IMG/VR virus record: IMGVR_UViG_3300031972_000817
Location: 1 to 37,085 of that record
Direction: 5' to 3' (one strand)
Origin: a virus
DNA: 37,085 nucleotides
The stretch's first letter is position 1. The number at the start of each line of letters is the position of its first letter. Shown here one piece after another: positions 1 through 37,085 of this stretch. A program made the translations under genes and the position numbers. The notes under the pieces are model-generated. The model was not told where the DNA came from. It worked only from the letters and a program-made list of their open reading frames with translations, and searched no databases.

Positions 1-136
1 TGGTGATGACCAAACAAAAATTATACCACAAGGCATTGACCAATCTAAATTAGTTCCTTTGCTAACAAAAGCACTACAAGAAGCAATAACAGAAATTGAA
101 TCTCTTAAAGCAAGAGTCACAACATTAGAGGGTTAA
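1..136 (+). CDS. C-terminal end of a tail-fibre-like protein (partial)
   Basis: Only the last 44 codons are present, in the frame that starts at base 2; the stop TAA is at 134-136. The visible end reads GDDQTKIIPQGIDQSKLVPL and continues with a helix ending KARVTTLEG. A short alpha-helical coiled-coil tail of this style closes many phage tail fibres and tailspikes that carry a peptidase_S74 / intramolecular chaperone domain, and its position just before virion genes fits that. The chaperone catalytic residues lie outside the window, so the assignment rests on the tail helix and context only. It could also be another trimeric fibre protein. Confidence 0.5.
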   Translation, partial: GDDQTKIIPQGIDQSKLVPLLTKALQEAITEIESLKARVTTLEG

Positions 137-181
137 TGTTATTAGGACACGGAGCAATAGGACAATAAATAGGAGTAATGT

Positions 182-2071
182 TTGCCATTAGTAAAATTAA
201 CAGCACCAGCTGGAGTAGTTACAGAAGTAACTGATTACCAAGCGGCAATGCGTTATACAAACGCAGATAAAGTTCGTTTTAAATTTGATCAACCTGAAAA
301 AATAGGTGGCTGGGCAAAGCGTGATGCTTACTCTTCTGCATCATTCTCAGGAATACCACGTAACATATTTCCACATCGAGATACTAATGGTGTTAAACTT
401 ATTTACTATGGAACAAGCACTCATGTTTATGTAGAGTATGGTAACGTAAATTATGATGTTACACCTTTTAGAACAGATCCAATTACGTTAACAAACCCGT
501 TCACCACAAGTGGTGCAGGCTCAAGTACTATCACGGTAACACATACCAATCATGGAGTAGCTAACACTAGTCCAGCATCTCGTGTAGTAATAACATCTGT
601 AGGTAGTTCAGTAGACGGTGTGACTGTAGCAGCTGGAGAATATTTTGCAACATATGTAAATGCAAACTCATACACTCTAACAGCAGTATCAGGTGGCTCA
701 GGTAGCCCAGGTATATCAGGCACAGCTTCCTCTGGTTCAACTGCAGGCGGTGGTTCAGTTGTCGTTCGATATTTAACAAACAACGGGCCAGATGATGGTC
801 TTACAGGTTATGGTTTTGGCGCAGGTTTATGGGGTGCATCATCTTGGGGAACAGCACGTTCTACTTCAGGTATTGTATTATCACCAAGAGTATGGTCTAT
901 GGATGCATGGGGTGAAGACATTGTAGCATCTGTAGGTGGTGGAGAAGACACAATTTATTATTTTGACGTAAGTGCTTTTATTGCCTCACAAACAACAAGG
1001 GGCACAACATTGGCCTATTACGTAACAAACACTTTAGGTGAAAGTGCGGAAGACATACCTACAAAAGTTGGACAAGTACTAGTATCTACTCCAGACAGGC
1101 ATTTGTGTGTATTTGGTACGACACCAGAAGGTTCAACAACCTACGATAGAACAACTATAAGATTTGCATCACAAGAAAGTTTAAGCACATGGAATGCGCA
1201 AATCACAAACACAGCTGGTTCGCAAAAATTAGGTACAGGTACAAATATAGAATCAGCAGCAAAAGGTCGTGGACAAATTTATGTATGGACAGATGTAGAT
1301 TTATATGGTATGCAATTTGTAGGCCCTCCATTTACTTTCTCATTCCAACAGTTGGGTGAAGCATCAGGAACTATATCTAAAAATTCACCAGCTATGATTG
1401 AGGGTGGTACATTTTGGATGGGTGAAAATAACTTCTACGCATTTGATGGTGCAGTTAAAACTTTAAAATGTCCTGTACTAAATCATGTATTTGACAACTT
1501 TTCACAAACACAAAGAGAAAAAGTATTTGCCGCTAAAATAGTAGAATTTAATGAAGTGTGGTGGTTTTACCCATCTGCCTCGGCAACAGAAATTGACAGG
1601 TATGTTATCTATAATTACATAGATCAAACATGGTCAATAGGCGAATTAGAACGTACCGCATGGTCAGATTCTGGTATATTTACATATCCAATAGCAGCAG
1701 ACAAAACAAATAAAAAAGCGTATAATCATGAATTAGGATCTAATGATGATGGATCAGCTATGACTGCTTTTATAGAAACAGGTTTCTTTAATGGTGATGA
1801 GAATGGAGATAATATGATATTTATAGATAAAATAATTCCTGACACTACATTTATACAAGGTAATACAATCAAGTTTCAGTTAAAATCTAAACGATACCCT
1901 AATGATTCTGAAACAACTAAGGGGCCATTTAGTTTAACATCATCAAATACAAAATTAAGCATGCGTGCAAGAGGTAGAGCTTTTCAAGCTAGATACTCAT
2001 CAGACTCTACTGACACAGCATGGCGACTTGGCACATGGCGTGCTAACGGACAAGCGAGCGGGAGTAGATAA
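182..2071 (+). CDS. Phage virion structural protein (MPLxKL...KIGGW family, stabilization-protein-like)
   Basis: This 629-residue protein begins MPLVKLTAPAGVVTEV and has DKVRFKFDQPEKIGGW at about residues 29-44. I recognise that N-terminal signature from structural proteins of marine podovirus-like phages, often labelled stabilization or tail protein. Residues about 100-200 are a Ser/Thr/Gly-rich beta insertion; the rest is rich in Trp and aromatic beta strands. No enzyme motif is seen. The start is TTG at 182: AGGAG at 171-175 is well spaced for it and the N-terminus matches the family, whereas the ATG at 178 is in another frame and soon stops. It overlaps the next gene by one base. Function within the virion is inferred. 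Confidence 0.6.
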   Translation: MPLVKLTAPAGVVTEVTDYQAAMRYTNADKVRFKFDQPEKIGGWAKRDAYSSASFSGIPRNIFPHRDTNGVKLIYYGTSTHVYVEYGNVNYDVTPFRTDPITLTNPFTTSGAGSSTITVTHTNHGVANTSPASRVVITSVGSSVDGVTVAAGEYFATYVNANSYTLTAVSGGSGSPGISGTASSGSTAGGGSVVVRYLTNNGPDDGLTGYGFGAGLWGASSWGTARSTSGIVLSPRVWSMDAWGEDIVASVGGGEDTIYYFDVSAFIASQTTRGTTLAYYVTNTLGESAEDIPTKVGQVLVSTPDRHLCVFGTTPEGSTTYDRTTIRFASQESLSTWNAQITNTAGSQKLGTGTNIESAAKGRGQIYVWTDVDLYGMQFVGPPFTFSFQQLGEASGTISKNSPAMIEGGTFWMGENNFYAFDGAVKTLKCPVLNHVFDNFSQTQREKVFAAKIVEFNEVWWFYPSASATEIDRYVIYNYIDQTWSIGELERTAWSDSGIFTYPIAADKTNKKAYNHELGSNDDGSAMTAFIETGFFNGDENGDNMIFIDKIIPDTTFIQGNTIKFQLKSKRYPNDSETTKGPFSLTSSNTKLSMRARGRAFQARYSSDSTDTAWRLGTWRANGQASGSR

Positions 2072-2259
2072 TGGCATTATATAGTAAAGGTGTATACCCA
2101 GAATTATCATATCAAGAGCGAGCAGAAAACACTATGTCTGCTAAAACATATGATGCACTAATAAACATCTTAAGATTGAGAGATAGTGCAGAAGGTAAGA
2201 TACCTGTAAGAATATCAGATGAAACAGAACAACGTGCAATGAATTGGTTTTTAAGCTAA
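2071..2259 (+). CDS. Small hypothetical protein in the structural operon
   Basis: A 62-residue charged, helical protein (MALYSKGVYPELSYQERAEN...) without a recognised domain. Its ATG overlaps the stop of the preceding structural gene by one base, and its own stop overlaps the ATG of the next gene by one base. Translational coupling on both sides argues that it is a real gene and probably a minor virion or assembly component. The coding strand and codon usage match the neighbours. Confidence 0.65.
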   Translation: MALYSKGVYPELSYQERAENTMSAKTYDALINILRLRDSAEGKIPVRISDETEQRAMNWFLS

Positions 2260-2618
2260 TGGCTATTGAATATAAAAATACACAAATAGATGTTACTGAC
2301 ACAAGTCTAACCACAGTATATACTACACCTGCGGCAACTTCAGCAATTGTAAAATCAGTTAGAGTAGTTAATTTAGACCCAAGTAATGCAGCTATAGTTT
2401 CTTTAAACATGGTAACAAGCGCAGGCACATCATTTGCTTTGGACGTAAATAGAACTATTTCAGCGGAAACATCTGATGAATTTATGAAGGCTACAGCGGA
2501 CAGTTTTCACTCAAATCCCATTATATTGGAAGCATCCGAAGCACTAAAAATACAAAATTCCGCGGCAGGCCAGCTAAATGTTATAGCTAGCATAATGGAA
2601 GTAACGAATGATATCTAG
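2259..2618 (+). CDS. Hypothetical beta-rich virion-type protein
   Basis: This is a 119-residue protein beginning MAIEYKNTQIDVTDTSLTTV. Alternating Val/Ile/Thr/Ser residues suggest an all-beta fold, as in small phage decoration or tail-accessory proteins, but no family is recognised. The frame is open from a TTG at 2244; I choose the ATG at 2259 because it overlaps the previous stop by one base, as at the gene before. It is followed by a 43-base gap holding a possible promoter. Confidence 0.6.
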   Translation: MAIEYKNTQIDVTDTSLTTVYTTPAATSAIVKSVRVVNLDPSNAAIVSLNMVTSAGTSFALDVNRTISAETSDEFMKATADSFHSNPIILEASEALKIQNSAAGQLNVIASIMEVTNDI

Positions 2619-2627
2619 GTGTGCCCC

Positions 2628-2656
2628 TTGTATATCAAGCAAAAATAGGATATAAT
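2628..2656 (+). promoter_or_regulatory. Possible sigma70-type promoter, plus strand
   Basis: TTGTAT at 2628-2633, a 17-base spacer, then TATAAT at 2651-2656 in one of the few intergenic gaps of the rightward arm. The predicted start site falls within a base or two of the ATG at 2662, so the message would be leaderless, although AGGA at 2646-2649 could serve as a ribosome site on a longer transcript. A GTGCCCC word lies directly upstream at 2621-2627. The match may be chance in AT-rich DNA. Confidence 0.35.
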
Positions 2657-2661
2657 AAACT

Positions 2662-4500
2662 ATGGCAATAGGAAGTAATAATCAATACGCAGCGGGCCCT
2701 TTTAAAGCCAACGATTTAATAGTTAATAATCAAGCGATGTTTTCCAATCCTGGAATGATGGCTTTGGTAGCAAAAGAGGCACGTAAAGGAACTAGTGGAT
2801 TCTTTGAAATCCCTAATAAAGAAAGAACAGAAGCACCTTTTCTTACAGCGGCAAAAGAAAGAGTTAATCAAGATTTAGGTTTATCTCCTGCTGTACAAGG
2901 GGGCATGAAGAACTTCTTAGGCGAATCCGAAACAGTAAAAGACGCTCCTAAAAATTGGAAATCTTCTCCAGATGCTCCTGCAACAGAACTTGCTTACATT
3001 ACGGATGCAGAGAAAAGATTACTACTAGATGCTAACTTACATGATTCATTAGGTGACGGTATGCCTAATCAAGGCCCTAGCGGTATCATCAGTCTAGATG
3101 GTATGGGTGCTTATGATTCTGATTCTGTAGTAAGTCAATCACAACAACAACAGTATGAACAAGCAACAAGTGGCAGTCAAGGTGGTTCAGGCGGAACTTC
3201 TCAGAGTTCTTACGATACTGGCGAATCACAATATACTACTCAAGATGAACAAAATTATGCAGCTGAACAAAATATTTCTGGTGGAACTAATAATCCAACT
3301 AGTGTAAATTATGGACAAGAAATAGGTTCACAAGGAAGCTTTGCACCTGAAAATGCTGAAGGTAATTTATTATCTCAAATAGATCAAGATCAAAGAATTG
3401 TAAATGAACTAGAAACTGCAGAAAGACTAAAATTTGAAAAGCTGAATGCTTTATCAGATGAAGAGTTTGAAAAATTATCAGATGAACAACAATCAGAATT
3501 TGATGTACTTAATTCTAAATATGGTACAGATGCAAAACTTTTTAAAGATTTAAAAAAGACTCTTGGTGACGATTTTGAAGATGGTAAAGGTGGTGTAGTT
3601 AAAGCAACTACTGATACTGCTAAAAAGATAGCAAAAGAATTAGGAATAAGTTTAGACAAAGCAAAAGAATTATTAAAGTCGGCAGGTAAAAAAGGTTTAA
3701 AATTGCCTATGGCCATTCCAACTTTATTTGGTGCAGTAATGGATAAAATTGCAAAACCTACAGAAAAAAGTTTTTTAGATAATAACTATAAAGCTATTAT
3801 GAAAGATAAATATTTTAATGCAGATGGTACTTTTAAAGAAGGCATGGAAAAAGATTTTGAAAGATTTACTAAAGATTATAGTAGCATGATGGAAGCATCA
3901 GGAGCTATTAATCCTAATGAAAATATATTAAGTATGAAAGATGTTCTAATGTCTGGTCAAGTTCCTGCAGGTTCTGATTTAGAAAGAAGATTAAACCCTG
4001 GTAAATATTATAGTGAAAATCCACCTGTATCCGCTCTAGACTTTAAAGATATGGCAGAAGCGCAAGCTCAAGGTAAACTTGCATTTACTAAAGGTAACAC
4101 ATTAGCTATTCAACAAGGTAGAGAATTATTAAAACAAGACCAAGATAGGCGAAATAATTTAGATGCATATAAAGGTGGCTATAAAGGGCCAGTAGTTGAG
4201 AAAGATCCTGTAGTAACAGAAATGAAAATGGATGAACCTACGATTGATCCAGCAGTTGGTACAAGAGATTTTGCAAGTGGTCAAACATATGAATTACCTA
4301 CAGATTACCGTGCGGCATTGACTAGAGATGGAGAATATGGTATAAATAGAGATCCTTTAAGCATTGCTTATACAGGAGGATTTAATCAAATGGAAGATAT
4401 GGACGAATATTTAAAACGTATAGGAAGAAAACGTAAAAATTATTTAGATGCAGATGGTAATCCAATCATGACAAATACTACAGCTATGGGAGGATTATAA
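2662..4500 (+). CDS. Hypothetical virion-associated protein, Gln/Ser-rich
   Basis: A 612-residue soluble protein of unrecognised family. Residues about 155-220 are low-complexity Ser/Gln/Gly/Tyr, followed by a highly charged stretch at about 245-320 likely to form coiled coil, and a Lys/Glu-rich centre. The C-terminus contains DMDEYLKRIGRKRKNYLDAD and a Gly-rich end. No signal peptide or catalytic motif is visible. Its place between tail-type genes and the giant protein suggests an internal virion or DNA-ejection component, which is inference from gene order. The next gene begins two bases after its stop. Confidence 0.55.
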   Translation: MAIGSNNQYAAGPFKANDLIVNNQAMFSNPGMMALVAKEARKGTSGFFEIPNKERTEAPFLTAAKERVNQDLGLSPAVQGGMKNFLGESETVKDAPKNWKSSPDAPATELAYITDAEKRLLLDANLHDSLGDGMPNQGPSGIISLDGMGAYDSDSVVSQSQQQQYEQATSGSQGGSGGTSQSSYDTGESQYTTQDEQNYAAEQNISGGTNNPTSVNYGQEIGSQGSFAPENAEGNLLSQIDQDQRIVNELETAERLKFEKLNALSDEEFEKLSDEQQSEFDVLNSKYGTDAKLFKDLKKTLGDDFEDGKGGVVKATTDTAKKIAKELGISLDKAKELLKSAGKKGLKLPMAIPTLFGAVMDKIAKPTEKSFLDNNYKAIMKDKYFNADGTFKEGMEKDFERFTKDYSSMMEASGAINPNENILSMKDVLMSGQVPAGSDLERRLNPGKYYSENPPVSALDFKDMAEAQAQGKLAFTKGNTLAIQQGRELLKQDQDRRNNLDAYKGGYKGPVVEKDPVVTEMKMDEPTIDPAVGTRDFASGQTYELPTDYRAALTRDGEYGINRDPLSIAYTGGFNQMEDMDEYLKRIGRKRKNYLDADGNPIMTNTTAMGGL

Positions 4501-4501
4501 T

Positions 4502-5401
4502 ATGGCACTATTTGACTTTTTATTTGGGAGTAAGAATCCAGCGCCTGTAGAGACAACCAATATCTCTAAAACAGAAATACCTGCGTATATTGCACAACCA
4601 ACCGCAGAAATGATTGCAGCAGCTCAAGACGTTGCATCAGAAGGTTATATGCCTTATCAAGCTCCACGTTTGATGGGACTTAGTGCAGATGAACAAGCTG
4701 CTATTAAACAAGCACAAGATATGTCGGGCATATCTACTTTACAAGGACAAGAAGGTTTTGACACTATAAAACAAGGTGCTCAAGCAATTACAACTGGTGC
4801 AGGTGGTGATATAGATAAATACATGACTGACTACCAAAAAAATGTAGCAGACATTGCCGCAGATCAGATGAGAGATCAGTCTCTTATAGAACAACAAAAC
4901 ATTGCTAAACAAGCAGTAGGATCAGGTGGATTAGATTCATCTAGATTTGCTATTTTAGAAGCAGAAAGACAAAAGAATTTAAATCAAGGTATAGGTGATC
5001 TATACGCAAAATCACAAGCTAACGCATATACTGCCGCTTTAGATGCAGCTCAAGCTGAAAAAGAACAACTACAAAAAGGCGGAGCCGCTATGACTTTAGG
5101 AGCACAAGGCTTACAAGGTTTAACGCAAGGTGACATTGGAACAAGATTAGGTATTGGTCAATTACAACGTGATCAAGATCAAAAAGGGTTGGATATTGCA
5201 TATGGCGATTTCTTACAAGAACAAAACAAACCAAAAGAACAATTAGGATTCTTATCGAATATCATTCAAGGTGCCCCTTTCGCTACTACAACAACTAGCA
5301 CTGGCACAACTCCAGGACAACAGCGTGCACCAATCTTCTCTCAACTTATCGGTGGAGCAGGAAGTATATTAGGTGCTGGTAGTAAATTAGGAATATTTTA
5401 A
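4502..5401 (+). CDS. Hypothetical DNA-ejection/internal-virion-type protein
   Basis: A 299-residue Ala/Gln-rich, largely helical protein that starts MALFDFLFGSKNPAPVETT. Residues about 35-240 are amphipathic and Gln-rich (LSADEQAAIKQAQ, DLYAKSQANAYTAALDAAQA); the C-terminal 60 residues are Gly/Ala/Thr-rich with IFSQLIGGAGSILGAGSKLG, a candidate membrane-interacting segment. Short proteins of this composition directly upstream of the giant ejection-type protein are common in podovirus-like phages and often serve as DNA-transfer proteins. That role is by analogy only. It starts two bases after the preceding stop. Confidence 0.5.
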   Translation: MALFDFLFGSKNPAPVETTNISKTEIPAYIAQPTAEMIAAAQDVASEGYMPYQAPRLMGLSADEQAAIKQAQDMSGISTLQGQEGFDTIKQGAQAITTGAGGDIDKYMTDYQKNVADIAADQMRDQSLIEQQNIAKQAVGSGGLDSSRFAILEAERQKNLNQGIGDLYAKSQANAYTAALDAAQAEKEQLQKGGAAMTLGAQGLQGLTQGDIGTRLGIGQLQRDQDQKGLDIAYGDFLQEQNKPKEQLGFLSNIIQGAPFATTTTSTGTTPGQQRAPIFSQLIGGAGSILGAGSKLGIF

Positions 5402-5403
5402 AC

Positions 5404-6471
5404 ATGGTTGAAAAAATTGATTTTAAAGATGTAGAGAAGTCAGAAGAAACGGCAGGTAATACTTTAATTAATTTATTAAAAAAATATCCTGAATTAGTTG
5501 CTGATTTTGGAGATGAAGATCCCAATGTAAGAAATCTTAAGATACAAAATGAAAAAGAGTTAGAAAAAGCTAAAAATGTTAAAGGACAAAAAGTTCTTAA
5601 CATGCCTCGTAATAATGAAACTACTCAATATGCTATTACAAGATCTGCTGAAATTAGAAGATTATTAGAAGAAGCTGGTGACAATATAAATCCAAAAGCT
5701 AAAGAAAGATTAGAAAGAGAACTTTTAGCACTTTCTAGATTAGATACAAGTGGTCGTGGGGGCACTAGGAATAAAATACCACAACCTCCTTCATCATTAG
5801 AACCAAAGGATGATGATCCGCGTCAACCTGGAATTAAAATTGCTAATGAAAGAGAGACTATTTTAGATGATGATGAGTCAGGTGCTAAATTAAGTTTTTT
5901 TGAAAATTTAAAAGAAAGATTTAAAGATCCTAAGAATAGACAATTTTTAGAAAATCTAGGTATGCAGTTAGGTGTAAATTTAACCAGACCAATGAATCCA
6001 GGTGAGAATAGAAGTTTAGTAAATCAAGTTGCTAGAAGTGTACAAGGTGCAACTGATAAATCTATTGTTCAAGATAAAGCAAGAGTAGAAGCGGCACTTA
6101 AAAAAGCACAAACAGAAAAAGCTTTAAAAGATGCACAAGGTGGTACTGATCTTTATAAAAAAGCAACAGAGTTTGTTATATCTAGTGGTGTAAAACCTAC
6201 TGATCCAGAATATGGACAAGCTATTGCAAAAGCAATGCGTCAATTTGGTGTTAAAGATATAACAACAGCACAAGTTAATGCGATAATTAAAATAAACCAA
6301 CTCGAACAGGAATTAAAATTAACAACAGATCCTGAGAGTGAAGAATACAGAATAAAAAAAGAAGAGCTTGACGCATTAAAAAGAAGATTAGATGGTCTTG
6401 ATATTGGTAGTGGAAGCAGTGGTGACGGCAGAAATATTGTTACATTTGAAGACGTACAAAGCGGCAACTAA
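5404..6471 (+). CDS. Hypothetical virion-associated protein, charged and helical
   Basis: A 355-residue, strongly charged protein. The N-terminal 110 residues are Lys/Glu-rich helix, and residues about 160-210 contain LSFFENLKERFKDPKNRQFL followed by LGMQLGVNLTRPM. A long coiled-coil-like stretch runs from about 205 to 250 and another from about 295 to 335. No catalytic motif or membrane segment is seen. It starts two bases after the previous stop and precedes the giant protein, so it most likely belongs to the same internal-core or ejection set. The family is not recognised. Confidence 0.5.
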   Translation: MVEKIDFKDVEKSEETAGNTLINLLKKYPELVADFGDEDPNVRNLKIQNEKELEKAKNVKGQKVLNMPRNNETTQYAITRSAEIRRLLEEAGDNINPKAKERLERELLALSRLDTSGRGGTRNKIPQPPSSLEPKDDDPRQPGIKIANERETILDDDESGAKLSFFENLKERFKDPKNRQFLENLGMQLGVNLTRPMNPGENRSLVNQVARSVQGATDKSIVQDKARVEAALKKAQTEKALKDAQGGTDLYKKATEFVISSGVKPTDPEYGQAIAKAMRQFGVKDITTAQVNAIIKINQLEQELKLTTDPESEEYRIKKEELDALKRRLDGLDIGSGSSGDGRNIVTFEDVQSGN

Positions 6472-6523
6472 AACTAAGAGGTAGTAATATCTCTGAATAC
6501 ATATGTAAGGGAACGAATAGCTT

Positions 6524-9500
6524 ATGGCTAAAATGAAATATATAGAACTAGCACCAAGCTATGATGTTCCATTAATTGAAGTTCCTGAAGATTACACAAA
6601 AGAACAAATAAACGCACACTTAAAAGGTGCAAGCGTTCATAAACAGCTACAAGATGCTGGCTATCTTTATGCATTTGGATTAGATCCAGTTAAAATGGAT
6701 AAGCCAGAAGATATGGACGATTGGGACATAACTCGTGGCGCAAAAGCTGGTTATGATTCTTTAATGGCTTTATGGTCAGGTGCTTCTGCTGCTTTCTATG
6801 ATGCTTTTGGTATGGAAGAACAGCAACAAGAAGCAATACAACAATTACAACAATATCAATTAGAAGCAGCGGTTCATTCATTTGAAACAGATGATGAAGG
6901 TAACAGAGTAAAAGCCGCAACCACAGTAGAAGAAATATTAAACAGCGAAGATAAACTCGATAGCTTTTTAGACTGGCTTGGTTATAACATAGGTCAGGGG
7001 GCAGTCACAACAACTCCAATAATTTTAGCAGGCTTGATGACAGGTGGCGTAGGTGCAGTTGCTGCTGGCACAGCAGGTCGTGCAGCGGCAGGTGGATTTA
7101 TAGGCGCAGCTACTAAAGGTATTGGGACGGGTATGATTACTAGCCGTATTAACCCTGTAGGAATTGGTGTGGCATTTGCTGCTCAACAAATGGGTTTAGG
7201 TGATATTTATGGTGAACAAACAGAAAAATCAAAAGACCCTAATGCGGCAATTGCTTACGGTTTAAGTATTCCCTATGCAGCCGCTGAAAGTATTTTTGGT
7301 GCAGGTTCTTTTTTATTAGGTAGATTAGTTAACAAAGCTGGTAAAGAAGCAGTTGCTAAGTCATTTAAAGATGTTGGTAAAGCTTTTGTAAAACATACGG
7401 GACGAGCAGCAGCTGGTGAAGCTGTAGCAGAAGGTACACAAGAAGCTATTGTTCAGTCTGGAGGGGCACTAGAGGAAGGTAAAGATCTAATGGATCTTTA
7501 TGGTAGCAAATCATTTTGGAAAAGAGTTGGTGAAGGAGCGGCGGCAGGAGCTGCAGGTGGTTCGCCATTTGGTATGGTCGCTGGTGCGGGTACAACATAC
7601 ACGTTTTTAAAAACAAAACAAGCTAAACCTTATATAGTAAATGGGTATGGTAAAGAAGTACCATTGATTACAGATGATAAAGATGATGATATCGCAGGAC
7701 AAAAATTTAATATAGGCGATGAAGTTTCTGTAACTGGGGGGCACATCATAGATCCAAACAATGATACGAATGTGGATATGTATGGCAATCCTATAGAAGA
7801 TAAACACGGCAATAGAGTCAATCCTAAATTTACTATGCTAGGGATGATTTATGATGAAGGTAAAAAGTTTTTTGTTTTACAAAATAAAACAAGAGGTGCT
7901 AAGAAAAGTGTTTTAACTATACCTGTAAATGAAGGCGCAAATATATTTACAAAACAAGAAACAGCTACTGCTAGCAAAACAAATTATCAATATAGTAAAG
8001 ATAAAGATGATGCAGAATTAAGTATAAGATATCACCCGAAAACTGTAAAAGCGGCTAGAAAAAAATTAAAGCTGATGGGTTATACAGACAAAGACATCAC
8101 AGAAGGTGCAGACAGACAATCTGAAGATGAGTATGTCATGGAAAAATATAATTCTATTATAGAAGCCCGATTGGATCAAAAACGACAACAAGAACAATTA
8201 GATGATCAAGCAGCTAATCCTGATAAGTATGATGAATTTGACAGAATAGAAGAAGTTGATTTATTAGCTAATGACTTGCAAGATTATGATGCACTAGAAG
8301 AGGATGCATTAAAACAAGCTTTACGAGAAGATTATCAAAGAGAACGAGATATTGACGTAGTAGAATTTAGTGGCGGAAAGAAAAACATATTAGGTGAAGA
8401 CAGAGAAAAAGCCTTAAGCGCGTTGAATTATATGGATGGGCCTCGTGGTCTTGATTTTATTAATACGCAGTTGGAGAGAACAGAACTAACTGCAGACGGT
8501 AAAACAACTAAAGGATTACGTGAATTAGATAAAGTAATTAAAAAAGGTAAACCTTTATCTGCTATAACTGAAACAGTTGAAGAAAAAGTAACTACTGAAG
8601 TTGGCCCTATGCAAGGCCCGACATTAACCAATGTACAAAAATCATTTAGACGTTTAAAATTTTTAGCTAAAAAATTAAATAGTATTGGTCAAGTTTGGCT
8701 TACAGAAAATCAAACAGATGTATTAAGAGAAAAACTATATGAGTTAAATCAAGAAAGTAATAAACTTTCAAGAAGAGCGCAAAAATTAAAACGAGAAATA
8801 GCTGACCTACGAAAAAATACAGAACACACTTGGGCAGCTTATTCTCATCAAACAGTAATTGTTAATTATGTAAATTCAGAAAAAACGATGCAAATAGCAC
8901 AAGCTAGGATAAATGTATTAAACAAAGCTAAAGATAAAAATGCAATAATTTTAGAGTATTCACAAATTGTAGATCCAAAAACAGGCATTGTTCAACGAGA
9001 GGCAAAAAGTTATACAGTTGCACAGGAAATTGCTTTTTATCAAAAAATTATTGATGAAACTAGAGAAATGAGAAGAGAGTTTATTGAACTGTCTATAGAA
9101 CTAGGTGAACAACCTATATCTTCGTGGGCAACCTTTAGACCCAATAATGCTATTATAGGTAGAATACAAAAAAGATTGTATGGTGGGACAGAAACAACTA
9201 CGCAAAAAGTTGAGAAAAAATATTTTTCTGTTAAAGATGGTCAAGCAGAATTGACTGATGATATGGAAAATAATATACCGCTTGTCAAACAAGCATTAAT
9301 AAATGCATTAGATAAAATGAATTTAAGTTGGGTTAATTTACAATTTTTTAACAAATATTTTGATGAAAAAACAGGTACACAATTAAATGGTGAATTTTTA
9401 ATACATAATAAAACGATTAACGTAGCACTTAATGCTTCTGTAGAAAATTTAAATAAAGAACAATCTAGAATGTTTGTTTTATTTCATGAAGCTATGCATG

Positions 9501-12500
9501 CACTATTTGAACAAGGATTATTTACAAAACAAGAAGAACAAAAATTACGACAAGCTTCTAGAAAATATTTTATTAAAAAATATAAAATACGTGAACGTTA
9601 TAAAGGATTTAATTTAACAGAAGCACAAATAGAAGAAGAAGGTATATCCGAAGCATTTGCACAACATGCTATAAATGCTCAAGTAGAAGTAGGCGTAATT
9701 AAAACTTTATTTAATCGTTTGTTAGGATACTTACTAGCATTACGTGAAGCTTTATTTAGTACAGGTTTCGACACTATAGATAAAATATTTGACGCTTCAC
9801 AAATAGGATTAGTAGGTAACAGATATGCAGGTAAAGCAGCTAACGAAAGAAACCGAACTACAATATATAACACCTCAATTACACCAGTTGGAATTACGAC
9901 AAATGATTCACCTTTATTTTCAATAGCATTTAATAAAAATATAAATGAAGTAAATGAAATTTATGGAACTACATTCGGTGGCGAAACTAGTCCAGACACG
10001 GTAAAAACAAACAGAAATCAAAACAACGGTACGGGTCGTAAATTAGAACGTGAAATAGATGCTGCCAAGAAATCTAATCCTAATTTAATTAAAGATAAAG
10101 ATATTAATTCTTTCTCTAGAATTATGAACTATGCATCTGAGTGGGCACAAAGTATACCATTGTTTGGTTTTATGTTTAGATCTATACAAGCTATGGATCA
10201 AAAAGCAAGAGACATACAAGCAGAATTTGTTACCTTAATGGATTTATATATTAAGGTTGCTAAAGATCCTAAGGCAAAAGCTTTATTAGATAAAGCACAT
10301 ATGATTTCTCAAGAACCTATAATAGTCAATGGTAAACTTGTAAAAAATAATACACATTATCGTATGGATCAAACAGGTAGAATTACATTTGTTGCTTCTC
10401 GTGACAGAAAAAGTGGAGGTGCTAATCCTGTAGAAATTAAAGAAGGTGAAGTTATTATTTTAGAAGGTGACACAGCACAAGCTTACGAAGATTCTCAAGC
10501 AGCAATGAACTATGTAGTAATGGAAGACATGAGAGGTAAAGTAGCTAGTACTTTTATAGATAATATAAAAGATGCAATTTCATTGTTACAAACAGAAGAA
10601 GTGCAAAATGTATTACGTATATCTGGTTTACCTGATTTAAATACAATGACAGATGATCAAATTGAAAATATCACATTTAGTGATGTAACATATATTGTAC
10701 GTTCATTACAAACTGCATTAGAATATCCAACTATACCTACTACGATTAAATCAAGAATTGAAACTGCATTAGGTAGTGATGGTGAAGTTAAAACAAGTTT
10801 ATTTGCTTTACAAGAAGAATTTGCTAAAGTTAACAGGTGGCAACAATCAGACTATGTACCTTTTCAAAGACACGGTAGTCATTATGTTATTGTTAGACAA
10901 GCACCAAATGAAGAAGAATTAAAAGCTGATCCTAAAGCTAAAGGTGCTCTTATACATTATGAACATATAGAAGCCGATATTAATCCGTTGTCTAGAGAAA
11001 CTCAATTTAATAAAGTTAGACAAAGATTACAAGAAGAGTACGCAGGTGAAAATGTTACAATATCAGACATTAAAAAAGTAAATCTAGCTGAATTGCAGAA
11101 TACCGTAGGTAGAGAATTTAACGGCATAGACAGTATGTCACAATACTTATCAGAAGCTAATCAACAAAAATACGCTGAAGCTAGAAAAGAAATGAAAAGT
11201 GCATTAGGAAAAATTACCAATGAAAATATAAAAGGATTTGATGCTTTTGTTACAGGGAGACAAAAAGTAGGTGGTGTAAATGGGTATGATGGTGATTTTG
11301 TAAGAGGTATATTAAACTTTGGTTTAATGGGTTCTGAGTATGCGGCTAGAAATAGATTTATGCCTGAGATAAATAGTAGATATACTTTATTTAAAGAAAA
11401 TTATGATTTAGGCACTAACATTAGAAAAGGTGTTGATAAATGGTACACATATAAAGTAGAAGATCCAACACAGGAATGGTCACAATTAAGACGTGCAGGT
11501 TTCTGGTGGTTCTTAGGTGGTAACGTATCTTCAGCTTTATTACAAACAATGTCTTTAGTACAATTTACTGGGCCTATGTTAGGTTCTTTTGCAGGCAACA
11601 CAAAAGCTGCCGCCGCATTAAGTGTAGGCTTTAAAGATGCAATGAAAATGATTTCATTTACAAAAAATCAACATGGTGATTTATTTTTAGATTTTAGTAA
11701 AGTACCTAGTGATATTAGAGAAGAAGTCATGGAAGCAGTACGTAAGGGTATAATAAAACAAGGACAACTATTACAAGAAATTGGTATGCCAGTAGGACAC
11801 CCTACAGCAGCAGCTAGTGCAGAGGGTACGGCTAAAAGAAAAATACACGATTTTGAAATGACTGTAGTAGGTGGTGCATTTAATACTATGGAAACTGTAT
11901 CACGTATGGCAGCATATATTGCCGCTTTACGTTTAGCTAGAGATCCAACTGTATTAGCAAAAGCAGACGAATATTTTCAAGGAAATGGTTTATGGGAAGC
12001 TATGCGATTTGAAAGAGCAGGAGGGGCAATAACTCCTCAAATGCTTGCGGAATTTATGACAGATCGTACTTTTGGTTTGTATGGTAAACTAAACAGAAAC
12101 AATATTGCTAGAGGTTTTGGATCAGTAGCGTTCTTGTTCACAACATATATTGGTCAAATGTTTGCACTAATGTATAGATCATTTACATCTGGAGAAACTG
12201 AAGCACAAAAAAGAGTTGGTCGTAGAATGTTTGCAAAGATGATATTAGCTATAGGTATCACAGGTGGATATATGGCATTACCTGGAGTTGATGATGCGGA
12301 AGATTTCTTTAGTTGGGTAATGAGTCAAGTTACAGGTGTTAAGAGAGATTACAGTGATCAATTTAAAGATATGATTGAATCTGCTATAGGTGAAAAAGGA
12401 GCTGAAGCTATGCAAAACGGTATTATCAATGCCTATGGCGGTATGGATATACAACGTAGAATTGGTTTTGGTCAATTACCAGGTTCACAACAATTTAAAG

Positions 12501-13159
12501 CATTAATGAGTTTGACAGGATTATCCACAGGAGCTGATGCAAAAGATATTGGTGGTGCCCCTATGGCTATGGTATTTGGTACTTTAGAAAAAGTTTTTGA
12601 TGAATTAAAAAAAGATGGTATGACTTCTCTTGTTCCTTATGTAGGTAGAGACTCAGATGCACTAGCAGCTTTATTTCCTACGGCAATACAAAATATATAT
12701 AAAGCACAAAAATATGCATTACAAGGATATGCTGACACAAATCGTGGCACACTTTTGACACATGATTTAGGTGCTTATGATATAGCTATGCAAGCCTTTG
12801 GATTTGCTCCGAGCAAGATAGCTAACAAACGAGCAAAACTTTATAGAGAACAACAAACAGGTGGGGCAACTTCTGAATACAGAAAACGTATGAACGGCAG
12901 AATTACTCAAGCCATACAAGATATCATTATTGCACAAACAATTACTAATGACTCATCAGCGGCAAACGAAGCACAAGAAAGATTACTAAAATTGATGAGA
13001 GATGTAATGCTATTTAATCAGTCTCATGATTATATACACCAGTATTTACCTGATATAACTAGACTCCGTGAAGAAGCCCTTAAGAAAATTAATGATAATT
13101 ATAGAGTGTCTAAAGCAGACAAGAAAAAACGGGCTGCGTTAACAGAAATTCTAAACTAG
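6524..13159 (+). CDS. Giant internal-virion/polyvalent-type protein with a zincin metalloprotease motif
   Basis: A single 2,211-codon frame. The N-terminus (MAKMKYIELAPSYDVPLIEV) is followed by Gly/Ala-rich hydrophobic stretches at about residues 157-203 and 338-363. At residues 988-992 is HEAMH in the context FVLFHEAMHALFEQ, with a downstream Glu at 1043 (GISEAFAQHA): a gluzincin-type HExxH...E zinc site. Further hydrophobic segments lie at about 1658-1687 (WWFLGGNVSSALLQTM), 1865-1887 and 1906-1922. Proteins of this size at the end of a podovirus structural arm act as internal core/ejection proteins that cross the host envelope, and related large polyvalent proteins carry protease domains. 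The protease motif is seen; ejection is inferred. The weak AAGG at 6507-6510 is the only ribosome site. Confidence 0.7.
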   Translation: MAKMKYIELAPSYDVPLIEVPEDYTKEQINAHLKGASVHKQLQDAGYLYAFGLDPVKMDKPEDMDDWDITRGAKAGYDSLMALWSGASAAFYDAFGMEEQQQEAIQQLQQYQLEAAVHSFETDDEGNRVKAATTVEEILNSEDKLDSFLDWLGYNIGQGAVTTTPIILAGLMTGGVGAVAAGTAGRAAAGGFIGAATKGIGTGMITSRINPVGIGVAFAAQQMGLGDIYGEQTEKSKDPNAAIAYGLSIPYAAAESIFGAGSFLLGRLVNKAGKEAVAKSFKDVGKAFVKHTGRAAAGEAVAEGTQEAIVQSGGALEEGKDLMDLYGSKSFWKRVGEGAAAGAAGGSPFGMVAGAGTTYTFLKTKQAKPYIVNGYGKEVPLITDDKDDDIAGQKFNIGDEVSVTGGHIIDPNNDTNVDMYGNPIEDKHGNRVNPKFTMLGMIYDEGKKFFVLQNKTRGAKKSVLTIPVNEGANIFTKQETATASKTNYQYSKDKDDAELSIRYHPKTVKAARKKLKLMGYTDKDITEGADRQSEDEYVMEKYNSIIEARLDQKRQQEQLDDQAANPDKYDEFDRIEEVDLLANDLQDYDALEEDALKQALREDYQRERDIDVVEFSGGKKNILGEDREKALSALNYMDGPRGLDFINTQLERTELTADGKTTKGLRELDKVIKKGKPLSAITETVEEKVTTEVGPMQGPTLTNVQKSFRRLKFLAKKLNSIGQVWLTENQTDVLREKLYELNQESNKLSRRAQKLKREIADLRKNTEHTWAAYSHQTVIVNYVNSEKTMQIAQARINVLNKAKDKNAIILEYSQIVDPKTGIVQREAKSYTVAQEIAFYQKIIDETREMRREFIELSIELGEQPISSWATFRPNNAIIGRIQKRLYGGTETTTQKVEKKYFSVKDGQAELTDDMENNIPLVKQALINALDKMNLSWVNLQFFNKYFDEKTGTQLNGEFLIHNKTINVALNASVENLNKEQSRMFVLFHEAMHALFEQGLFTKQEEQKLRQASRKYFIKKYKIRERYKGFNLTEAQIEEEGISEAFAQHAINAQVEVGVIKTLFNRLLGYLLALREALFSTGFDTIDKIFDASQIGLVGNRYAGKAANERNRTTIYNTSITPVGITTNDSPLFSIAFNKNINEVNEIYGTTFGGETSPDTVKTNRNQNNGTGRKLEREIDAAKKSNPNLIKDKDINSFSRIMNYASEWAQSIPLFGFMFRSIQAMDQKARDIQAEFVTLMDLYIKVAKDPKAKALLDKAHMISQEPIIVNGKLVKNNTHYRMDQTGRITFVASRDRKSGGANPVEIKEGEVIILEGDTAQAYEDSQAAMNYVVMEDMRGKVASTFIDNIKDAISLLQTEEVQNVLRISGLPDLNTMTDDQIENITFSDVTYIVRSLQTALEYPTIPTTIKSRIETALGSDGEVKTSLFALQEEFAKVNRWQQSDYVPFQRHGSHYVIVRQAPNEEELKADPKAKGALIHYEHIEADINPLSRETQFNKVRQRLQEEYAGENVTISDIKKVNLAELQNTVGREFNGIDSMSQYLSEANQQKYAEARKEMKSALGKITNENIKGFDAFVTGRQKVGGVNGYDGDFVRGILNFGLMGSEYAARNRFMPEINSRYTLFKENYDLGTNIRKGVDKWYTYKVEDPTQEWSQLRRAGFWWFLGGNVSSALLQTMSLVQFTGPMLGSFAGNTKAAAALSVGFKDAMKMISFTKNQHGDLFLDFSKVPSDIREEVMEAVRKGIIKQGQLLQEIGMPVGHPTAAASAEGTAKRKIHDFEMTVVGGAFNTMETVSRMAAYIAALRLARDPTVLAKADEYFQGNGLWEAMRFERAGGAITPQMLAEFMTDRTFGLYGKLNRNNIARGFGSVAFLFTTYIGQMFALMYRSFTSGETEAQKRVGRRMFAKMILAIGITGGYMALPGVDDAEDFFSWVMSQVTGVKRDYSDQFKDMIESAIGEKGAEAMQNGIINAYGGMDIQRRIGFGQLPGSQQFKALMSLTGLSTGADAKDIGGAPMAMVFGTLEKVFDELKKDGMTSLVPYVGRDSDALAALFPTAIQNIYKAQKYALQGYADTNRGTLLTHDLGAYDIAMQAFGFAPSKIANKRAKLYREQQTGGATSEYRKRMNGRITQAIQDIIIAQTITNDSSAANEAQERLLKLMRDVMLFNQSHDYIHQYLPDITRLREEALKKINDNYRVSKADKKKRAALTEILN

Positions 13160-13177
13160 CCCGTTTCGTTATTTTTT
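13128..13177. terminator. Bidirectional intrinsic terminator between converging arms
   Basis: AACGGGCT at 13128-13135 pairs with AGCCCGTT at 13158-13165. On the plus strand the hairpin is followed by TTCGTTATTTTTT; on the minus strand by TTTTTTCTT. It overlaps the last codons of the giant gene and ends next to the holin-like gene read from the other strand, exactly where two converging transcripts need to stop. Confidence 0.75.
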
Positions 13178-13603
13178 AACTAAACTTCCTCCGAAGTATA
13201 ATCCAATTATTGATGCCATTAGATGTGTATCCATTGGTGTAATTACTACACCTGCATATTTTCTATCTATAAGCATTTCTTTTTGTTCAATTAAGAATAA
13301 GAATCCTCTACTAAATTCTGTCCACGTTACGAAAACAGCTGTATCAAAAAATACAGGTACAATTTTAGGCCATACAATAATAAAGAATACTGCAGTTAGT
13401 GCAATAACTCTTCTTGTAAATTGAAAACCTTTGTTCTCATATTTTCGAGCTTTGTCAATCTCATCCATTTGAAATTTACCGCGGGCAAGTAACATTTTTT
13501 GTGCATCTTGCTTTGCTTTAATGCTCTGTCCCCAGATGGACATTACTCCACCTAGGACACTTGAGCCAAGCATTGTAATCATTTCTACAGGCAATCCAAA
13601 CAT
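13169..13603 (-). CDS. Holin-like membrane protein with three TM segments
   Basis: This 144-residue protein has hydrophobic segments at about 8-25 (MITMLGSSVLGGVMSIWG), 66-86 (ALTAVFFIIVWPKIVPVF) and 125-141 (LMASIIGLYFGGSLV), separated by a long charged helix (AKQDAQKMLLARGKFQMDEI) and a soluble loop. The three-TM layout, size and position two genes from an endolysin-like gene fit a holin or holin-like lysis protein, which would permeabilise the inner membrane so the endolysin reaches peptidoglycan. No decisive sequence motif exists for holins, so this is topology plus context. Last gene of the leftward arm, ending at the shared terminator. Confidence 0.6.
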   Translation of the reverse strand: MFGLPVEMITMLGSSVLGGVMSIWGQSIKAKQDAQKMLLARGKFQMDEIDKARKYENKGFQFTRRVIALTAVFFIIVWPKIVPVFFDTAVFVTWTEFSRGFLFLIEQKEMLIDRKYAGVVITPMDTHLMASIIGLYFGGSLVKK

Positions 13604-13609
13604 ATACGT

Positions 13610-13714
13610 TTAGATAGCTTGTATAACAAAAATTACTAGAACTACTACAGCAACTATAATAGCGCCTTTGCGCTTTTTAGAACTGTCATTCCAGAAGTCT
13701 TTTATCTTTTGCAT
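13610..13714 (-). CDS. 34-residue single-TM peptide in the lysis region
   Basis: A short ORF reading MQKIKDFWNDSSKKRKGAII followed by a pure hydrophobic run ending FVIQAI. AAAAGGAG lies just before its ATG, the best ribosome site in the neighbourhood, so it is very likely translated. One TM helix with a short, basic, presumably cytoplasmic N-terminus resembles pinholins, antiholins or small lysis accessory peptides. It sits between the endolysin and holin-like genes. Confidence 0.65.
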   Translation of the reverse strand: MQKIKDFWNDSSKKRKGAIIVAVVVLVIFVIQAI

Positions 13715-13725
13715 ATCTACTCCTT

Positions 13726-14289
13726 TTAAAAAGTTGTTATCATTTTTGCCGTAGCAAACGCTGCAGCTAAATCAGTATCGTTTTCAATCAATTCACCTAT
13801 TTCTTGGTTAGACATAGATGCTAAAGAAGCAGACGCTGATTTGCCGCCGTCTCCGTATCTCGCAAATTCTTTATTAAATTTTGGGCCAAATAAAGGACTC
13901 GAATTAACTAGTAAACTTTTAGCAGTTGCAGGTTCTACTTGCCAATATCCTCTAGCAACTCCTGTTCTTTCACCTTTTTTGTCATCATCTGTTTGTTGTC
14001 TTTTTGATTTATATCCACTTTCAATCATTCCAATTTTAGACATATTATCAATAATAGTATCTGAATTAAAATCCATGTCACCATCAAAAATATATCCAGC
14101 TTTAATTAAAGATTGCATAGCGTCTTCTGGTACATCAATACCAGCATCTAAAATGTCATTGGCTTTATTTCTTTTTGTTTTATCACCTGTTCCTTGGTAG
14201 TTATCAACCCAAGTTTGTGCAAATTCCATATTTTCATCTTGAAAAAATGATTTAAAAAAACGACTAATATCACCTAAATCTGTAGCCAT
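13726..14289 (-). CDS. Lysozyme/lytic-transglycosylase-like endolysin
   Basis: 187 residues from the ATG at 14289. Residues about 87-94 (GMIESGYK) supply the expected catalytic Glu90 of a lysozyme/SLT fold, followed at 114-123 by GYWQVEPATA, the counterpart of the G(L/Y)xQ(V/I)xPATA motif of lytic transglycosylases and phage lysozymes. A C-terminal domain with LASMSNQEIGELIENDTDLA follows. The role is peptidoglycan cleavage at lysis. A longer frame to 14373 would add a hydrophobic N-terminus resembling a signal-arrest-release segment; I reject it because codon third positions there are unusually GC-rich and the alternative frame encodes a more normal gene. AGAG precedes the chosen ATG. Confidence 0.65.
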   Translation of the reverse strand: MATDLGDISRFFKSFFQDENMEFAQTWVDNYQGTGDKTKRNKANDILDAGIDVPEDAMQSLIKAGYIFDGDMDFNSDTIIDNMSKIGMIESGYKSKRQQTDDDKKGERTGVARGYWQVEPATAKSLLVNSSPLFGPKFNKEFARYGDGGKSASASLASMSNQEIGELIENDTDLAAAFATAKMITTF

Positions 14290-14290
14290 G

Positions 14291-14410
14291 TTACTCTGCG
14301 TGTTCGCAACTACGACATTCACAGTTACCGCCACAACAAGTGCCGCCATTACTGCAATGACATTCATGATCACAATTTGTACAAGGTTTAGACAACAATT
14401 CTTTTTCCAT
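14291..14410 (-). CDS. Cysteine-rich 39-residue metallothionein-like peptide
   Basis: The peptide reads MEKELLSKPCTNCDHECHCS then a Gly/Cys-rich tail ending ECRSCEHAE. It has nine cysteines and three histidines in 39 residues, mostly as CxxC, CxC and CC pairs, as in metallothioneins or compact zinc clusters. GC at third codon positions is lower than in the overlapping hydrophobic frame, favouring this frame as the coding one. It ends two bases before the endolysin ATG and overlaps the end of the preceding gene by 23 bases. Metal binding is inferred from cysteine spacing; the family is not recognised and its ribosome site is weak. Confidence 0.5.
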   Translation of the reverse strand: MEKELLSKPCTNCDHECHCSNGGTCCGGNCECRSCEHAE

Positions 14411-14615
14411 TTCTGTTATCTTGTGTAAACATTTTTTTACCGTAGTTAACTCCACTTCTAGCTTTATTACCACCCTGTACATAAGATGGTTTTACATTTT
14501 TTTGAAGTGAGGAAATTAAAGAAAGAGGATCATATTTTTTCTTTTTATTAGTATTATTAGCTATTGATCCACCAACCTCTACCATTTTTCCTATTTGTCC
14601 TCTAGTTATAGCCAT
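14388..14615 (-). CDS. Small basic hypothetical protein
   Basis: A 75-residue, strongly basic protein (MAITRGQIGKMVEVGGSIAN, then a KKKK run and a Gly/Arg/Lys-rich tail). No domain is recognised. The ATG overlaps the stop of the preceding 39-codon gene by one base, and its end overlaps the cysteine-rich gene, so the three small genes look translationally linked. The basic, Gly/Asn-rich character would allow nucleic-acid or virion binding, but nothing specific can be claimed. Confidence 0.55.
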   Translation of the reverse strand: MAITRGQIGKMVEVGGSIANNTNKKKKYDPLSLISSLQKNVKPSYVQGGNKARSGVNYGKKMFTQDNRNGKRIVV

Positions 14616-14734
14616 TATTCTTTCTCTTCTTCTTCTTTCGGTTTTTCTTCAACTTTTACAGCGTCTCCGCCTATTTTTACTATGCCCATTTGAAAATCAA
14701 CTGGGGGAGTCATTGGTTTGTTATTATCTGTCAT
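14615..14734 (-). CDS. 39-residue acidic-tailed peptide, possibly leaderless
   Basis: Reads MTDNNKPMTPPVDFQMGIVK and ends in a Glu/Lys-rich tail (KPKEEEEKE). The stop overlaps the next ATG by one base. There is no Shine-Dalgarno sequence; instead a TGC TATAAT extended -10 element lies at 14742-14750, placing the predicted transcription start within about one base of the ATG. Either the gene is translated from a leaderless message or it is read only on longer transcripts. Function unknown. Confidence 0.5.
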   Translation of the reverse strand: MTDNNKPMTPPVDFQMGIVKIGGDAVKVEEKPKEEEEKE

Positions 14735-14741
14735 ATTGCGT

Positions 14742-14750
14742 ATTATAGCA
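14742..14750 (-). promoter_or_regulatory. Extended -10 promoter for the lysis genes
   Basis: On the minus strand this reads TGC TATAAT, a perfect -10 with a TGN extension. The -35 region (TGTACT at 17 bases) is poor because it overlaps the terminator hairpin just upstream. It would restart transcription for the small ORFs, endolysin and holin after the upstream unit has been terminated. It matches other extended -10 sites in the leftward arm. Confidence 0.55.
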
Positions 14751-14751
14751 G

Positions 14752-14777
14752 AAAAGGGGACTGAAGTACAGTCCCCC
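14752..14777 (-). terminator. Intrinsic terminator after the metallophosphoesterase gene
   Basis: On the minus strand GGGGACTG, a five-base loop and CAGTCCCC form an eight-base-pair, GC-rich stem followed by TTTT. It begins about ten bases after the stop codon of the phosphoesterase gene. The next promoter follows at once, separating two transcription units. Confidence 0.75.
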
Positions 14778-14785
14778 AATCAACT

Positions 14786-16015
14786 TTAAGCTGCCCAAGA
14801 AAGCCATTGATTCTTGGGTTTTATAGTCAATCCTTCCTCAGAAATTACAGGGACTTGGAATGTTATTCCATACTTTGGATGGGTAAACCATAAAGCTTGT
14901 TTAGGTATCTCATATTCAAATCTTGCACTTTTAGCATACTCATCATATCCCTTCAAAGATCCGTTTACTAATGCACCTTTTAACTGTAAATATTGGTGGT
15001 AGTGACCCATGATTAATTGATCAATAGGTTTATTTTGATTAGCATACTCTGCTTTAACTTTTTGTACACCTCTAGAAATAGGGCCAATCATACCAATCAT
15101 TCCAGAACCACCACGTACACCCAATCTATCGCCATGAGTTAGTAAGTATGTAGTGTCATATACTTTATAATAAGCATCATACCCTGTAGGTATCATAAAC
15201 TGCACACGATCATCACCTGCATTTTTAAAATGTTTTTCTAACATATTGTATAGCATCCAATCATAACTAGTTTGTGCGGCTTGTTTATGTCTGTATTGTT
15301 TATACATACGGCCATGATTACCATAACACGTAGGTACAAATACTTTACCAAAAGTATCTGCTAGAGATTTAATAGCCCATGTAAGCATATCAAATAATTC
15401 TAATACGTGTTCTAAATTTGTACCGTCATTTGTTTCTGTTAATTCATCATGAATATTACCTGACATCATGTCACCACCGAGGGGCACAACTATGCCTGGA
15501 TATTTAGGGTTTACCATATGATTCGTACAAAGATCTATAGCTGTCTCAACAGTAGACTTTAATCTCTGTTTGGCTATTTCTTTGTTGTATAGATTAAGAC
15601 CATCAACAGCTGTTTTATCTACAACTTCACCGTAGTGAAAATCAGATAAGAACAAAGTAGGAACACCAGGTGCCCCTTTTGCGGGTGATGATTTGATTAA
15701 CCATTTAGGCGGCTTAGGCGTATGTTCCGAAAGCTTGAATACTGTCTTACGGATTTGTTCTGCAGTTATGTTTTCGTGAGCCAATTCTTTGATCTGCTCT
15801 TTCAGATCTTTGACTTGTATTTCATACGCCACTTTTTGTTCGTACAAAGCCGCCTCTGTACTCGGTGCTACCACCGTTGGTGTTATGTTTTCGCGTTCCG
15901 CCGCATCTAGTCTACTAACTAAGGTAGTACGGGGAATGCCTAATTTTTTAGCTGCGTCAGCTTTACTGCCACCAGCTAATATGACAGAATTAACTGCCTC
16001 CTGTAATTTGTCCAT
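14786..16015 (-). CDS. Calcineurin-like metallophosphoesterase with N-terminal HTH
   Basis: 409 residues. The first 40 (GGSKADAAKKLGIPRTTLVS) form a Fis/HTH_8-style helix-turn-helix; a coiled-coil linker covers about 55-95. The rest holds the full metallophosphoesterase signature: D125-x-H127 (LFLSDFHYGE), GGD at 180-182, GNH at 232-234, H294 (LLTHGD) and GHYH at 337-340, so a two-metal active site looks intact. Such enzymes cleave phosphodiesters or phosphomonoesters; the HTH suggests it acts on or near DNA. The substrate is unknown. It is the last gene of a unit ending in a terminator at 14752-14777 and lies among late genes. Confidence 0.8.
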   Translation of the reverse strand: MDKLQEAVNSVILAGGSKADAAKKLGIPRTTLVSRLDAAERENITPTVVAPSTEAALYEQKVAYEIQVKDLKEQIKELAHENITAEQIRKTVFKLSEHTPKPPKWLIKSSPAKGAPGVPTLFLSDFHYGEVVDKTAVDGLNLYNKEIAKQRLKSTVETAIDLCTNHMVNPKYPGIVVPLGGDMMSGNIHDELTETNDGTNLEHVLELFDMLTWAIKSLADTFGKVFVPTCYGNHGRMYKQYRHKQAAQTSYDWMLYNMLEKHFKNAGDDRVQFMIPTGYDAYYKVYDTTYLLTHGDRLGVRGGSGMIGMIGPISRGVQKVKAEYANQNKPIDQLIMGHYHQYLQLKGALVNGSLKGYDEYAKSARFEYEIPKQALWFTHPKYGITFQVPVISEEGLTIKPKNQWLSWAA

Positions 16016-16041
16016 AATATTGTCTCCCTGTGTTAATATTA

Positions 16042-16317
16042 TTATGCGTTTAAATCATCAAGCATATCTTGAAAATTTATATTTTCTCTTTCTTTTTTGT
16101 TTTGAATTGTTTCGTCAAAAGCTTGAACTTCCATACAATACGATTGTACATAAGATGTTCTGCCTCTTTGTTCTTCTACTGATGATACGTAGTTTTCTAC
16201 TTGAACTTTGAGACTTTCACATATTTCTTTTGTGTGATAAGCCGCAAAACCTTGGTATCCTACAGTAGGAGCATACGGTGTTGTCACTAGCACCATTAGA
16301 AACCATAATGTTGTCAT
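16042..16317 (-). CDS. Small exported or membrane-anchored hypothetical protein
   Basis: A 91-residue protein with a hydrophobic N-terminus (MTTLWFLMVLVTTPYAPTVG) that looks like a signal peptide or anchor, then a soluble domain with two Cys (EICESL and SYCMEV) that could form a disulfide in the periplasm. The C-terminus is acidic. Its ATG overlaps the preceding stop as ATGA, so it is translationally coupled. Near lysis genes such a protein could be a spanin-like or envelope factor, but no lipobox or spanin motif is seen. Confidence 0.6.
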   Translation of the reverse strand: MTTLWFLMVLVTTPYAPTVGYQGFAAYHTKEICESLKVQVENYVSSVEEQRGRTSYVQSYCMEVQAFDETIQNKKERENINFQDMLDDLNA

Positions 16318-16490
16318 AATTTATCCATTGTTATTTGAGCTAAACCTCTCCAATAATCTTTTACCTTTAGGTTTAAATTATCCCATAAACGTAATTGAAT
16401 TTTTCTAGGTACACTATGCATGTATAATTTTTTTGCTAGTTTATCAAAACGTGTATGCATTGGATATTTAGGATGTTTTTTTAAAATCAT
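16314..16490 (-). CDS. Basic 58-residue hypothetical protein
   Basis: Reads MILKKHPKYPMHTRFDKLAK and continues with LYMHSVPRKIQLRLWDNLN. It is basic with several Trp and Tyr. The start lies inside the end of the upstream 108-codon gene (23-base overlap) and the stop overlaps the next ATG as ATGA. Tight coupling on both sides and a coherent amphipathic sequence support a real gene. The family is not recognised. Confidence 0.6.
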   Translation of the reverse strand: MILKKHPKYPMHTRFDKLAKKLYMHSVPRKIQLRLWDNLNLKVKDYWRGLAQITMDKL

Positions 16491-16794
16491 CTTTAGCTTT
16501 CTGTTTAATATATTTTATAATGTCTTTTATAATCAAAGTTTTATCTTTATTTTTCCAATGATTGATATAAAATTTAATACTGCTTTTGTCTAATACATCA
16601 GCAGCTTCTTGTAAAGGCCAACTCATTAAGTAAGCCAAATCTGTTTTAATGTTTGATAAGAGTCTGTACGATTTAGGAAATTTTTTTATTGGTAATTTTT
16701 TATATTCACCTGTAGTAGCTTTTACACAATGTATATATTTTCTTTCGGTTTTTATAAACCAGGGATAACTCCCTACGTCAACTAATTTCCACAT
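16468..16794 (-). CDS. Hypothetical basic protein, first gene after the 16.8 kb terminator
   Basis: A 108-residue, lysine-rich protein (MWKLVDVGSYPWFIKTERKY...). The first half has aromatic beta-like strands; residues about 55-100 are helical (YLMSWPLQEAADVLDKSSIK) and might form a small DNA-binding fold, though no family is recognised. AGGGGATAATAATATG gives a good ribosome site. It is the first gene downstream of the promoter-terminator unit at 16814-16960, so its expression would require read-through of that terminator or another promoter. If the unit works as an antitermination leader, this gene heads the late lysis operon. Confidence 0.6.
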   Translation of the reverse strand: MWKLVDVGSYPWFIKTERKYIHCVKATTGEYKKLPIKKFPKSYRLLSNIKTDLAYLMSWPLQEAADVLDKSSIKFYINHWKNKDKTLIIKDIIKYIKQKAKDDFKKTS

Positions 16795-16813
16795 ATTATT
16801 ATCCCCTGTAAAG

Positions 16814-16848
16814 ATAAAAAAAGCAGCCAGGCTGATCCCAGCTGCTTA
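16814..16848 (-). terminator. Strong intrinsic terminator
   Basis: On the minus strand AAGCAGC (16847-16841) pairs with GCTGCTT (16827-16821) and is followed by an unbroken run of T residues. The loop can pair further (GG with CC). It stands between nrdB and the lysis-side genes and about 75 bases after a promoter, with no ORF between. Confidence 0.8.
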
Positions 16849-16925
16849 GTAAGAGATCTTTAAAACCAACTCGTCCTATTAAGGGTACGGGATAGAGTTC
16901 GTAAAAAAGTTTGTGCCCCCCTTAT
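16816..16925 (-). ncRNA. Candidate small RNA or antitermination leader, about 110 nt
   Basis: The predicted transcript starts near 16925 and ends in the T run at about 16816. It contains no ATG-initiated ORF. Besides the terminator hairpin, AACT/AGTT and CTAT/ATAG pairs enclose a CCCGTACCC loop near the middle. The 5' end carries GGGGGGCAC. Two readings fit: an independent phage small RNA, or a leader like lambda PR'-tR' whose terminator is overridden late to express the lysis genes. No known RNA family is recognised. The evidence is promoter plus terminator plus lack of coding. Confidence 0.55.
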
Positions 16926-16931
16926 TTTGTA

Positions 16932-16960
16932 ATAATAGCATACCTTCGACCAAAAGTCAA
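16932..16960 (-). promoter_or_regulatory. Sigma70-type promoter of the 110-nt unit
   Basis: Minus strand: -35 TTGACT at 16960-16955, 17-base spacer ending TATGC, -10 TATTAT at 16937-16932. The spacer end and -10 are identical to those of the Sak4 operon promoter at 25975-26003 (TATGCTATTAT). The -35 sits just after the nrdB stop. Confidence 0.75.
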
Positions 16961-16962
16961 GA

Positions 16963-17922
16963 TTAAAATGCATCATCCCACGTTCCTGTGAGAGATCCTT
17001 TATTATACTCCGTTGATCTGTTCTCAAAGAAATTGGTATGTTCTACACCATTTACGACCCAATCCACCCATTCTAGGGGATTTTCTTTAACACCGTAATT
17101 TGGTTTTAATCCTAGCTGTAATAATCTACGGTCTGCTATATGTCTTATATATTGCTTAACATCATCTGGCTCTAACCCTTCTATTGGGCCAAATTCAAAG
17201 GCTAAGTCAATAAATCTGTCTTCTAAGTTAACCATATCTCTACATATATCATATAAGGTTTTCTTAAATTCATCATTCCACACTTGTGGCTTTTCATCTA
17301 ATATTTCATGTAACAATTTAATCATGTTCTCTACGTGGTGAGATTCATCACGAATTGACCATGCGACAATTTGTCCCATGCCTTTCATCTTACCAAAGCG
17401 TTGAAAGTTAAGTAACATAACGAAACTGGCAAATAACTGCAAGCCTTCACCAAATGCAGAAAAAACCGCCATATCTCTAATCATCTGCTCGTCTGGTGTG
17501 CCCCCTTTGTTCTTCCAAAGGTATTCATGTTTATCATTCATTGCTTTTATTTCTTGAAAAGCTTTATAATCTTTATCATCCATACCTATTGTATCATTTA
17601 ATAATGAATAACTGTGAGCATGATTAGCTTCACTTGTGGCTATAGCTGATAACATCATACGTATTTCTGGCTGTTTAAACATAGGCATATACACATCCAT
17701 ATATGCTTGGGCTATGTCAACATCACCTTGTGTAAAAAACGTCAGTATTTGTTTCACTAAATGTTTTTCGGGTTCTGTTAATCTATTGTTCCAATCATTC
17801 ACATCTTCGTGTAAAGGTACCTCACTTGGCAACCAATGCATTTTCTGTTGTTCATCGTAAGCTTTAAAAGCCCACTCGTACATAAATGGTTTATAATAAT
17901 CTCTTGCTTTAAATACTGACAT
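16963..17922 (-). CDS. nrdB: Ribonucleotide reductase class I, beta (radical) subunit
   Basis: 319 residues, near the usual length of a phage R2. The di-iron ligands are visible: D67 (TQGDVDIAQAY), E98 and H101 in SEANHAH, E159 (FGEGLQLF), E193 and H196 in RDESHH. Tyr105 is seven residues after E98, the spacing of the radical tyrosine in E. coli R2, so a classical tyrosyl radical is expected. The C-terminus (TGTWDDAF) would dock on the alpha subunit. It generates the radical used for reduction of ribonucleotides to deoxyribonucleotides during phage DNA synthesis. It follows nrdA after 17 bases in the same transcript. Confidence 0.95.
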   Translation of the reverse strand: MSVFKARDYYKPFMYEWAFKAYDEQQKMHWLPSEVPLHEDVNDWNNRLTEPEKHLVKQILTFFTQGDVDIAQAYMDVYMPMFKQPEIRMMLSAIATSEANHAHSYSLLNDTIGMDDKDYKAFQEIKAMNDKHEYLWKNKGGTPDEQMIRDMAVFSAFGEGLQLFASFVMLLNFQRFGKMKGMGQIVAWSIRDESHHVENMIKLLHEILDEKPQVWNDEFKKTLYDICRDMVNLEDRFIDLAFEFGPIEGLEPDDVKQYIRHIADRRLLQLGLKPNYGVKENPLEWVDWVVNGVEHTNFFENRSTEYNKGSLTGTWDDAF

Positions 17923-17939
17923 TCTTTTCTCTTTCTATA

Positions 17940-19700
17940 TTAAGCTTGGCAAGATAAACATTCATCTTCTTCTGCATCTTTCCTCACTACTCGTTCTACT
18001 TTGTTAGCCACTACTTCCGCACGGTTCATAGCTTCACTTCTTAAATAATATAATGTTTTTAATTTTTTAGACCATGCTCTTTTATGTATGTTATTTAATT
18101 TACGTACATTCACATCTGGTGTAAAGAATAAATTTAAGCTTTGTGCTTGACATATATATTTTTGCCTATCTGCAGCTAAATCAACAAGCCATTCTTGTCC
18201 TAGTTCTATTGCTGTTTTATAGGTATCTCTTTCATCTTTAGATAATTCTGTTAAGTGTGCAACTGATCCTTTATTAGTAATGATACTTTGCCACGTTTGT
18301 TTATTGTTTAAACCTTTCTCTTGTAAAAGTTTTTCAAGATTAGGATTTTTCATTAGAGCCGATCCGCTTAATGTTTTTTGTGTAAAGGCATTAGCACGTA
18401 ATGGTTCTATACTAGGAGATACTCCACCACATATAATAGAACTACTTGCGTTTGGTGCAATAGCCAGCATGTGAGCAAAACGTTTGCCCGTGCCTTTCAT
18501 ATCACTTGGAGAACCTCGCTCTTTACCTAGTACTAAATTAGATTCTAATGCTTTAGTATGTATATGTTTAAATATAATTTTATTCCAAGATACTGCCACA
18601 ACTGATTCCATAGGTACACCTTTACTTTGTAAAAATGTATGAAAACCCATAGCACCTAAGCCAACAGATCTTTCTGATTTTGCACTAGCTATTGCTCTCC
18701 ACATATGTGAAGGTGCTTTGTCAATAAAATAGCTGAGTACATTATCTAACATACGCATTAAATCATCTATAAATAATTCATTGTCTTTCCATTCTTCAAA
18801 CTTTTCTACATTAACACTAGACAAACAACACACTGCTGTTCTATCTTCACTTGTAGCTAATGTAATTTCACTACATAAATTAGAGTGTGTTACTTTTAAC
18901 CCTAAATCTTTTTGTGTTTTAGGTAAACCTCTTTGTACAGTATCTCCGAACATAATATATGGCTCACCTGTAGAAACTCTTGCTTCTAAAATTTTAATCC
19001 ATAATTGTCTAGCTTTTACTGTCTTTACTTTTTCTTTAGAGTTAGGATCAATTAAATCCCAAGGCTCATCATTTTCCATAGCTTTCATAAACTTATCAGA
19101 TACTACTACACCATGATGCAGGTTAAGATTCTTTCTGTTAATATCTCCACCTGCAGGTTTGCGCATTTCAATAAACTCTACAATCTCTGGGTGTGATATA
19201 TCCATATAACTAGCATATGATCCTCGTCTAGTTGCCCCTTGGTTAAATGCAATCATTTGAGAGTCCACTACGTGCATGAAAGGAATTACCCCTGTAGTTT
19301 TGTTACCTTTACTCGTAGACTGCCCCTGTGAGCGAATATGGCCCCAATAACCCCCTATTCCGCCTCCCATACTAGACAACCAGATATTCTCAGTATAGTG
19401 CTCTGCTAAACCATCTCTACTATCATTAACATAATTCAAGAAACAAGAGATTGGTAATCCTCTATCTGTACCACCGTTAGATAAAATAGGAGAAGCAAAC
19501 ATAAACCATTGATTTGATACATAGTCATACAATCTTTGGGCATGGGCTGCATTGTCAGCAAATGCGGCAGCAGCACGCACGAAAGCATCTTGGGGTGACT
19601 TCTCCTCAGGCAACATATATCTGTCCTTTAGGATTTCTATACCAAATTTGGTTAATAACTTATCTTTTTCGTAGTCAGGGGTCGGTGGTTTAATCTTCAT
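17940..19700 (-). CDS. nrdA: Ribonucleotide reductase class I, alpha (catalytic) subunit
   Basis: 586 residues, shorter than cellular NrdA because it starts directly in the catalytic core; no N-terminal ATP-cone is present, so dATP overall-activity inhibition is probably missing. Catalytic residues are seen: C86 (PISCFLNY) and C291 (AVCCLSS) as the redox pair, N274-x-C276-x-E278 (NLCSE) in the finger loop, and the YY pair in LKTLYYLRSE for radical transfer. The C-terminal CLSCQA supplies the thiol shuttle. With NrdB it makes dNDPs or dNTPs. An upstream promoter at 19740-19768 makes nrdAB its own unit. Confidence 0.95.
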   Translation of the reverse strand: MKIKPPTPDYEKDKLLTKFGIEILKDRYMLPEEKSPQDAFVRAAAAFADNAAHAQRLYDYVSNQWFMFASPILSNGGTDRGLPISCFLNYVNDSRDGLAEHYTENIWLSSMGGGIGGYWGHIRSQGQSTSKGNKTTGVIPFMHVVDSQMIAFNQGATRRGSYASYMDISHPEIVEFIEMRKPAGGDINRKNLNLHHGVVVSDKFMKAMENDEPWDLIDPNSKEKVKTVKARQLWIKILEARVSTGEPYIMFGDTVQRGLPKTQKDLGLKVTHSNLCSEITLATSEDRTAVCCLSSVNVEKFEEWKDNELFIDDLMRMLDNVLSYFIDKAPSHMWRAIASAKSERSVGLGAMGFHTFLQSKGVPMESVVAVSWNKIIFKHIHTKALESNLVLGKERGSPSDMKGTGKRFAHMLAIAPNASSSIICGGVSPSIEPLRANAFTQKTLSGSALMKNPNLEKLLQEKGLNNKQTWQSIITNKGSVAHLTELSKDERDTYKTAIELGQEWLVDLAADRQKYICQAQSLNLFFTPDVNVRKLNNIHKRAWSKKLKTLYYLRSEAMNRAEVVANKVERVVRKDAEEDECLSCQA

Positions 19701-19739
19701 ATTCTCTCTGGTTGTTTGTTAATTTTTAGGAAAGTGATT

Positions 19740-19768
19740 AGTATAACATCTTTTATAATTAATAGCAA
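19740..19768 (-). promoter_or_regulatory. Promoter for nrdAB
   Basis: Minus strand: TTGCTA at 19768-19763, a 17-base spacer ending in TGT, then TATACT at 19745-19740. It lies in the 74-base gap before nrdA, the only sizeable gap in the 17-25 kb replication block. GAGAG just before the ATG is the ribosome site. Confidence 0.6.
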
Positions 19769-19774
19769 CAACAA

Positions 19775-20269
19775 TCATAGCAAACTCCGTAAAAATATTG
19801 TCGCATAATCCCATTCTACCTCTTGACTAAATGCATCTTCGAGAGAATCGATCATAAATAAATCTAAATCCTTGTTGAGATTTTTGCATACTTGTATTAG
19901 TCTTATGTCGTAGTCTGGGTACAGCCTTTGTAGTACAGGTAAATATAAATACTTCAGTTGACTTTCCGCTTTATTTACTGCTTTTAGTTTACATTCTAGA
20001 GCAATTAATATTTTACTGTCTTTATCTGGCTTAATTATAATATCTGTTTGACACCAACCCATACCTCTCCCATCTTCGAATTGATACCATTGTCCGTGCA
20101 ATACACGATCTTCACCATATAATGCTTTTACATAATTAGCTATACGATTTTCATAAAGTTGGCCAGCTCTTTTAACACCACGAGATTTTGTCATGGGGAT
20201 AAAGTCTGGGCGTTCATCAAGAGCTTTGGCCCACTTTAATTTACGGATTACGTTACGTCTTTTCGGCAT
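19775..20269 (-). CDS. PD-(D/E)XK-family nuclease
   Basis: This 164-residue protein has a nuclease core: E40 (GQLYENRI), D76 in WCQTDIIIK, then E92-C-K94 in IALECKLK and Q104 in the following helix (AESQLKYLY). D...ExK plus a downstream Gln is typical of small PD-(D/E)XK enzymes such as phage Holliday-junction resolvases (T7 endonuclease I type). It sits between the helicase and RNR genes in the replication block and overlaps the helicase gene by 22 bases, so resolving or processing branched replication DNA is likely. The exact substrate is inferred. Confidence 0.7.
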   Translation of the reverse strand: MPKRRNVIRKLKWAKALDERPDFIPMTKSRGVKRAGQLYENRIANYVKALYGEDRVLHGQWYQFEDGRGMGWCQTDIIIKPDKDSKILIALECKLKAVNKAESQLKYLYLPVLQRLYPDYDIRLIQVCKNLNKDLDLFMIDSLEDAFSQEVEWDYATIFLRSLL

Positions 20270-21516
20270 GGAAAAACCAAATTCCCTTCAACTTTAATGT
20301 AACCCGAATCTTCCATAGCCTGTATAGTTTGTGTCAACTCACCAGGATTTGGAATCTTGCGTAGTAACTCACGTTTAAAATGTTTAATAAGTAGATGTGA
20401 TCTACCATTAGTAAATAGTGTATCGTTTAACCAAATAGTCATATCATATGCAATCTTACCAGTTCTGCCCATACCAAAACCTTCTAGTGCTTTTGGCATA
20501 TGCTTTTCCATATCACGCATTAGTTCTTTGGTGTACTCCCAATCTTCTAACATAATCTTTCTTGTACCTCGTCTAGAAGCTGATACTGACATAGCTACTT
20601 TTATATGATGTGATATTCTTCTTTGATTATATTCTGCTAGATGAGGGGCAGTAGGTTCTGGTGGAATACCTGCCTCTATATCTGCATTGACTTCATCAAA
20701 ACAATCTGGATCAAATGTCATCGGCCCATACATTTTTGCTATCGCACCTAAATCGTGTCTTAAATTCTCTACCGTATTATCTGATACTTTAGTCTGTAAT
20801 AAACTCTGAGCAATTTTCGGCCCATCATAAAACACAGGTATCATTCTTGATAATAAACCTTGTGACCTAGCATCTTCTGGTAAGTTCTCTACAAATTGTT
20901 CTGGTGTAGCACAAGCTATCCAATTCAAGCAAGGCCCGTTAATAACATATTCTCCTGCAGTTTTAGTTTTATGGCTATAAGAATCTTTGCTATCCCACAT
21001 ATCTGTAAGAAACATCTGTAAATATCTATCTGTTCTAGACATAAACGCACCAAACTCTGATGTAACTAAAGTTACAGAAGCGTCATGAAATTCTTCAATC
21101 TGTGGACTACTTAATCGCATATCAATACGTTGCAACTTACACATATCTACTGCCAATTTTTCGGGTGTGATCCTATCTTGTATAGAATATAATGGGTACT
21201 TACGCAATCCATATTGATCTAAACCAGAATTAAAATTAGAATCATCTTCCGTAGTTCCTACAGGTGTAGTCAATTTACTAAACACTTTTGAATAAGGTAA
21301 TATTAAAGAGACGGACTTATTTCTGCCAGGATTTGCTATGAGTGTAATAAATAAATTACTCCTAATATCATAGTTAGCCATAGGAAACCATACTCTCCTT
21401 CCAAGTGCCCCCGCTACTGCAGACAAAGCTGACCACACAGCAAATGGCTTAGGTATAGGACTACCTTTTAAAGCATCTGCACTAGCTTTTAAATAATCAG
21501 TATAGTTTCTAACCAC
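20248..21516 (-). CDS. DUF3987-type replicative helicase / primase-helicase-like ATPase
   Basis: 422 residues. FAVWSALSAVAGALGRRVWF (about 25-44) and the P-loop-like ANPGRNKS at 61-68 match phage DUF3987 proteins, a RecA/DnaB-related ATPase group. The P-loop is non-canonical, with Asn before the Lys. A Walker-B-like TLVTSEFGAF lies at 149-158 and an arginine-containing GLLSRMIPVF further on. No primase zinc finger or TOPRIM domain is present, so a separate primase is missing or unrecognised. It overlaps the polymerase gene by eight bases and is the best candidate for the replicative helicase. Confidence 0.7.
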   Translation of the reverse strand: MVRNYTDYLKASADALKGSPIPKPFAVWSALSAVAGALGRRVWFPMANYDIRSNLFITLIANPGRNKSVSLILPYSKVFSKLTTPVGTTEDDSNFNSGLDQYGLRKYPLYSIQDRITPEKLAVDMCKLQRIDMRLSSPQIEEFHDASVTLVTSEFGAFMSRTDRYLQMFLTDMWDSKDSYSHKTKTAGEYVINGPCLNWIACATPEQFVENLPEDARSQGLLSRMIPVFYDGPKIAQSLLQTKVSDNTVENLRHDLGAIAKMYGPMTFDPDCFDEVNADIEAGIPPEPTAPHLAEYNQRRISHHIKVAMSVSASRRGTRKIMLEDWEYTKELMRDMEKHMPKALEGFGMGRTGKIAYDMTIWLNDTLFTNGRSHLLIKHFKRELLRKIPNPGELTQTIQAMEDSGYIKVEGNLVFPCRKDVT

Positions 21517-23053
21517 TTGGTCTCCATTTCTTCATTGCTTTCCAATTTACACCAGTCTCACAATCAGATGGTATAAGCATTTCTTTTTTATTAACAGTCA
21601 AAGGATTGTGCATACAGTTTAATATTTTAGGTATCAATTCATCTACTTGTTCTGTAGGCATTTGTCCTAAAATTGCATCATGTACTTGGCCTAATACTTC
21701 CACACCTTGTGAATGTAATTCTTGCCAAACTCTATACAAACCTAAGTTTAATAAATCTCCTATTGTAGATTGTGGTACATAAGCAATAGCTAACCGCAGC
21801 GTGGCTGCGTCATCTAACCTAGACCAAAACTGTGTACGTCTACCAAAAGGTGTTATCAACGTACCAGTAGATTGAATCTGATGAGCAGTTTTATCATGCC
21901 AAGTACGTATACCAGGAAATGCTCCTGGAATTTGTAACTGAGCATGTGGGCCTGTGCCTATGATGTTACCATTATCTAGCAACTCTTTAAAACCACCTTC
22001 TTTATCTTGCTTGTGCCATTTTTCTACTTTATCTAATTGTATCACACCTCCAAAATAAAGCAACTGAAATTTTGTTGCTTGTGATATTTTTATTTTTATT
22101 TGTCTACCAAGTGAGTGTGGTGACACACCATAGTTTGTACCATGTCCTGCTCTTTTACAAATATCTCTGTAACTATACTGATGATAATATGGCATATCTG
22201 CTAATGCCCTGTCTTGCTCTGGATCACCAGACCAACCTAGATTAGGCCAAATCATTTTTACAACTTCTGTGTGTAAGTCAGATGTTTCACAAGCATTGAT
22301 ATACCCTTCGTCTCCAGACACATAAGCTGTTACTCTTGATTCCGCTTGTTCTAAATCAGCATAGAACATTGTCATGCCATCATCTGGTATAAACATTTCA
22401 CGCATATCTTTAGTAATATTTTGTAAGTTTGTACCTGTGCCCCACGGTGATTCTTTAGATGACCAACGTCCTGTTTTTGTACCCGCCACTTGATAAGAAC
22501 ATCTTATACGTCCATCATCATCCCTTGTAGTATCTAATACGTTTAGTTGTTTATCTATATTTCGTAATGCTAATATAGTATTGCAAAACGGCTTTGCTCT
22601 AGGGTAATGTTCAGCTAAATGTTCTAATGCTTCTTTGTCAGTAGATACTTTTTGTTTACCTTTAACACTAGCAATAACTTTAGGCAAACCCAAATGTACA
22701 TACAATAAGTCTTGTAATTGTTTTGGACTAGCGGGATTAAGATCTTTATCCCAGACAGCATTAGAAAATAAATTTAACATACGTTCTAATTTAAGTCTCT
22801 GGTCTTTTAGAGGGGCACGTATTGTTCGCACGACCTCCTCGTCAACTTTAAGACCACGCAACATCATGGATAAAGCGGGCCCAATACTGGCTACTTCAAA
22901 CTCATATGTCTTACGTGTAATGTCGTCTAATTTATCATCAATTTTGTGCCACAACTCATTTGTCAAAGCACAATCTAGAGCACAGTATGCCCACAATGTT
23001 TGATCATCATCTAACTTTAGATGAGGTATCTCCGTGTTTTTGATTATCTTCAT
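21509..23053 (-). CDS. DNA polymerase family A, polymerase part with the Exo III motif only
   Basis: 514 residues. The N-terminus starts inside an exonuclease domain: Y23-xxx-D27 (YCALDCALT) is the Exo III motif, but Exo I and II are absent and are found in the gene at 23589-24686. The palm and fingers are complete: TKTGRWSSKESP, motif A with D233 (YADLEQAESR), the O-helix R296/K300/H304/Y308 (RDICKRAGHGTNYG), and motif C with H458-D459 (GQVHDAIL). The residue matching E. coli Phe762 is His304. It replicates phage DNA, presumably paired with the split exonuclease half. The start overlaps the preceding gene by 47 bases. Confidence 0.9.
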   Translation of the reverse strand: MKIIKNTEIPHLKLDDDQTLWAYCALDCALTNELWHKIDDKLDDITRKTYEFEVASIGPALSMMLRGLKVDEEVVRTIRAPLKDQRLKLERMLNLFSNAVWDKDLNPASPKQLQDLLYVHLGLPKVIASVKGKQKVSTDKEALEHLAEHYPRAKPFCNTILALRNIDKQLNVLDTTRDDDGRIRCSYQVAGTKTGRWSSKESPWGTGTNLQNITKDMREMFIPDDGMTMFYADLEQAESRVTAYVSGDEGYINACETSDLHTEVVKMIWPNLGWSGDPEQDRALADMPYYHQYSYRDICKRAGHGTNYGVSPHSLGRQIKIKISQATKFQLLYFGGVIQLDKVEKWHKQDKEGGFKELLDNGNIIGTGPHAQLQIPGAFPGIRTWHDKTAHQIQSTGTLITPFGRRTQFWSRLDDAATLRLAIAYVPQSTIGDLLNLGLYRVWQELHSQGVEVLGQVHDAILGQMPTEQVDELIPKILNCMHNPLTVNKKEMLIPSDCETGVNWKAMKKWRPSG

Positions 23054-23321
23054 GTGCTAATTCTCCTGCTATTGCTGAGTATCCTACCATATCTATATAT
23101 GTATCCATACTCGGGTGTCCAAATTTTGCTCTCGCAACTTTTAATAATACCATGAGGATTGCAACATCTCGTGCTTGTATATCCCTATCTAAATACGCAC
23201 TCCAAAGTCTTGCTATGTTGTCGTGATTTGTTCTCTTGTCCCCATACTCGTCTTCTCTTGCACCATCTAATATCTTTTCAGCGGTGCTTAATATATCTTT
23301 AATCTTTCCGCCAGATTTCAT
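23007..23321 (-). CDS. Small conserved phage protein (DUF6378-like)
   Basis: 104 residues. The pattern EDEYGDKRTNHDNIARLWSA followed by VAILMVLLKVARAKFGHPSM and a closing YIDMVGYSAIAGELA matches a small helical family I recall from many phages (DUF6378-type); the number is from memory. The function is unknown; conserved acidic and histidine residues would allow a MazG/HD-like helical bundle. It lies between the two halves of the polymerase/exonuclease and overlaps both neighbours (47 and 23 bases), so it travels with replication genes. Confidence 0.7.
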   Translation of the reverse strand: MKSGGKIKDILSTAEKILDGAREDEYGDKRTNHDNIARLWSAYLDRDIQARDVAILMVLLKVARAKFGHPSMDTYIDMVGYSAIAGELAHEDNQKHGDTSSKVR

Positions 23322-23589
23322 CGTAACCTCCCATGACCTTATAAAAATCTTCTCTCACTTTTAACGGCTCTAATTCTGCCAAGTAACATACTTCTTCAAA
23401 ATCGTCTTTCTTATATCTAAACCATAACTTTGCTTCTCTCCTATAATTTACAAACTCTTTTACAGTACCTTCGTACTGCATATCTTGTAACGCTTGGTCT
23501 AATACCGAACGCCACAACTGTATGTGATTCTCAACACTCCTATTTTCGGACTCTATGTTTTCAGCCGAAAAGTATTGAGGTCGCTTCAC
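23299..23589 (-). CDS. Small conserved phage protein between the polymerase halves
   Basis: 96 residues; the second half, NYRREAKLWFRYKKDDFEEV then CYLAELEPLKVREDF, resembles a short helical family seen in alphaproteobacterial phages, where the DF..VC.LA..DP..VR pattern recurs. No catalytic motif. The first half contains WRSVLDQALQDM. Its start overlaps the exonuclease gene's stop by one base and it overlaps the next gene by 23 bases. It has no homing-endonuclease features, so it does not itself explain the polymerase split. Confidence 0.65.
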   Translation of the reverse strand: MKRPQYFSAENIESENRSVENHIQLWRSVLDQALQDMQYEGTVKEFVNYRREAKLWFRYKKDDFEEVCYLAELEPLKVREDFYKVMGGYDEIWRKD

Positions 23590-24686
23590 TATTCATCGGC
23601 TTTTGTGCTCTGTGAAAACTTGGCTAATGTTTTCCATGCACTCTCATTTGTATACAATGAGCCGAGAAATCCTAAACCCTTTTGCATTTCGGGTTGATAG
23701 GCGTGGTGGGCGTGCATTGTATCATGTGTCACGCCAGAAACTTGTATGTTCTTTTTGAACGATAGCCATGAAACATCATACGTTTGGTTCTGGGCTACTT
23801 TTGTAATGTTAGTATCTTCTAGTATACGTTTTACCCATTGCCATGCTTTTAATTCATCTTGGTATTTCCAATAATACTCTCCGTCCTTTTTTATAAAAGG
23901 TACAACTAAAGCTGTATTCTTGTTTGGGGCAAATCCTATACACGTAATCTCTCCATTAGCCGTTTCAATATCAAATGCTAAGGGTTCGTCTTCATTATCT
24001 TTATGTATAAATTCAGATTCAAAATCTTCTAAATCTTGTAATGAAGGTTCTAAATAAAGACTACGTTCGTCTCTTATTAATTCTTGTGTTAATGATTCTT
24101 CTTTTGCTTTTACTAAATCTGCAACTACTACAGGTCTAAATTCAAAATTTCTAATAACCGCACTGGGGCTGTAAGTCGGTACGACTTTGCAATCTTGTTC
24201 AAGCAATCCATCACTACATTTCATTACCGAACCTCTATATGTACCAATCTTATCAAGCCCTGTCAGTGCCCATAACGAAGCACTACCCATTGCAATAATT
24301 ACATTAGGTTTTACTTCATTAAGCTCTTTATATAACCGCCTTACATCTTGTTCCATTTCTTGTTTAAGAAACCCATGACCTGTTGGTGGGAAAGGCGATC
24401 TCCACTCTTGTTCTTTACATAACTTTTTATAAGCAAGTCTATTGTGAAAGAAATTTGCTACGTTATCTTGAGCGGGTTTTAATTGGAAAGTGTGAGTGAG
24501 TAAGCATTCATCTGGATTGATGGAGGCAAGTTTGCACATACCTTTCAGTATATCACCTGTGCCCCCAGCTAAGATTGTATTTAATCGAGCCTCTGTTGTC
24601 GAAGGATGATCCATAACTATGGCTATGAACATTTTACCCTGTGACTTTTTAGAATCAAGTCGATTTAAAACTGCATACTCACTCAT
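23589..24686 (-). CDS. UDG-like domain fused to a 3'-5' exonuclease fragment (Exo I and II)
   Basis: 365 residues. Residues 1-195 resemble a family 4/SPO1-type uracil-DNA glycosylase fold: AGGTGDILKGM (40-50), VIIAMGSASLWALTG (129-143), RG at 151-152 and TYSPSAVIR (171-179). The usual His of the HPS motif is Ser173, so glycosylase activity is doubtful. Residues 230-350 are the start of a DnaQ-like exonuclease: D239-x-E241 (AFDIETANG), N300...D304 (QNQTYDVSW), HDTMHAHHAYQPE (321-333), GLGFLGSLYT. Exo III lies in the polymerase gene at 21509-23053. In other phages UDG, exonuclease and polymerase are one chain; here they are split. Confidence 0.8.
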   Translation of the reverse strand: MSEYAVLNRLDSKKSQGKMFIAIVMDHPSTTEARLNTILAGGTGDILKGMCKLASINPDECLLTHTFQLKPAQDNVANFFHNRLAYKKLCKEQEWRSPFPPTGHGFLKQEMEQDVRRLYKELNEVKPNVIIAMGSASLWALTGLDKIGTYRGSVMKCSDGLLEQDCKVVPTYSPSAVIRNFEFRPVVVADLVKAKEESLTQELIRDERSLYLEPSLQDLEDFESEFIHKDNEDEPLAFDIETANGEITCIGFAPNKNTALVVPFIKKDGEYYWKYQDELKAWQWVKRILEDTNITKVAQNQTYDVSWLSFKKNIQVSGVTHDTMHAHHAYQPEMQKGLGFLGSLYTNESAWKTLAKFSQSTKADE

Positions 24687-24692
24687 GAATAA

Positions 24693-25130
24693 CTACTTAT
24701 TAATTATTCTAGATATTGTTGCTTGTAGAATATCTTTATTTCTACCAACCATTTCGTGTTTTACAACACCAGAAAAGGTTTGACCAATAGCCATTTCAAG
24801 CGATTGAGCATATGGAATATCGTGATCCATATCTAGCGTTTTAGTTGTAAACGCTTTAAGTGAAGCCGCAGGATTGCTCAACTTCATAGCATTTGGTGTT
24901 ACCCAAAACTCGAGTCTCGTGCCTTCTGCATTATCTAATTGACTTTCGTCTAGATCAGATTGAATCACGCCCACTGCTTTTACGTTAATACGTACTAACG
25001 GTGTTTGGTTTTCTCCCACTCTGTCTGAGCGGTAGCTTTTTATGACAAAGTCATAACTGCCCTCTGGCAATGTCACCGATTCTGGTGTATCATTGGGAGT
25101 CATGTTTAAAAAATCAGCAATATCATTCAT
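24693..25130 (-). CDS. Putative ssDNA-binding protein (DUF669-like)
   Basis: 145 residues, predicted beta barrel with LPEGSYDFVIKSYRSDRVGE, then TPLVRINVKAVGVIQ, a WVTPNAMKL loop and a terminal beta strand (ILQATISRII). This layout and its place directly after a Sak4-like ATPase resemble the phage DUF669/SSB-type proteins that accompany recombinases. An acidic C-terminal tail typical of bacterial SSB is absent. It starts three bases after the ATPase gene and precedes the exonuclease gene by six bases. Confidence 0.6.
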   Translation of the reverse strand: MNDIADFLNMTPNDTPESVTLPEGSYDFVIKSYRSDRVGENQTPLVRINVKAVGVIQSDLDESQLDNAEGTRLEFWVTPNAMKLSNPAASLKAFTTKTLDMDHDIPYAQSLEMAIGQTFSGVVKHEMVGRNKDILQATISRIINK

Positions 25131-25133
25131 AGG

Positions 25134-25949
25134 TTAACCTCCTTGTTTTGCTGTTACCTTAGGGGCTTCTCCCCCAAGTTTAGTCTTTGCACTCTTTTGT
25201 ATAGCATCAAAAAGTTTGTGTAAGTCTAAAGGTGCGTTTGGCTCAATTAGACTAGGTGCTGTTACTTTTAAATCCATGCGGTGGTCTGATACTGTGCGTA
25301 GAGTACGTTCTGTGCCTTTACTAGAACTTTTCGTATCAATACGACAAACACAGTTAAAGTATCTGCCAATCTTGGTAGAAAGTTTAGACCCAACACTTGT
25401 AGGGTATGCTTTTGACACACCCATATCTCCCTCCATATATTGCATATGTGAAGTTATGATAACATTACACGGCACTTCACTCCCTGTAAGGTACTGAATT
25501 ACATTCTGTACATCTCGTGCTGCCGTGCCCCACTCTGGCTGCGTTGCCTGGTCGGTGGGTTTCTTATTATTAAATACTAATGCACCTCTCAAGGCTGATT
25601 CGCCCATGAGTGTTAAGCTATCAATAACAAGAACATCTTTATTAGTCCAGTCTTTTACTGAACCTAAATTTTCGTCTCCGTCTTTCCAACTCGATAATAA
25701 TTGAGCGGATTTTCTAAATGCAGTTGCGTGTCCTAATGGATCTTTAAGAGTAACATAAGATACTCTATCTACTGCGTCTGGATTAAGAAATTCTGGAAGT
25801 ATTGCGAGTCCATCATCAAAATCTAATATTCGTAGATTATAACCTGCGTTGGCAAGACTTGCTAAACTAGCTGTCTTACCTGATCCGCTATCGCCTACTA
25901 ATAATAGTTTAGTGACTTCACTCGCTTGGTGATTTCGTATACTTGCCAT
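25134..25949 (-). CDS. Sak4-like RecA-fold ATPase (recombinase)
   Basis: 271 residues. Walker A GDSGSGKT at 19-26 and Walker B VLVID at 106-110 are intact, with LRILDFDDGL between them and a VIITSHMQY sensor strand, as in the phage AAA_24/Sak4 group. These proteins promote single-strand annealing or homologous pairing with an SSB partner, which is the next gene. It is the first gene after a near-consensus promoter and has AGGAG before the ATG, so strong expression of the recombination-replication operon is expected. Confidence 0.8.
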   Translation of the reverse strand: MASIRNHQASEVTKLLLVGDSGSGKTASLASLANAGYNLRILDFDDGLAILPEFLNPDAVDRVSYVTLKDPLGHATAFRKSAQLLSSWKDGDENLGSVKDWTNKDVLVIDSLTLMGESALRGALVFNNKKPTDQATQPEWGTAARDVQNVIQYLTGSEVPCNVIITSHMQYMEGDMGVSKAYPTSVGSKLSTKIGRYFNCVCRIDTKSSSKGTERTLRTVSDHRMDLKVTAPSLIEPNAPLDLHKLFDAIQKSAKTKLGGEAPKVTAKQGG

Positions 25950-25974
25950 TTATTTGTCTCCTGTTAATTATGTT

Positions 25975-26003
25975 ATAATAGCATAAAAATAAAATAATGT
26001 CAA
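25975..26003 (-). promoter_or_regulatory. Near-consensus sigma70 promoter of the replication operon
   Basis: Minus strand: TTGACA at 26003-25998, a 17-base spacer ending TATGC, and TATTAT at 25980-25975, giving both a perfect -35 and a TGC-extended -10. Predicted start about 25968; AGGAG and the Sak4-like ATG follow within 25 bases. It is the best promoter match in the window and should be used by host RNA polymerase. Confidence 0.85.
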
Positions 26004-26012
26004 CAAAAATCG

Positions 26013-26993
26013 TCATGTTGATGAATTGTTTTTTCTATGTTGTGATAAATCTATTACATTTTCCCGTTGACTCGCTTCCACCAAATCTGGATGTGGTTCT
26101 TTTATAAAATCATTTTTCAAAAATATATCCCTACGAGATTGAGGGGCACTACATACTTCACGGAATCTGCACCCACCATAGTTTCCACAGCCAGTAAAAT
26201 CGGCAGGGTAGTAGTTGTTCTTCCAGAAGTTATCTGCATTTCTTAGTGCGAATAAAGTATCGGCATACCATTCCTCTATTAGTTCCTCTGTTACGTTAAA
26301 TACAGACCTGTTAAACCTTGTAAAGTTTACACCTGTTTGTACTCCGTCTATAATGAAGCCGTCTACGGGTAGCTTTAATACATGGCGACAAGCCCACAGA
26401 TAAGCAAATATCTGATTGTTAGGCATGAAACCTTGAAAGTAATAAGCTGACAGTGCTGTCTTTGTTGTTTTGAAATCAACTAAGTATAGTCTGTCATCTA
26501 GTGTTACAATCTTATCTATCCTGCCAGAAAATCTGTGTTCACCATTACCGAATGGTACTTCAAATCGCTGCTCTAACGCAGCTTCTCCGTTGGGCATTGT
26601 CGCTACTTTAAATGTATCCTCCCAGTATTCTTCCGCTCTCCATACTATTGCTCGTAGTGTAGACTCTAAACCTCTTGCACTATCGTCTGACATTTTTAAA
26701 TCTTCGCCAAATTCTTTTAGTACAAATACAAGAGCTTCTCGTAGAGCTACATCTTTTGATTTACCTTCAAATTTTGCACGATCTAATACTTCAAATCCTT
26801 CATGTACTGCTGATCCAAAGCCTGTTGCCGATGCGTATCTTTGAGATTTATAGCCTTGTAAGTTTGTATAATTATACAAACGTGGACACGCTAGGAAAGT
26901 AGATAGGCTGGATGTATCCCAAATACGTTGACGTGGTGCACCATTCTCGATGGTGAATTTTTTTAATCTAGGTAGTTCTATTTGTTCTGTCAT
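26013..26993 (-). CDS. Cas4/RecB-like PD-(D/E)XK exonuclease with four Fe-S cysteines
   Basis: 326 residues from the ATG at 26993; the frame extends to a TTG at 27026 but without a ribosome site. Motifs: C36 in FLACPRLY, GSAVHEGF with H64, GRID with D160, VDFKTTK with D173 and K175, Q194 in the following helix, then C269, C275 and C281 (GCGNYGGCRFREVC). One N-terminal and three C-terminal cysteines around a RecB nuclease core is the iron-sulfur layout of Cas4/AddB-type exonucleases. No helicase domain is attached. It likely resects DNA ends for the Sak4-like recombinase downstream. No CRISPR array is present, so a Cas role is not suggested. Confidence 0.85.
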   Translation of the reverse strand: MTEQIELPRLKKFTIENGAPRQRIWDTSSLSTFLACPRLYNYTNLQGYKSQRYASATGFGSAVHEGFEVLDRAKFEGKSKDVALREALVFVLKEFGEDLKMSDDSARGLESTLRAIVWRAEEYWEDTFKVATMPNGEAALEQRFEVPFGNGEHRFSGRIDKIVTLDDRLYLVDFKTTKTALSAYYFQGFMPNNQIFAYLWACRHVLKLPVDGFIIDGVQTGVNFTRFNRSVFNVTEELIEEWYADTLFALRNADNFWKNNYYPADFTGCGNYGGCRFREVCSAPQSRRDIFLKNDFIKEPHPDLVEASQRENVIDLSQHRKNNSST

Positions 26994-27062
26994 AATAATG
27001 TTGTTTGAATTGCTACGATTGTACAATAGAAATATGTCACAAATAAGATGAATATGAAATAT

Positions 27063-27248
27063 TTAAACATCACACTCATCTAACATTTTTATACAAGCTA
27101 CTATATTTACTTTATCAACAAATGGCTCGTGCTGTACTGCTGTTTCTGGTGGATTAACTTTATCTTTAACCACCATAGCACCTTTAAATACACCATAAGC
27201 ACATCCTTGTAACATAATTACTGATAATAATATAATAGCTTTATACAT
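27063..27248 (-). CDS. Small outer-membrane-type lipoprotein
   Basis: 61 residues from the ATG at 27248, which has GGAG seven bases upstream; a longer frame to 27398 only covers the end of the neighbouring gene. The N-terminus MYKAIILLSVIMLQGCAYGV is a lipoprotein signal with lipobox LQGC, and the residue after Cys is Ala, so outer-membrane sorting is likely. The mature part is only about 46 residues with two further Cys near the end (VACIKMLDECDV). Phage lipoproteins of this size act as superinfection-exclusion factors or outer spanins; early-region placement favours the former. Inference only. Confidence 0.65.
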   Translation of the reverse strand: MYKAIILLSVIMLQGCAYGVFKGAMVVKDKVNPPETAVQHEPFVDKVNIVACIKMLDECDV

Positions 27249-27249
27249 T

Positions 27250-27504
27250 CTATGTCTCCGATAAAAGCATAGTAAGAGGATCTTTCTCATACTGTGCGGG
27301 TTTAGTTCTAGCCGCTGATTTGCTGATAGGTTTACCTGCTTTTTCGGTGGCTCTAATATTTTCTCTCGTAGTTTGCAAATACGCAATGACCTTATCAATA
27401 CCTTCTTGATTCTCTGACAATTCTATTGGGTTTATGTCCAGTAGTTCAGATGGTATATCTATAAGGTCTGCCTTATCTGTTTTTTTGGATTTTGTTTTCG
27501 TCAT
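27250..27504 (-). CDS. Hypothetical charged 84-residue protein
   Basis: The N-terminus is very basic (MTKTKSKKTDKADLID), the middle is acidic (ELSENQEGIDKVIAYL) and the C-terminus is RTKPAQYEKDPLTMLLSET. No domain recognised. It overlaps the preceding gene by 32 bases and ends one base before the lipoprotein start, so it belongs to the same operon. It could be a small host-takeover or DNA-associated factor; nothing specific is supported. Confidence 0.55.
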   Translation of the reverse strand: MTKTKSKKTDKADLIDIPSELLDINPIELSENQEGIDKVIAYLQTTRENIRATEKAGKPISKSAARTKPAQYEKDPLTMLLSET

Positions 27505-27700
27505 ATTCTTCTACACTCCTTACTTCTGAATCTGGTGATGTTCTTAAAAAGAGTTTACCTTTTTCATTTGTCCACTCTCCCTTTTCTTTTTCCCATTTCA
27601 TGTTCTCATAAATTTTTTCCGCTGCACTATCTCTAGATACAGCATCCACTTCCCAGTGCATTGAGTACATATGTGTTGTCATTACATCAAATTTAGGCAT
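27473..27700 (-). CDS. Hypothetical 75-residue early protein
   Basis: I take the ATG at 27700 (MPKFDVMTTHMYSMHWEVDA), preceded by AAGGA, rather than the frame start at 27724, because the latter lies deep inside the upstream gene. The sequence then has DAVSRDSAAEKIYENMKWEK, an alpha/beta pattern with an SRDSAAEKI helix. It overlaps the upstream 47-codon gene by eight bases. The family is not recognised. Confidence 0.55.
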   Translation of the reverse strand: MPKFDVMTTHMYSMHWEVDAVSRDSAAEKIYENMKWEKEKGEWTNEKGKLFLRTSPDSEVRSVEEYDENKIQKNR

Positions 27701-27836
27701 CTTTTTTATCCTTTGGTTTCTCATCTGGTAGTGATACCAACATACTCATCAGATTAAATACTTCTGCGTATGGTCGTTTAGCCAAGTAATTTACTATTGC
27801 TTGTGCTTGATCTTCTGTAATTAGTTTATTCATCAT
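27693..27836 (-). CDS. Hypothetical 47-residue early protein
   Basis: Reads MMNKLITEDQAQAIVNYLAK then RPYAEVFNLMSMLVSLPDEK and a basic end. AGGAG lies just before the double ATG, and an extended -10 promoter at 27852-27860 is immediately upstream. The single amphipathic helical hairpin could mediate protein interaction. A clear ribosome site and coupling to the next gene make it a likely real gene. Confidence 0.6.
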   Translation of the reverse strand: MMNKLITEDQAQAIVNYLAKRPYAEVFNLMSMLVSLPDEKPKDKKDA

Positions 27837-27851
27837 TTTCTCCTGTTCTTT

Positions 27852-27860
27852 ATTATAACA
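27852..27860 (-). promoter_or_regulatory. Extended -10 promoter with overlapping inverted repeat
   Basis: Minus strand TGT TATAAT. The -35 is weak. AACAC and GTGTT, six bases apart, form a small inverted repeat ending on the -10, a possible operator. It would start a transcript with a leader of about ten bases for the 47-codon gene and the lipoprotein operon. Confidence 0.5.
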
Positions 27861-27871
27861 CTTAATTGTGT

Positions 27872-28126
27872 TTAAAATGTGGCTCCCAACAAACCCATCA
27901 AGTATATAAATACTGCGATAGAATTAACTACCATTAATGCTCTGTCGTGCCATATAATTCCTACTATTAACCACCCTAGCACCCCTATCAAATGAAATAA
28001 TAAATTGAGAGGGTAAAGTTCTAAAGAAGTCATAGCCATACCTGTAATAAGTATGACAGTTGAAATCCATTTTATATACCATGATATATCATGTGTCGGT
28101 GTTATTTTATTAATGGATTGTGTCAC
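27872..28126 (-). CDS. Small membrane protein, three TM segments (DUF6552-like)
   Basis: 84 residues. WYIKWISTVILITGMAMTSL, LYPLNLLFHLIGVLGWLIVG and DRALMVVNSIAVFIYLMGLL give three hydrophobic helices with a WHDRA loop between the second and third. This compact pattern recurs in marine phage genomes (I recall it as DUF6552; the number is from memory). It probably sits in the host inner membrane; role unknown. It overlaps the preceding gene by 17 bases. Confidence 0.65.
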   Translation of the reverse strand: MTQSINKITPTHDISWYIKWISTVILITGMAMTSLELYPLNLLFHLIGVLGWLIVGIIWHDRALMVVNSIAVFIYLMGLLGATF

Positions 28127-28400
28127 TTGGTGTCATCCTCATTTTAGATAATTCTGTTTCAATATCGTCATCAAATTTTTCTATTATCGGGGCGGCTTTC
28201 GTCATGCCCATTACACACCCTGCAAAAACCGTAAGTGCCCCCTCAAGTCCATATCTTAGCATCAGACTTCGTAAAGCTACTTCTAGTAAGGAATTTTCTA
28301 CTATTTCTAAAGGGTATGTTTTTGATAGGTCGCCAATTACTGGTCGCAACTCCTCAATACATTTTCTGAATTGTTCTTCTAATTCTTTTTGATTCATCAT
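28110..28400 (-). CDS. Hypothetical helical 96-residue protein
   Basis: Helical throughout, starting MMNQKELEEQFRKCIEELRP; residues about 55-72 form a small-residue hydrophobic stretch (EGALTVFAGCVMGMTKAA) that is probably a buried helix rather than a TM segment. No catalytic motif. It is coupled to the gene upstream by a four-base overlap and overlaps the membrane protein gene by 17 bases. Confidence 0.6.
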   Translation of the reverse strand: MMNQKELEEQFRKCIEELRPVIGDLSKTYPLEIVENSLLEVALRSLMLRYGLEGALTVFAGCVMGMTKAAPIIEKFDDDIETELSKMRMTPSDTIH

Positions 28401-28717
28401 AATTCTTCTCCACTTTCTGTTACAATGTGTAACTCGTCTTTTTCTAACACAGATGATATGTTTACCCCTGTGTTATCGTGTTGTAATAATAACTGATCGT
28501 ACTTACTAGATTCTACATCTTCTACATCTAACATTTGTATTCTAAATGCTTTGATATATTTTTTAAATCGCATATATAGTGCGAAAGGTTTATCACTTTT
28601 TACTGTGATATGTGCATTATCTTTTTCAGTATTTTCTAAGTAGCTTACGGCTTTTTCCAATGCGTTTGATATATCTATCTGTTGCATTAGGTCGTAAGTC
28701 TTTGGATTGTAAGCCAT
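28397..28717 (-). CDS. Hypothetical 106-residue early protein
   Basis: The chosen ATG at 28717 (MAYNPKTYDLMQQIDISNAL) has AGGAG six bases upstream; the longer frame to 28774 lacks one. An N-terminal helix (DISNALEKAVSYLEN) is followed by a beta-rich half with FALYMRFKKYIKAF and a terminal ELHIVTESGEEL strand. No family recognised. The start lies inside the preceding 91-codon gene (92-base overlap), unusually deep but supported by the strong ribosome site. Confidence 0.6.
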   Translation of the reverse strand: MAYNPKTYDLMQQIDISNALEKAVSYLENTEKDNAHITVKSDKPFALYMRFKKYIKAFRIQMLDVEDVESSKYDQLLLQHDNTGVNISSVLEKDELHIVTESGEEL

Positions 28718-28901
28718 TGTTCTCCTGTTGTATTTCATAATCATTTTCATCTGACAAATTTGTTGGCTGTGCATAAGGGTAGTCTAATTGTGTTGTAAAC
28801 ATACCTTCAGCATCATCTAACAGTTCTACTATGTCAAAATCATTATCATAAATATATTTGTTCTTCTTTTTCATACTGTACTCTACCATGTAATCTTTCA
28901 T
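28626..28901 (-). CDS. Hypothetical 91-residue protein overlapping its neighbour
   Basis: MKDYMVEYSMKKKNKYIYDN, an acidic middle (DFDIVELLDDAEGMF) and a basic C-terminus (RYIKRIGKSRKLLRKY). Its ATG overlaps the preceding stop as ATGA, which argues for translation, while its last third is overprinted by the next gene in another frame. Only the non-overlapping part has independent support. Confidence 0.5.
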   Translation of the reverse strand: MKDYMVEYSMKKKNKYIYDNDFDIVELLDDAEGMFTTQLDYPYAQPTNLSDENDYEIQQENNGLQSKDLRPNATDRYIKRIGKSRKLLRKY

Positions 28902-29056
28902 TTGTCAAACAATTTCGCATACACTAAATAACCACAGATCCCAGCCCATACTAACGAAAATACAGATGGGTGCAATAGACTAGCTATTCCTGTTACTATT
29001 ATTAAACCCCAAGTACTACATACGAATATTATTCTTGCTACTGTTTCACCATACAT
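28898..29056 (-). CDS. 52-residue two-TM membrane peptide
   Basis: Reads MYGETVARIIFVCSTWGLII then VTGIASLLHPSVFSLVWAGI and ends in KLFDK. Two hydrophobic helices (about 8-27 and 31-47) form a hairpin. It overlaps the cyclotransferase gene by 11 bases and ends in an ATGA overlap with the next gene. A predicted inner-membrane peptide of unknown function. Confidence 0.55.
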   Translation of the reverse strand: MYGETVARIIFVCSTWGLIIVTGIASLLHPSVFSLVWAGICGYLVYAKLFDK

Positions 29057-29489
29057 TTATCCACTCCATTCTATTATTTTCTTTCTTAATTTTGCTATTT
29101 TGTTTCTGATAGTAGTTCATATCTTTGTCTACTCCATTTGTATTAGGTATTAAAAACATCAATGCCCTTTCATCAGTAAAATCGTCTTGGTTATCTATAT
29201 CTTGTATATCTACTTGTATAGGAATAAAACCTGCGTTGTATTCCATAGCTAATATTTGTTCATAGTTCAATGTTGTTAGTTCATATAATTCTCCTATAAT
29301 CTGGCTACCGTGTGTATCAGAATAATACACCATTGGAAAGGAATCTAAATAGCTGCTCATTCCGTAGCTGCTATTTTTAGTTATGTAATCACCTACGAAT
29401 ACTTCGTCTACTAGCAAAGAGTTTAGTCTGTGCTTTTTCTTCAAAGTTCCGTACACAAATAACTTGTGTCGCTCTGTATCTGTCTCCAT
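29046..29489 (-). CDS. Gamma-glutamylcyclotransferase (AIG2-like)
   Basis: 147 residues. FVYGTL at 11-16 is the substrate-binding YGTL turn of the family, GELYEL at 66-71 the central strand, and E83 in AMEYNAGF the catalytic acid position. These enzymes release 5-oxoproline from gamma-glutamyl amides or peptides. In phages such a domain often accompanies an amidoligase and a class II amidotransferase, both present 3-5 kb away in the same direction (32416-34599), so it likely edits or removes gamma-glutamyl conjugates made by them. The C-terminal 30 residues are an added charged tail. Functional linkage is inferred. Confidence 0.8.
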   Translation of the reverse strand: METDTERHKLFVYGTLKKKHRLNSLLVDEVFVGDYITKNSSYGMSSYLDSFPMVYYSDTHGSQIIGELYELTTLNYEQILAMEYNAGFIPIQVDIQDIDNQDDFTDERALMFLIPNTNGVDKDMNYYQKQNSKIKKENNRMEWINVW

Positions 29490-29764
29490 TATTTCTCATA
29501 ATCTCCTTGTTTAAAAGGTAATTCCATACCTTTGTTTAATAAATGTAATTGTACAATATTTACTCTAGGCACAACTACACCACCTCCACCATTTTTAGAT
29601 TCATCATCATAAGATGATATGAGTATAACCTTATCTTTATCTTCAGATAAAATCCACCCCACAACTTCAACAGGTCGTAGTTCCTGCTTTTTTAAATCTT
29701 CTATATCCTGCCATGTGTTGTCATCTGACATAGCATCAAGCCATTTCATATATACTAATTTCAT
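29489..29764 (-). CDS. Conserved small phage protein, beta-rich
   Basis: 91 residues from the ATG at 29764, overlapping the upstream stop as ATGA; an extended frame to 29806 lies inside that gene. It reads MKLVYMKWLDAMSDDNTWQD, then RPVEVVGWILSEDKDKVILI and a C-terminal VPRVNIVQLHLL. The W.DA...W, VGW(I/L)..E.K and (I/V)P...I..L pattern recurs in small phage proteins of unknown function, probably an SH3-like barrel. It shares its last base with the cyclotransferase start. Confidence 0.6.
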   Translation of the reverse strand: MKLVYMKWLDAMSDDNTWQDIEDLKKQELRPVEVVGWILSEDKDKVILISSYDDESKNGGGGVVVPRVNIVQLHLLNKGMELPFKQGDYEK

Positions 29765-30234
29765 GTTAAATCCTCTTGACTTGCTTCCATAAATCCTTGT
29801 TCCCAATCTCTGTAAAAATCTTCGGCTGTCAAATCTTCAAATGTAACTTCTGAATGTTTTTCGACTCTAATCTTTCCTACAGGCAAATTTCTGCAATATT
29901 TACCATGTTGTGCATACTTCTTTTCTAACTTTTCACAGTATTCAAACACTACTCTCCTACCTACTTTTCGTATCTTCACGGGTATCTTATTGTTACCACA
30001 ATGTTGAATCCAAGTTCGTTTATCGTGAAAAGCAAATTCTGCTGTTCTTCTGCGATAATAAAATGGTATTCTGTCTTGTACTAATTTATTAATTAGATAA
30101 GGTACATCAGTACATCTATCTTCGTTAGTACATTCTTCATAACCATAACCATCTTCATCTTCAAAGTATTCATAATATGGTCGAATGAATTGTATTTGTA
30201 CTGCCCCCTCTGGTAAGTATTTAAAGATATGCAT
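29761..30234 (-). CDS. Hypothetical 157-residue protein
   Basis: MHIFKYLPEGAVQIQFIRPY, an acidic aromatic loop, ECTNEDRCTDVPYLINKLVQ, then a basic, Arg-rich half (YYRRRTAEFAFHDK, RKVGRRVVFEYCEKL) and a C-terminal TAEDFYRDWEQGFMEA. Five Cys are scattered and could bind metal, but spacing is irregular. The basic half suggests nucleic-acid contact. It is coupled to neighbours on both sides (TAATG and ATGA overlaps). Family not recognised. Confidence 0.55.
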   Translation of the reverse strand: MHIFKYLPEGAVQIQFIRPYYEYFEDEDGYGYEECTNEDRCTDVPYLINKLVQDRIPFYYRRRTAEFAFHDKRTWIQHCGNNKIPVKIRKVGRRVVFEYCEKLEKKYAQHGKYCRNLPVGKIRVEKHSEVTFEDLTAEDFYRDWEQGFMEASQEDLT

Positions 30235-30308
30235 TACTTACTCGCTAACCATACCATTGCTACACCACAAAAAATAATTACTCCTATTGTAATACTGTAA
30301 TCAATCAT
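30234..30308 (-). CDS. 24-residue single-TM micropeptide
   Basis: MIDYSITIGVIIFCGVAMVW then LASK: one hydrophobic helix with a lysine end. The ATG overlaps the preceding stop region, and the stop overlaps the next ATG as TAATG. No independent ribosome site. Continuous coupling on both sides and the TM pattern make translation plausible, but at this length chance cannot be excluded. Confidence 0.4.
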   Translation of the reverse strand: MIDYSITIGVIIFCGVAMVWLASK

Positions 30309-30543
30309 CTGTTGTTCCTCCATAACTTTCTTTACCTTCTGCTATATCTATTATATCAGAATTATCATCTTCGTCAAGCATTCTTTCTGGAAAAAATACT
30401 TTTTCTAATTCTTCCCACAAATGCAAAAATGCATCTGTTGCGTCTTGTTTTATATTATGTACATTGTATTCTTTTTCTACATTGTGCATTATGTTTCTTA
30501 CTACTTGTTTGTCAATTAAATGTATCTCTTTTGGTTTCGTCAT
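30301..30543 (-). CDS. Hypothetical acidic helical 80-residue protein
   Basis: Helical first part (IHLIDKQVVRNIMHNVEKEY, then IKQDATDAFLHLWEELEKVF) followed by a very acidic tail (MLDEDDNSDIID). Two helices separated by a short loop recall a small histone-like or helical-bundle fold, but the resemblance is too weak to name. It overlaps the preceding gene by four bases. Confidence 0.55.
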   Translation of the reverse strand: MTKPKEIHLIDKQVVRNIMHNVEKEYNVHNIKQDATDAFLHLWEELEKVFFPERMLDEDDNSDIIDIAEGKESYGGTTDD

Positions 30544-31040
30544 TGTGTTGCCCTTTCATACCATTCTGGCATTGGTGTACCTTTTTCCCATTTAGCGAAA
30601 CTCGACTTTTCGCCTATGTAATAAATTCTATATGCTTTTGATGTGTTCCACAATCCTCCCAGTTCTTTGTATTTATCTGGCATACATTGTGGAGGTGCTG
30701 AAGCATATTCAAAATTACCTAACATATCAGAATATTTTCTTTTGATGTATGTTAATATACGGCTAGATTTATGAATTTTGCCGTAGCGTTTAGTGTACTC
30801 CTTAGAAATTTCAACAGCGTGTTTGTATAGCCATGAGAAATTGCCTATTGATTCTGATACCCACATTGTTGATGGGTGCTTTTGATATGCTTTTTTATAG
30901 AGATGGTGGTCATCTCCTCGTAGTTCCTGCGTGGCTGTGGATAACATCTGACAAGATTCCAATAGCATTTTTGGTATGTGTTTATCACATAACATTTTAG
31001 CTGATTCTTGAGGATCTGGGTGTAAATAAAATATATTCAT
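30540..31040 (-). CDS. Conserved phage protein of the CDKHxxKM family
   Basis: 166 residues. The motifs MLCDKHIPKMLLESCQMLST, HPSTMWVSES, EYTKRYGKIHKS, QCMPDKYK and SFAKWEKGTPMPEWY are those of a phage protein family I recognise from many T4-like and marine phages but cannot name with certainty. Conserved Cys, His, Lys, Arg and Trp suggest an enzyme or nucleic-acid protein. It is coupled to the 53-codon gene upstream and follows a good promoter at 31167-31194. Confidence 0.7.
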   Translation of the reverse strand: MNIFYLHPDPQESAKMLCDKHIPKMLLESCQMLSTATQELRGDDHHLYKKAYQKHPSTMWVSESIGNFSWLYKHAVEISKEYTKRYGKIHKSSRILTYIKRKYSDMLGNFEYASAPPQCMPDKYKELGGLWNTSKAYRIYYIGEKSSFAKWEKGTPMPEWYERATQ

Positions 31041-31198
31041 TTTTTTACCTTTGGTTTTCGCATATAGTTCTTTTCAGGTTTATACCCTGAAACCATTTTC
31101 TTTTTCAGGGCTTTTACTTGCTTTATGCTTTTTTCATAAGACACTACCAATGTGTCTAATTGTTTAATTATAGCATTTTTAAATTTATTGTCAATCAT
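31037..31198 (-). CDS. 53-residue lysine-rich hypothetical protein
   Basis: MIDNKFKNAIIKQLDTLVVS, then YEKSIKQVKALKKKMVSGYK and a basic tail. A coiled-coil helix plus a strongly basic C-terminus suggests a DNA- or RNA-associated peptide. Its first codons coincide with a strong promoter whose start site falls about 38 bases inside the ORF, so it is made only from longer transcripts. Its stop overlaps the next ATG as ATGA. Confidence 0.55.
   Translation of the reverse strand: MIDNKFKNAIIKQLDTLVVSYEKSIKQVKALKKKMVSGYKPEKNYMRKPKVKK
31167..31194 (-). promoter_or_regulatory. Near-consensus promoter inside the 53-codon gene
   Basis: Minus strand TTGACA at 31194-31189, a 16-base spacer ending in TGC, TATAAT at 31172-31167: consensus hexamers plus extended -10. 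It overlaps coding sequence and would drive the CDKH-family gene and the early operon to its left while skipping the start of the 53-codon gene. Confidence 0.65.
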
Positions 31199-31325
31199 TT
31201 TCTACAACTTTCTGCCACCATTGTTCTAGTGCTTTTTGTTCCATGTATTTTTCGTATTGTTCTTCTGTTAGTGTTTCTAATAGTTCTTCTTCTTTTTGTA
31301 GTGCTAAGTTACTCATCTTACTCAT
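31191..31325 (-). CDS. 44-residue acidic hypothetical protein
   Basis: Begins MSKMSNLALQKEEELLETLT and continues EEQYEKYMEQKALEQWWQKV. A single charged helix or coiled coil. AGGGGG lies six bases before the chosen ATG. It overlaps the 49-codon gene upstream and the 53-codon gene downstream by eight bases each. Confidence 0.55.
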   Translation of the reverse strand: MSKMSNLALQKEEELLETLTEEQYEKYMEQKALEQWWQKVVEND

Positions 31326-31467
31326 GGTTGCCCCCTTGTGTTATTTTTTCAATATGAACATCATCATAGCCTTTACTTATCCAATCATCATAATCTTTTT
31401 TTGCATCTTTATAATTTATATAGTAATCATCAACACCACCTACCCAAACAATATAATTATATTTCAT
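31318..31467 (-). CDS. 49-residue acidic hypothetical protein
   Basis: Begins MKYNYIVWVGGVDDYYINYK and continues DAKKDYDDWISKGYDDVHIE. The V.VGGVDDYY...A...Y..W...GYDDV.IE pattern recurs among short phage proteins (function unknown). AAGGAG before the ATG and an extended -10 promoter 25 bases upstream make it the first confident gene of this operon. Confidence 0.65.
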   Translation of the reverse strand: MKYNYIVWVGGVDDYYINYKDAKKDYDDWISKGYDDVHIEKITQGGNHE

Positions 31468-31492
31468 TGTATCTCCTTTTGTTTATATCTGT

Positions 31493-31501
31493 ATTATACC
31501 A
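31493..31501 (-). promoter_or_regulatory. Extended -10 promoter of the small early operon
   Basis: Minus strand TGG TATAAT. There is no good -35 at 16-18 bases. Predicted start about 31486, then AAGGAG and the ATG at 31467. It matches the TGN extended -10 rule of the other leftward promoters. Confidence 0.5.
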
Positions 31502-31517
31502 ATAGAATGTGTCGGAA

Positions 31518-31610
31518 TTATGTTCTGGTGGTTTCTGATAGTAGTATGATAGTATTTTTCCGTATAACCTCGAACAAACTCGAATGGCTATGTGTTTTGA
31601 ATTTTGGCAT
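31518..31610 (-). CDS. Possible 30-residue basic micropeptide
   Basis: A short ORF, MPKFKTHSHSSLFEVIRKNT followed by IILLSETTRT, preceded by GAGGGAG at ribosome-site distance. It occupies part of the otherwise gene-poor 31.5-31.76 kb gap, upstream of the 31493 promoter. There is no clear promoter of its own and no recognised family. Confidence 0.3.
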   Translation of the reverse strand: MPKFKTHSHSSLFEVIRKNTIILLSETTRT

Positions 31611-31619
31611 ATGCGACTC

Positions 31620-31762
31620 CCTCTAATATACGATTATTAATTTATATTATTATTTTTATATACTATATGTAGTTATATTATATTATATTATACACTATTC
31701 CCCTGTATGGCATGAAAGGAAAAAAACAATACCATACGGGGTTATATAGTGTTCTTACGGGT
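31620..31762. other. AT-rich non-coding gap between operons
   Basis: Between the end of the amidoligase operon and the small early genes. It holds a pure A/T stretch (about 31640-31690, with TTATA/TATTA repeats) followed by the inverted repeat at 31692-31752. No ORF is convincing here. It could be a terminator zone, a DNA-unwinding region or a recombination site. Confidence 0.6.
31692..31752. repeat. Long interrupted inverted repeat
   Basis: ACACTAT, CCCC and GTATGG on the left (31692-31710) pair in order with CCATAC, GGGG and ATAGTGT on the right (31732-31752): 17 base pairs interrupted by a bulged T and a small asymmetric loop, around a 21-base purine-rich loop. It lies just after the stop of the 217-codon gene, so it may end the amidoligase transcript, but no T tract follows on the minus strand. 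Confidence 0.7.
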
Positions 31763-32416
31763 TTATACGAAACGATCAAAACAGTTTTCTAATTCCTGTC
31801 GTTTTTCACTACTGTTTGTTTCATCTACTAACACACCAAGTTCTGAAAATTCGGTGTGTGTATTTAGATAAGTTCCATAAACCATAGGGGGTACTGTATT
31901 TATATCTGCCATAGGTCTGAATGTCAGATGTTCATTAATACTCCCTGTTGTAGAATATTGAAATACTTCCCTGTACTTATCTTTGTCTGCGTGTACAGTT
32001 TTAGATAAGTTAGGAAAGCACATACTTACATTATCCCACTTGCCACTAAATAAGCTATTCATGGCTTGGGAATATGTGCGTTTTGGTGTATATAATTTTT
32101 CAAATGTATTCTTAGTTATTACTACACCAGACATTACAACACCTACAATATTACTACCAATCCTCTGTGATCTAGGTGTGTATTTAACATAGCTTGTGTC
32201 ATAATCCCAATCTTTTAAGACATACCCAAATGATACATCTTGCAATCGTAGGTAGTTTGGAAACATGGAATAGCTGTTTAATCTTACCCAAACTTTGGAT
32301 AAACTATTCTCATGTTTCAAGGCTTCCCCATACCACCTTTTCTTTTCTAAGTGATACATAAATTGACTTCTTTTACCTACTTGGTGCATTGGTAAAGGTA
32401 CTGCAATGCTAGTCAT
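31763..32416 (-). CDS. Unknown protein in the amidoligase operon
   Basis: 217 residues, starting MTSIAVPLPMHQVGKRSQFM. Aromatic-rich and apparently alpha/beta, with SKVWVRLNSYSMFPNYLRLQ, GVVMSGVVITKNTFEKLY and a C-terminal acidic helix. No signal peptide, TM segment or known catalytic motif. The ATG overlaps the stop of the glutamine amidotransferase gene by one base, tying it to the amidoligase system, perhaps as the conjugation target, an adaptor or a third enzyme. Family not recognised. Confidence 0.6.
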   Translation of the reverse strand: MTSIAVPLPMHQVGKRSQFMYHLEKKRWYGEALKHENSLSKVWVRLNSYSMFPNYLRLQDVSFGYVLKDWDYDTSYVKYTPRSQRIGSNIVGVVMSGVVITKNTFEKLYTPKRTYSQAMNSLFSGKWDNVSMCFPNLSKTVHADKDKYREVFQYSTTGSINEHLTFRPMADINTVPPMVYGTYLNTHTEFSELGVLVDETNSSEKRQELENCFDRFV

Positions 32417-33381
32417 TATTTGCCCCCTTTGATTGCATTTATTTGATCTTCCATGTATTCGTCATGCTCATCTTTTAAGGCACATAACTCAACAAGTCCG
32501 TCATTTCCGTTGCAAATATCATGTATCCAATTCGCTGTACCTTGTGGATTATCTTCCACAATGTCTGCAACATCATCATATTCTTTTCCGATAAAATCTT
32601 CGGCTGTTAATTGCGTTCCATCTTTTTTGGGGTTATGCAATTCACTTTGTGAATTATAATTATGTAATTGTCTATGAGAAGATACACCAGAATAGTGACC
32701 GTACCACTCATCATCATCATAATAATATTTCATTGGATCATTTTTGACCATAGTATCTGTATCAAAATCATACTTGTAATCTCTGCTTACAGCATAGCCA
32801 CCAGTTGGCTCTAATGAATAAGTATTAGATAACCACATATCATCATTTTGTTTGCCTTGTTCAGCATTGATGATTGTAAATTCTCTTGACTTATCATCAA
32901 GAAATAAAAACTTATCAGTACCTATTTGTTCTGATAACATATCTTGCCACTCATGGTTTTCTAATAAATCTGGGTTGTTTATTAGCTGTGGTTTTAATAC
33001 CCATTTAATAAATTGGTGTGTATCAGATTTATCATCATCAATCATTGGTGTTGGTAATTGTGCACCATTGTGCATTAACCACATATTGCGATCATCTCCA
33101 TTTTGTGTAGATAATATTTGATATGGGTGTGAATTACTTTTAGTGATTGCACCATTGGTTGCAAATCTAAAGTGTAAACCCATAGGCACATCAACATTTT
33201 TAAAACTAGACCATAGTTTTTGCAAGTGTTGAAACGATTTAGGTTGCCCCATTTTGCGTACTTGTATTTTATCTTCTGCATAAAACATAAGTCCAAATCC
33301 GTCTGAATTGTTTTGATAAGCACAGTTAACCATAGTATCGGTAATTTTCTGTGGGTTGTCAGCTTGTATAATTAAACACAT
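32416..33381 (-). CDS. Class II glutamine amidotransferase-like (Ntn hydrolase) protein
   Basis: 321 residues. Cys2 directly after the initiator Met (MCLIIQAD) would become the N-terminal nucleophile. NSDGFGLMFY at 25-34, H70-FRFATNGAI and MHNG at 103-106 are the conserved GATase II elements. The C-terminal 150 residues are acidic, Tyr/His-rich and without a synthase domain, so the enzyme either supplies ammonia to a partner or hydrolyses an amide. It lies 18 bases downstream of the amidoligase, as predicted for phage amidoligase systems. Core assignment is firm; substrate unknown. Confidence 0.85.
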   Translation of the reverse strand: MCLIIQADNPQKITDTMVNCAYQNNSDGFGLMFYAEDKIQVRKMGQPKSFQHLQKLWSSFKNVDVPMGLHFRFATNGAITKSNSHPYQILSTQNGDDRNMWLMHNGAQLPTPMIDDDKSDTHQFIKWVLKPQLINNPDLLENHEWQDMLSEQIGTDKFLFLDDKSREFTIINAEQGKQNDDMWLSNTYSLEPTGGYAVSRDYKYDFDTDTMVKNDPMKYYYDDDEWYGHYSGVSSHRQLHNYNSQSELHNPKKDGTQLTAEDFIGKEYDDVADIVEDNPQGTANWIHDICNGNDGLVELCALKDEHDEYMEDQINAIKGGK

Positions 33382-33399
33382 AATATTTTTCCTTTCAAA

Positions 33400-34599
33400 T
33401 TATACTGCGTTTGCTTGTAAAGATAACTCCTCTTGAGCTACTTTGCGACTTGCTCTGCCACCACTATATTTTCTGTGGCATAACCAAGCATAAAAAATTG
33501 GGTATGTAGTTCTGTTTTCTGGTTGTTCCATAAACCTTAAAAAAGATTTGTAATGCAAACTCATACCAGATAAACCAGTTTGTTTTGCAAAATGTACTAA
33601 AGCATCTGCAAATTCTAATACCCTCATAAAACCATTGTGTGCTAAGTTTGATTTGAATATCCTTAATTCAATAGTATGTTGATTGCTCATATTAACTGCT
33701 TCGTATCTGTCATCACGGCTTGTTCTATATAAGCTATCTGTTATTTTCTTAGGATATTTTTTCGCCCATTGATCTGAAGATCGCCCAGCTATATCATCTA
33801 CAAATTGGTTGTTCTCATCTGAATTTATAAAGATAAGTATTTTTCCAATCTCACTTGGCTTTAATTGTTTTTTACCTATGTGTATATGTAGTCCTGCTGT
33901 ATCTGTTTTCCACCCTCTGATTTGTTTTGTTAAATCAGATTTTAAAAACTTACTCCACGCATTTTTTTGATATGCAAAACTACATGGTGCTGTTACAATC
34001 TCAAATCCATTTGATAAACTGCCATCTGATTTTAACCTAGCAAAATCATAAACCGAATTATATACTTGTTCAGCAATATCATCATCTGCATTTCGTCTGC
34101 GTTCTACCTCTAATTCTATTCCATAAGTTATAGTTTTTTCCCTATCTTCATCATACAAGAATTGATTTCCTAGTTCAGAAGCCACATCATAATCCCACTC
34201 AAATACATACTCATCTTCTCTGTTTTCTTCTTCGTACATTTCATCATCATAATCACTTTGTGAAATATATGTATCTTGATAATCAGAATATACATAATTT
34301 CTATCTAAACAAGATTCACAAACTAATCCATCATTGTAAACTGTGCCACCACTATCTGTGTATTCTAATGATTCACAATCATCACAATTAAATACATCAT
34401 TATCTATCTCCCACCTTGTTAAAAGTGAATGAGATTGATATTTGTGATCTACTCTGTTTTCCTCGTCTTTAAAATAATTTGTAATTATATCTATTGCTCG
34501 TTCTAAATACTCGGTGTCATCAACTTGACCTTTAGTATAAGCCCATTTTACTTGATCGTAGTAGCTAGTGTTTTCTCTTAACTTAGATAATAAAGTCAT
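33400..34599 (-). CDS. Amidoligase (glutamate-cysteine-ligase fold) with zinc ribbon
   Basis: 399 residues from the ATG at 34599, chosen because AAGGA precedes it; the frame extends to a GTG at 34626. A zinc ribbon lies at 72-97 (CDDC ... CESC). The COOH-NH2 ligase core follows an acidic linker: YGIELEVE (159-166), SDGSLSNGFEIVTAP (191-205), AGLHIHIGK (236-244) and HTIELRIFKS (309-318), the metal/ATP-binding acidic and His residues of the family. Such enzymes form amide bonds between a carboxylate and an amine using ATP. It shares an operon with a GATase II protein and an unknown protein. The substrate cannot be told from sequence. Confidence 0.85.
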   Translation of the reverse strand: MTLLSKLRENTSYYDQVKWAYTKGQVDDTEYLERAIDIITNYFKDEENRVDHKYQSHSLLTRWEIDNDVFNCDDCESLEYTDSGGTVYNDGLVCESCLDRNYVYSDYQDTYISQSDYDDEMYEEENREDEYVFEWDYDVASELGNQFLYDEDREKTITYGIELEVERRRNADDDIAEQVYNSVYDFARLKSDGSLSNGFEIVTAPCSFAYQKNAWSKFLKSDLTKQIRGWKTDTAGLHIHIGKKQLKPSEIGKILIFINSDENNQFVDDIAGRSSDQWAKKYPKKITDSLYRTSRDDRYEAVNMSNQHTIELRIFKSNLAHNGFMRVLEFADALVHFAKQTGLSGMSLHYKSFLRFMEQPENRTTYPIFYAWLCHRKYSGGRASRKVAQEELSLQANAV

Positions 34600-34650
34600 A
34601 CAATTTTTCCTTTTTGTTCTAGCCACATTTTAGTTTATAAATATGGCTAG

Positions 34651-34659
34651 ATTATGACA
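34651..34659 (-). promoter_or_regulatory. TGTCATAAT element upstream of the amidoligase gene
   Basis: Minus strand TGT CATAAT, an extended -10-like element, with TTGAAT fifteen bases further upstream. The same nine bases occur at 34939-34947 and 35831-35839, each upstream of a leftward gene. A promoter is likely but the -35 elements are poor. Confidence 0.45.
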
Positions 34660-34669
34660 AGATATTGAC

Positions 34670-34888
34670 TTATTCAATATCATCTTTCAGTTCATTAATT
34701 AGTTCTGACAATTCAACACGATTAACTCGCATATCATCAAAATTAATCCCATACATAGAATTGTATTCAGACTTATCCATAAAATCTATGTAATCGTCTG
34801 ACTGTAAAGCTGTGTTATACAATTCTTCTTCATTTTGAATTGCAAGAGCAATCTCTTGCGTTTCGTAGTTAGTATAATCATTAGTCAT
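34670..34888 (-). CDS. Small, very acidic hypothetical protein
   Basis: 72 residues with about 19 Asp/Glu and only 4 Lys/Arg, starting MTNDYTNYETQEIALAIQNE. AAGGAG precedes the ATG. The density of acidic residues would suit a DNA-mimic anti-restriction or anti-host protein, and it stands between an ArdC-like gene and the amidoligase operon, but no known mimic family is recognised. Confidence 0.6.
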   Translation of the reverse strand: MTNDYTNYETQEIALAIQNEEELYNTALQSDDYIDFMDKSEYNSMYGINFDDMRVNRVELSELINELKDDIE

Positions 34889-34938
34889 AAATACTCCTTT
34901 TTTAAAGTTTCTGCATAGTAATAAAAAAATAAGGCAAC

Positions 34939-34947
34939 ATTATGACA
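34939..34947 (-). promoter_or_regulatory. TGTCATAAT element upstream of the acidic-protein gene
   Basis: Second copy of TGTCATAAT, about 50 bases before the ATG at 34888, the same distance as the copy before the amidoligase gene. It is read as an extended -10; the -35 is weak. Confidence 0.4.
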
Positions 34948-35021
34948 CATTATCTTTTTATTTGTTCTCATTAACATAGACGCATATTAACATGATTTGT
35001 TTTAATTACCTAACAAATAAT

Positions 35022-35077
35022 TGTAAAGGCTGTAAAGGTTGTAAAGATTTATTTGTAAATTTGTAAAGGTTGTAAAG
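35022..35077 (+). repeat. TGTAAAG iterons
   Basis: Five exact TGTAAAG heptamers begin at 35022, 35031, 35040, 35062 and 35071, the first three and last two spaced exactly nine bases, plus a TGTAAAT at 35054. Short phased direct repeats next to DnaA-box-like sites are characteristic of plasmid and phage origins, where they bind an initiator. Confidence 0.7.
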
Positions 35078-35115
35078 AAATGTCTGCCATAAAATTATGT
35101 TTGAAATAAGGCAAC

Positions 35116-35135
35116 TGTGGATAACTTGTGGATAA
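35116..35135 (-). promoter_or_regulatory. Pair of DnaA-box-like sites
   Basis: TGTGGATAA at 35116-35124 and again at 35127-35135, each a perfect complement of the consensus TTATCCACA. Their starts are 11 bases apart, about one helical turn, so two DnaA molecules could bind the same face. A third copy is at 36904-36912. Confidence 0.65.
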
Positions 35136-35161
35136 CTTTTGATAGTACGTTTATGATAGTT

Positions 35162-35176
35162 GTTCCTGTTTTGTTC
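35162..35176 (-). repeat. GAACAAAAC repeat, copy 1
   Basis: On the minus strand GAACAAAACAGGAAC, one of three near-identical 15-mers; the others are at 36917-36931 and 36997-37011 on the plus strand. Each also lies in a segment with DnaA-box-like or TGATAGT words. Confidence 0.6.
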
Positions 35177-35235
35177 TTTTTGATTTAATATAGGTACTTG
35201 CATGATAGTTTATGATTTGAAAAATAATTTTTAAA

Positions 35236-35272
35236 ATAAAAAAAAACCTACCCCCTTATTGGGATAGGTTTT
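35236..35272 (-). terminator. Intrinsic terminator of the right-end operon
   Basis: Minus strand AACCTA, then a CCC/GGG pair around a short loop, and TAGGTT, followed by an uninterrupted T run of about nine. It ends leftward transcription from the ArdC-like operon before the origin-like region. The plus-strand side has a weaker T-rich flank. Confidence 0.7.
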
Positions 35273-35400
35273 ATTATATAATGAATATTCAATTTAATTA
35301 ATTAATATGTACTGCGAATCAATGCCATAATAATCAATATAATATTAAATGACAAGTAAGTTATTAATAATATTAATAATATATTTATTAACTTATGCAT

Positions 35401-35592
35401 TTAATTCTTTACACCATGATTTATATAATCAATAAAAGTTTGTTTATTAAATCTTCGGTTATCTTGTTTTGCTGTACTGCAATAATCTTCGATCTTAACC
35501 CTCAACAATTTTTGTTGTTGAGGATTAGTAATTGTTTTAATCATATCAATAAAAAATTTAGCTTGATTAATATAATCTTTTTTACTAGCCAT
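35401..35592 (-). CDS. Small conserved phage/plasmid protein
   Basis: 63 residues beginning MASKKDYINQAKFFIDMIKT and ending KQDNRRFNKQTFIDYINHGV. A helical start plus a DN.RF....F..(Y/C) ending is common to short proteins scattered in phages and plasmids. It is the last gene of the right-end leftward operon, one base after the next gene's stop. Confidence 0.6.
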   Translation of the reverse strand: MASKKDYINQAKFFIDMIKTITNPQQQKLLRVKIEDYCSTAKQDNRRFNKQTFIDYINHGVKN

Positions 35593-35593
35593 T

Positions 35594-35779
35594 TTATAAT
35601 TCTCCTAATTTTTCTGGCATGACTTCAAAATCATAACCAAGTGATTTAATCATATCCCTTTGATTTTTGTCTAAGGTTTTAGATTGCGTAAGATATAAAA
35701 ATTTTCTACCTGTGTTACATATCGGATACACTAATTTATTCCCATATACATTTTTTATTAATACTTTTATTTTATTCAT
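35594..35779 (-). CDS. Small plasmid/phage accessory protein
   Basis: 61 residues from the ATG at 35779 (AAAGGA upstream); the frame extends to 35806 without support. MNKIKVLIKNVYGNKLVYPI then TGRKFLYLTQSKTLDKNQRD and IKSLGYDFEVMPE. The VYGN.L.YP.C, KTL and I..LGY pattern is one I recall from small proteins of conjugative plasmids and phages, often near anti-restriction genes as here. Function unknown. Confidence 0.6.
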   Translation of the reverse strand: MNKIKVLIKNVYGNKLVYPICNTGRKFLYLTQSKTLDKNQRDMIKSLGYDFEVMPEKLGEL

Positions 35780-35830
35780 AACTTTTTCCTTTATATTTAT
35801 AATCAAATTATAAAATTTAATTATGGTTTA

Positions 35831-35839
35831 ATTATGACA
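35831..35839 (-). promoter_or_regulatory. TGTCATAAT element upstream of the small accessory genes
   Basis: Third copy of TGTCATAAT, about 50 bases before the ATG at 35779. It overlaps the foot of the hairpin at 35836-35865, so promoter use and hairpin formation could compete. Confidence 0.4.
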
Positions 35840-35865
35840 AGGGCGAATTTATTTTCGCCCCTGTC
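35836..35865. terminator. Hairpin between the ArdC-like gene and the small genes
   Basis: GACA and GGGCGAA pair with TTCGCCC and TGTC, one mismatch, six-base loop. On the plus strand a TTTTTT run follows within six bases; on the minus strand the sequence after it is TTGTCATAATT, so it is a weaker terminator for the ArdC-like gene that ends at 35874. It might instead be an operator. Confidence 0.5.
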
Positions 35866-35873
35866 TAGGTTTT

Positions 35874-36803
35874 TTATTGTTGGTTGTCTAACCAATCAAT
35901 AGTTTTAGTAGCCAAAGCACAAGCCTTCAATAATGTGTTTGGTTTTTCGTCAAGCTGTTTAATCCATGATTTTATATATTGTGCATGGTTTGGTTGTAAT
36001 GCTGAAGCAATCCCAAATTTAGCACAATTTATAGCACTTGATAATTCGGCAACTAATTCCTCAAAAGCATAACCGAAATTGTCAAGCCTATCCAATCTTG
36101 ACTTGTGTCCTGTTGCGTGTGCTAATTCATGGAACATAGTAGCATAAAATATTTCTGTTTCATTTACTGCCAAGCCTTGAATTTTTTTCCATGAAGCCTT
36201 ATCACTCATTGAAATATAATCCTGTAATGGGGAATAATAACAACGCCCTTCTGTATTACTCTCAATTTTGATACCTGTATTTTTTATATAGGTTTCAATT
36301 TCTGGTATTTCTGTGATTTTGCTTTTTGGTTTTGGTTGCTCTTGTGGTTTTACTTTTAAATGCTCAAGCCCTTCCGTTTGATCTATGTTAAAAACACAAT
36401 ACCAAGACATTCCACCAAATTTTTTTGTTTCTTCGGTTTCTTCATCTTTTTTAACAATATCATACATTTTATATAAATATTGACCTTTGTCGGTTGCTGT
36501 TTCACCTTTTTTAATTCTACCACCTAAAGATTGGATTTGTTTATAAGTTCCCCATAAATTAAATTCATAGTTAAATTGCTCTTGAAACGATAAACAAGCC
36601 ATTGAATTATATAAGCCATAAGTTCCGCCAATTATTTTATTTGGATTTTGCATTGATCTAGTCAATGCTTCAAATGGTTTAACCCATTTTCCAGACATTG
36701 CACCTTCATCAATTAGTTTTAAAGTTTTTATTAATTCAGATAAAATCGGTTTAACATATTTTTCGGTTTTTTCTTTTTGCGTCATTTTAGTATATTTATT
36801 CAT
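35874..36803 (-). CDS. ArdC-like anti-restriction protein (ssDNA-binding plus zincin)
   Basis: 309 residues. The N-terminal 150 match the ArdC/DUF1738 ssDNA-binding domain: KPFEALTRSMQNPN, GTYGLYNSMACLSFQ and GGRIKKGETAT. A Lys/Pro linker (152-165) leads to a metallopeptidase-type domain with H225-E226-x-x-H229 (MFHELAHATGH) and Glu248/249 (YAFEELVAELSSA). In plasmids ArdC protects incoming ssDNA from restriction; here it is at the presumed leading or early end of a phage. AAGGA precedes the ATG. Domain assignment is firm; anti-restriction function is by family. Confidence 0.85.
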   Translation of the reverse strand: MNKYTKMTQKEKTEKYVKPILSELIKTLKLIDEGAMSGKWVKPFEALTRSMQNPNKIIGGTYGLYNSMACLSFQEQFNYEFNLWGTYKQIQSLGGRIKKGETATDKGQYLYKMYDIVKKDEETEETKKFGGMSWYCVFNIDQTEGLEHLKVKPQEQPKPKSKITEIPEIETYIKNTGIKIESNTEGRCYYSPLQDYISMSDKASWKKIQGLAVNETEIFYATMFHELAHATGHKSRLDRLDNFGYAFEELVAELSSAINCAKFGIASALQPNHAQYIKSWIKQLDEKPNTLLKACALATKTIDWLDNQQ

Positions 36804-36903
36804 TATATTTATCCTTGTTTATAATTAATTAATTTTAATTATAATTTTTTATGTCATGTTAGACGTTTAATTCATACAACTATTTTAATTAAATTAAATT
36901 AAA

Positions 36904-36912
36904 TGTGGATAA
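36904..36912 (-). promoter_or_regulatory. Third DnaA-box-like site
   Basis: TGTGGATAA directly after an A/T-only stretch (TTAATTAAATTAAATTAAA), the arrangement of an unwinding element beside a DnaA box. Confidence 0.55.
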
Positions 36913-36916
36913 CTTG

Positions 36917-36931
36917 GAACAAAACAAGAAC
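36917..36931 (+). repeat. GAACAAAAC repeat, copy 2
   Basis: GAACAAAACAAGAAC, five bases after the DnaA-box-like site. Same orientation as copy 3 and opposite to copy 1. Confidence 0.6.
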
Positions 36932-36996
36932 GCAAATATATTGGGTTGGGTGGGTGTACTATCATTTTCTGAGCCTAATGAGATTTATAAAAATAG

Positions 36997-37011
36997 GAAC
37001 AAAACGGGAAC
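36997..37011 (+). repeat. GAACAAAAC repeat, copy 3
   Basis: GAACAAAACGGGAAC, 80 bases after copy 2. Confidence 0.6.
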
Positions 37012-37065
37012 ATTTCCAAGACACAAAAAACCGATTTTGTCAATAGACCTGCGACAATTTGACGC

Positions 37066-37080
37066 GCGACATAATGTCGC
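37066..37080. promoter_or_regulatory. Palindromic operator-like site near the window edge
   Basis: GCGACAT, a single central A, then ATGTCGC: perfect dyad symmetry. An extra GCGACA half-site lies at 37051-37056. It is typical of a dimeric repressor site; the gene it might control lies outside the window or is the ArdC-like gene. Confidence 0.5.
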
Positions 37081-37085
37081 ACCCC

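Follow-up and report, generated by a model that had tools for sequence, protein, structure and literature searches.

The junction behind nrdB

The stretch of DNA analysed here (the window) is an IMG/VR virus record of 37,085 bases, and the phage that it represents is marine and podovirus-like. Its minus strand carries, in order, small early genes, recombination and replication genes, nrdA, nrdB and the region considered below; the structural genes lie on the plus strand and converge with the minus-strand arm at about 13.16 kb. The nearest named phages are distant, the polymerase matching that of Caulobacter phage Kuura at 37% and a structural protein matching those of Phage DSL-LC04, pelagiphages HTVC023P/HTVC027P and roseophages CRP-901/902 at 31-35%. 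The best named-phage matches of NrdB, at 71-76% identity, were found in pelagiphages and marine fosmid phages. A host search by genome scan returned one distant match in a Chloroflexota MAG, at 24%, and was uninformative. It must be noted that one clade member, L315 (IMGVR_UViG_2816332439_000002, 60356 bases), has an IMG number resembling that of a single genome, not of a metagenome, and may reveal the host. In addition, the DNA polymerase A of the window is split (21509-24686), its exonuclease part being fused to a UDG-like domain and its polymerase part separate. On the minus strand, a strong promoter (TTGACA-17-TATTAT; reverse-complement position 11083) was also found immediately before position 25949, ahead of a Sak4-like gene; it has counterparts in several relatives and is not followed by a terminator.

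The features of the junction, a promoter (P1), a leader and an intrinsic terminator (T1), are the following:

16963-17922, minus strand: nrdB, class I ribonucleotide reductase (RNR) small subunit (PF00268, E 7.5e-76), directly upstream of P1
16932-16960, minus strand: P1, TTGACT-N17-TATTAT with extended -10; equivalent promoter in 20/20 long records holding the region
16913-16921, minus strand: GGGGGGCAC element, between P1 and T1; GGGGG(G)CA[C/G] is equivalently placed in relatives
16865-16902, minus strand: predicted internal leader hairpin (AACUC/GAGUU, UCC/GGA), with a similar stem in the L107 fold
16814-16847, minus strand: T1, intrinsic terminator with an 11-bp stem and T7; terminator at the equivalent place in relatives
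16814-16925, minus strand: predicted terminated RNA (leader) of about 112 nt, inferred from P1 and T1

The -35 box of P1 (TTGACT) occupies 16960-16955 and, after a spacer of 17 nt, the -10 box (TATTAT) occupies 16937-16932, with a TG one base upstream of it. The hairpin of T1, AAGCAGCTGGGATCAGCCTGGCTGCTT at 16847-16821, has 11 pairs and a folding energy of -16.3 kcal/mol, and the T7 tract runs on to 16814. The promoter and the hairpin with its T run had been recognised in an initial annotation made from the sequence alone, and all 20 long records with the junction, the window among them, bear them out; the spacing given there (75 bases) needs correction, since 84 nt separate the -10 hexamer from the stem. 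The annotation had also predicted an RNA of about 110 nt with no start codon, which agrees with the leader of about 112 nt (about 16925-16814) predicted here. The leader contains neither ATG nor GTG, and the sole listed ORF across it (17027-16860, 55 codons) begins with TTG within nrdB, in another frame than that gene. The leader folds at -30.5 kcal/mol, a modest gain over shuffled sequences (z -1.96).

The DNA is AT-rich, and between 10 and 25 kb of the window promoter-like sites were no more frequent than expected (57 against 62.6), with 14 terminator-like sites against 6.5 expected, T1 being the best terminator listed. The combination of the two was rare relative to shuffled sequence: the window, G021 and G024 hold three promoter-terminator pairs, all at the module locus, and 12 dinucleotide shuffles of the same three records gave four pairs altogether. 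Promoters taken singly are at chance level; their pairing with a terminator is not.

Conservation of the module across the clade

Relatives were collected from IMG/VR via NrdB, the DNA polymerase and a structural protein. A further 22 records were read long or whole (G013 to 20000, G024 to 60000 and G026 to 40000), making 23 long records with the window. The junction is held by 20 of these 23, all except G013, G014 and G016, and every one of the 20 keeps the promoter, the GGGGG(G)CA element and the terminator; 19 modules were detected by promoter-terminator scans and that of G012 by a looser scan. Modules with a variant -10 box were present in G020 (TATAGT) and G025 (TATACT), where the element reads GGGGGGCAC (G020, as L123) and GGGGGCAC (G025). 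Other promoter-terminator pairs numbered only four in the 842,355 bases of the 23 records (G002 21851, G022 42873, G025 23368 and G023 12104), each in a single genome. The comparison with relatives that the annotation had suggested for the region after nrdB is therefore positive, and the module is not a product of chance, because every one of the 20 junction-holding records conserves it; as read from the sequences, it is a conserved arrangement of promoter then terminator at one fixed junction.

A scan of all IMG/VR contigs with the pattern TTGAC-N17-19-TATNAT-N2-30-GGGGGGCAC gave 71 matching stretches, 63 of them at the module junction in clade members and eight elsewhere (L327, L335, L338, L343, L345, L347, L351 and L368). 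The comparison of leaders left out L099, L100, L101, L124, L143, L327, L335, L345 and seven ungrouped rows, which are not the module.

Outside the clade, pelagiphage HTVC019P and S42-C7 were rejected as models, the next gene following closely behind nrdB with no module. Neither a module nor enrichment of the GGGGGCA word was found in ct7QV12, Kuura, CRP-901, HTVC023P and HTVC027P, which carry genes related to Mre11, the polymerase or structural proteins (CRP-901, HTVC023P and HTVC027P were scanned over their first 49,999 bases); chance promoter-terminator pairs occur in HTVC023P and ct7QV12. Rfam, a further check proposed in the annotation, gave no known family at the gathering score in the window or in six relative loci, and the best sub-threshold match (E 0.0066; 23 bits, the cut-off being 60) was taken as chance. 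For the pelagiphage Skadi, promoters have been reported, with no terminators or riboswitches in the part of the article consulted (PMC10504331). The module is not described in the titles and abstract openings retrieved on pelagiphage non-coding RNA, on HTVC023P promoters and terminators or on phage small RNA antitermination, a body of text in which subscription journals are thinly covered.

Exchange of flanking genes and the genes behind T1

The genes on both sides of the module have been exchanged. In G018, G019 and G021 a 640-aa adenosylcobalamin-dependent RNR stands in place of nrdAB and the module is retained; its L246 copy, within G021, was the one compared and matches TIGR02505 (E 8e-98, slightly below the family cut-off) and the Pfam B12-RNR domains. 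The first gene behind T1 also differs with the type of leader: x108 in the type of the window (W), a family of about 104-120 aa including x105 in type A, proteins of 126-136 aa including x127 in type C, and x58 in type B. A 198-aa ORF precedes the gene of the 104-120 aa family in L006 (type A). Because the upstream gene and the first downstream gene change while the module stays, the conserved unit, on the evidence of these sequences, is the junction of RNR, P1, leader, T1 and small genes and not a gene-specific leader.

In the window, T1 is followed by:

16468-16794, minus strand: 108-aa ORF, first gene behind T1; no family match, relatives in just two loci
16314-16490, minus strand: 58-aa ORF (x58), encoding a small protein that types W, A and B all keep behind T1
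16042-16317, minus strand: 91-aa ORF, no family match
14786-16015, minus strand: Mre11/SbcD-like nuclease with N-terminal HTH (phrog_284 exonuclease, E 5e-49; HTH_psq, HTH_8)
14755-14777, minus strand: T2, second terminator, after the Mre11-like gene (stem -14.6 kcal/mol)
14742-14750, minus strand: P2, extended -10 TGCTATAAT, directly after T2 and ahead of the putative lysis genes

AlphaFold2 models of x58 (pLDDT 82.5, two helices) and of the 105-aa family (pLDDT about 82 for both) gave no Foldseek match at E <=0.001 that provided a structural clue; for x58, three short matches of 13-15 residues to designed PDB chains were returned, the best with E 0.00013. The product of 14786-16015 is presumably an Mre11/SbcD protein, a family in which an N-terminal HTH is unusual, and this HTH-bearing nuclease is a candidate DNA-binding regulator. 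A promoter after the Mre11-like gene is also found in relatives, a full one in G003 and G005 and one at 19132 in G021. It was also observed that the Mre11-like gene is closely followed by a reversed copy of the element, TGCCCCC, in G003 (9407), G005 (19884), G001 (21101), G002 (20542) and G004 (13941; positions of oriented records), and that in G003 and G005 it falls within the promoter spacer.

The name lysis arm for the genes behind P2 in the window rests on position and resemblance and is only indirectly supported. Its 215-aa and 144-aa proteins match only families of unknown function, and we assume the holin label; at a comparable position G011 encodes a 176-aa lysozyme-like transglycosylase (PF18896, E 9e-20). 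In G010, of type B, a phage lysozyme (PF00959, E 1.2e-11) lies between the small genes and the Mre11-like gene on the opposite strand, and for this reason P1 cannot transcribe it. The same block layout was found in G007, G015, G020 and G024, the identity of the lysozyme being established in G010. In addition, the Mre11-like gene of G024 (type B) has its own promoter at 35470, so that P1 in type B would serve just two small genes.

Leader types, folds and covariation

Across the clade the leader is about 50-190 nt long. Type W, comprising the window and L107/L108, measures 106-111 nt from the G-run to the T-run, and the corresponding lengths are 48-90 nt in type A, about 110-125 nt in type B and 50-55 nt in type C. 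The distance from P1 to the G-run is variable and reaches about 80 nt, for example in L003 and L016. It was noted that the P1 spacers of type C (e.g. L246:15275) are rich in C (CCCCC or CCCCTCC), in the opposite sense to the downstream G-run, with which they possibly form an inverted operator pair.

The stem of T1 in types A and C showed double changes at 10 of its 11 pairs in an alignment of 20 sequences (17 type A leaders and three of the six distinct type C leaders). The type B alignment, made of 16 distinct leaders together with L015 and L016 (18 sequences), showed double changes at 7 of 31 pairs, and in this type a hairpin stem is conserved as UUCUA/UAGAA, CCUUA/UAAGG or UCUUA/UAAGA. The annotation had asked for a conserved promoter and a covarying hairpin, and relatives provide both; the stem covariation comes from types A, B and C, type W having two distinct leaders only.

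Fold z-scores of -3.2 to -4.7 were obtained for six leaders of types A, B and C, and -1.71 for L107. According to RNAfold, in four leaders of types A and C the G-run and the following C pair with the GCUUUU(U) tail and close the whole RNA, a pairing absent from the minimum-energy fold of the window leader. Where the element ends in CAG (L005, L010 and L229) the tail is CUGUUUU and the pairing is kept. Elements paired with their own tails at -4.59 kcal/mol against -4.34 kcal/mol with swapped tails, and 33 of 5000 shuffles, which ignore relatedness, did as well as the own tails. L003 and L006 combine a CAG element with a GC tail, and L010 and L229 are close relatives, so the partner change is suggestive only. 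In types A and C about three nucleotides split the U run from the stem, and termination there may be weak for this reason. The leader bodies differ among the types and share no common sensor domain, and no conserved leader peptide was seen in the leaders inspected by eye.

The GGGGGCA word

GGGGGCA, of which the leader element is one copy, is among the most over-represented heptamers of the clade: the first 17 records have 8-32 copies each (11-29 times expectation), and six later ones reach 10-24 times expectation. Distant structural relatives held 33 copies against 44.9 expected, other NrdB phages 22 against 16.1, and five outside phages 0-7 copies, never above about twice expectation. All 12 copies in the window follow the transcription direction of their arm:

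Minus strand: 32427, 31335, 30208, 28242, 24566, 21412, 17505, 16920
Plus strand: 2899, 5758, 6997, 7737

A count over 10 records, taken in ORFs 100 codons long or longer, gave 106 copies in sense and 39 in antisense orientation, a sense bias of about 2.7:1. The means of 300 synonymous shuffles were 8.5 and 1.3, respectively, with maxima of 16 and 5, which corresponds to a 12-fold enrichment in sense. The consensus of 237 distinct sites was aaaGGGGGCAC; these sites are not independent, some copies being shared by descent (e.g. inside nrdB). A Shine-Dalgarno role for GGGGGGCAC was rejected, as no start codon stands at a fixed distance and the genic copies fall in all three frames. Stoperators of the L5 type were likewise rejected for GGGGGCA, its orientation being too mixed. 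Because both strands are enriched, a role at the DNA level seems more likely than one in mRNA only, and it may be Chi-like, operator-like or that of a primase site. The GGGGGCA(C) word offers another, independent way to approach a DNA- or RNA-binding system, and may also point to the host.

Function of the module

Phages without an RNA polymerase of their own must time their genes via the host polymerase. We propose, with about even confidence, that P1, leader and T1 form a cis-acting attenuation module of this phage clade. Its sequence comprises a conserved promoter and a covarying terminator, is independent of its neighbours and has no internal promoter. In the leaders inspected, the T run and the ribosome-binding site (RBS) of the next gene are a few to about 20 nt apart; because the two are so near, a promoter does not fit between T1 and that gene, and the genes behind T1 would depend on read-through. 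A terminator thus lies between the promoter and the first RBS and is structurally conserved, with covariation in types A, B and C, which is the arrangement of an attenuator.

In the proposed mechanism, host sigma-70 RNA polymerase would initiate at P1, right behind the RNR gene, and make a leader of about 50-190 nt that would mostly end at T1. Polymerases passing T1, whether from P1 or from the RNR operon, would reach the small genes and then, in most branches, the Mre11-like nuclease, and read-through of T1 would set the level or the timing of these genes. T1 might be relieved by a protein of the phage or a factor of the host, by translation or through leakiness alone. We infer from the arrangement that transcription starts and stops at the module, that passage through T1 is regulated and that a stable RNA is released; it must be considered that a constitutive leaky terminator would look alike in sequence. 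Should passage through T1 be regulated, its releasing factor would be a new one. Of the annotation's two suggestions, a small RNA or a lambda PR'-tR'-like leader, the common part, a promoter-driven, terminated non-coding RNA or leader, fits these data, and release in the manner of lambda Q does not hold as a general rule.

The main rival to the cis-acting leader is a trans-acting phage small RNA, for which P1 and T1 would be a dedicated gene, with T1 also ending the RNR operon and read-through being incidental. The sequestration of both RNA ends in types A and C by pairing of the G-run with the GCUUUU tail, the CAG/CUG partner changes and the low z-scores of the six type A, B and C leaders would all suit such an RNA. 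However, the leader bodies are not conserved across types and have no common seed besides GGGGG(G)CA, the window leader reaches only z -1.96 and is without the tail pairing, and the partner-change test counts close relatives (L010 and L229) as independent, so that we consider a small RNA unlikely, if worth serious attention.

Less probable still is plain punctuation, in which T1 would end the RNR operon and P1 would be constitutive, with low, unregulated read-through. No regulator is then needed, T1 is well sited to end the RNR mRNA, and the split U runs of types A and C would leak steadily; however, punctuation normally places the terminator first and then the promoter, and here the order of promoter then terminator is kept in every branch together with GGGGG(G)CA.

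A late leader of the lambda PR'-tR' kind, in which a phage antitermination factor would load at P1 and carry the polymerase through T1 into the lysis genes, has been given little probability. The anatomy is the same, the downstream genes are reached only via read-through, and the module precedes the putative lysis arm of the window and, in G011, the lysozyme-like gene. The release of lysis genes put forward in the annotation is not supported, given the opposite strand of the type B lysozyme, the separate P2 and a structural operon without the module: no second module was found there, and that of G024 has a strong promoter at its start with no terminator behind. The annotation had recognised no Q-like gene, and we found likewise no Q-, N- or NusG-like match when 40 window proteins were compared with PHROGs and 18 with Pfam, in a record that is incomplete and in which most small ORFs match nothing. 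Its candidate factor, the 108-aa product, loses its standing with relatives in two loci only for a module that is clade-wide. These observations, as far as sequence can tell, argue against a Q-type late switch for the clade as a whole.

It is also doubtful, at a similarly low level, that GGGGGCAC is a clade-specific dispersed DNA recognition element and that P1 is the promoter by which the system reading this element regulates itself. This possibility draws on the enrichment over shuffles, limited to the clade within the set of phages compared, and on the one copy between P1 and T1 in each junction-holding record. A factor would bind the element downstream of P1 and roadblock or release the polymerase, and elsewhere it would act on DNA or transcription; as a conjecture, it could be the HTH-bearing Mre11-like protein, whose gene closes the P1 operon in most branches. 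Finally, a chance meeting of promoter and hairpin, to which the window's promoter-like sites, as common as in shuffles, might have pointed, is refuted for the sequence feature by the 20/20 records, the 63/71 pattern matches at one locus and the stem covariation.

Comparison with known systems

To our knowledge, the known solutions made of promoter, leader and terminator come mostly from lambdoid phages. Like lambdoid PR'-tR' under Q, the module has a sigma-70-type promoter, a short leader, an intrinsic terminator and no further promoter before the downstream genes; it differs in that no Q gene was found, no module stands at the structural operon and lysis genes are inconsistently downstream. 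Q requires a binding element between -35 and -10 and a -10-like pause element in the initial transcribed region, according to the part of the article consulted (PMC6606751). By eye, neither a direct-repeat binding element between -35 and -10 nor a shared -10-like pause was recognised in the module: the P1 spacers vary among leader types, and TATAAT stands behind the -10 box in L002, L003 and L004 without a pause element that is shared.

As regards the word, the stoperators of cluster A mycobacteriophages (L5) are, in the portion of the source consulted, also a short asymmetric word with many genomic copies, including at a promoter (PMC9283540); unlike them, GGGGGCA is mostly inside genes and on both strands, and no repressor has been identified. 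Chi sites are likewise short words over-represented in phage genomes, as stated in the excerpt consulted (PMC3784561). Chi is set by the host recombinase.

Unlike bacterial attenuators, the leaders of the module share no sensor domain, show no conserved leader peptide in those inspected by eye and match no Rfam family at the gathering score. They resemble bacterial attenuators and leader-controlled operons in having a terminator between the promoter and the first RBS and a covarying stem, in one module at one junction that a whole clade of uncultured marine podovirus-like phages has kept despite the exchange of flanking genes.

What the first reader, a model, noticed from the sequence alone, without database searches (positions are those of the whole stretch)
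29046..34599. Amidoligase, GATase II and gamma-glutamylcyclotransferase: predicted conjugation system of unknown target
Comparative genomics has described phage and bacterial sets pairing a COOH-NH2 ligase with an Ntn amidotransferase and an AIG2-like cyclotransferase, but the biochemical product is, as far as I know, unresolved. Here all three are in one direction, with intact-looking catalytic residues, a zinc ribbon on the ligase and an unknown 217-residue partner fused into the operon. It could attach glutamate or an amine to a protein, a metabolite or DNA bases.
Basis: partly seen in the sequence, partly recalled or inferred. Interest (0 to 1): 0.75.

Follow-up and report, generated by a model that had tools for sequence, protein, structure and literature searches.

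The report
Marine phage amide-ligase gene cassette
A marine virus of bacteria carries a reduced form of a known but never biochemically tested enzyme set: an ATP-driven amide ligase, a partner that frees ammonia from glutamine, and an enzyme that removes glutamyl groups, most likely used to alter a small molecule or cell-wall building block of its host.

Summary
Active-site residues and the ligase's zinc-ribbon cysteines are conserved. The ligase model matches only glutamine-synthetase-type ligases. The amidotransferase is adjacent to 139 of 158 related ligase ORFs. In the window's own phage family, ligase, amidotransferase and cyclotransferase are present in every locus long enough to show them. 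Unrelated phages pair the cyclotransferase with them independently, once as a protein fusion. The system is not new in kind: phiEco32, LUZ24 and RIO-1 carry a fuller version, published as a "peptidoglycan modification cassette" (hypothesis, untested). The window is a reduced variant: no ATP-grasp, no second COOH-NH2 ligase, plus a fast-evolving, translationally coupled 217-aa protein of no known fold that basal loci lack. A DNA-base target is unsupported: no base-hypermodification enzyme was recognised. Best reading: a glutamine-dependent amide ligase with a gamma-glutamyl-removing partner, probably acting on a cytoplasmic peptide such as a wall precursor. Substrate unproven.

The parts
33400..34599 (-). 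GS-fold amidoligase (PF12224), 399 aa, with N-terminal CxxC...CxxC zinc ribbon and GxELE / DGS..GFE / GxHxH / IExR motifs
   Evidence: PF12224 2.5e-6; conserved C72 C75 C94 C97 E162 E164 D192 E200 H238 R273 E311 R313; pLDDT 86.8; fold = GS-type ligases
32416..33381 (-). Class-II (Ntn) glutamine amidotransferase, 321 aa; nucleophile Cys2, Arg72, Asn105-Gly106, Asp120
   Evidence: PF13230 1.9e-5; residues invariant in 34; GlmS glutaminase domain 1.3e-6
31763..32416 (-). 217-aa protein of unknown fold, start codon overlaps the amidotransferase stop (TAATG); accessory partner of the ligase pair in the marine clade
   Evidence: abuts the amidotransferase in 41 marine loci; TAATG; no family or fold match; absent in L054, L294; omega 0.36
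29046..29489 (-). AIG2-like gamma-glutamyl(amine) cyclotransferase, 147 aa, YGTL motif and catalytic Glu83
   Evidence: PF06094 1.2e-7; Glu83 invariant in 22; GGACT structures 3jub, 2kl2, 1vkb; conserved in the family
29489..29806 (-). 105-aa protein directly upstream of the cyclotransferase (WLDAMSDDNTW motif, phrog_25889); true start probably ATG 29764. Syntenic family gene; also found in phages without the cassette, so probably not a part
29761..30234 (-). 157-aa protein of unknown function, syntenic in the marine clade; probably not a part

Best explanation
A reduced, marine-phage version of the phage amidoligase cassette known from phiEco32, LUZ24 and RIO-1. Mechanism: the amidotransferase hydrolyses glutamine with its N-terminal Cys2 and hands ammonia to the adjacent GS-fold ligase, which activates a carboxylate with ATP as an acyl phosphate and forms an amide, much as LtsA/AsnB-type enzymes do within one protein. 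The separately placed cyclotransferase removes gamma-glutamyl groups from amines as 5-oxoproline, either recycling or deprotecting the product or clearing a side product. The 217-aa protein is translationally coupled to the amidotransferase and is probably a non-catalytic partner, for example for substrate choice or assembly. Most likely target: a cytoplasmic peptide or amino-acid metabolite of the host, with a peptidoglycan precursor the leading candidate. Shown here: enzyme families, ligase fold, intact active sites, gene linkage, purifying selection. Inferred: ammonia transfer, order of steps, target.
For: Ligase fold matches only GS-superfamily enzymes, top hit gamma-glutamylmethylamide synthetase, then GS, YbdK, PafA, Dop. 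Amidotransferase matches GlmS/PurF glutaminase domains with the catalytic set conserved. Ligase and amidotransferase adjacent in 139 of 158 ligase ORFs, near in 7, 6 cut by a contig end. Cyclotransferase present in 33 of 33 family loci with room, ligase plus amidotransferase in 19 of 19. Independent linkage of the cyclotransferase elsewhere: fused to the amidotransferase in MW202828, overlapping it in Rhizobium phage RHph_N3_13, adjacent in L088 and L132, and in LUZ24, phiEco32 and RIO-1; at least 4 changes on the tree. The cyclotransferase profile finds gamma-glutamylamine cyclotransferases. Profile comparison ties ligase, amidotransferase and cyclotransferase to the LUZ24/phiEco32/RIO-1 set. 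dN/dS 0.14-0.17 for amidotransferase and cyclotransferase, 0.32 for the ligase. The published hypothesis for the fuller set is peptidoglycan modification.
Against: No biochemistry exists for any member in papers I could read. The ATP-grasp and second COOH-NH2 ligase of the fuller cassette are missing. Freshwater ligase-amidotransferase contigs have no cyclotransferase (0 of 24), so it is not essential to the core reaction. Within the window's family there is no natural loss to test coupling; the four loci lacking all parts share little more than the 105-aa gene and are other phages. Nothing in the sequence points specifically to peptidoglycan. The ligase-structure TM-scores are low (about 0.3) although all top hits agree.
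Confidence: 0.5

Rival explanations
1. Peptidoglycan modification for superinfection exclusion or lysis timing: the ligase pair amidates or decorates carboxylates of the stem peptide (D-Glu or meso-DAP) in cytoplasmic precursors. This is the published hypothesis for the fuller cassette and the leading candidate target of the best explanation.
For: Stated for RIO-1-like and LUZ24-like phages (PMC5498523; PMC11945000). Cellular precedents with the same logic are glutamine-dependent amidation of peptidoglycan by MurT/GatD (PMC3267633, abstract) and by LtsA/AsnB (own knowledge). An enzyme acting on precursors would be cytosolic, and no transmembrane or export feature was noticed in these proteins.
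Against: No peptidoglycan-binding domain was recognised and recurrent neighbours of the ligase loci are phage-clade-specific proteins that were not annotated further. Never tested.
Confidence: 0.35
2. Small-molecule metabolism: the ligase makes a gamma-glutamyl amide of an amine (as gamma-glutamylmethylamide or gamma-glutamylputrescine synthetases do) and the cyclotransferase cleaves it, supplying nitrogen or detoxifying an amine during infection.
For: Top fold match is gamma-glutamylmethylamide synthetase; cyclotransferase profile matches GGACT; ligase and amidotransferase are present in the OM43 methylotroph phages MEP401/402 (PMC10580990).
Against: A class-II amidotransferase supplies ammonia and would not be needed for ligating a ready-made amine. 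GS-family fold similarity does not fix substrate.
Confidence: 0.25
3. Protein conjugation: the ligase modifies a protein side chain or C-terminus, with the 217-aa protein as substrate or adaptor, in the manner of the GS-fold Pup ligase PafA.
For: PafA and Dop are among the fold matches. The 217-aa gene is translationally coupled, fast-evolving (omega 0.36, 54% identity to its nearest relative) and has no fold match.
Against: The 217-aa protein is absent in basal family members L054 and L294 that keep the ligase, amidotransferase and cyclotransferase, and no conserved C-terminal Glu/Gln tail is seen.
Confidence: 0.12
4. Modification of phage DNA bases with glutamate or an amide.
For: Amino-acid-decorated thymines exist in other phages (own knowledge).
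Against: No thymidylate-synthase-like hydroxymethylase, base kinase or 7-deazaguanine gene was recognised among the window's main ORFs.
Confidence: 0.04

Closest known systems
Phage 'peptidoglycan modification cassette' of phiEco32, LUZ24/PaP3, RIO-1/PSA-HP1 (Iyer and Hardies as cited in PMC5498523)
   Same: Homologous Amidoligase_2 (hhalign 97%, E 2e-11), class-II amidotransferase (90%, E 2e-6) and AIG2-like cyclotransferase (98.6%, E 6e-16)
   Different: Window lacks the RimK-like ATP-grasp and the PF14395-type COOH-NH2 ligase, has a zinc-ribbon ligase, keeps the cyclotransferase 2.3 kb away, and adds the 217-aa protein, which does not match their roughly 190-aa unknown
Ligase plus amidotransferase pairs of OM43 phages MEP401/402 (PMC10580990) and Marvin-like mycobacteriophages
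   Same: Adjacent ligase then amidotransferase
   Different: No cyclotransferase found in the stretches read and no 217-aa homologue; ligase identity 23-28%
GGACT / AIG2-like domain-containing protein 1 (3jub, 2kl2)
   Same: Same family, YGTL motif and catalytic Glu
   Different: Substrate unknown here
GS-fold carboxylate-amine ligases: gamma-glutamylmethylamide synthetase, YbdK, PafA/Dop
   Same: Same fold class
   Different: No significant sequence match in the PDB

Membership tests
Phage Amidoligase_2 plus class-II amidotransferase pair | GS-fold COOH-NH2 ligase with intact motifs | tested here: met
Phage Amidoligase_2 plus class-II amidotransferase pair | Adjacent Ntn glutamine amidotransferase with Cys2, Arg, Asn-Gly and Asp | tested here: met
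Phage Amidoligase_2 plus class-II amidotransferase pair | Enzymatic activity | not testable with these tools
   no biochemistry available
Full phiEco32/LUZ24/RIO-1 cassette | AIG2-like cyclotransferase in the set | tested here: met
   present but 2.3 kb downstream
Full phiEco32/LUZ24/RIO-1 cassette | RimK-like ATP-grasp ligase | tested here: not met
   profile from LUZ24, phiEco32, RIO-1 and a Rhizobium phage finds none in the window
Full phiEco32/LUZ24/RIO-1 cassette | Second COOH-NH2 ligase (PF14395 type) | tested here: not met
Full phiEco32/LUZ24/RIO-1 cassette | Acts on peptidoglycan | not testable with these tools
   published hypothesis only
GGCT/AIG2-like cyclotransferase | YGTL motif and catalytic Glu | tested here: met
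   G14, T15, L16 and E83 conserved
DNA base hypermodification pathway | Dedicated base-modifying enzymes in the same genome | tested here: not met
   none recognised (main ORFs; record may be incomplete)
LUZ24 gp17-type unknown protein | Homology of the 217-aa protein to the unknown gene next to the amidoligase | tested here: not met
   hhalign 0.1%

The most novel reading that the evidence does not exclude
The fast-evolving 217-aa protein is a dedicated substrate or specificity subunit that takes over the role of the missing ATP-grasp and second ligase, making this a self-contained phage protein- or metabolite-conjugation system. The sister locus L124, which keeps an ATP-grasp, has two tandem ORFs after the amidotransferase with the same short motifs, which would fit duplication and retargeting of such a subunit (the motif pattern was drawn up after seeing them, so this is weak).
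Probability: 0.12. Interest if true: 0.65.

Novelty: new variant of a known kind. Interest (0 to 1): 0.38.

Why it matters
Ligase-amidotransferase pairs are common in phages of several environments, and many also keep a cyclotransferase, yet no product has been reported in the papers read. The marine family gives the smallest constant set (three conserved enzymes, plus one optional protein), without the extra ligases, so it is the most tractable version for expression and mass spectrometry. If it alters wall precursors it would be a lytic-phage route to superinfection exclusion or lysis control; if it alters metabolites or proteins it would be a new kind of host takeover.

Tried and rejected
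Single-protein scans of viral contigs with the ligase and the 217-aa protein found nothing; a two-sequence ligase alignment worked. Alignment A3 had no stretch conserved enough to scan with. The first iterated cyclotransferase profile drifted onto amidotransferases because of the MW202828 fusion and was rebuilt from stand-alone seeds. The 217-aa protein was tested against known families and as a LUZ24 gp17 homologue: no Pfam, PHROG, PDB-sequence, PDB-fold or viral-fold match; its model is moderate (pLDDT 74, other models about 50-56), so the fold negatives are weak. A 2x2 co-occurrence table on the 105-aa gene (27 both, 4 neither, 0 discordant) was not used as proof, because the four negatives share little more than that gene with the family. 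Long amidotransferase branches make the tree positions of L004, L005, L088 and L132 unsure. Iyer 2009 (PMC3268129) is not held; Hardies 2013 was not looked up. Both are known here only through papers that cite them. A scan of one genome per bacterial species gave only 4 distant ligase loci, so the subtype looks phage-bound. Rfam: nothing.
Full report
What is there. The window is a 37,085-base IMG/VR virus record. On the minus strand, in transcription order, lie an Amidoligase_2 ligase (33400-34599), a class-II glutamine amidotransferase (32416-33381), a 217-aa protein (31763-32416) and, 2.27 kb further on, an AIG2-like cyclotransferase (29046-29489). The ligase start at 34599 is supported by conservation of that methionine. 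The amidotransferase stop and the 217-aa start overlap as TAATG. After the 217-aa gene comes a candidate hairpin (31690-31752, z -4.5; equivalent stretches of three relatives gave weaker values) and then other genes, including a pyrimidine-dimer-glycosylase-like gene, a 157-aa gene and a 105-aa gene, before the cyclotransferase. So three genes are tightly coupled and the fourth is in the same long run but separate.

Active sites. Across 55 ligases the GxELE, DGS..GFE, GxHxH and IExR motifs are conserved, as are four zinc-ribbon cysteines C72, C75, C94, C97. A confident model (pLDDT 86.8) matches gamma-glutamylmethylamide synthetase, glutamine synthetase, YbdK, PafA and Dop in the PDB; all top hits are GS-type ligases, though TM-scores are only about 0.3. 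Across 34 amidotransferases Cys2, Arg72, Asn105-Gly106 and Asp120 are invariant; the profile aligns to the GlmS glutaminase domain through HFR.AT.G and HNG. Across 22 cyclotransferases Glu83 is invariant and YGTL is largely kept; the profile finds gamma-glutamylamine cyclotransferase structures. That the GS-like motifs correspond to the metal, ATP and substrate residues of glutamine synthetase rests on established knowledge of that family, not on a residue-level superposition here.

Linkage. Of 158 ligase ORFs in fetched viral loci, 132 are followed directly by the amidotransferase, 7 are preceded by it, 7 have it nearby, 6 are cut by a contig end and 6 have none. In the window's marine phage family, recruited independently with the nuclease gene at 26013-27026, the cyclotransferase is present in 33 of 33 loci with enough upstream DNA, ligase plus amidotransferase in 19 of 19, and the 217-aa gene in 15 of 19. 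Outside the family the cyclotransferase is usually missing (0 of 24 freshwater-type contigs), but it appears independently beside the pair: fused to the amidotransferase in MW202828, overlapping it in Rhizobium phage RHph_N3_13 where it is annotated as hypothetical, adjacent in L088, overlapping a ligase in L132, and in LUZ24, phiEco32 and RIO-1. Parsimony on the amidotransferase tree needs at least four changes. Repeated association, including a fusion, is good evidence for a shared pathway. Within the marine family the association alone could be inheritance: no member has lost one enzyme, and the four loci without any part share little more than the 105-aa gene with it.

The 217-aa protein. 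It abuts the amidotransferase in 41 marine loci (-55 to +4 bases) and evolves fast (54% identity and dN/dS 0.36 against the nearest relative, compared with 0.17 for the amidotransferase in the same pair and 0.14-0.17 for the cyclotransferase against its nearest relatives). It has no match in Pfam, PHROGs, PDB sequences, PDB folds or viral folds. No comparable ORF follows the amidotransferase in basal loci L054 and L294. It is therefore an optional partner. The sister locus L124, which retains an ATP-grasp, has two tandem ORFs after the amidotransferase with similar short motifs; homology is not significant by hhalign and the motif pattern was drawn up with them in view.

How it most likely works. 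A class-II amidotransferase beside a GS-fold ligase is best read as a glutamine-dependent amide ligase: glutamine hydrolysis at Cys2, ammonia transfer, ATP activation of a carboxylate, amide formation. The cyclotransferase family releases 5-oxoproline from gamma-glutamyl amines, so it would recycle, deprotect or prune gamma-glutamyl products. The target is unknown. The published proposal for the fuller cassette is peptidoglycan side-chain modification, against superinfection or to prepare lysis (PMC5498523; PMC11945000); a cellular precedent is glutamine-dependent peptidoglycan amidation by MurT/GatD (PMC3267633, abstract). I rank this first among targets at 0.35, ahead of small amine metabolism (0.25), proteins (0.12) and DNA (0.04). 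For DNA, no base-hypermodification gene was recognised among the main ORFs.

Comparison with the known. LUZ24, phiEco32 and RIO-1 carry COOH-NH2 ligase, amidoligase, amidotransferase, ATP-grasp and cyclotransferase together (UFV-P2). Profiles link the window's ligase, amidotransferase and cyclotransferase to theirs. The window lacks the ATP-grasp and the second ligase, so it does not meet the definition of the full cassette; it belongs to the ligase-amidotransferase core with a cyclotransferase added, and plausibly works like the full set. Hence 'new variant of a known kind', with modest interest: the family is known and annotated, the chemistry is open, and this is a minimal version that would be convenient to test.

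Noticed in passing
window 23589-24686 (-): One protein carries a uracil-DNA-glycosylase-superfamily domain (PF03167) and a 3'-5' exonuclease domain (PF01612) next to a separate PolA polymerase gene.
   Followed up: no
window 35874-36803 (-): ArdC-like anti-restriction protein (ArdcN plus zincin-like metallopeptidase; phrog_7245) upstream of the ligase, also in the nearest relative L008.
   Followed up: no
window 31690-31752 (-): Strong RNA hairpin (-23.3 kcal/mol, z -4.5) with a U-run in its loop, right after the 217-aa gene; no T-tail after the stem.
   Followed up: partly
window 31167-31194 (-): Perfect TTGACA-16-TATAAT sigma-70-like site between the ligase block and the cyclotransferase; the total number of such sites is at chance level.
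   Followed up: no
L038 7592-7955: Cyclotransferase split over two overlapping frames in one marine relative: sequencing error or decay.
   Followed up: no
L068, L069, L071 (contigs of 102-365 kb): Large phages carry two ligase-like and two amidotransferase ORFs plus ATP-grasp- and COOH-NH2-ligase-like genes within about 7 kb.
   Followed up: no
L132 3289-10553: Cyclotransferase, three ligases, amidotransferase and ATP-grasp in one run.
   Followed up: no
L005 4606-5202 (Rhizobium phage RHph_N3_13, EVB79_044): 'Hypothetical protein' that is a divergent AIG2-like cyclotransferase overlapping the amidotransferase gene.
   Followed up: yes
window 14786-16015 (-): 409-aa protein with N-terminal helix-turn-helix and, by eye, a calcineurin-like phosphoesterase (GNHG) region that Pfam does not score.
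   Followed up: no
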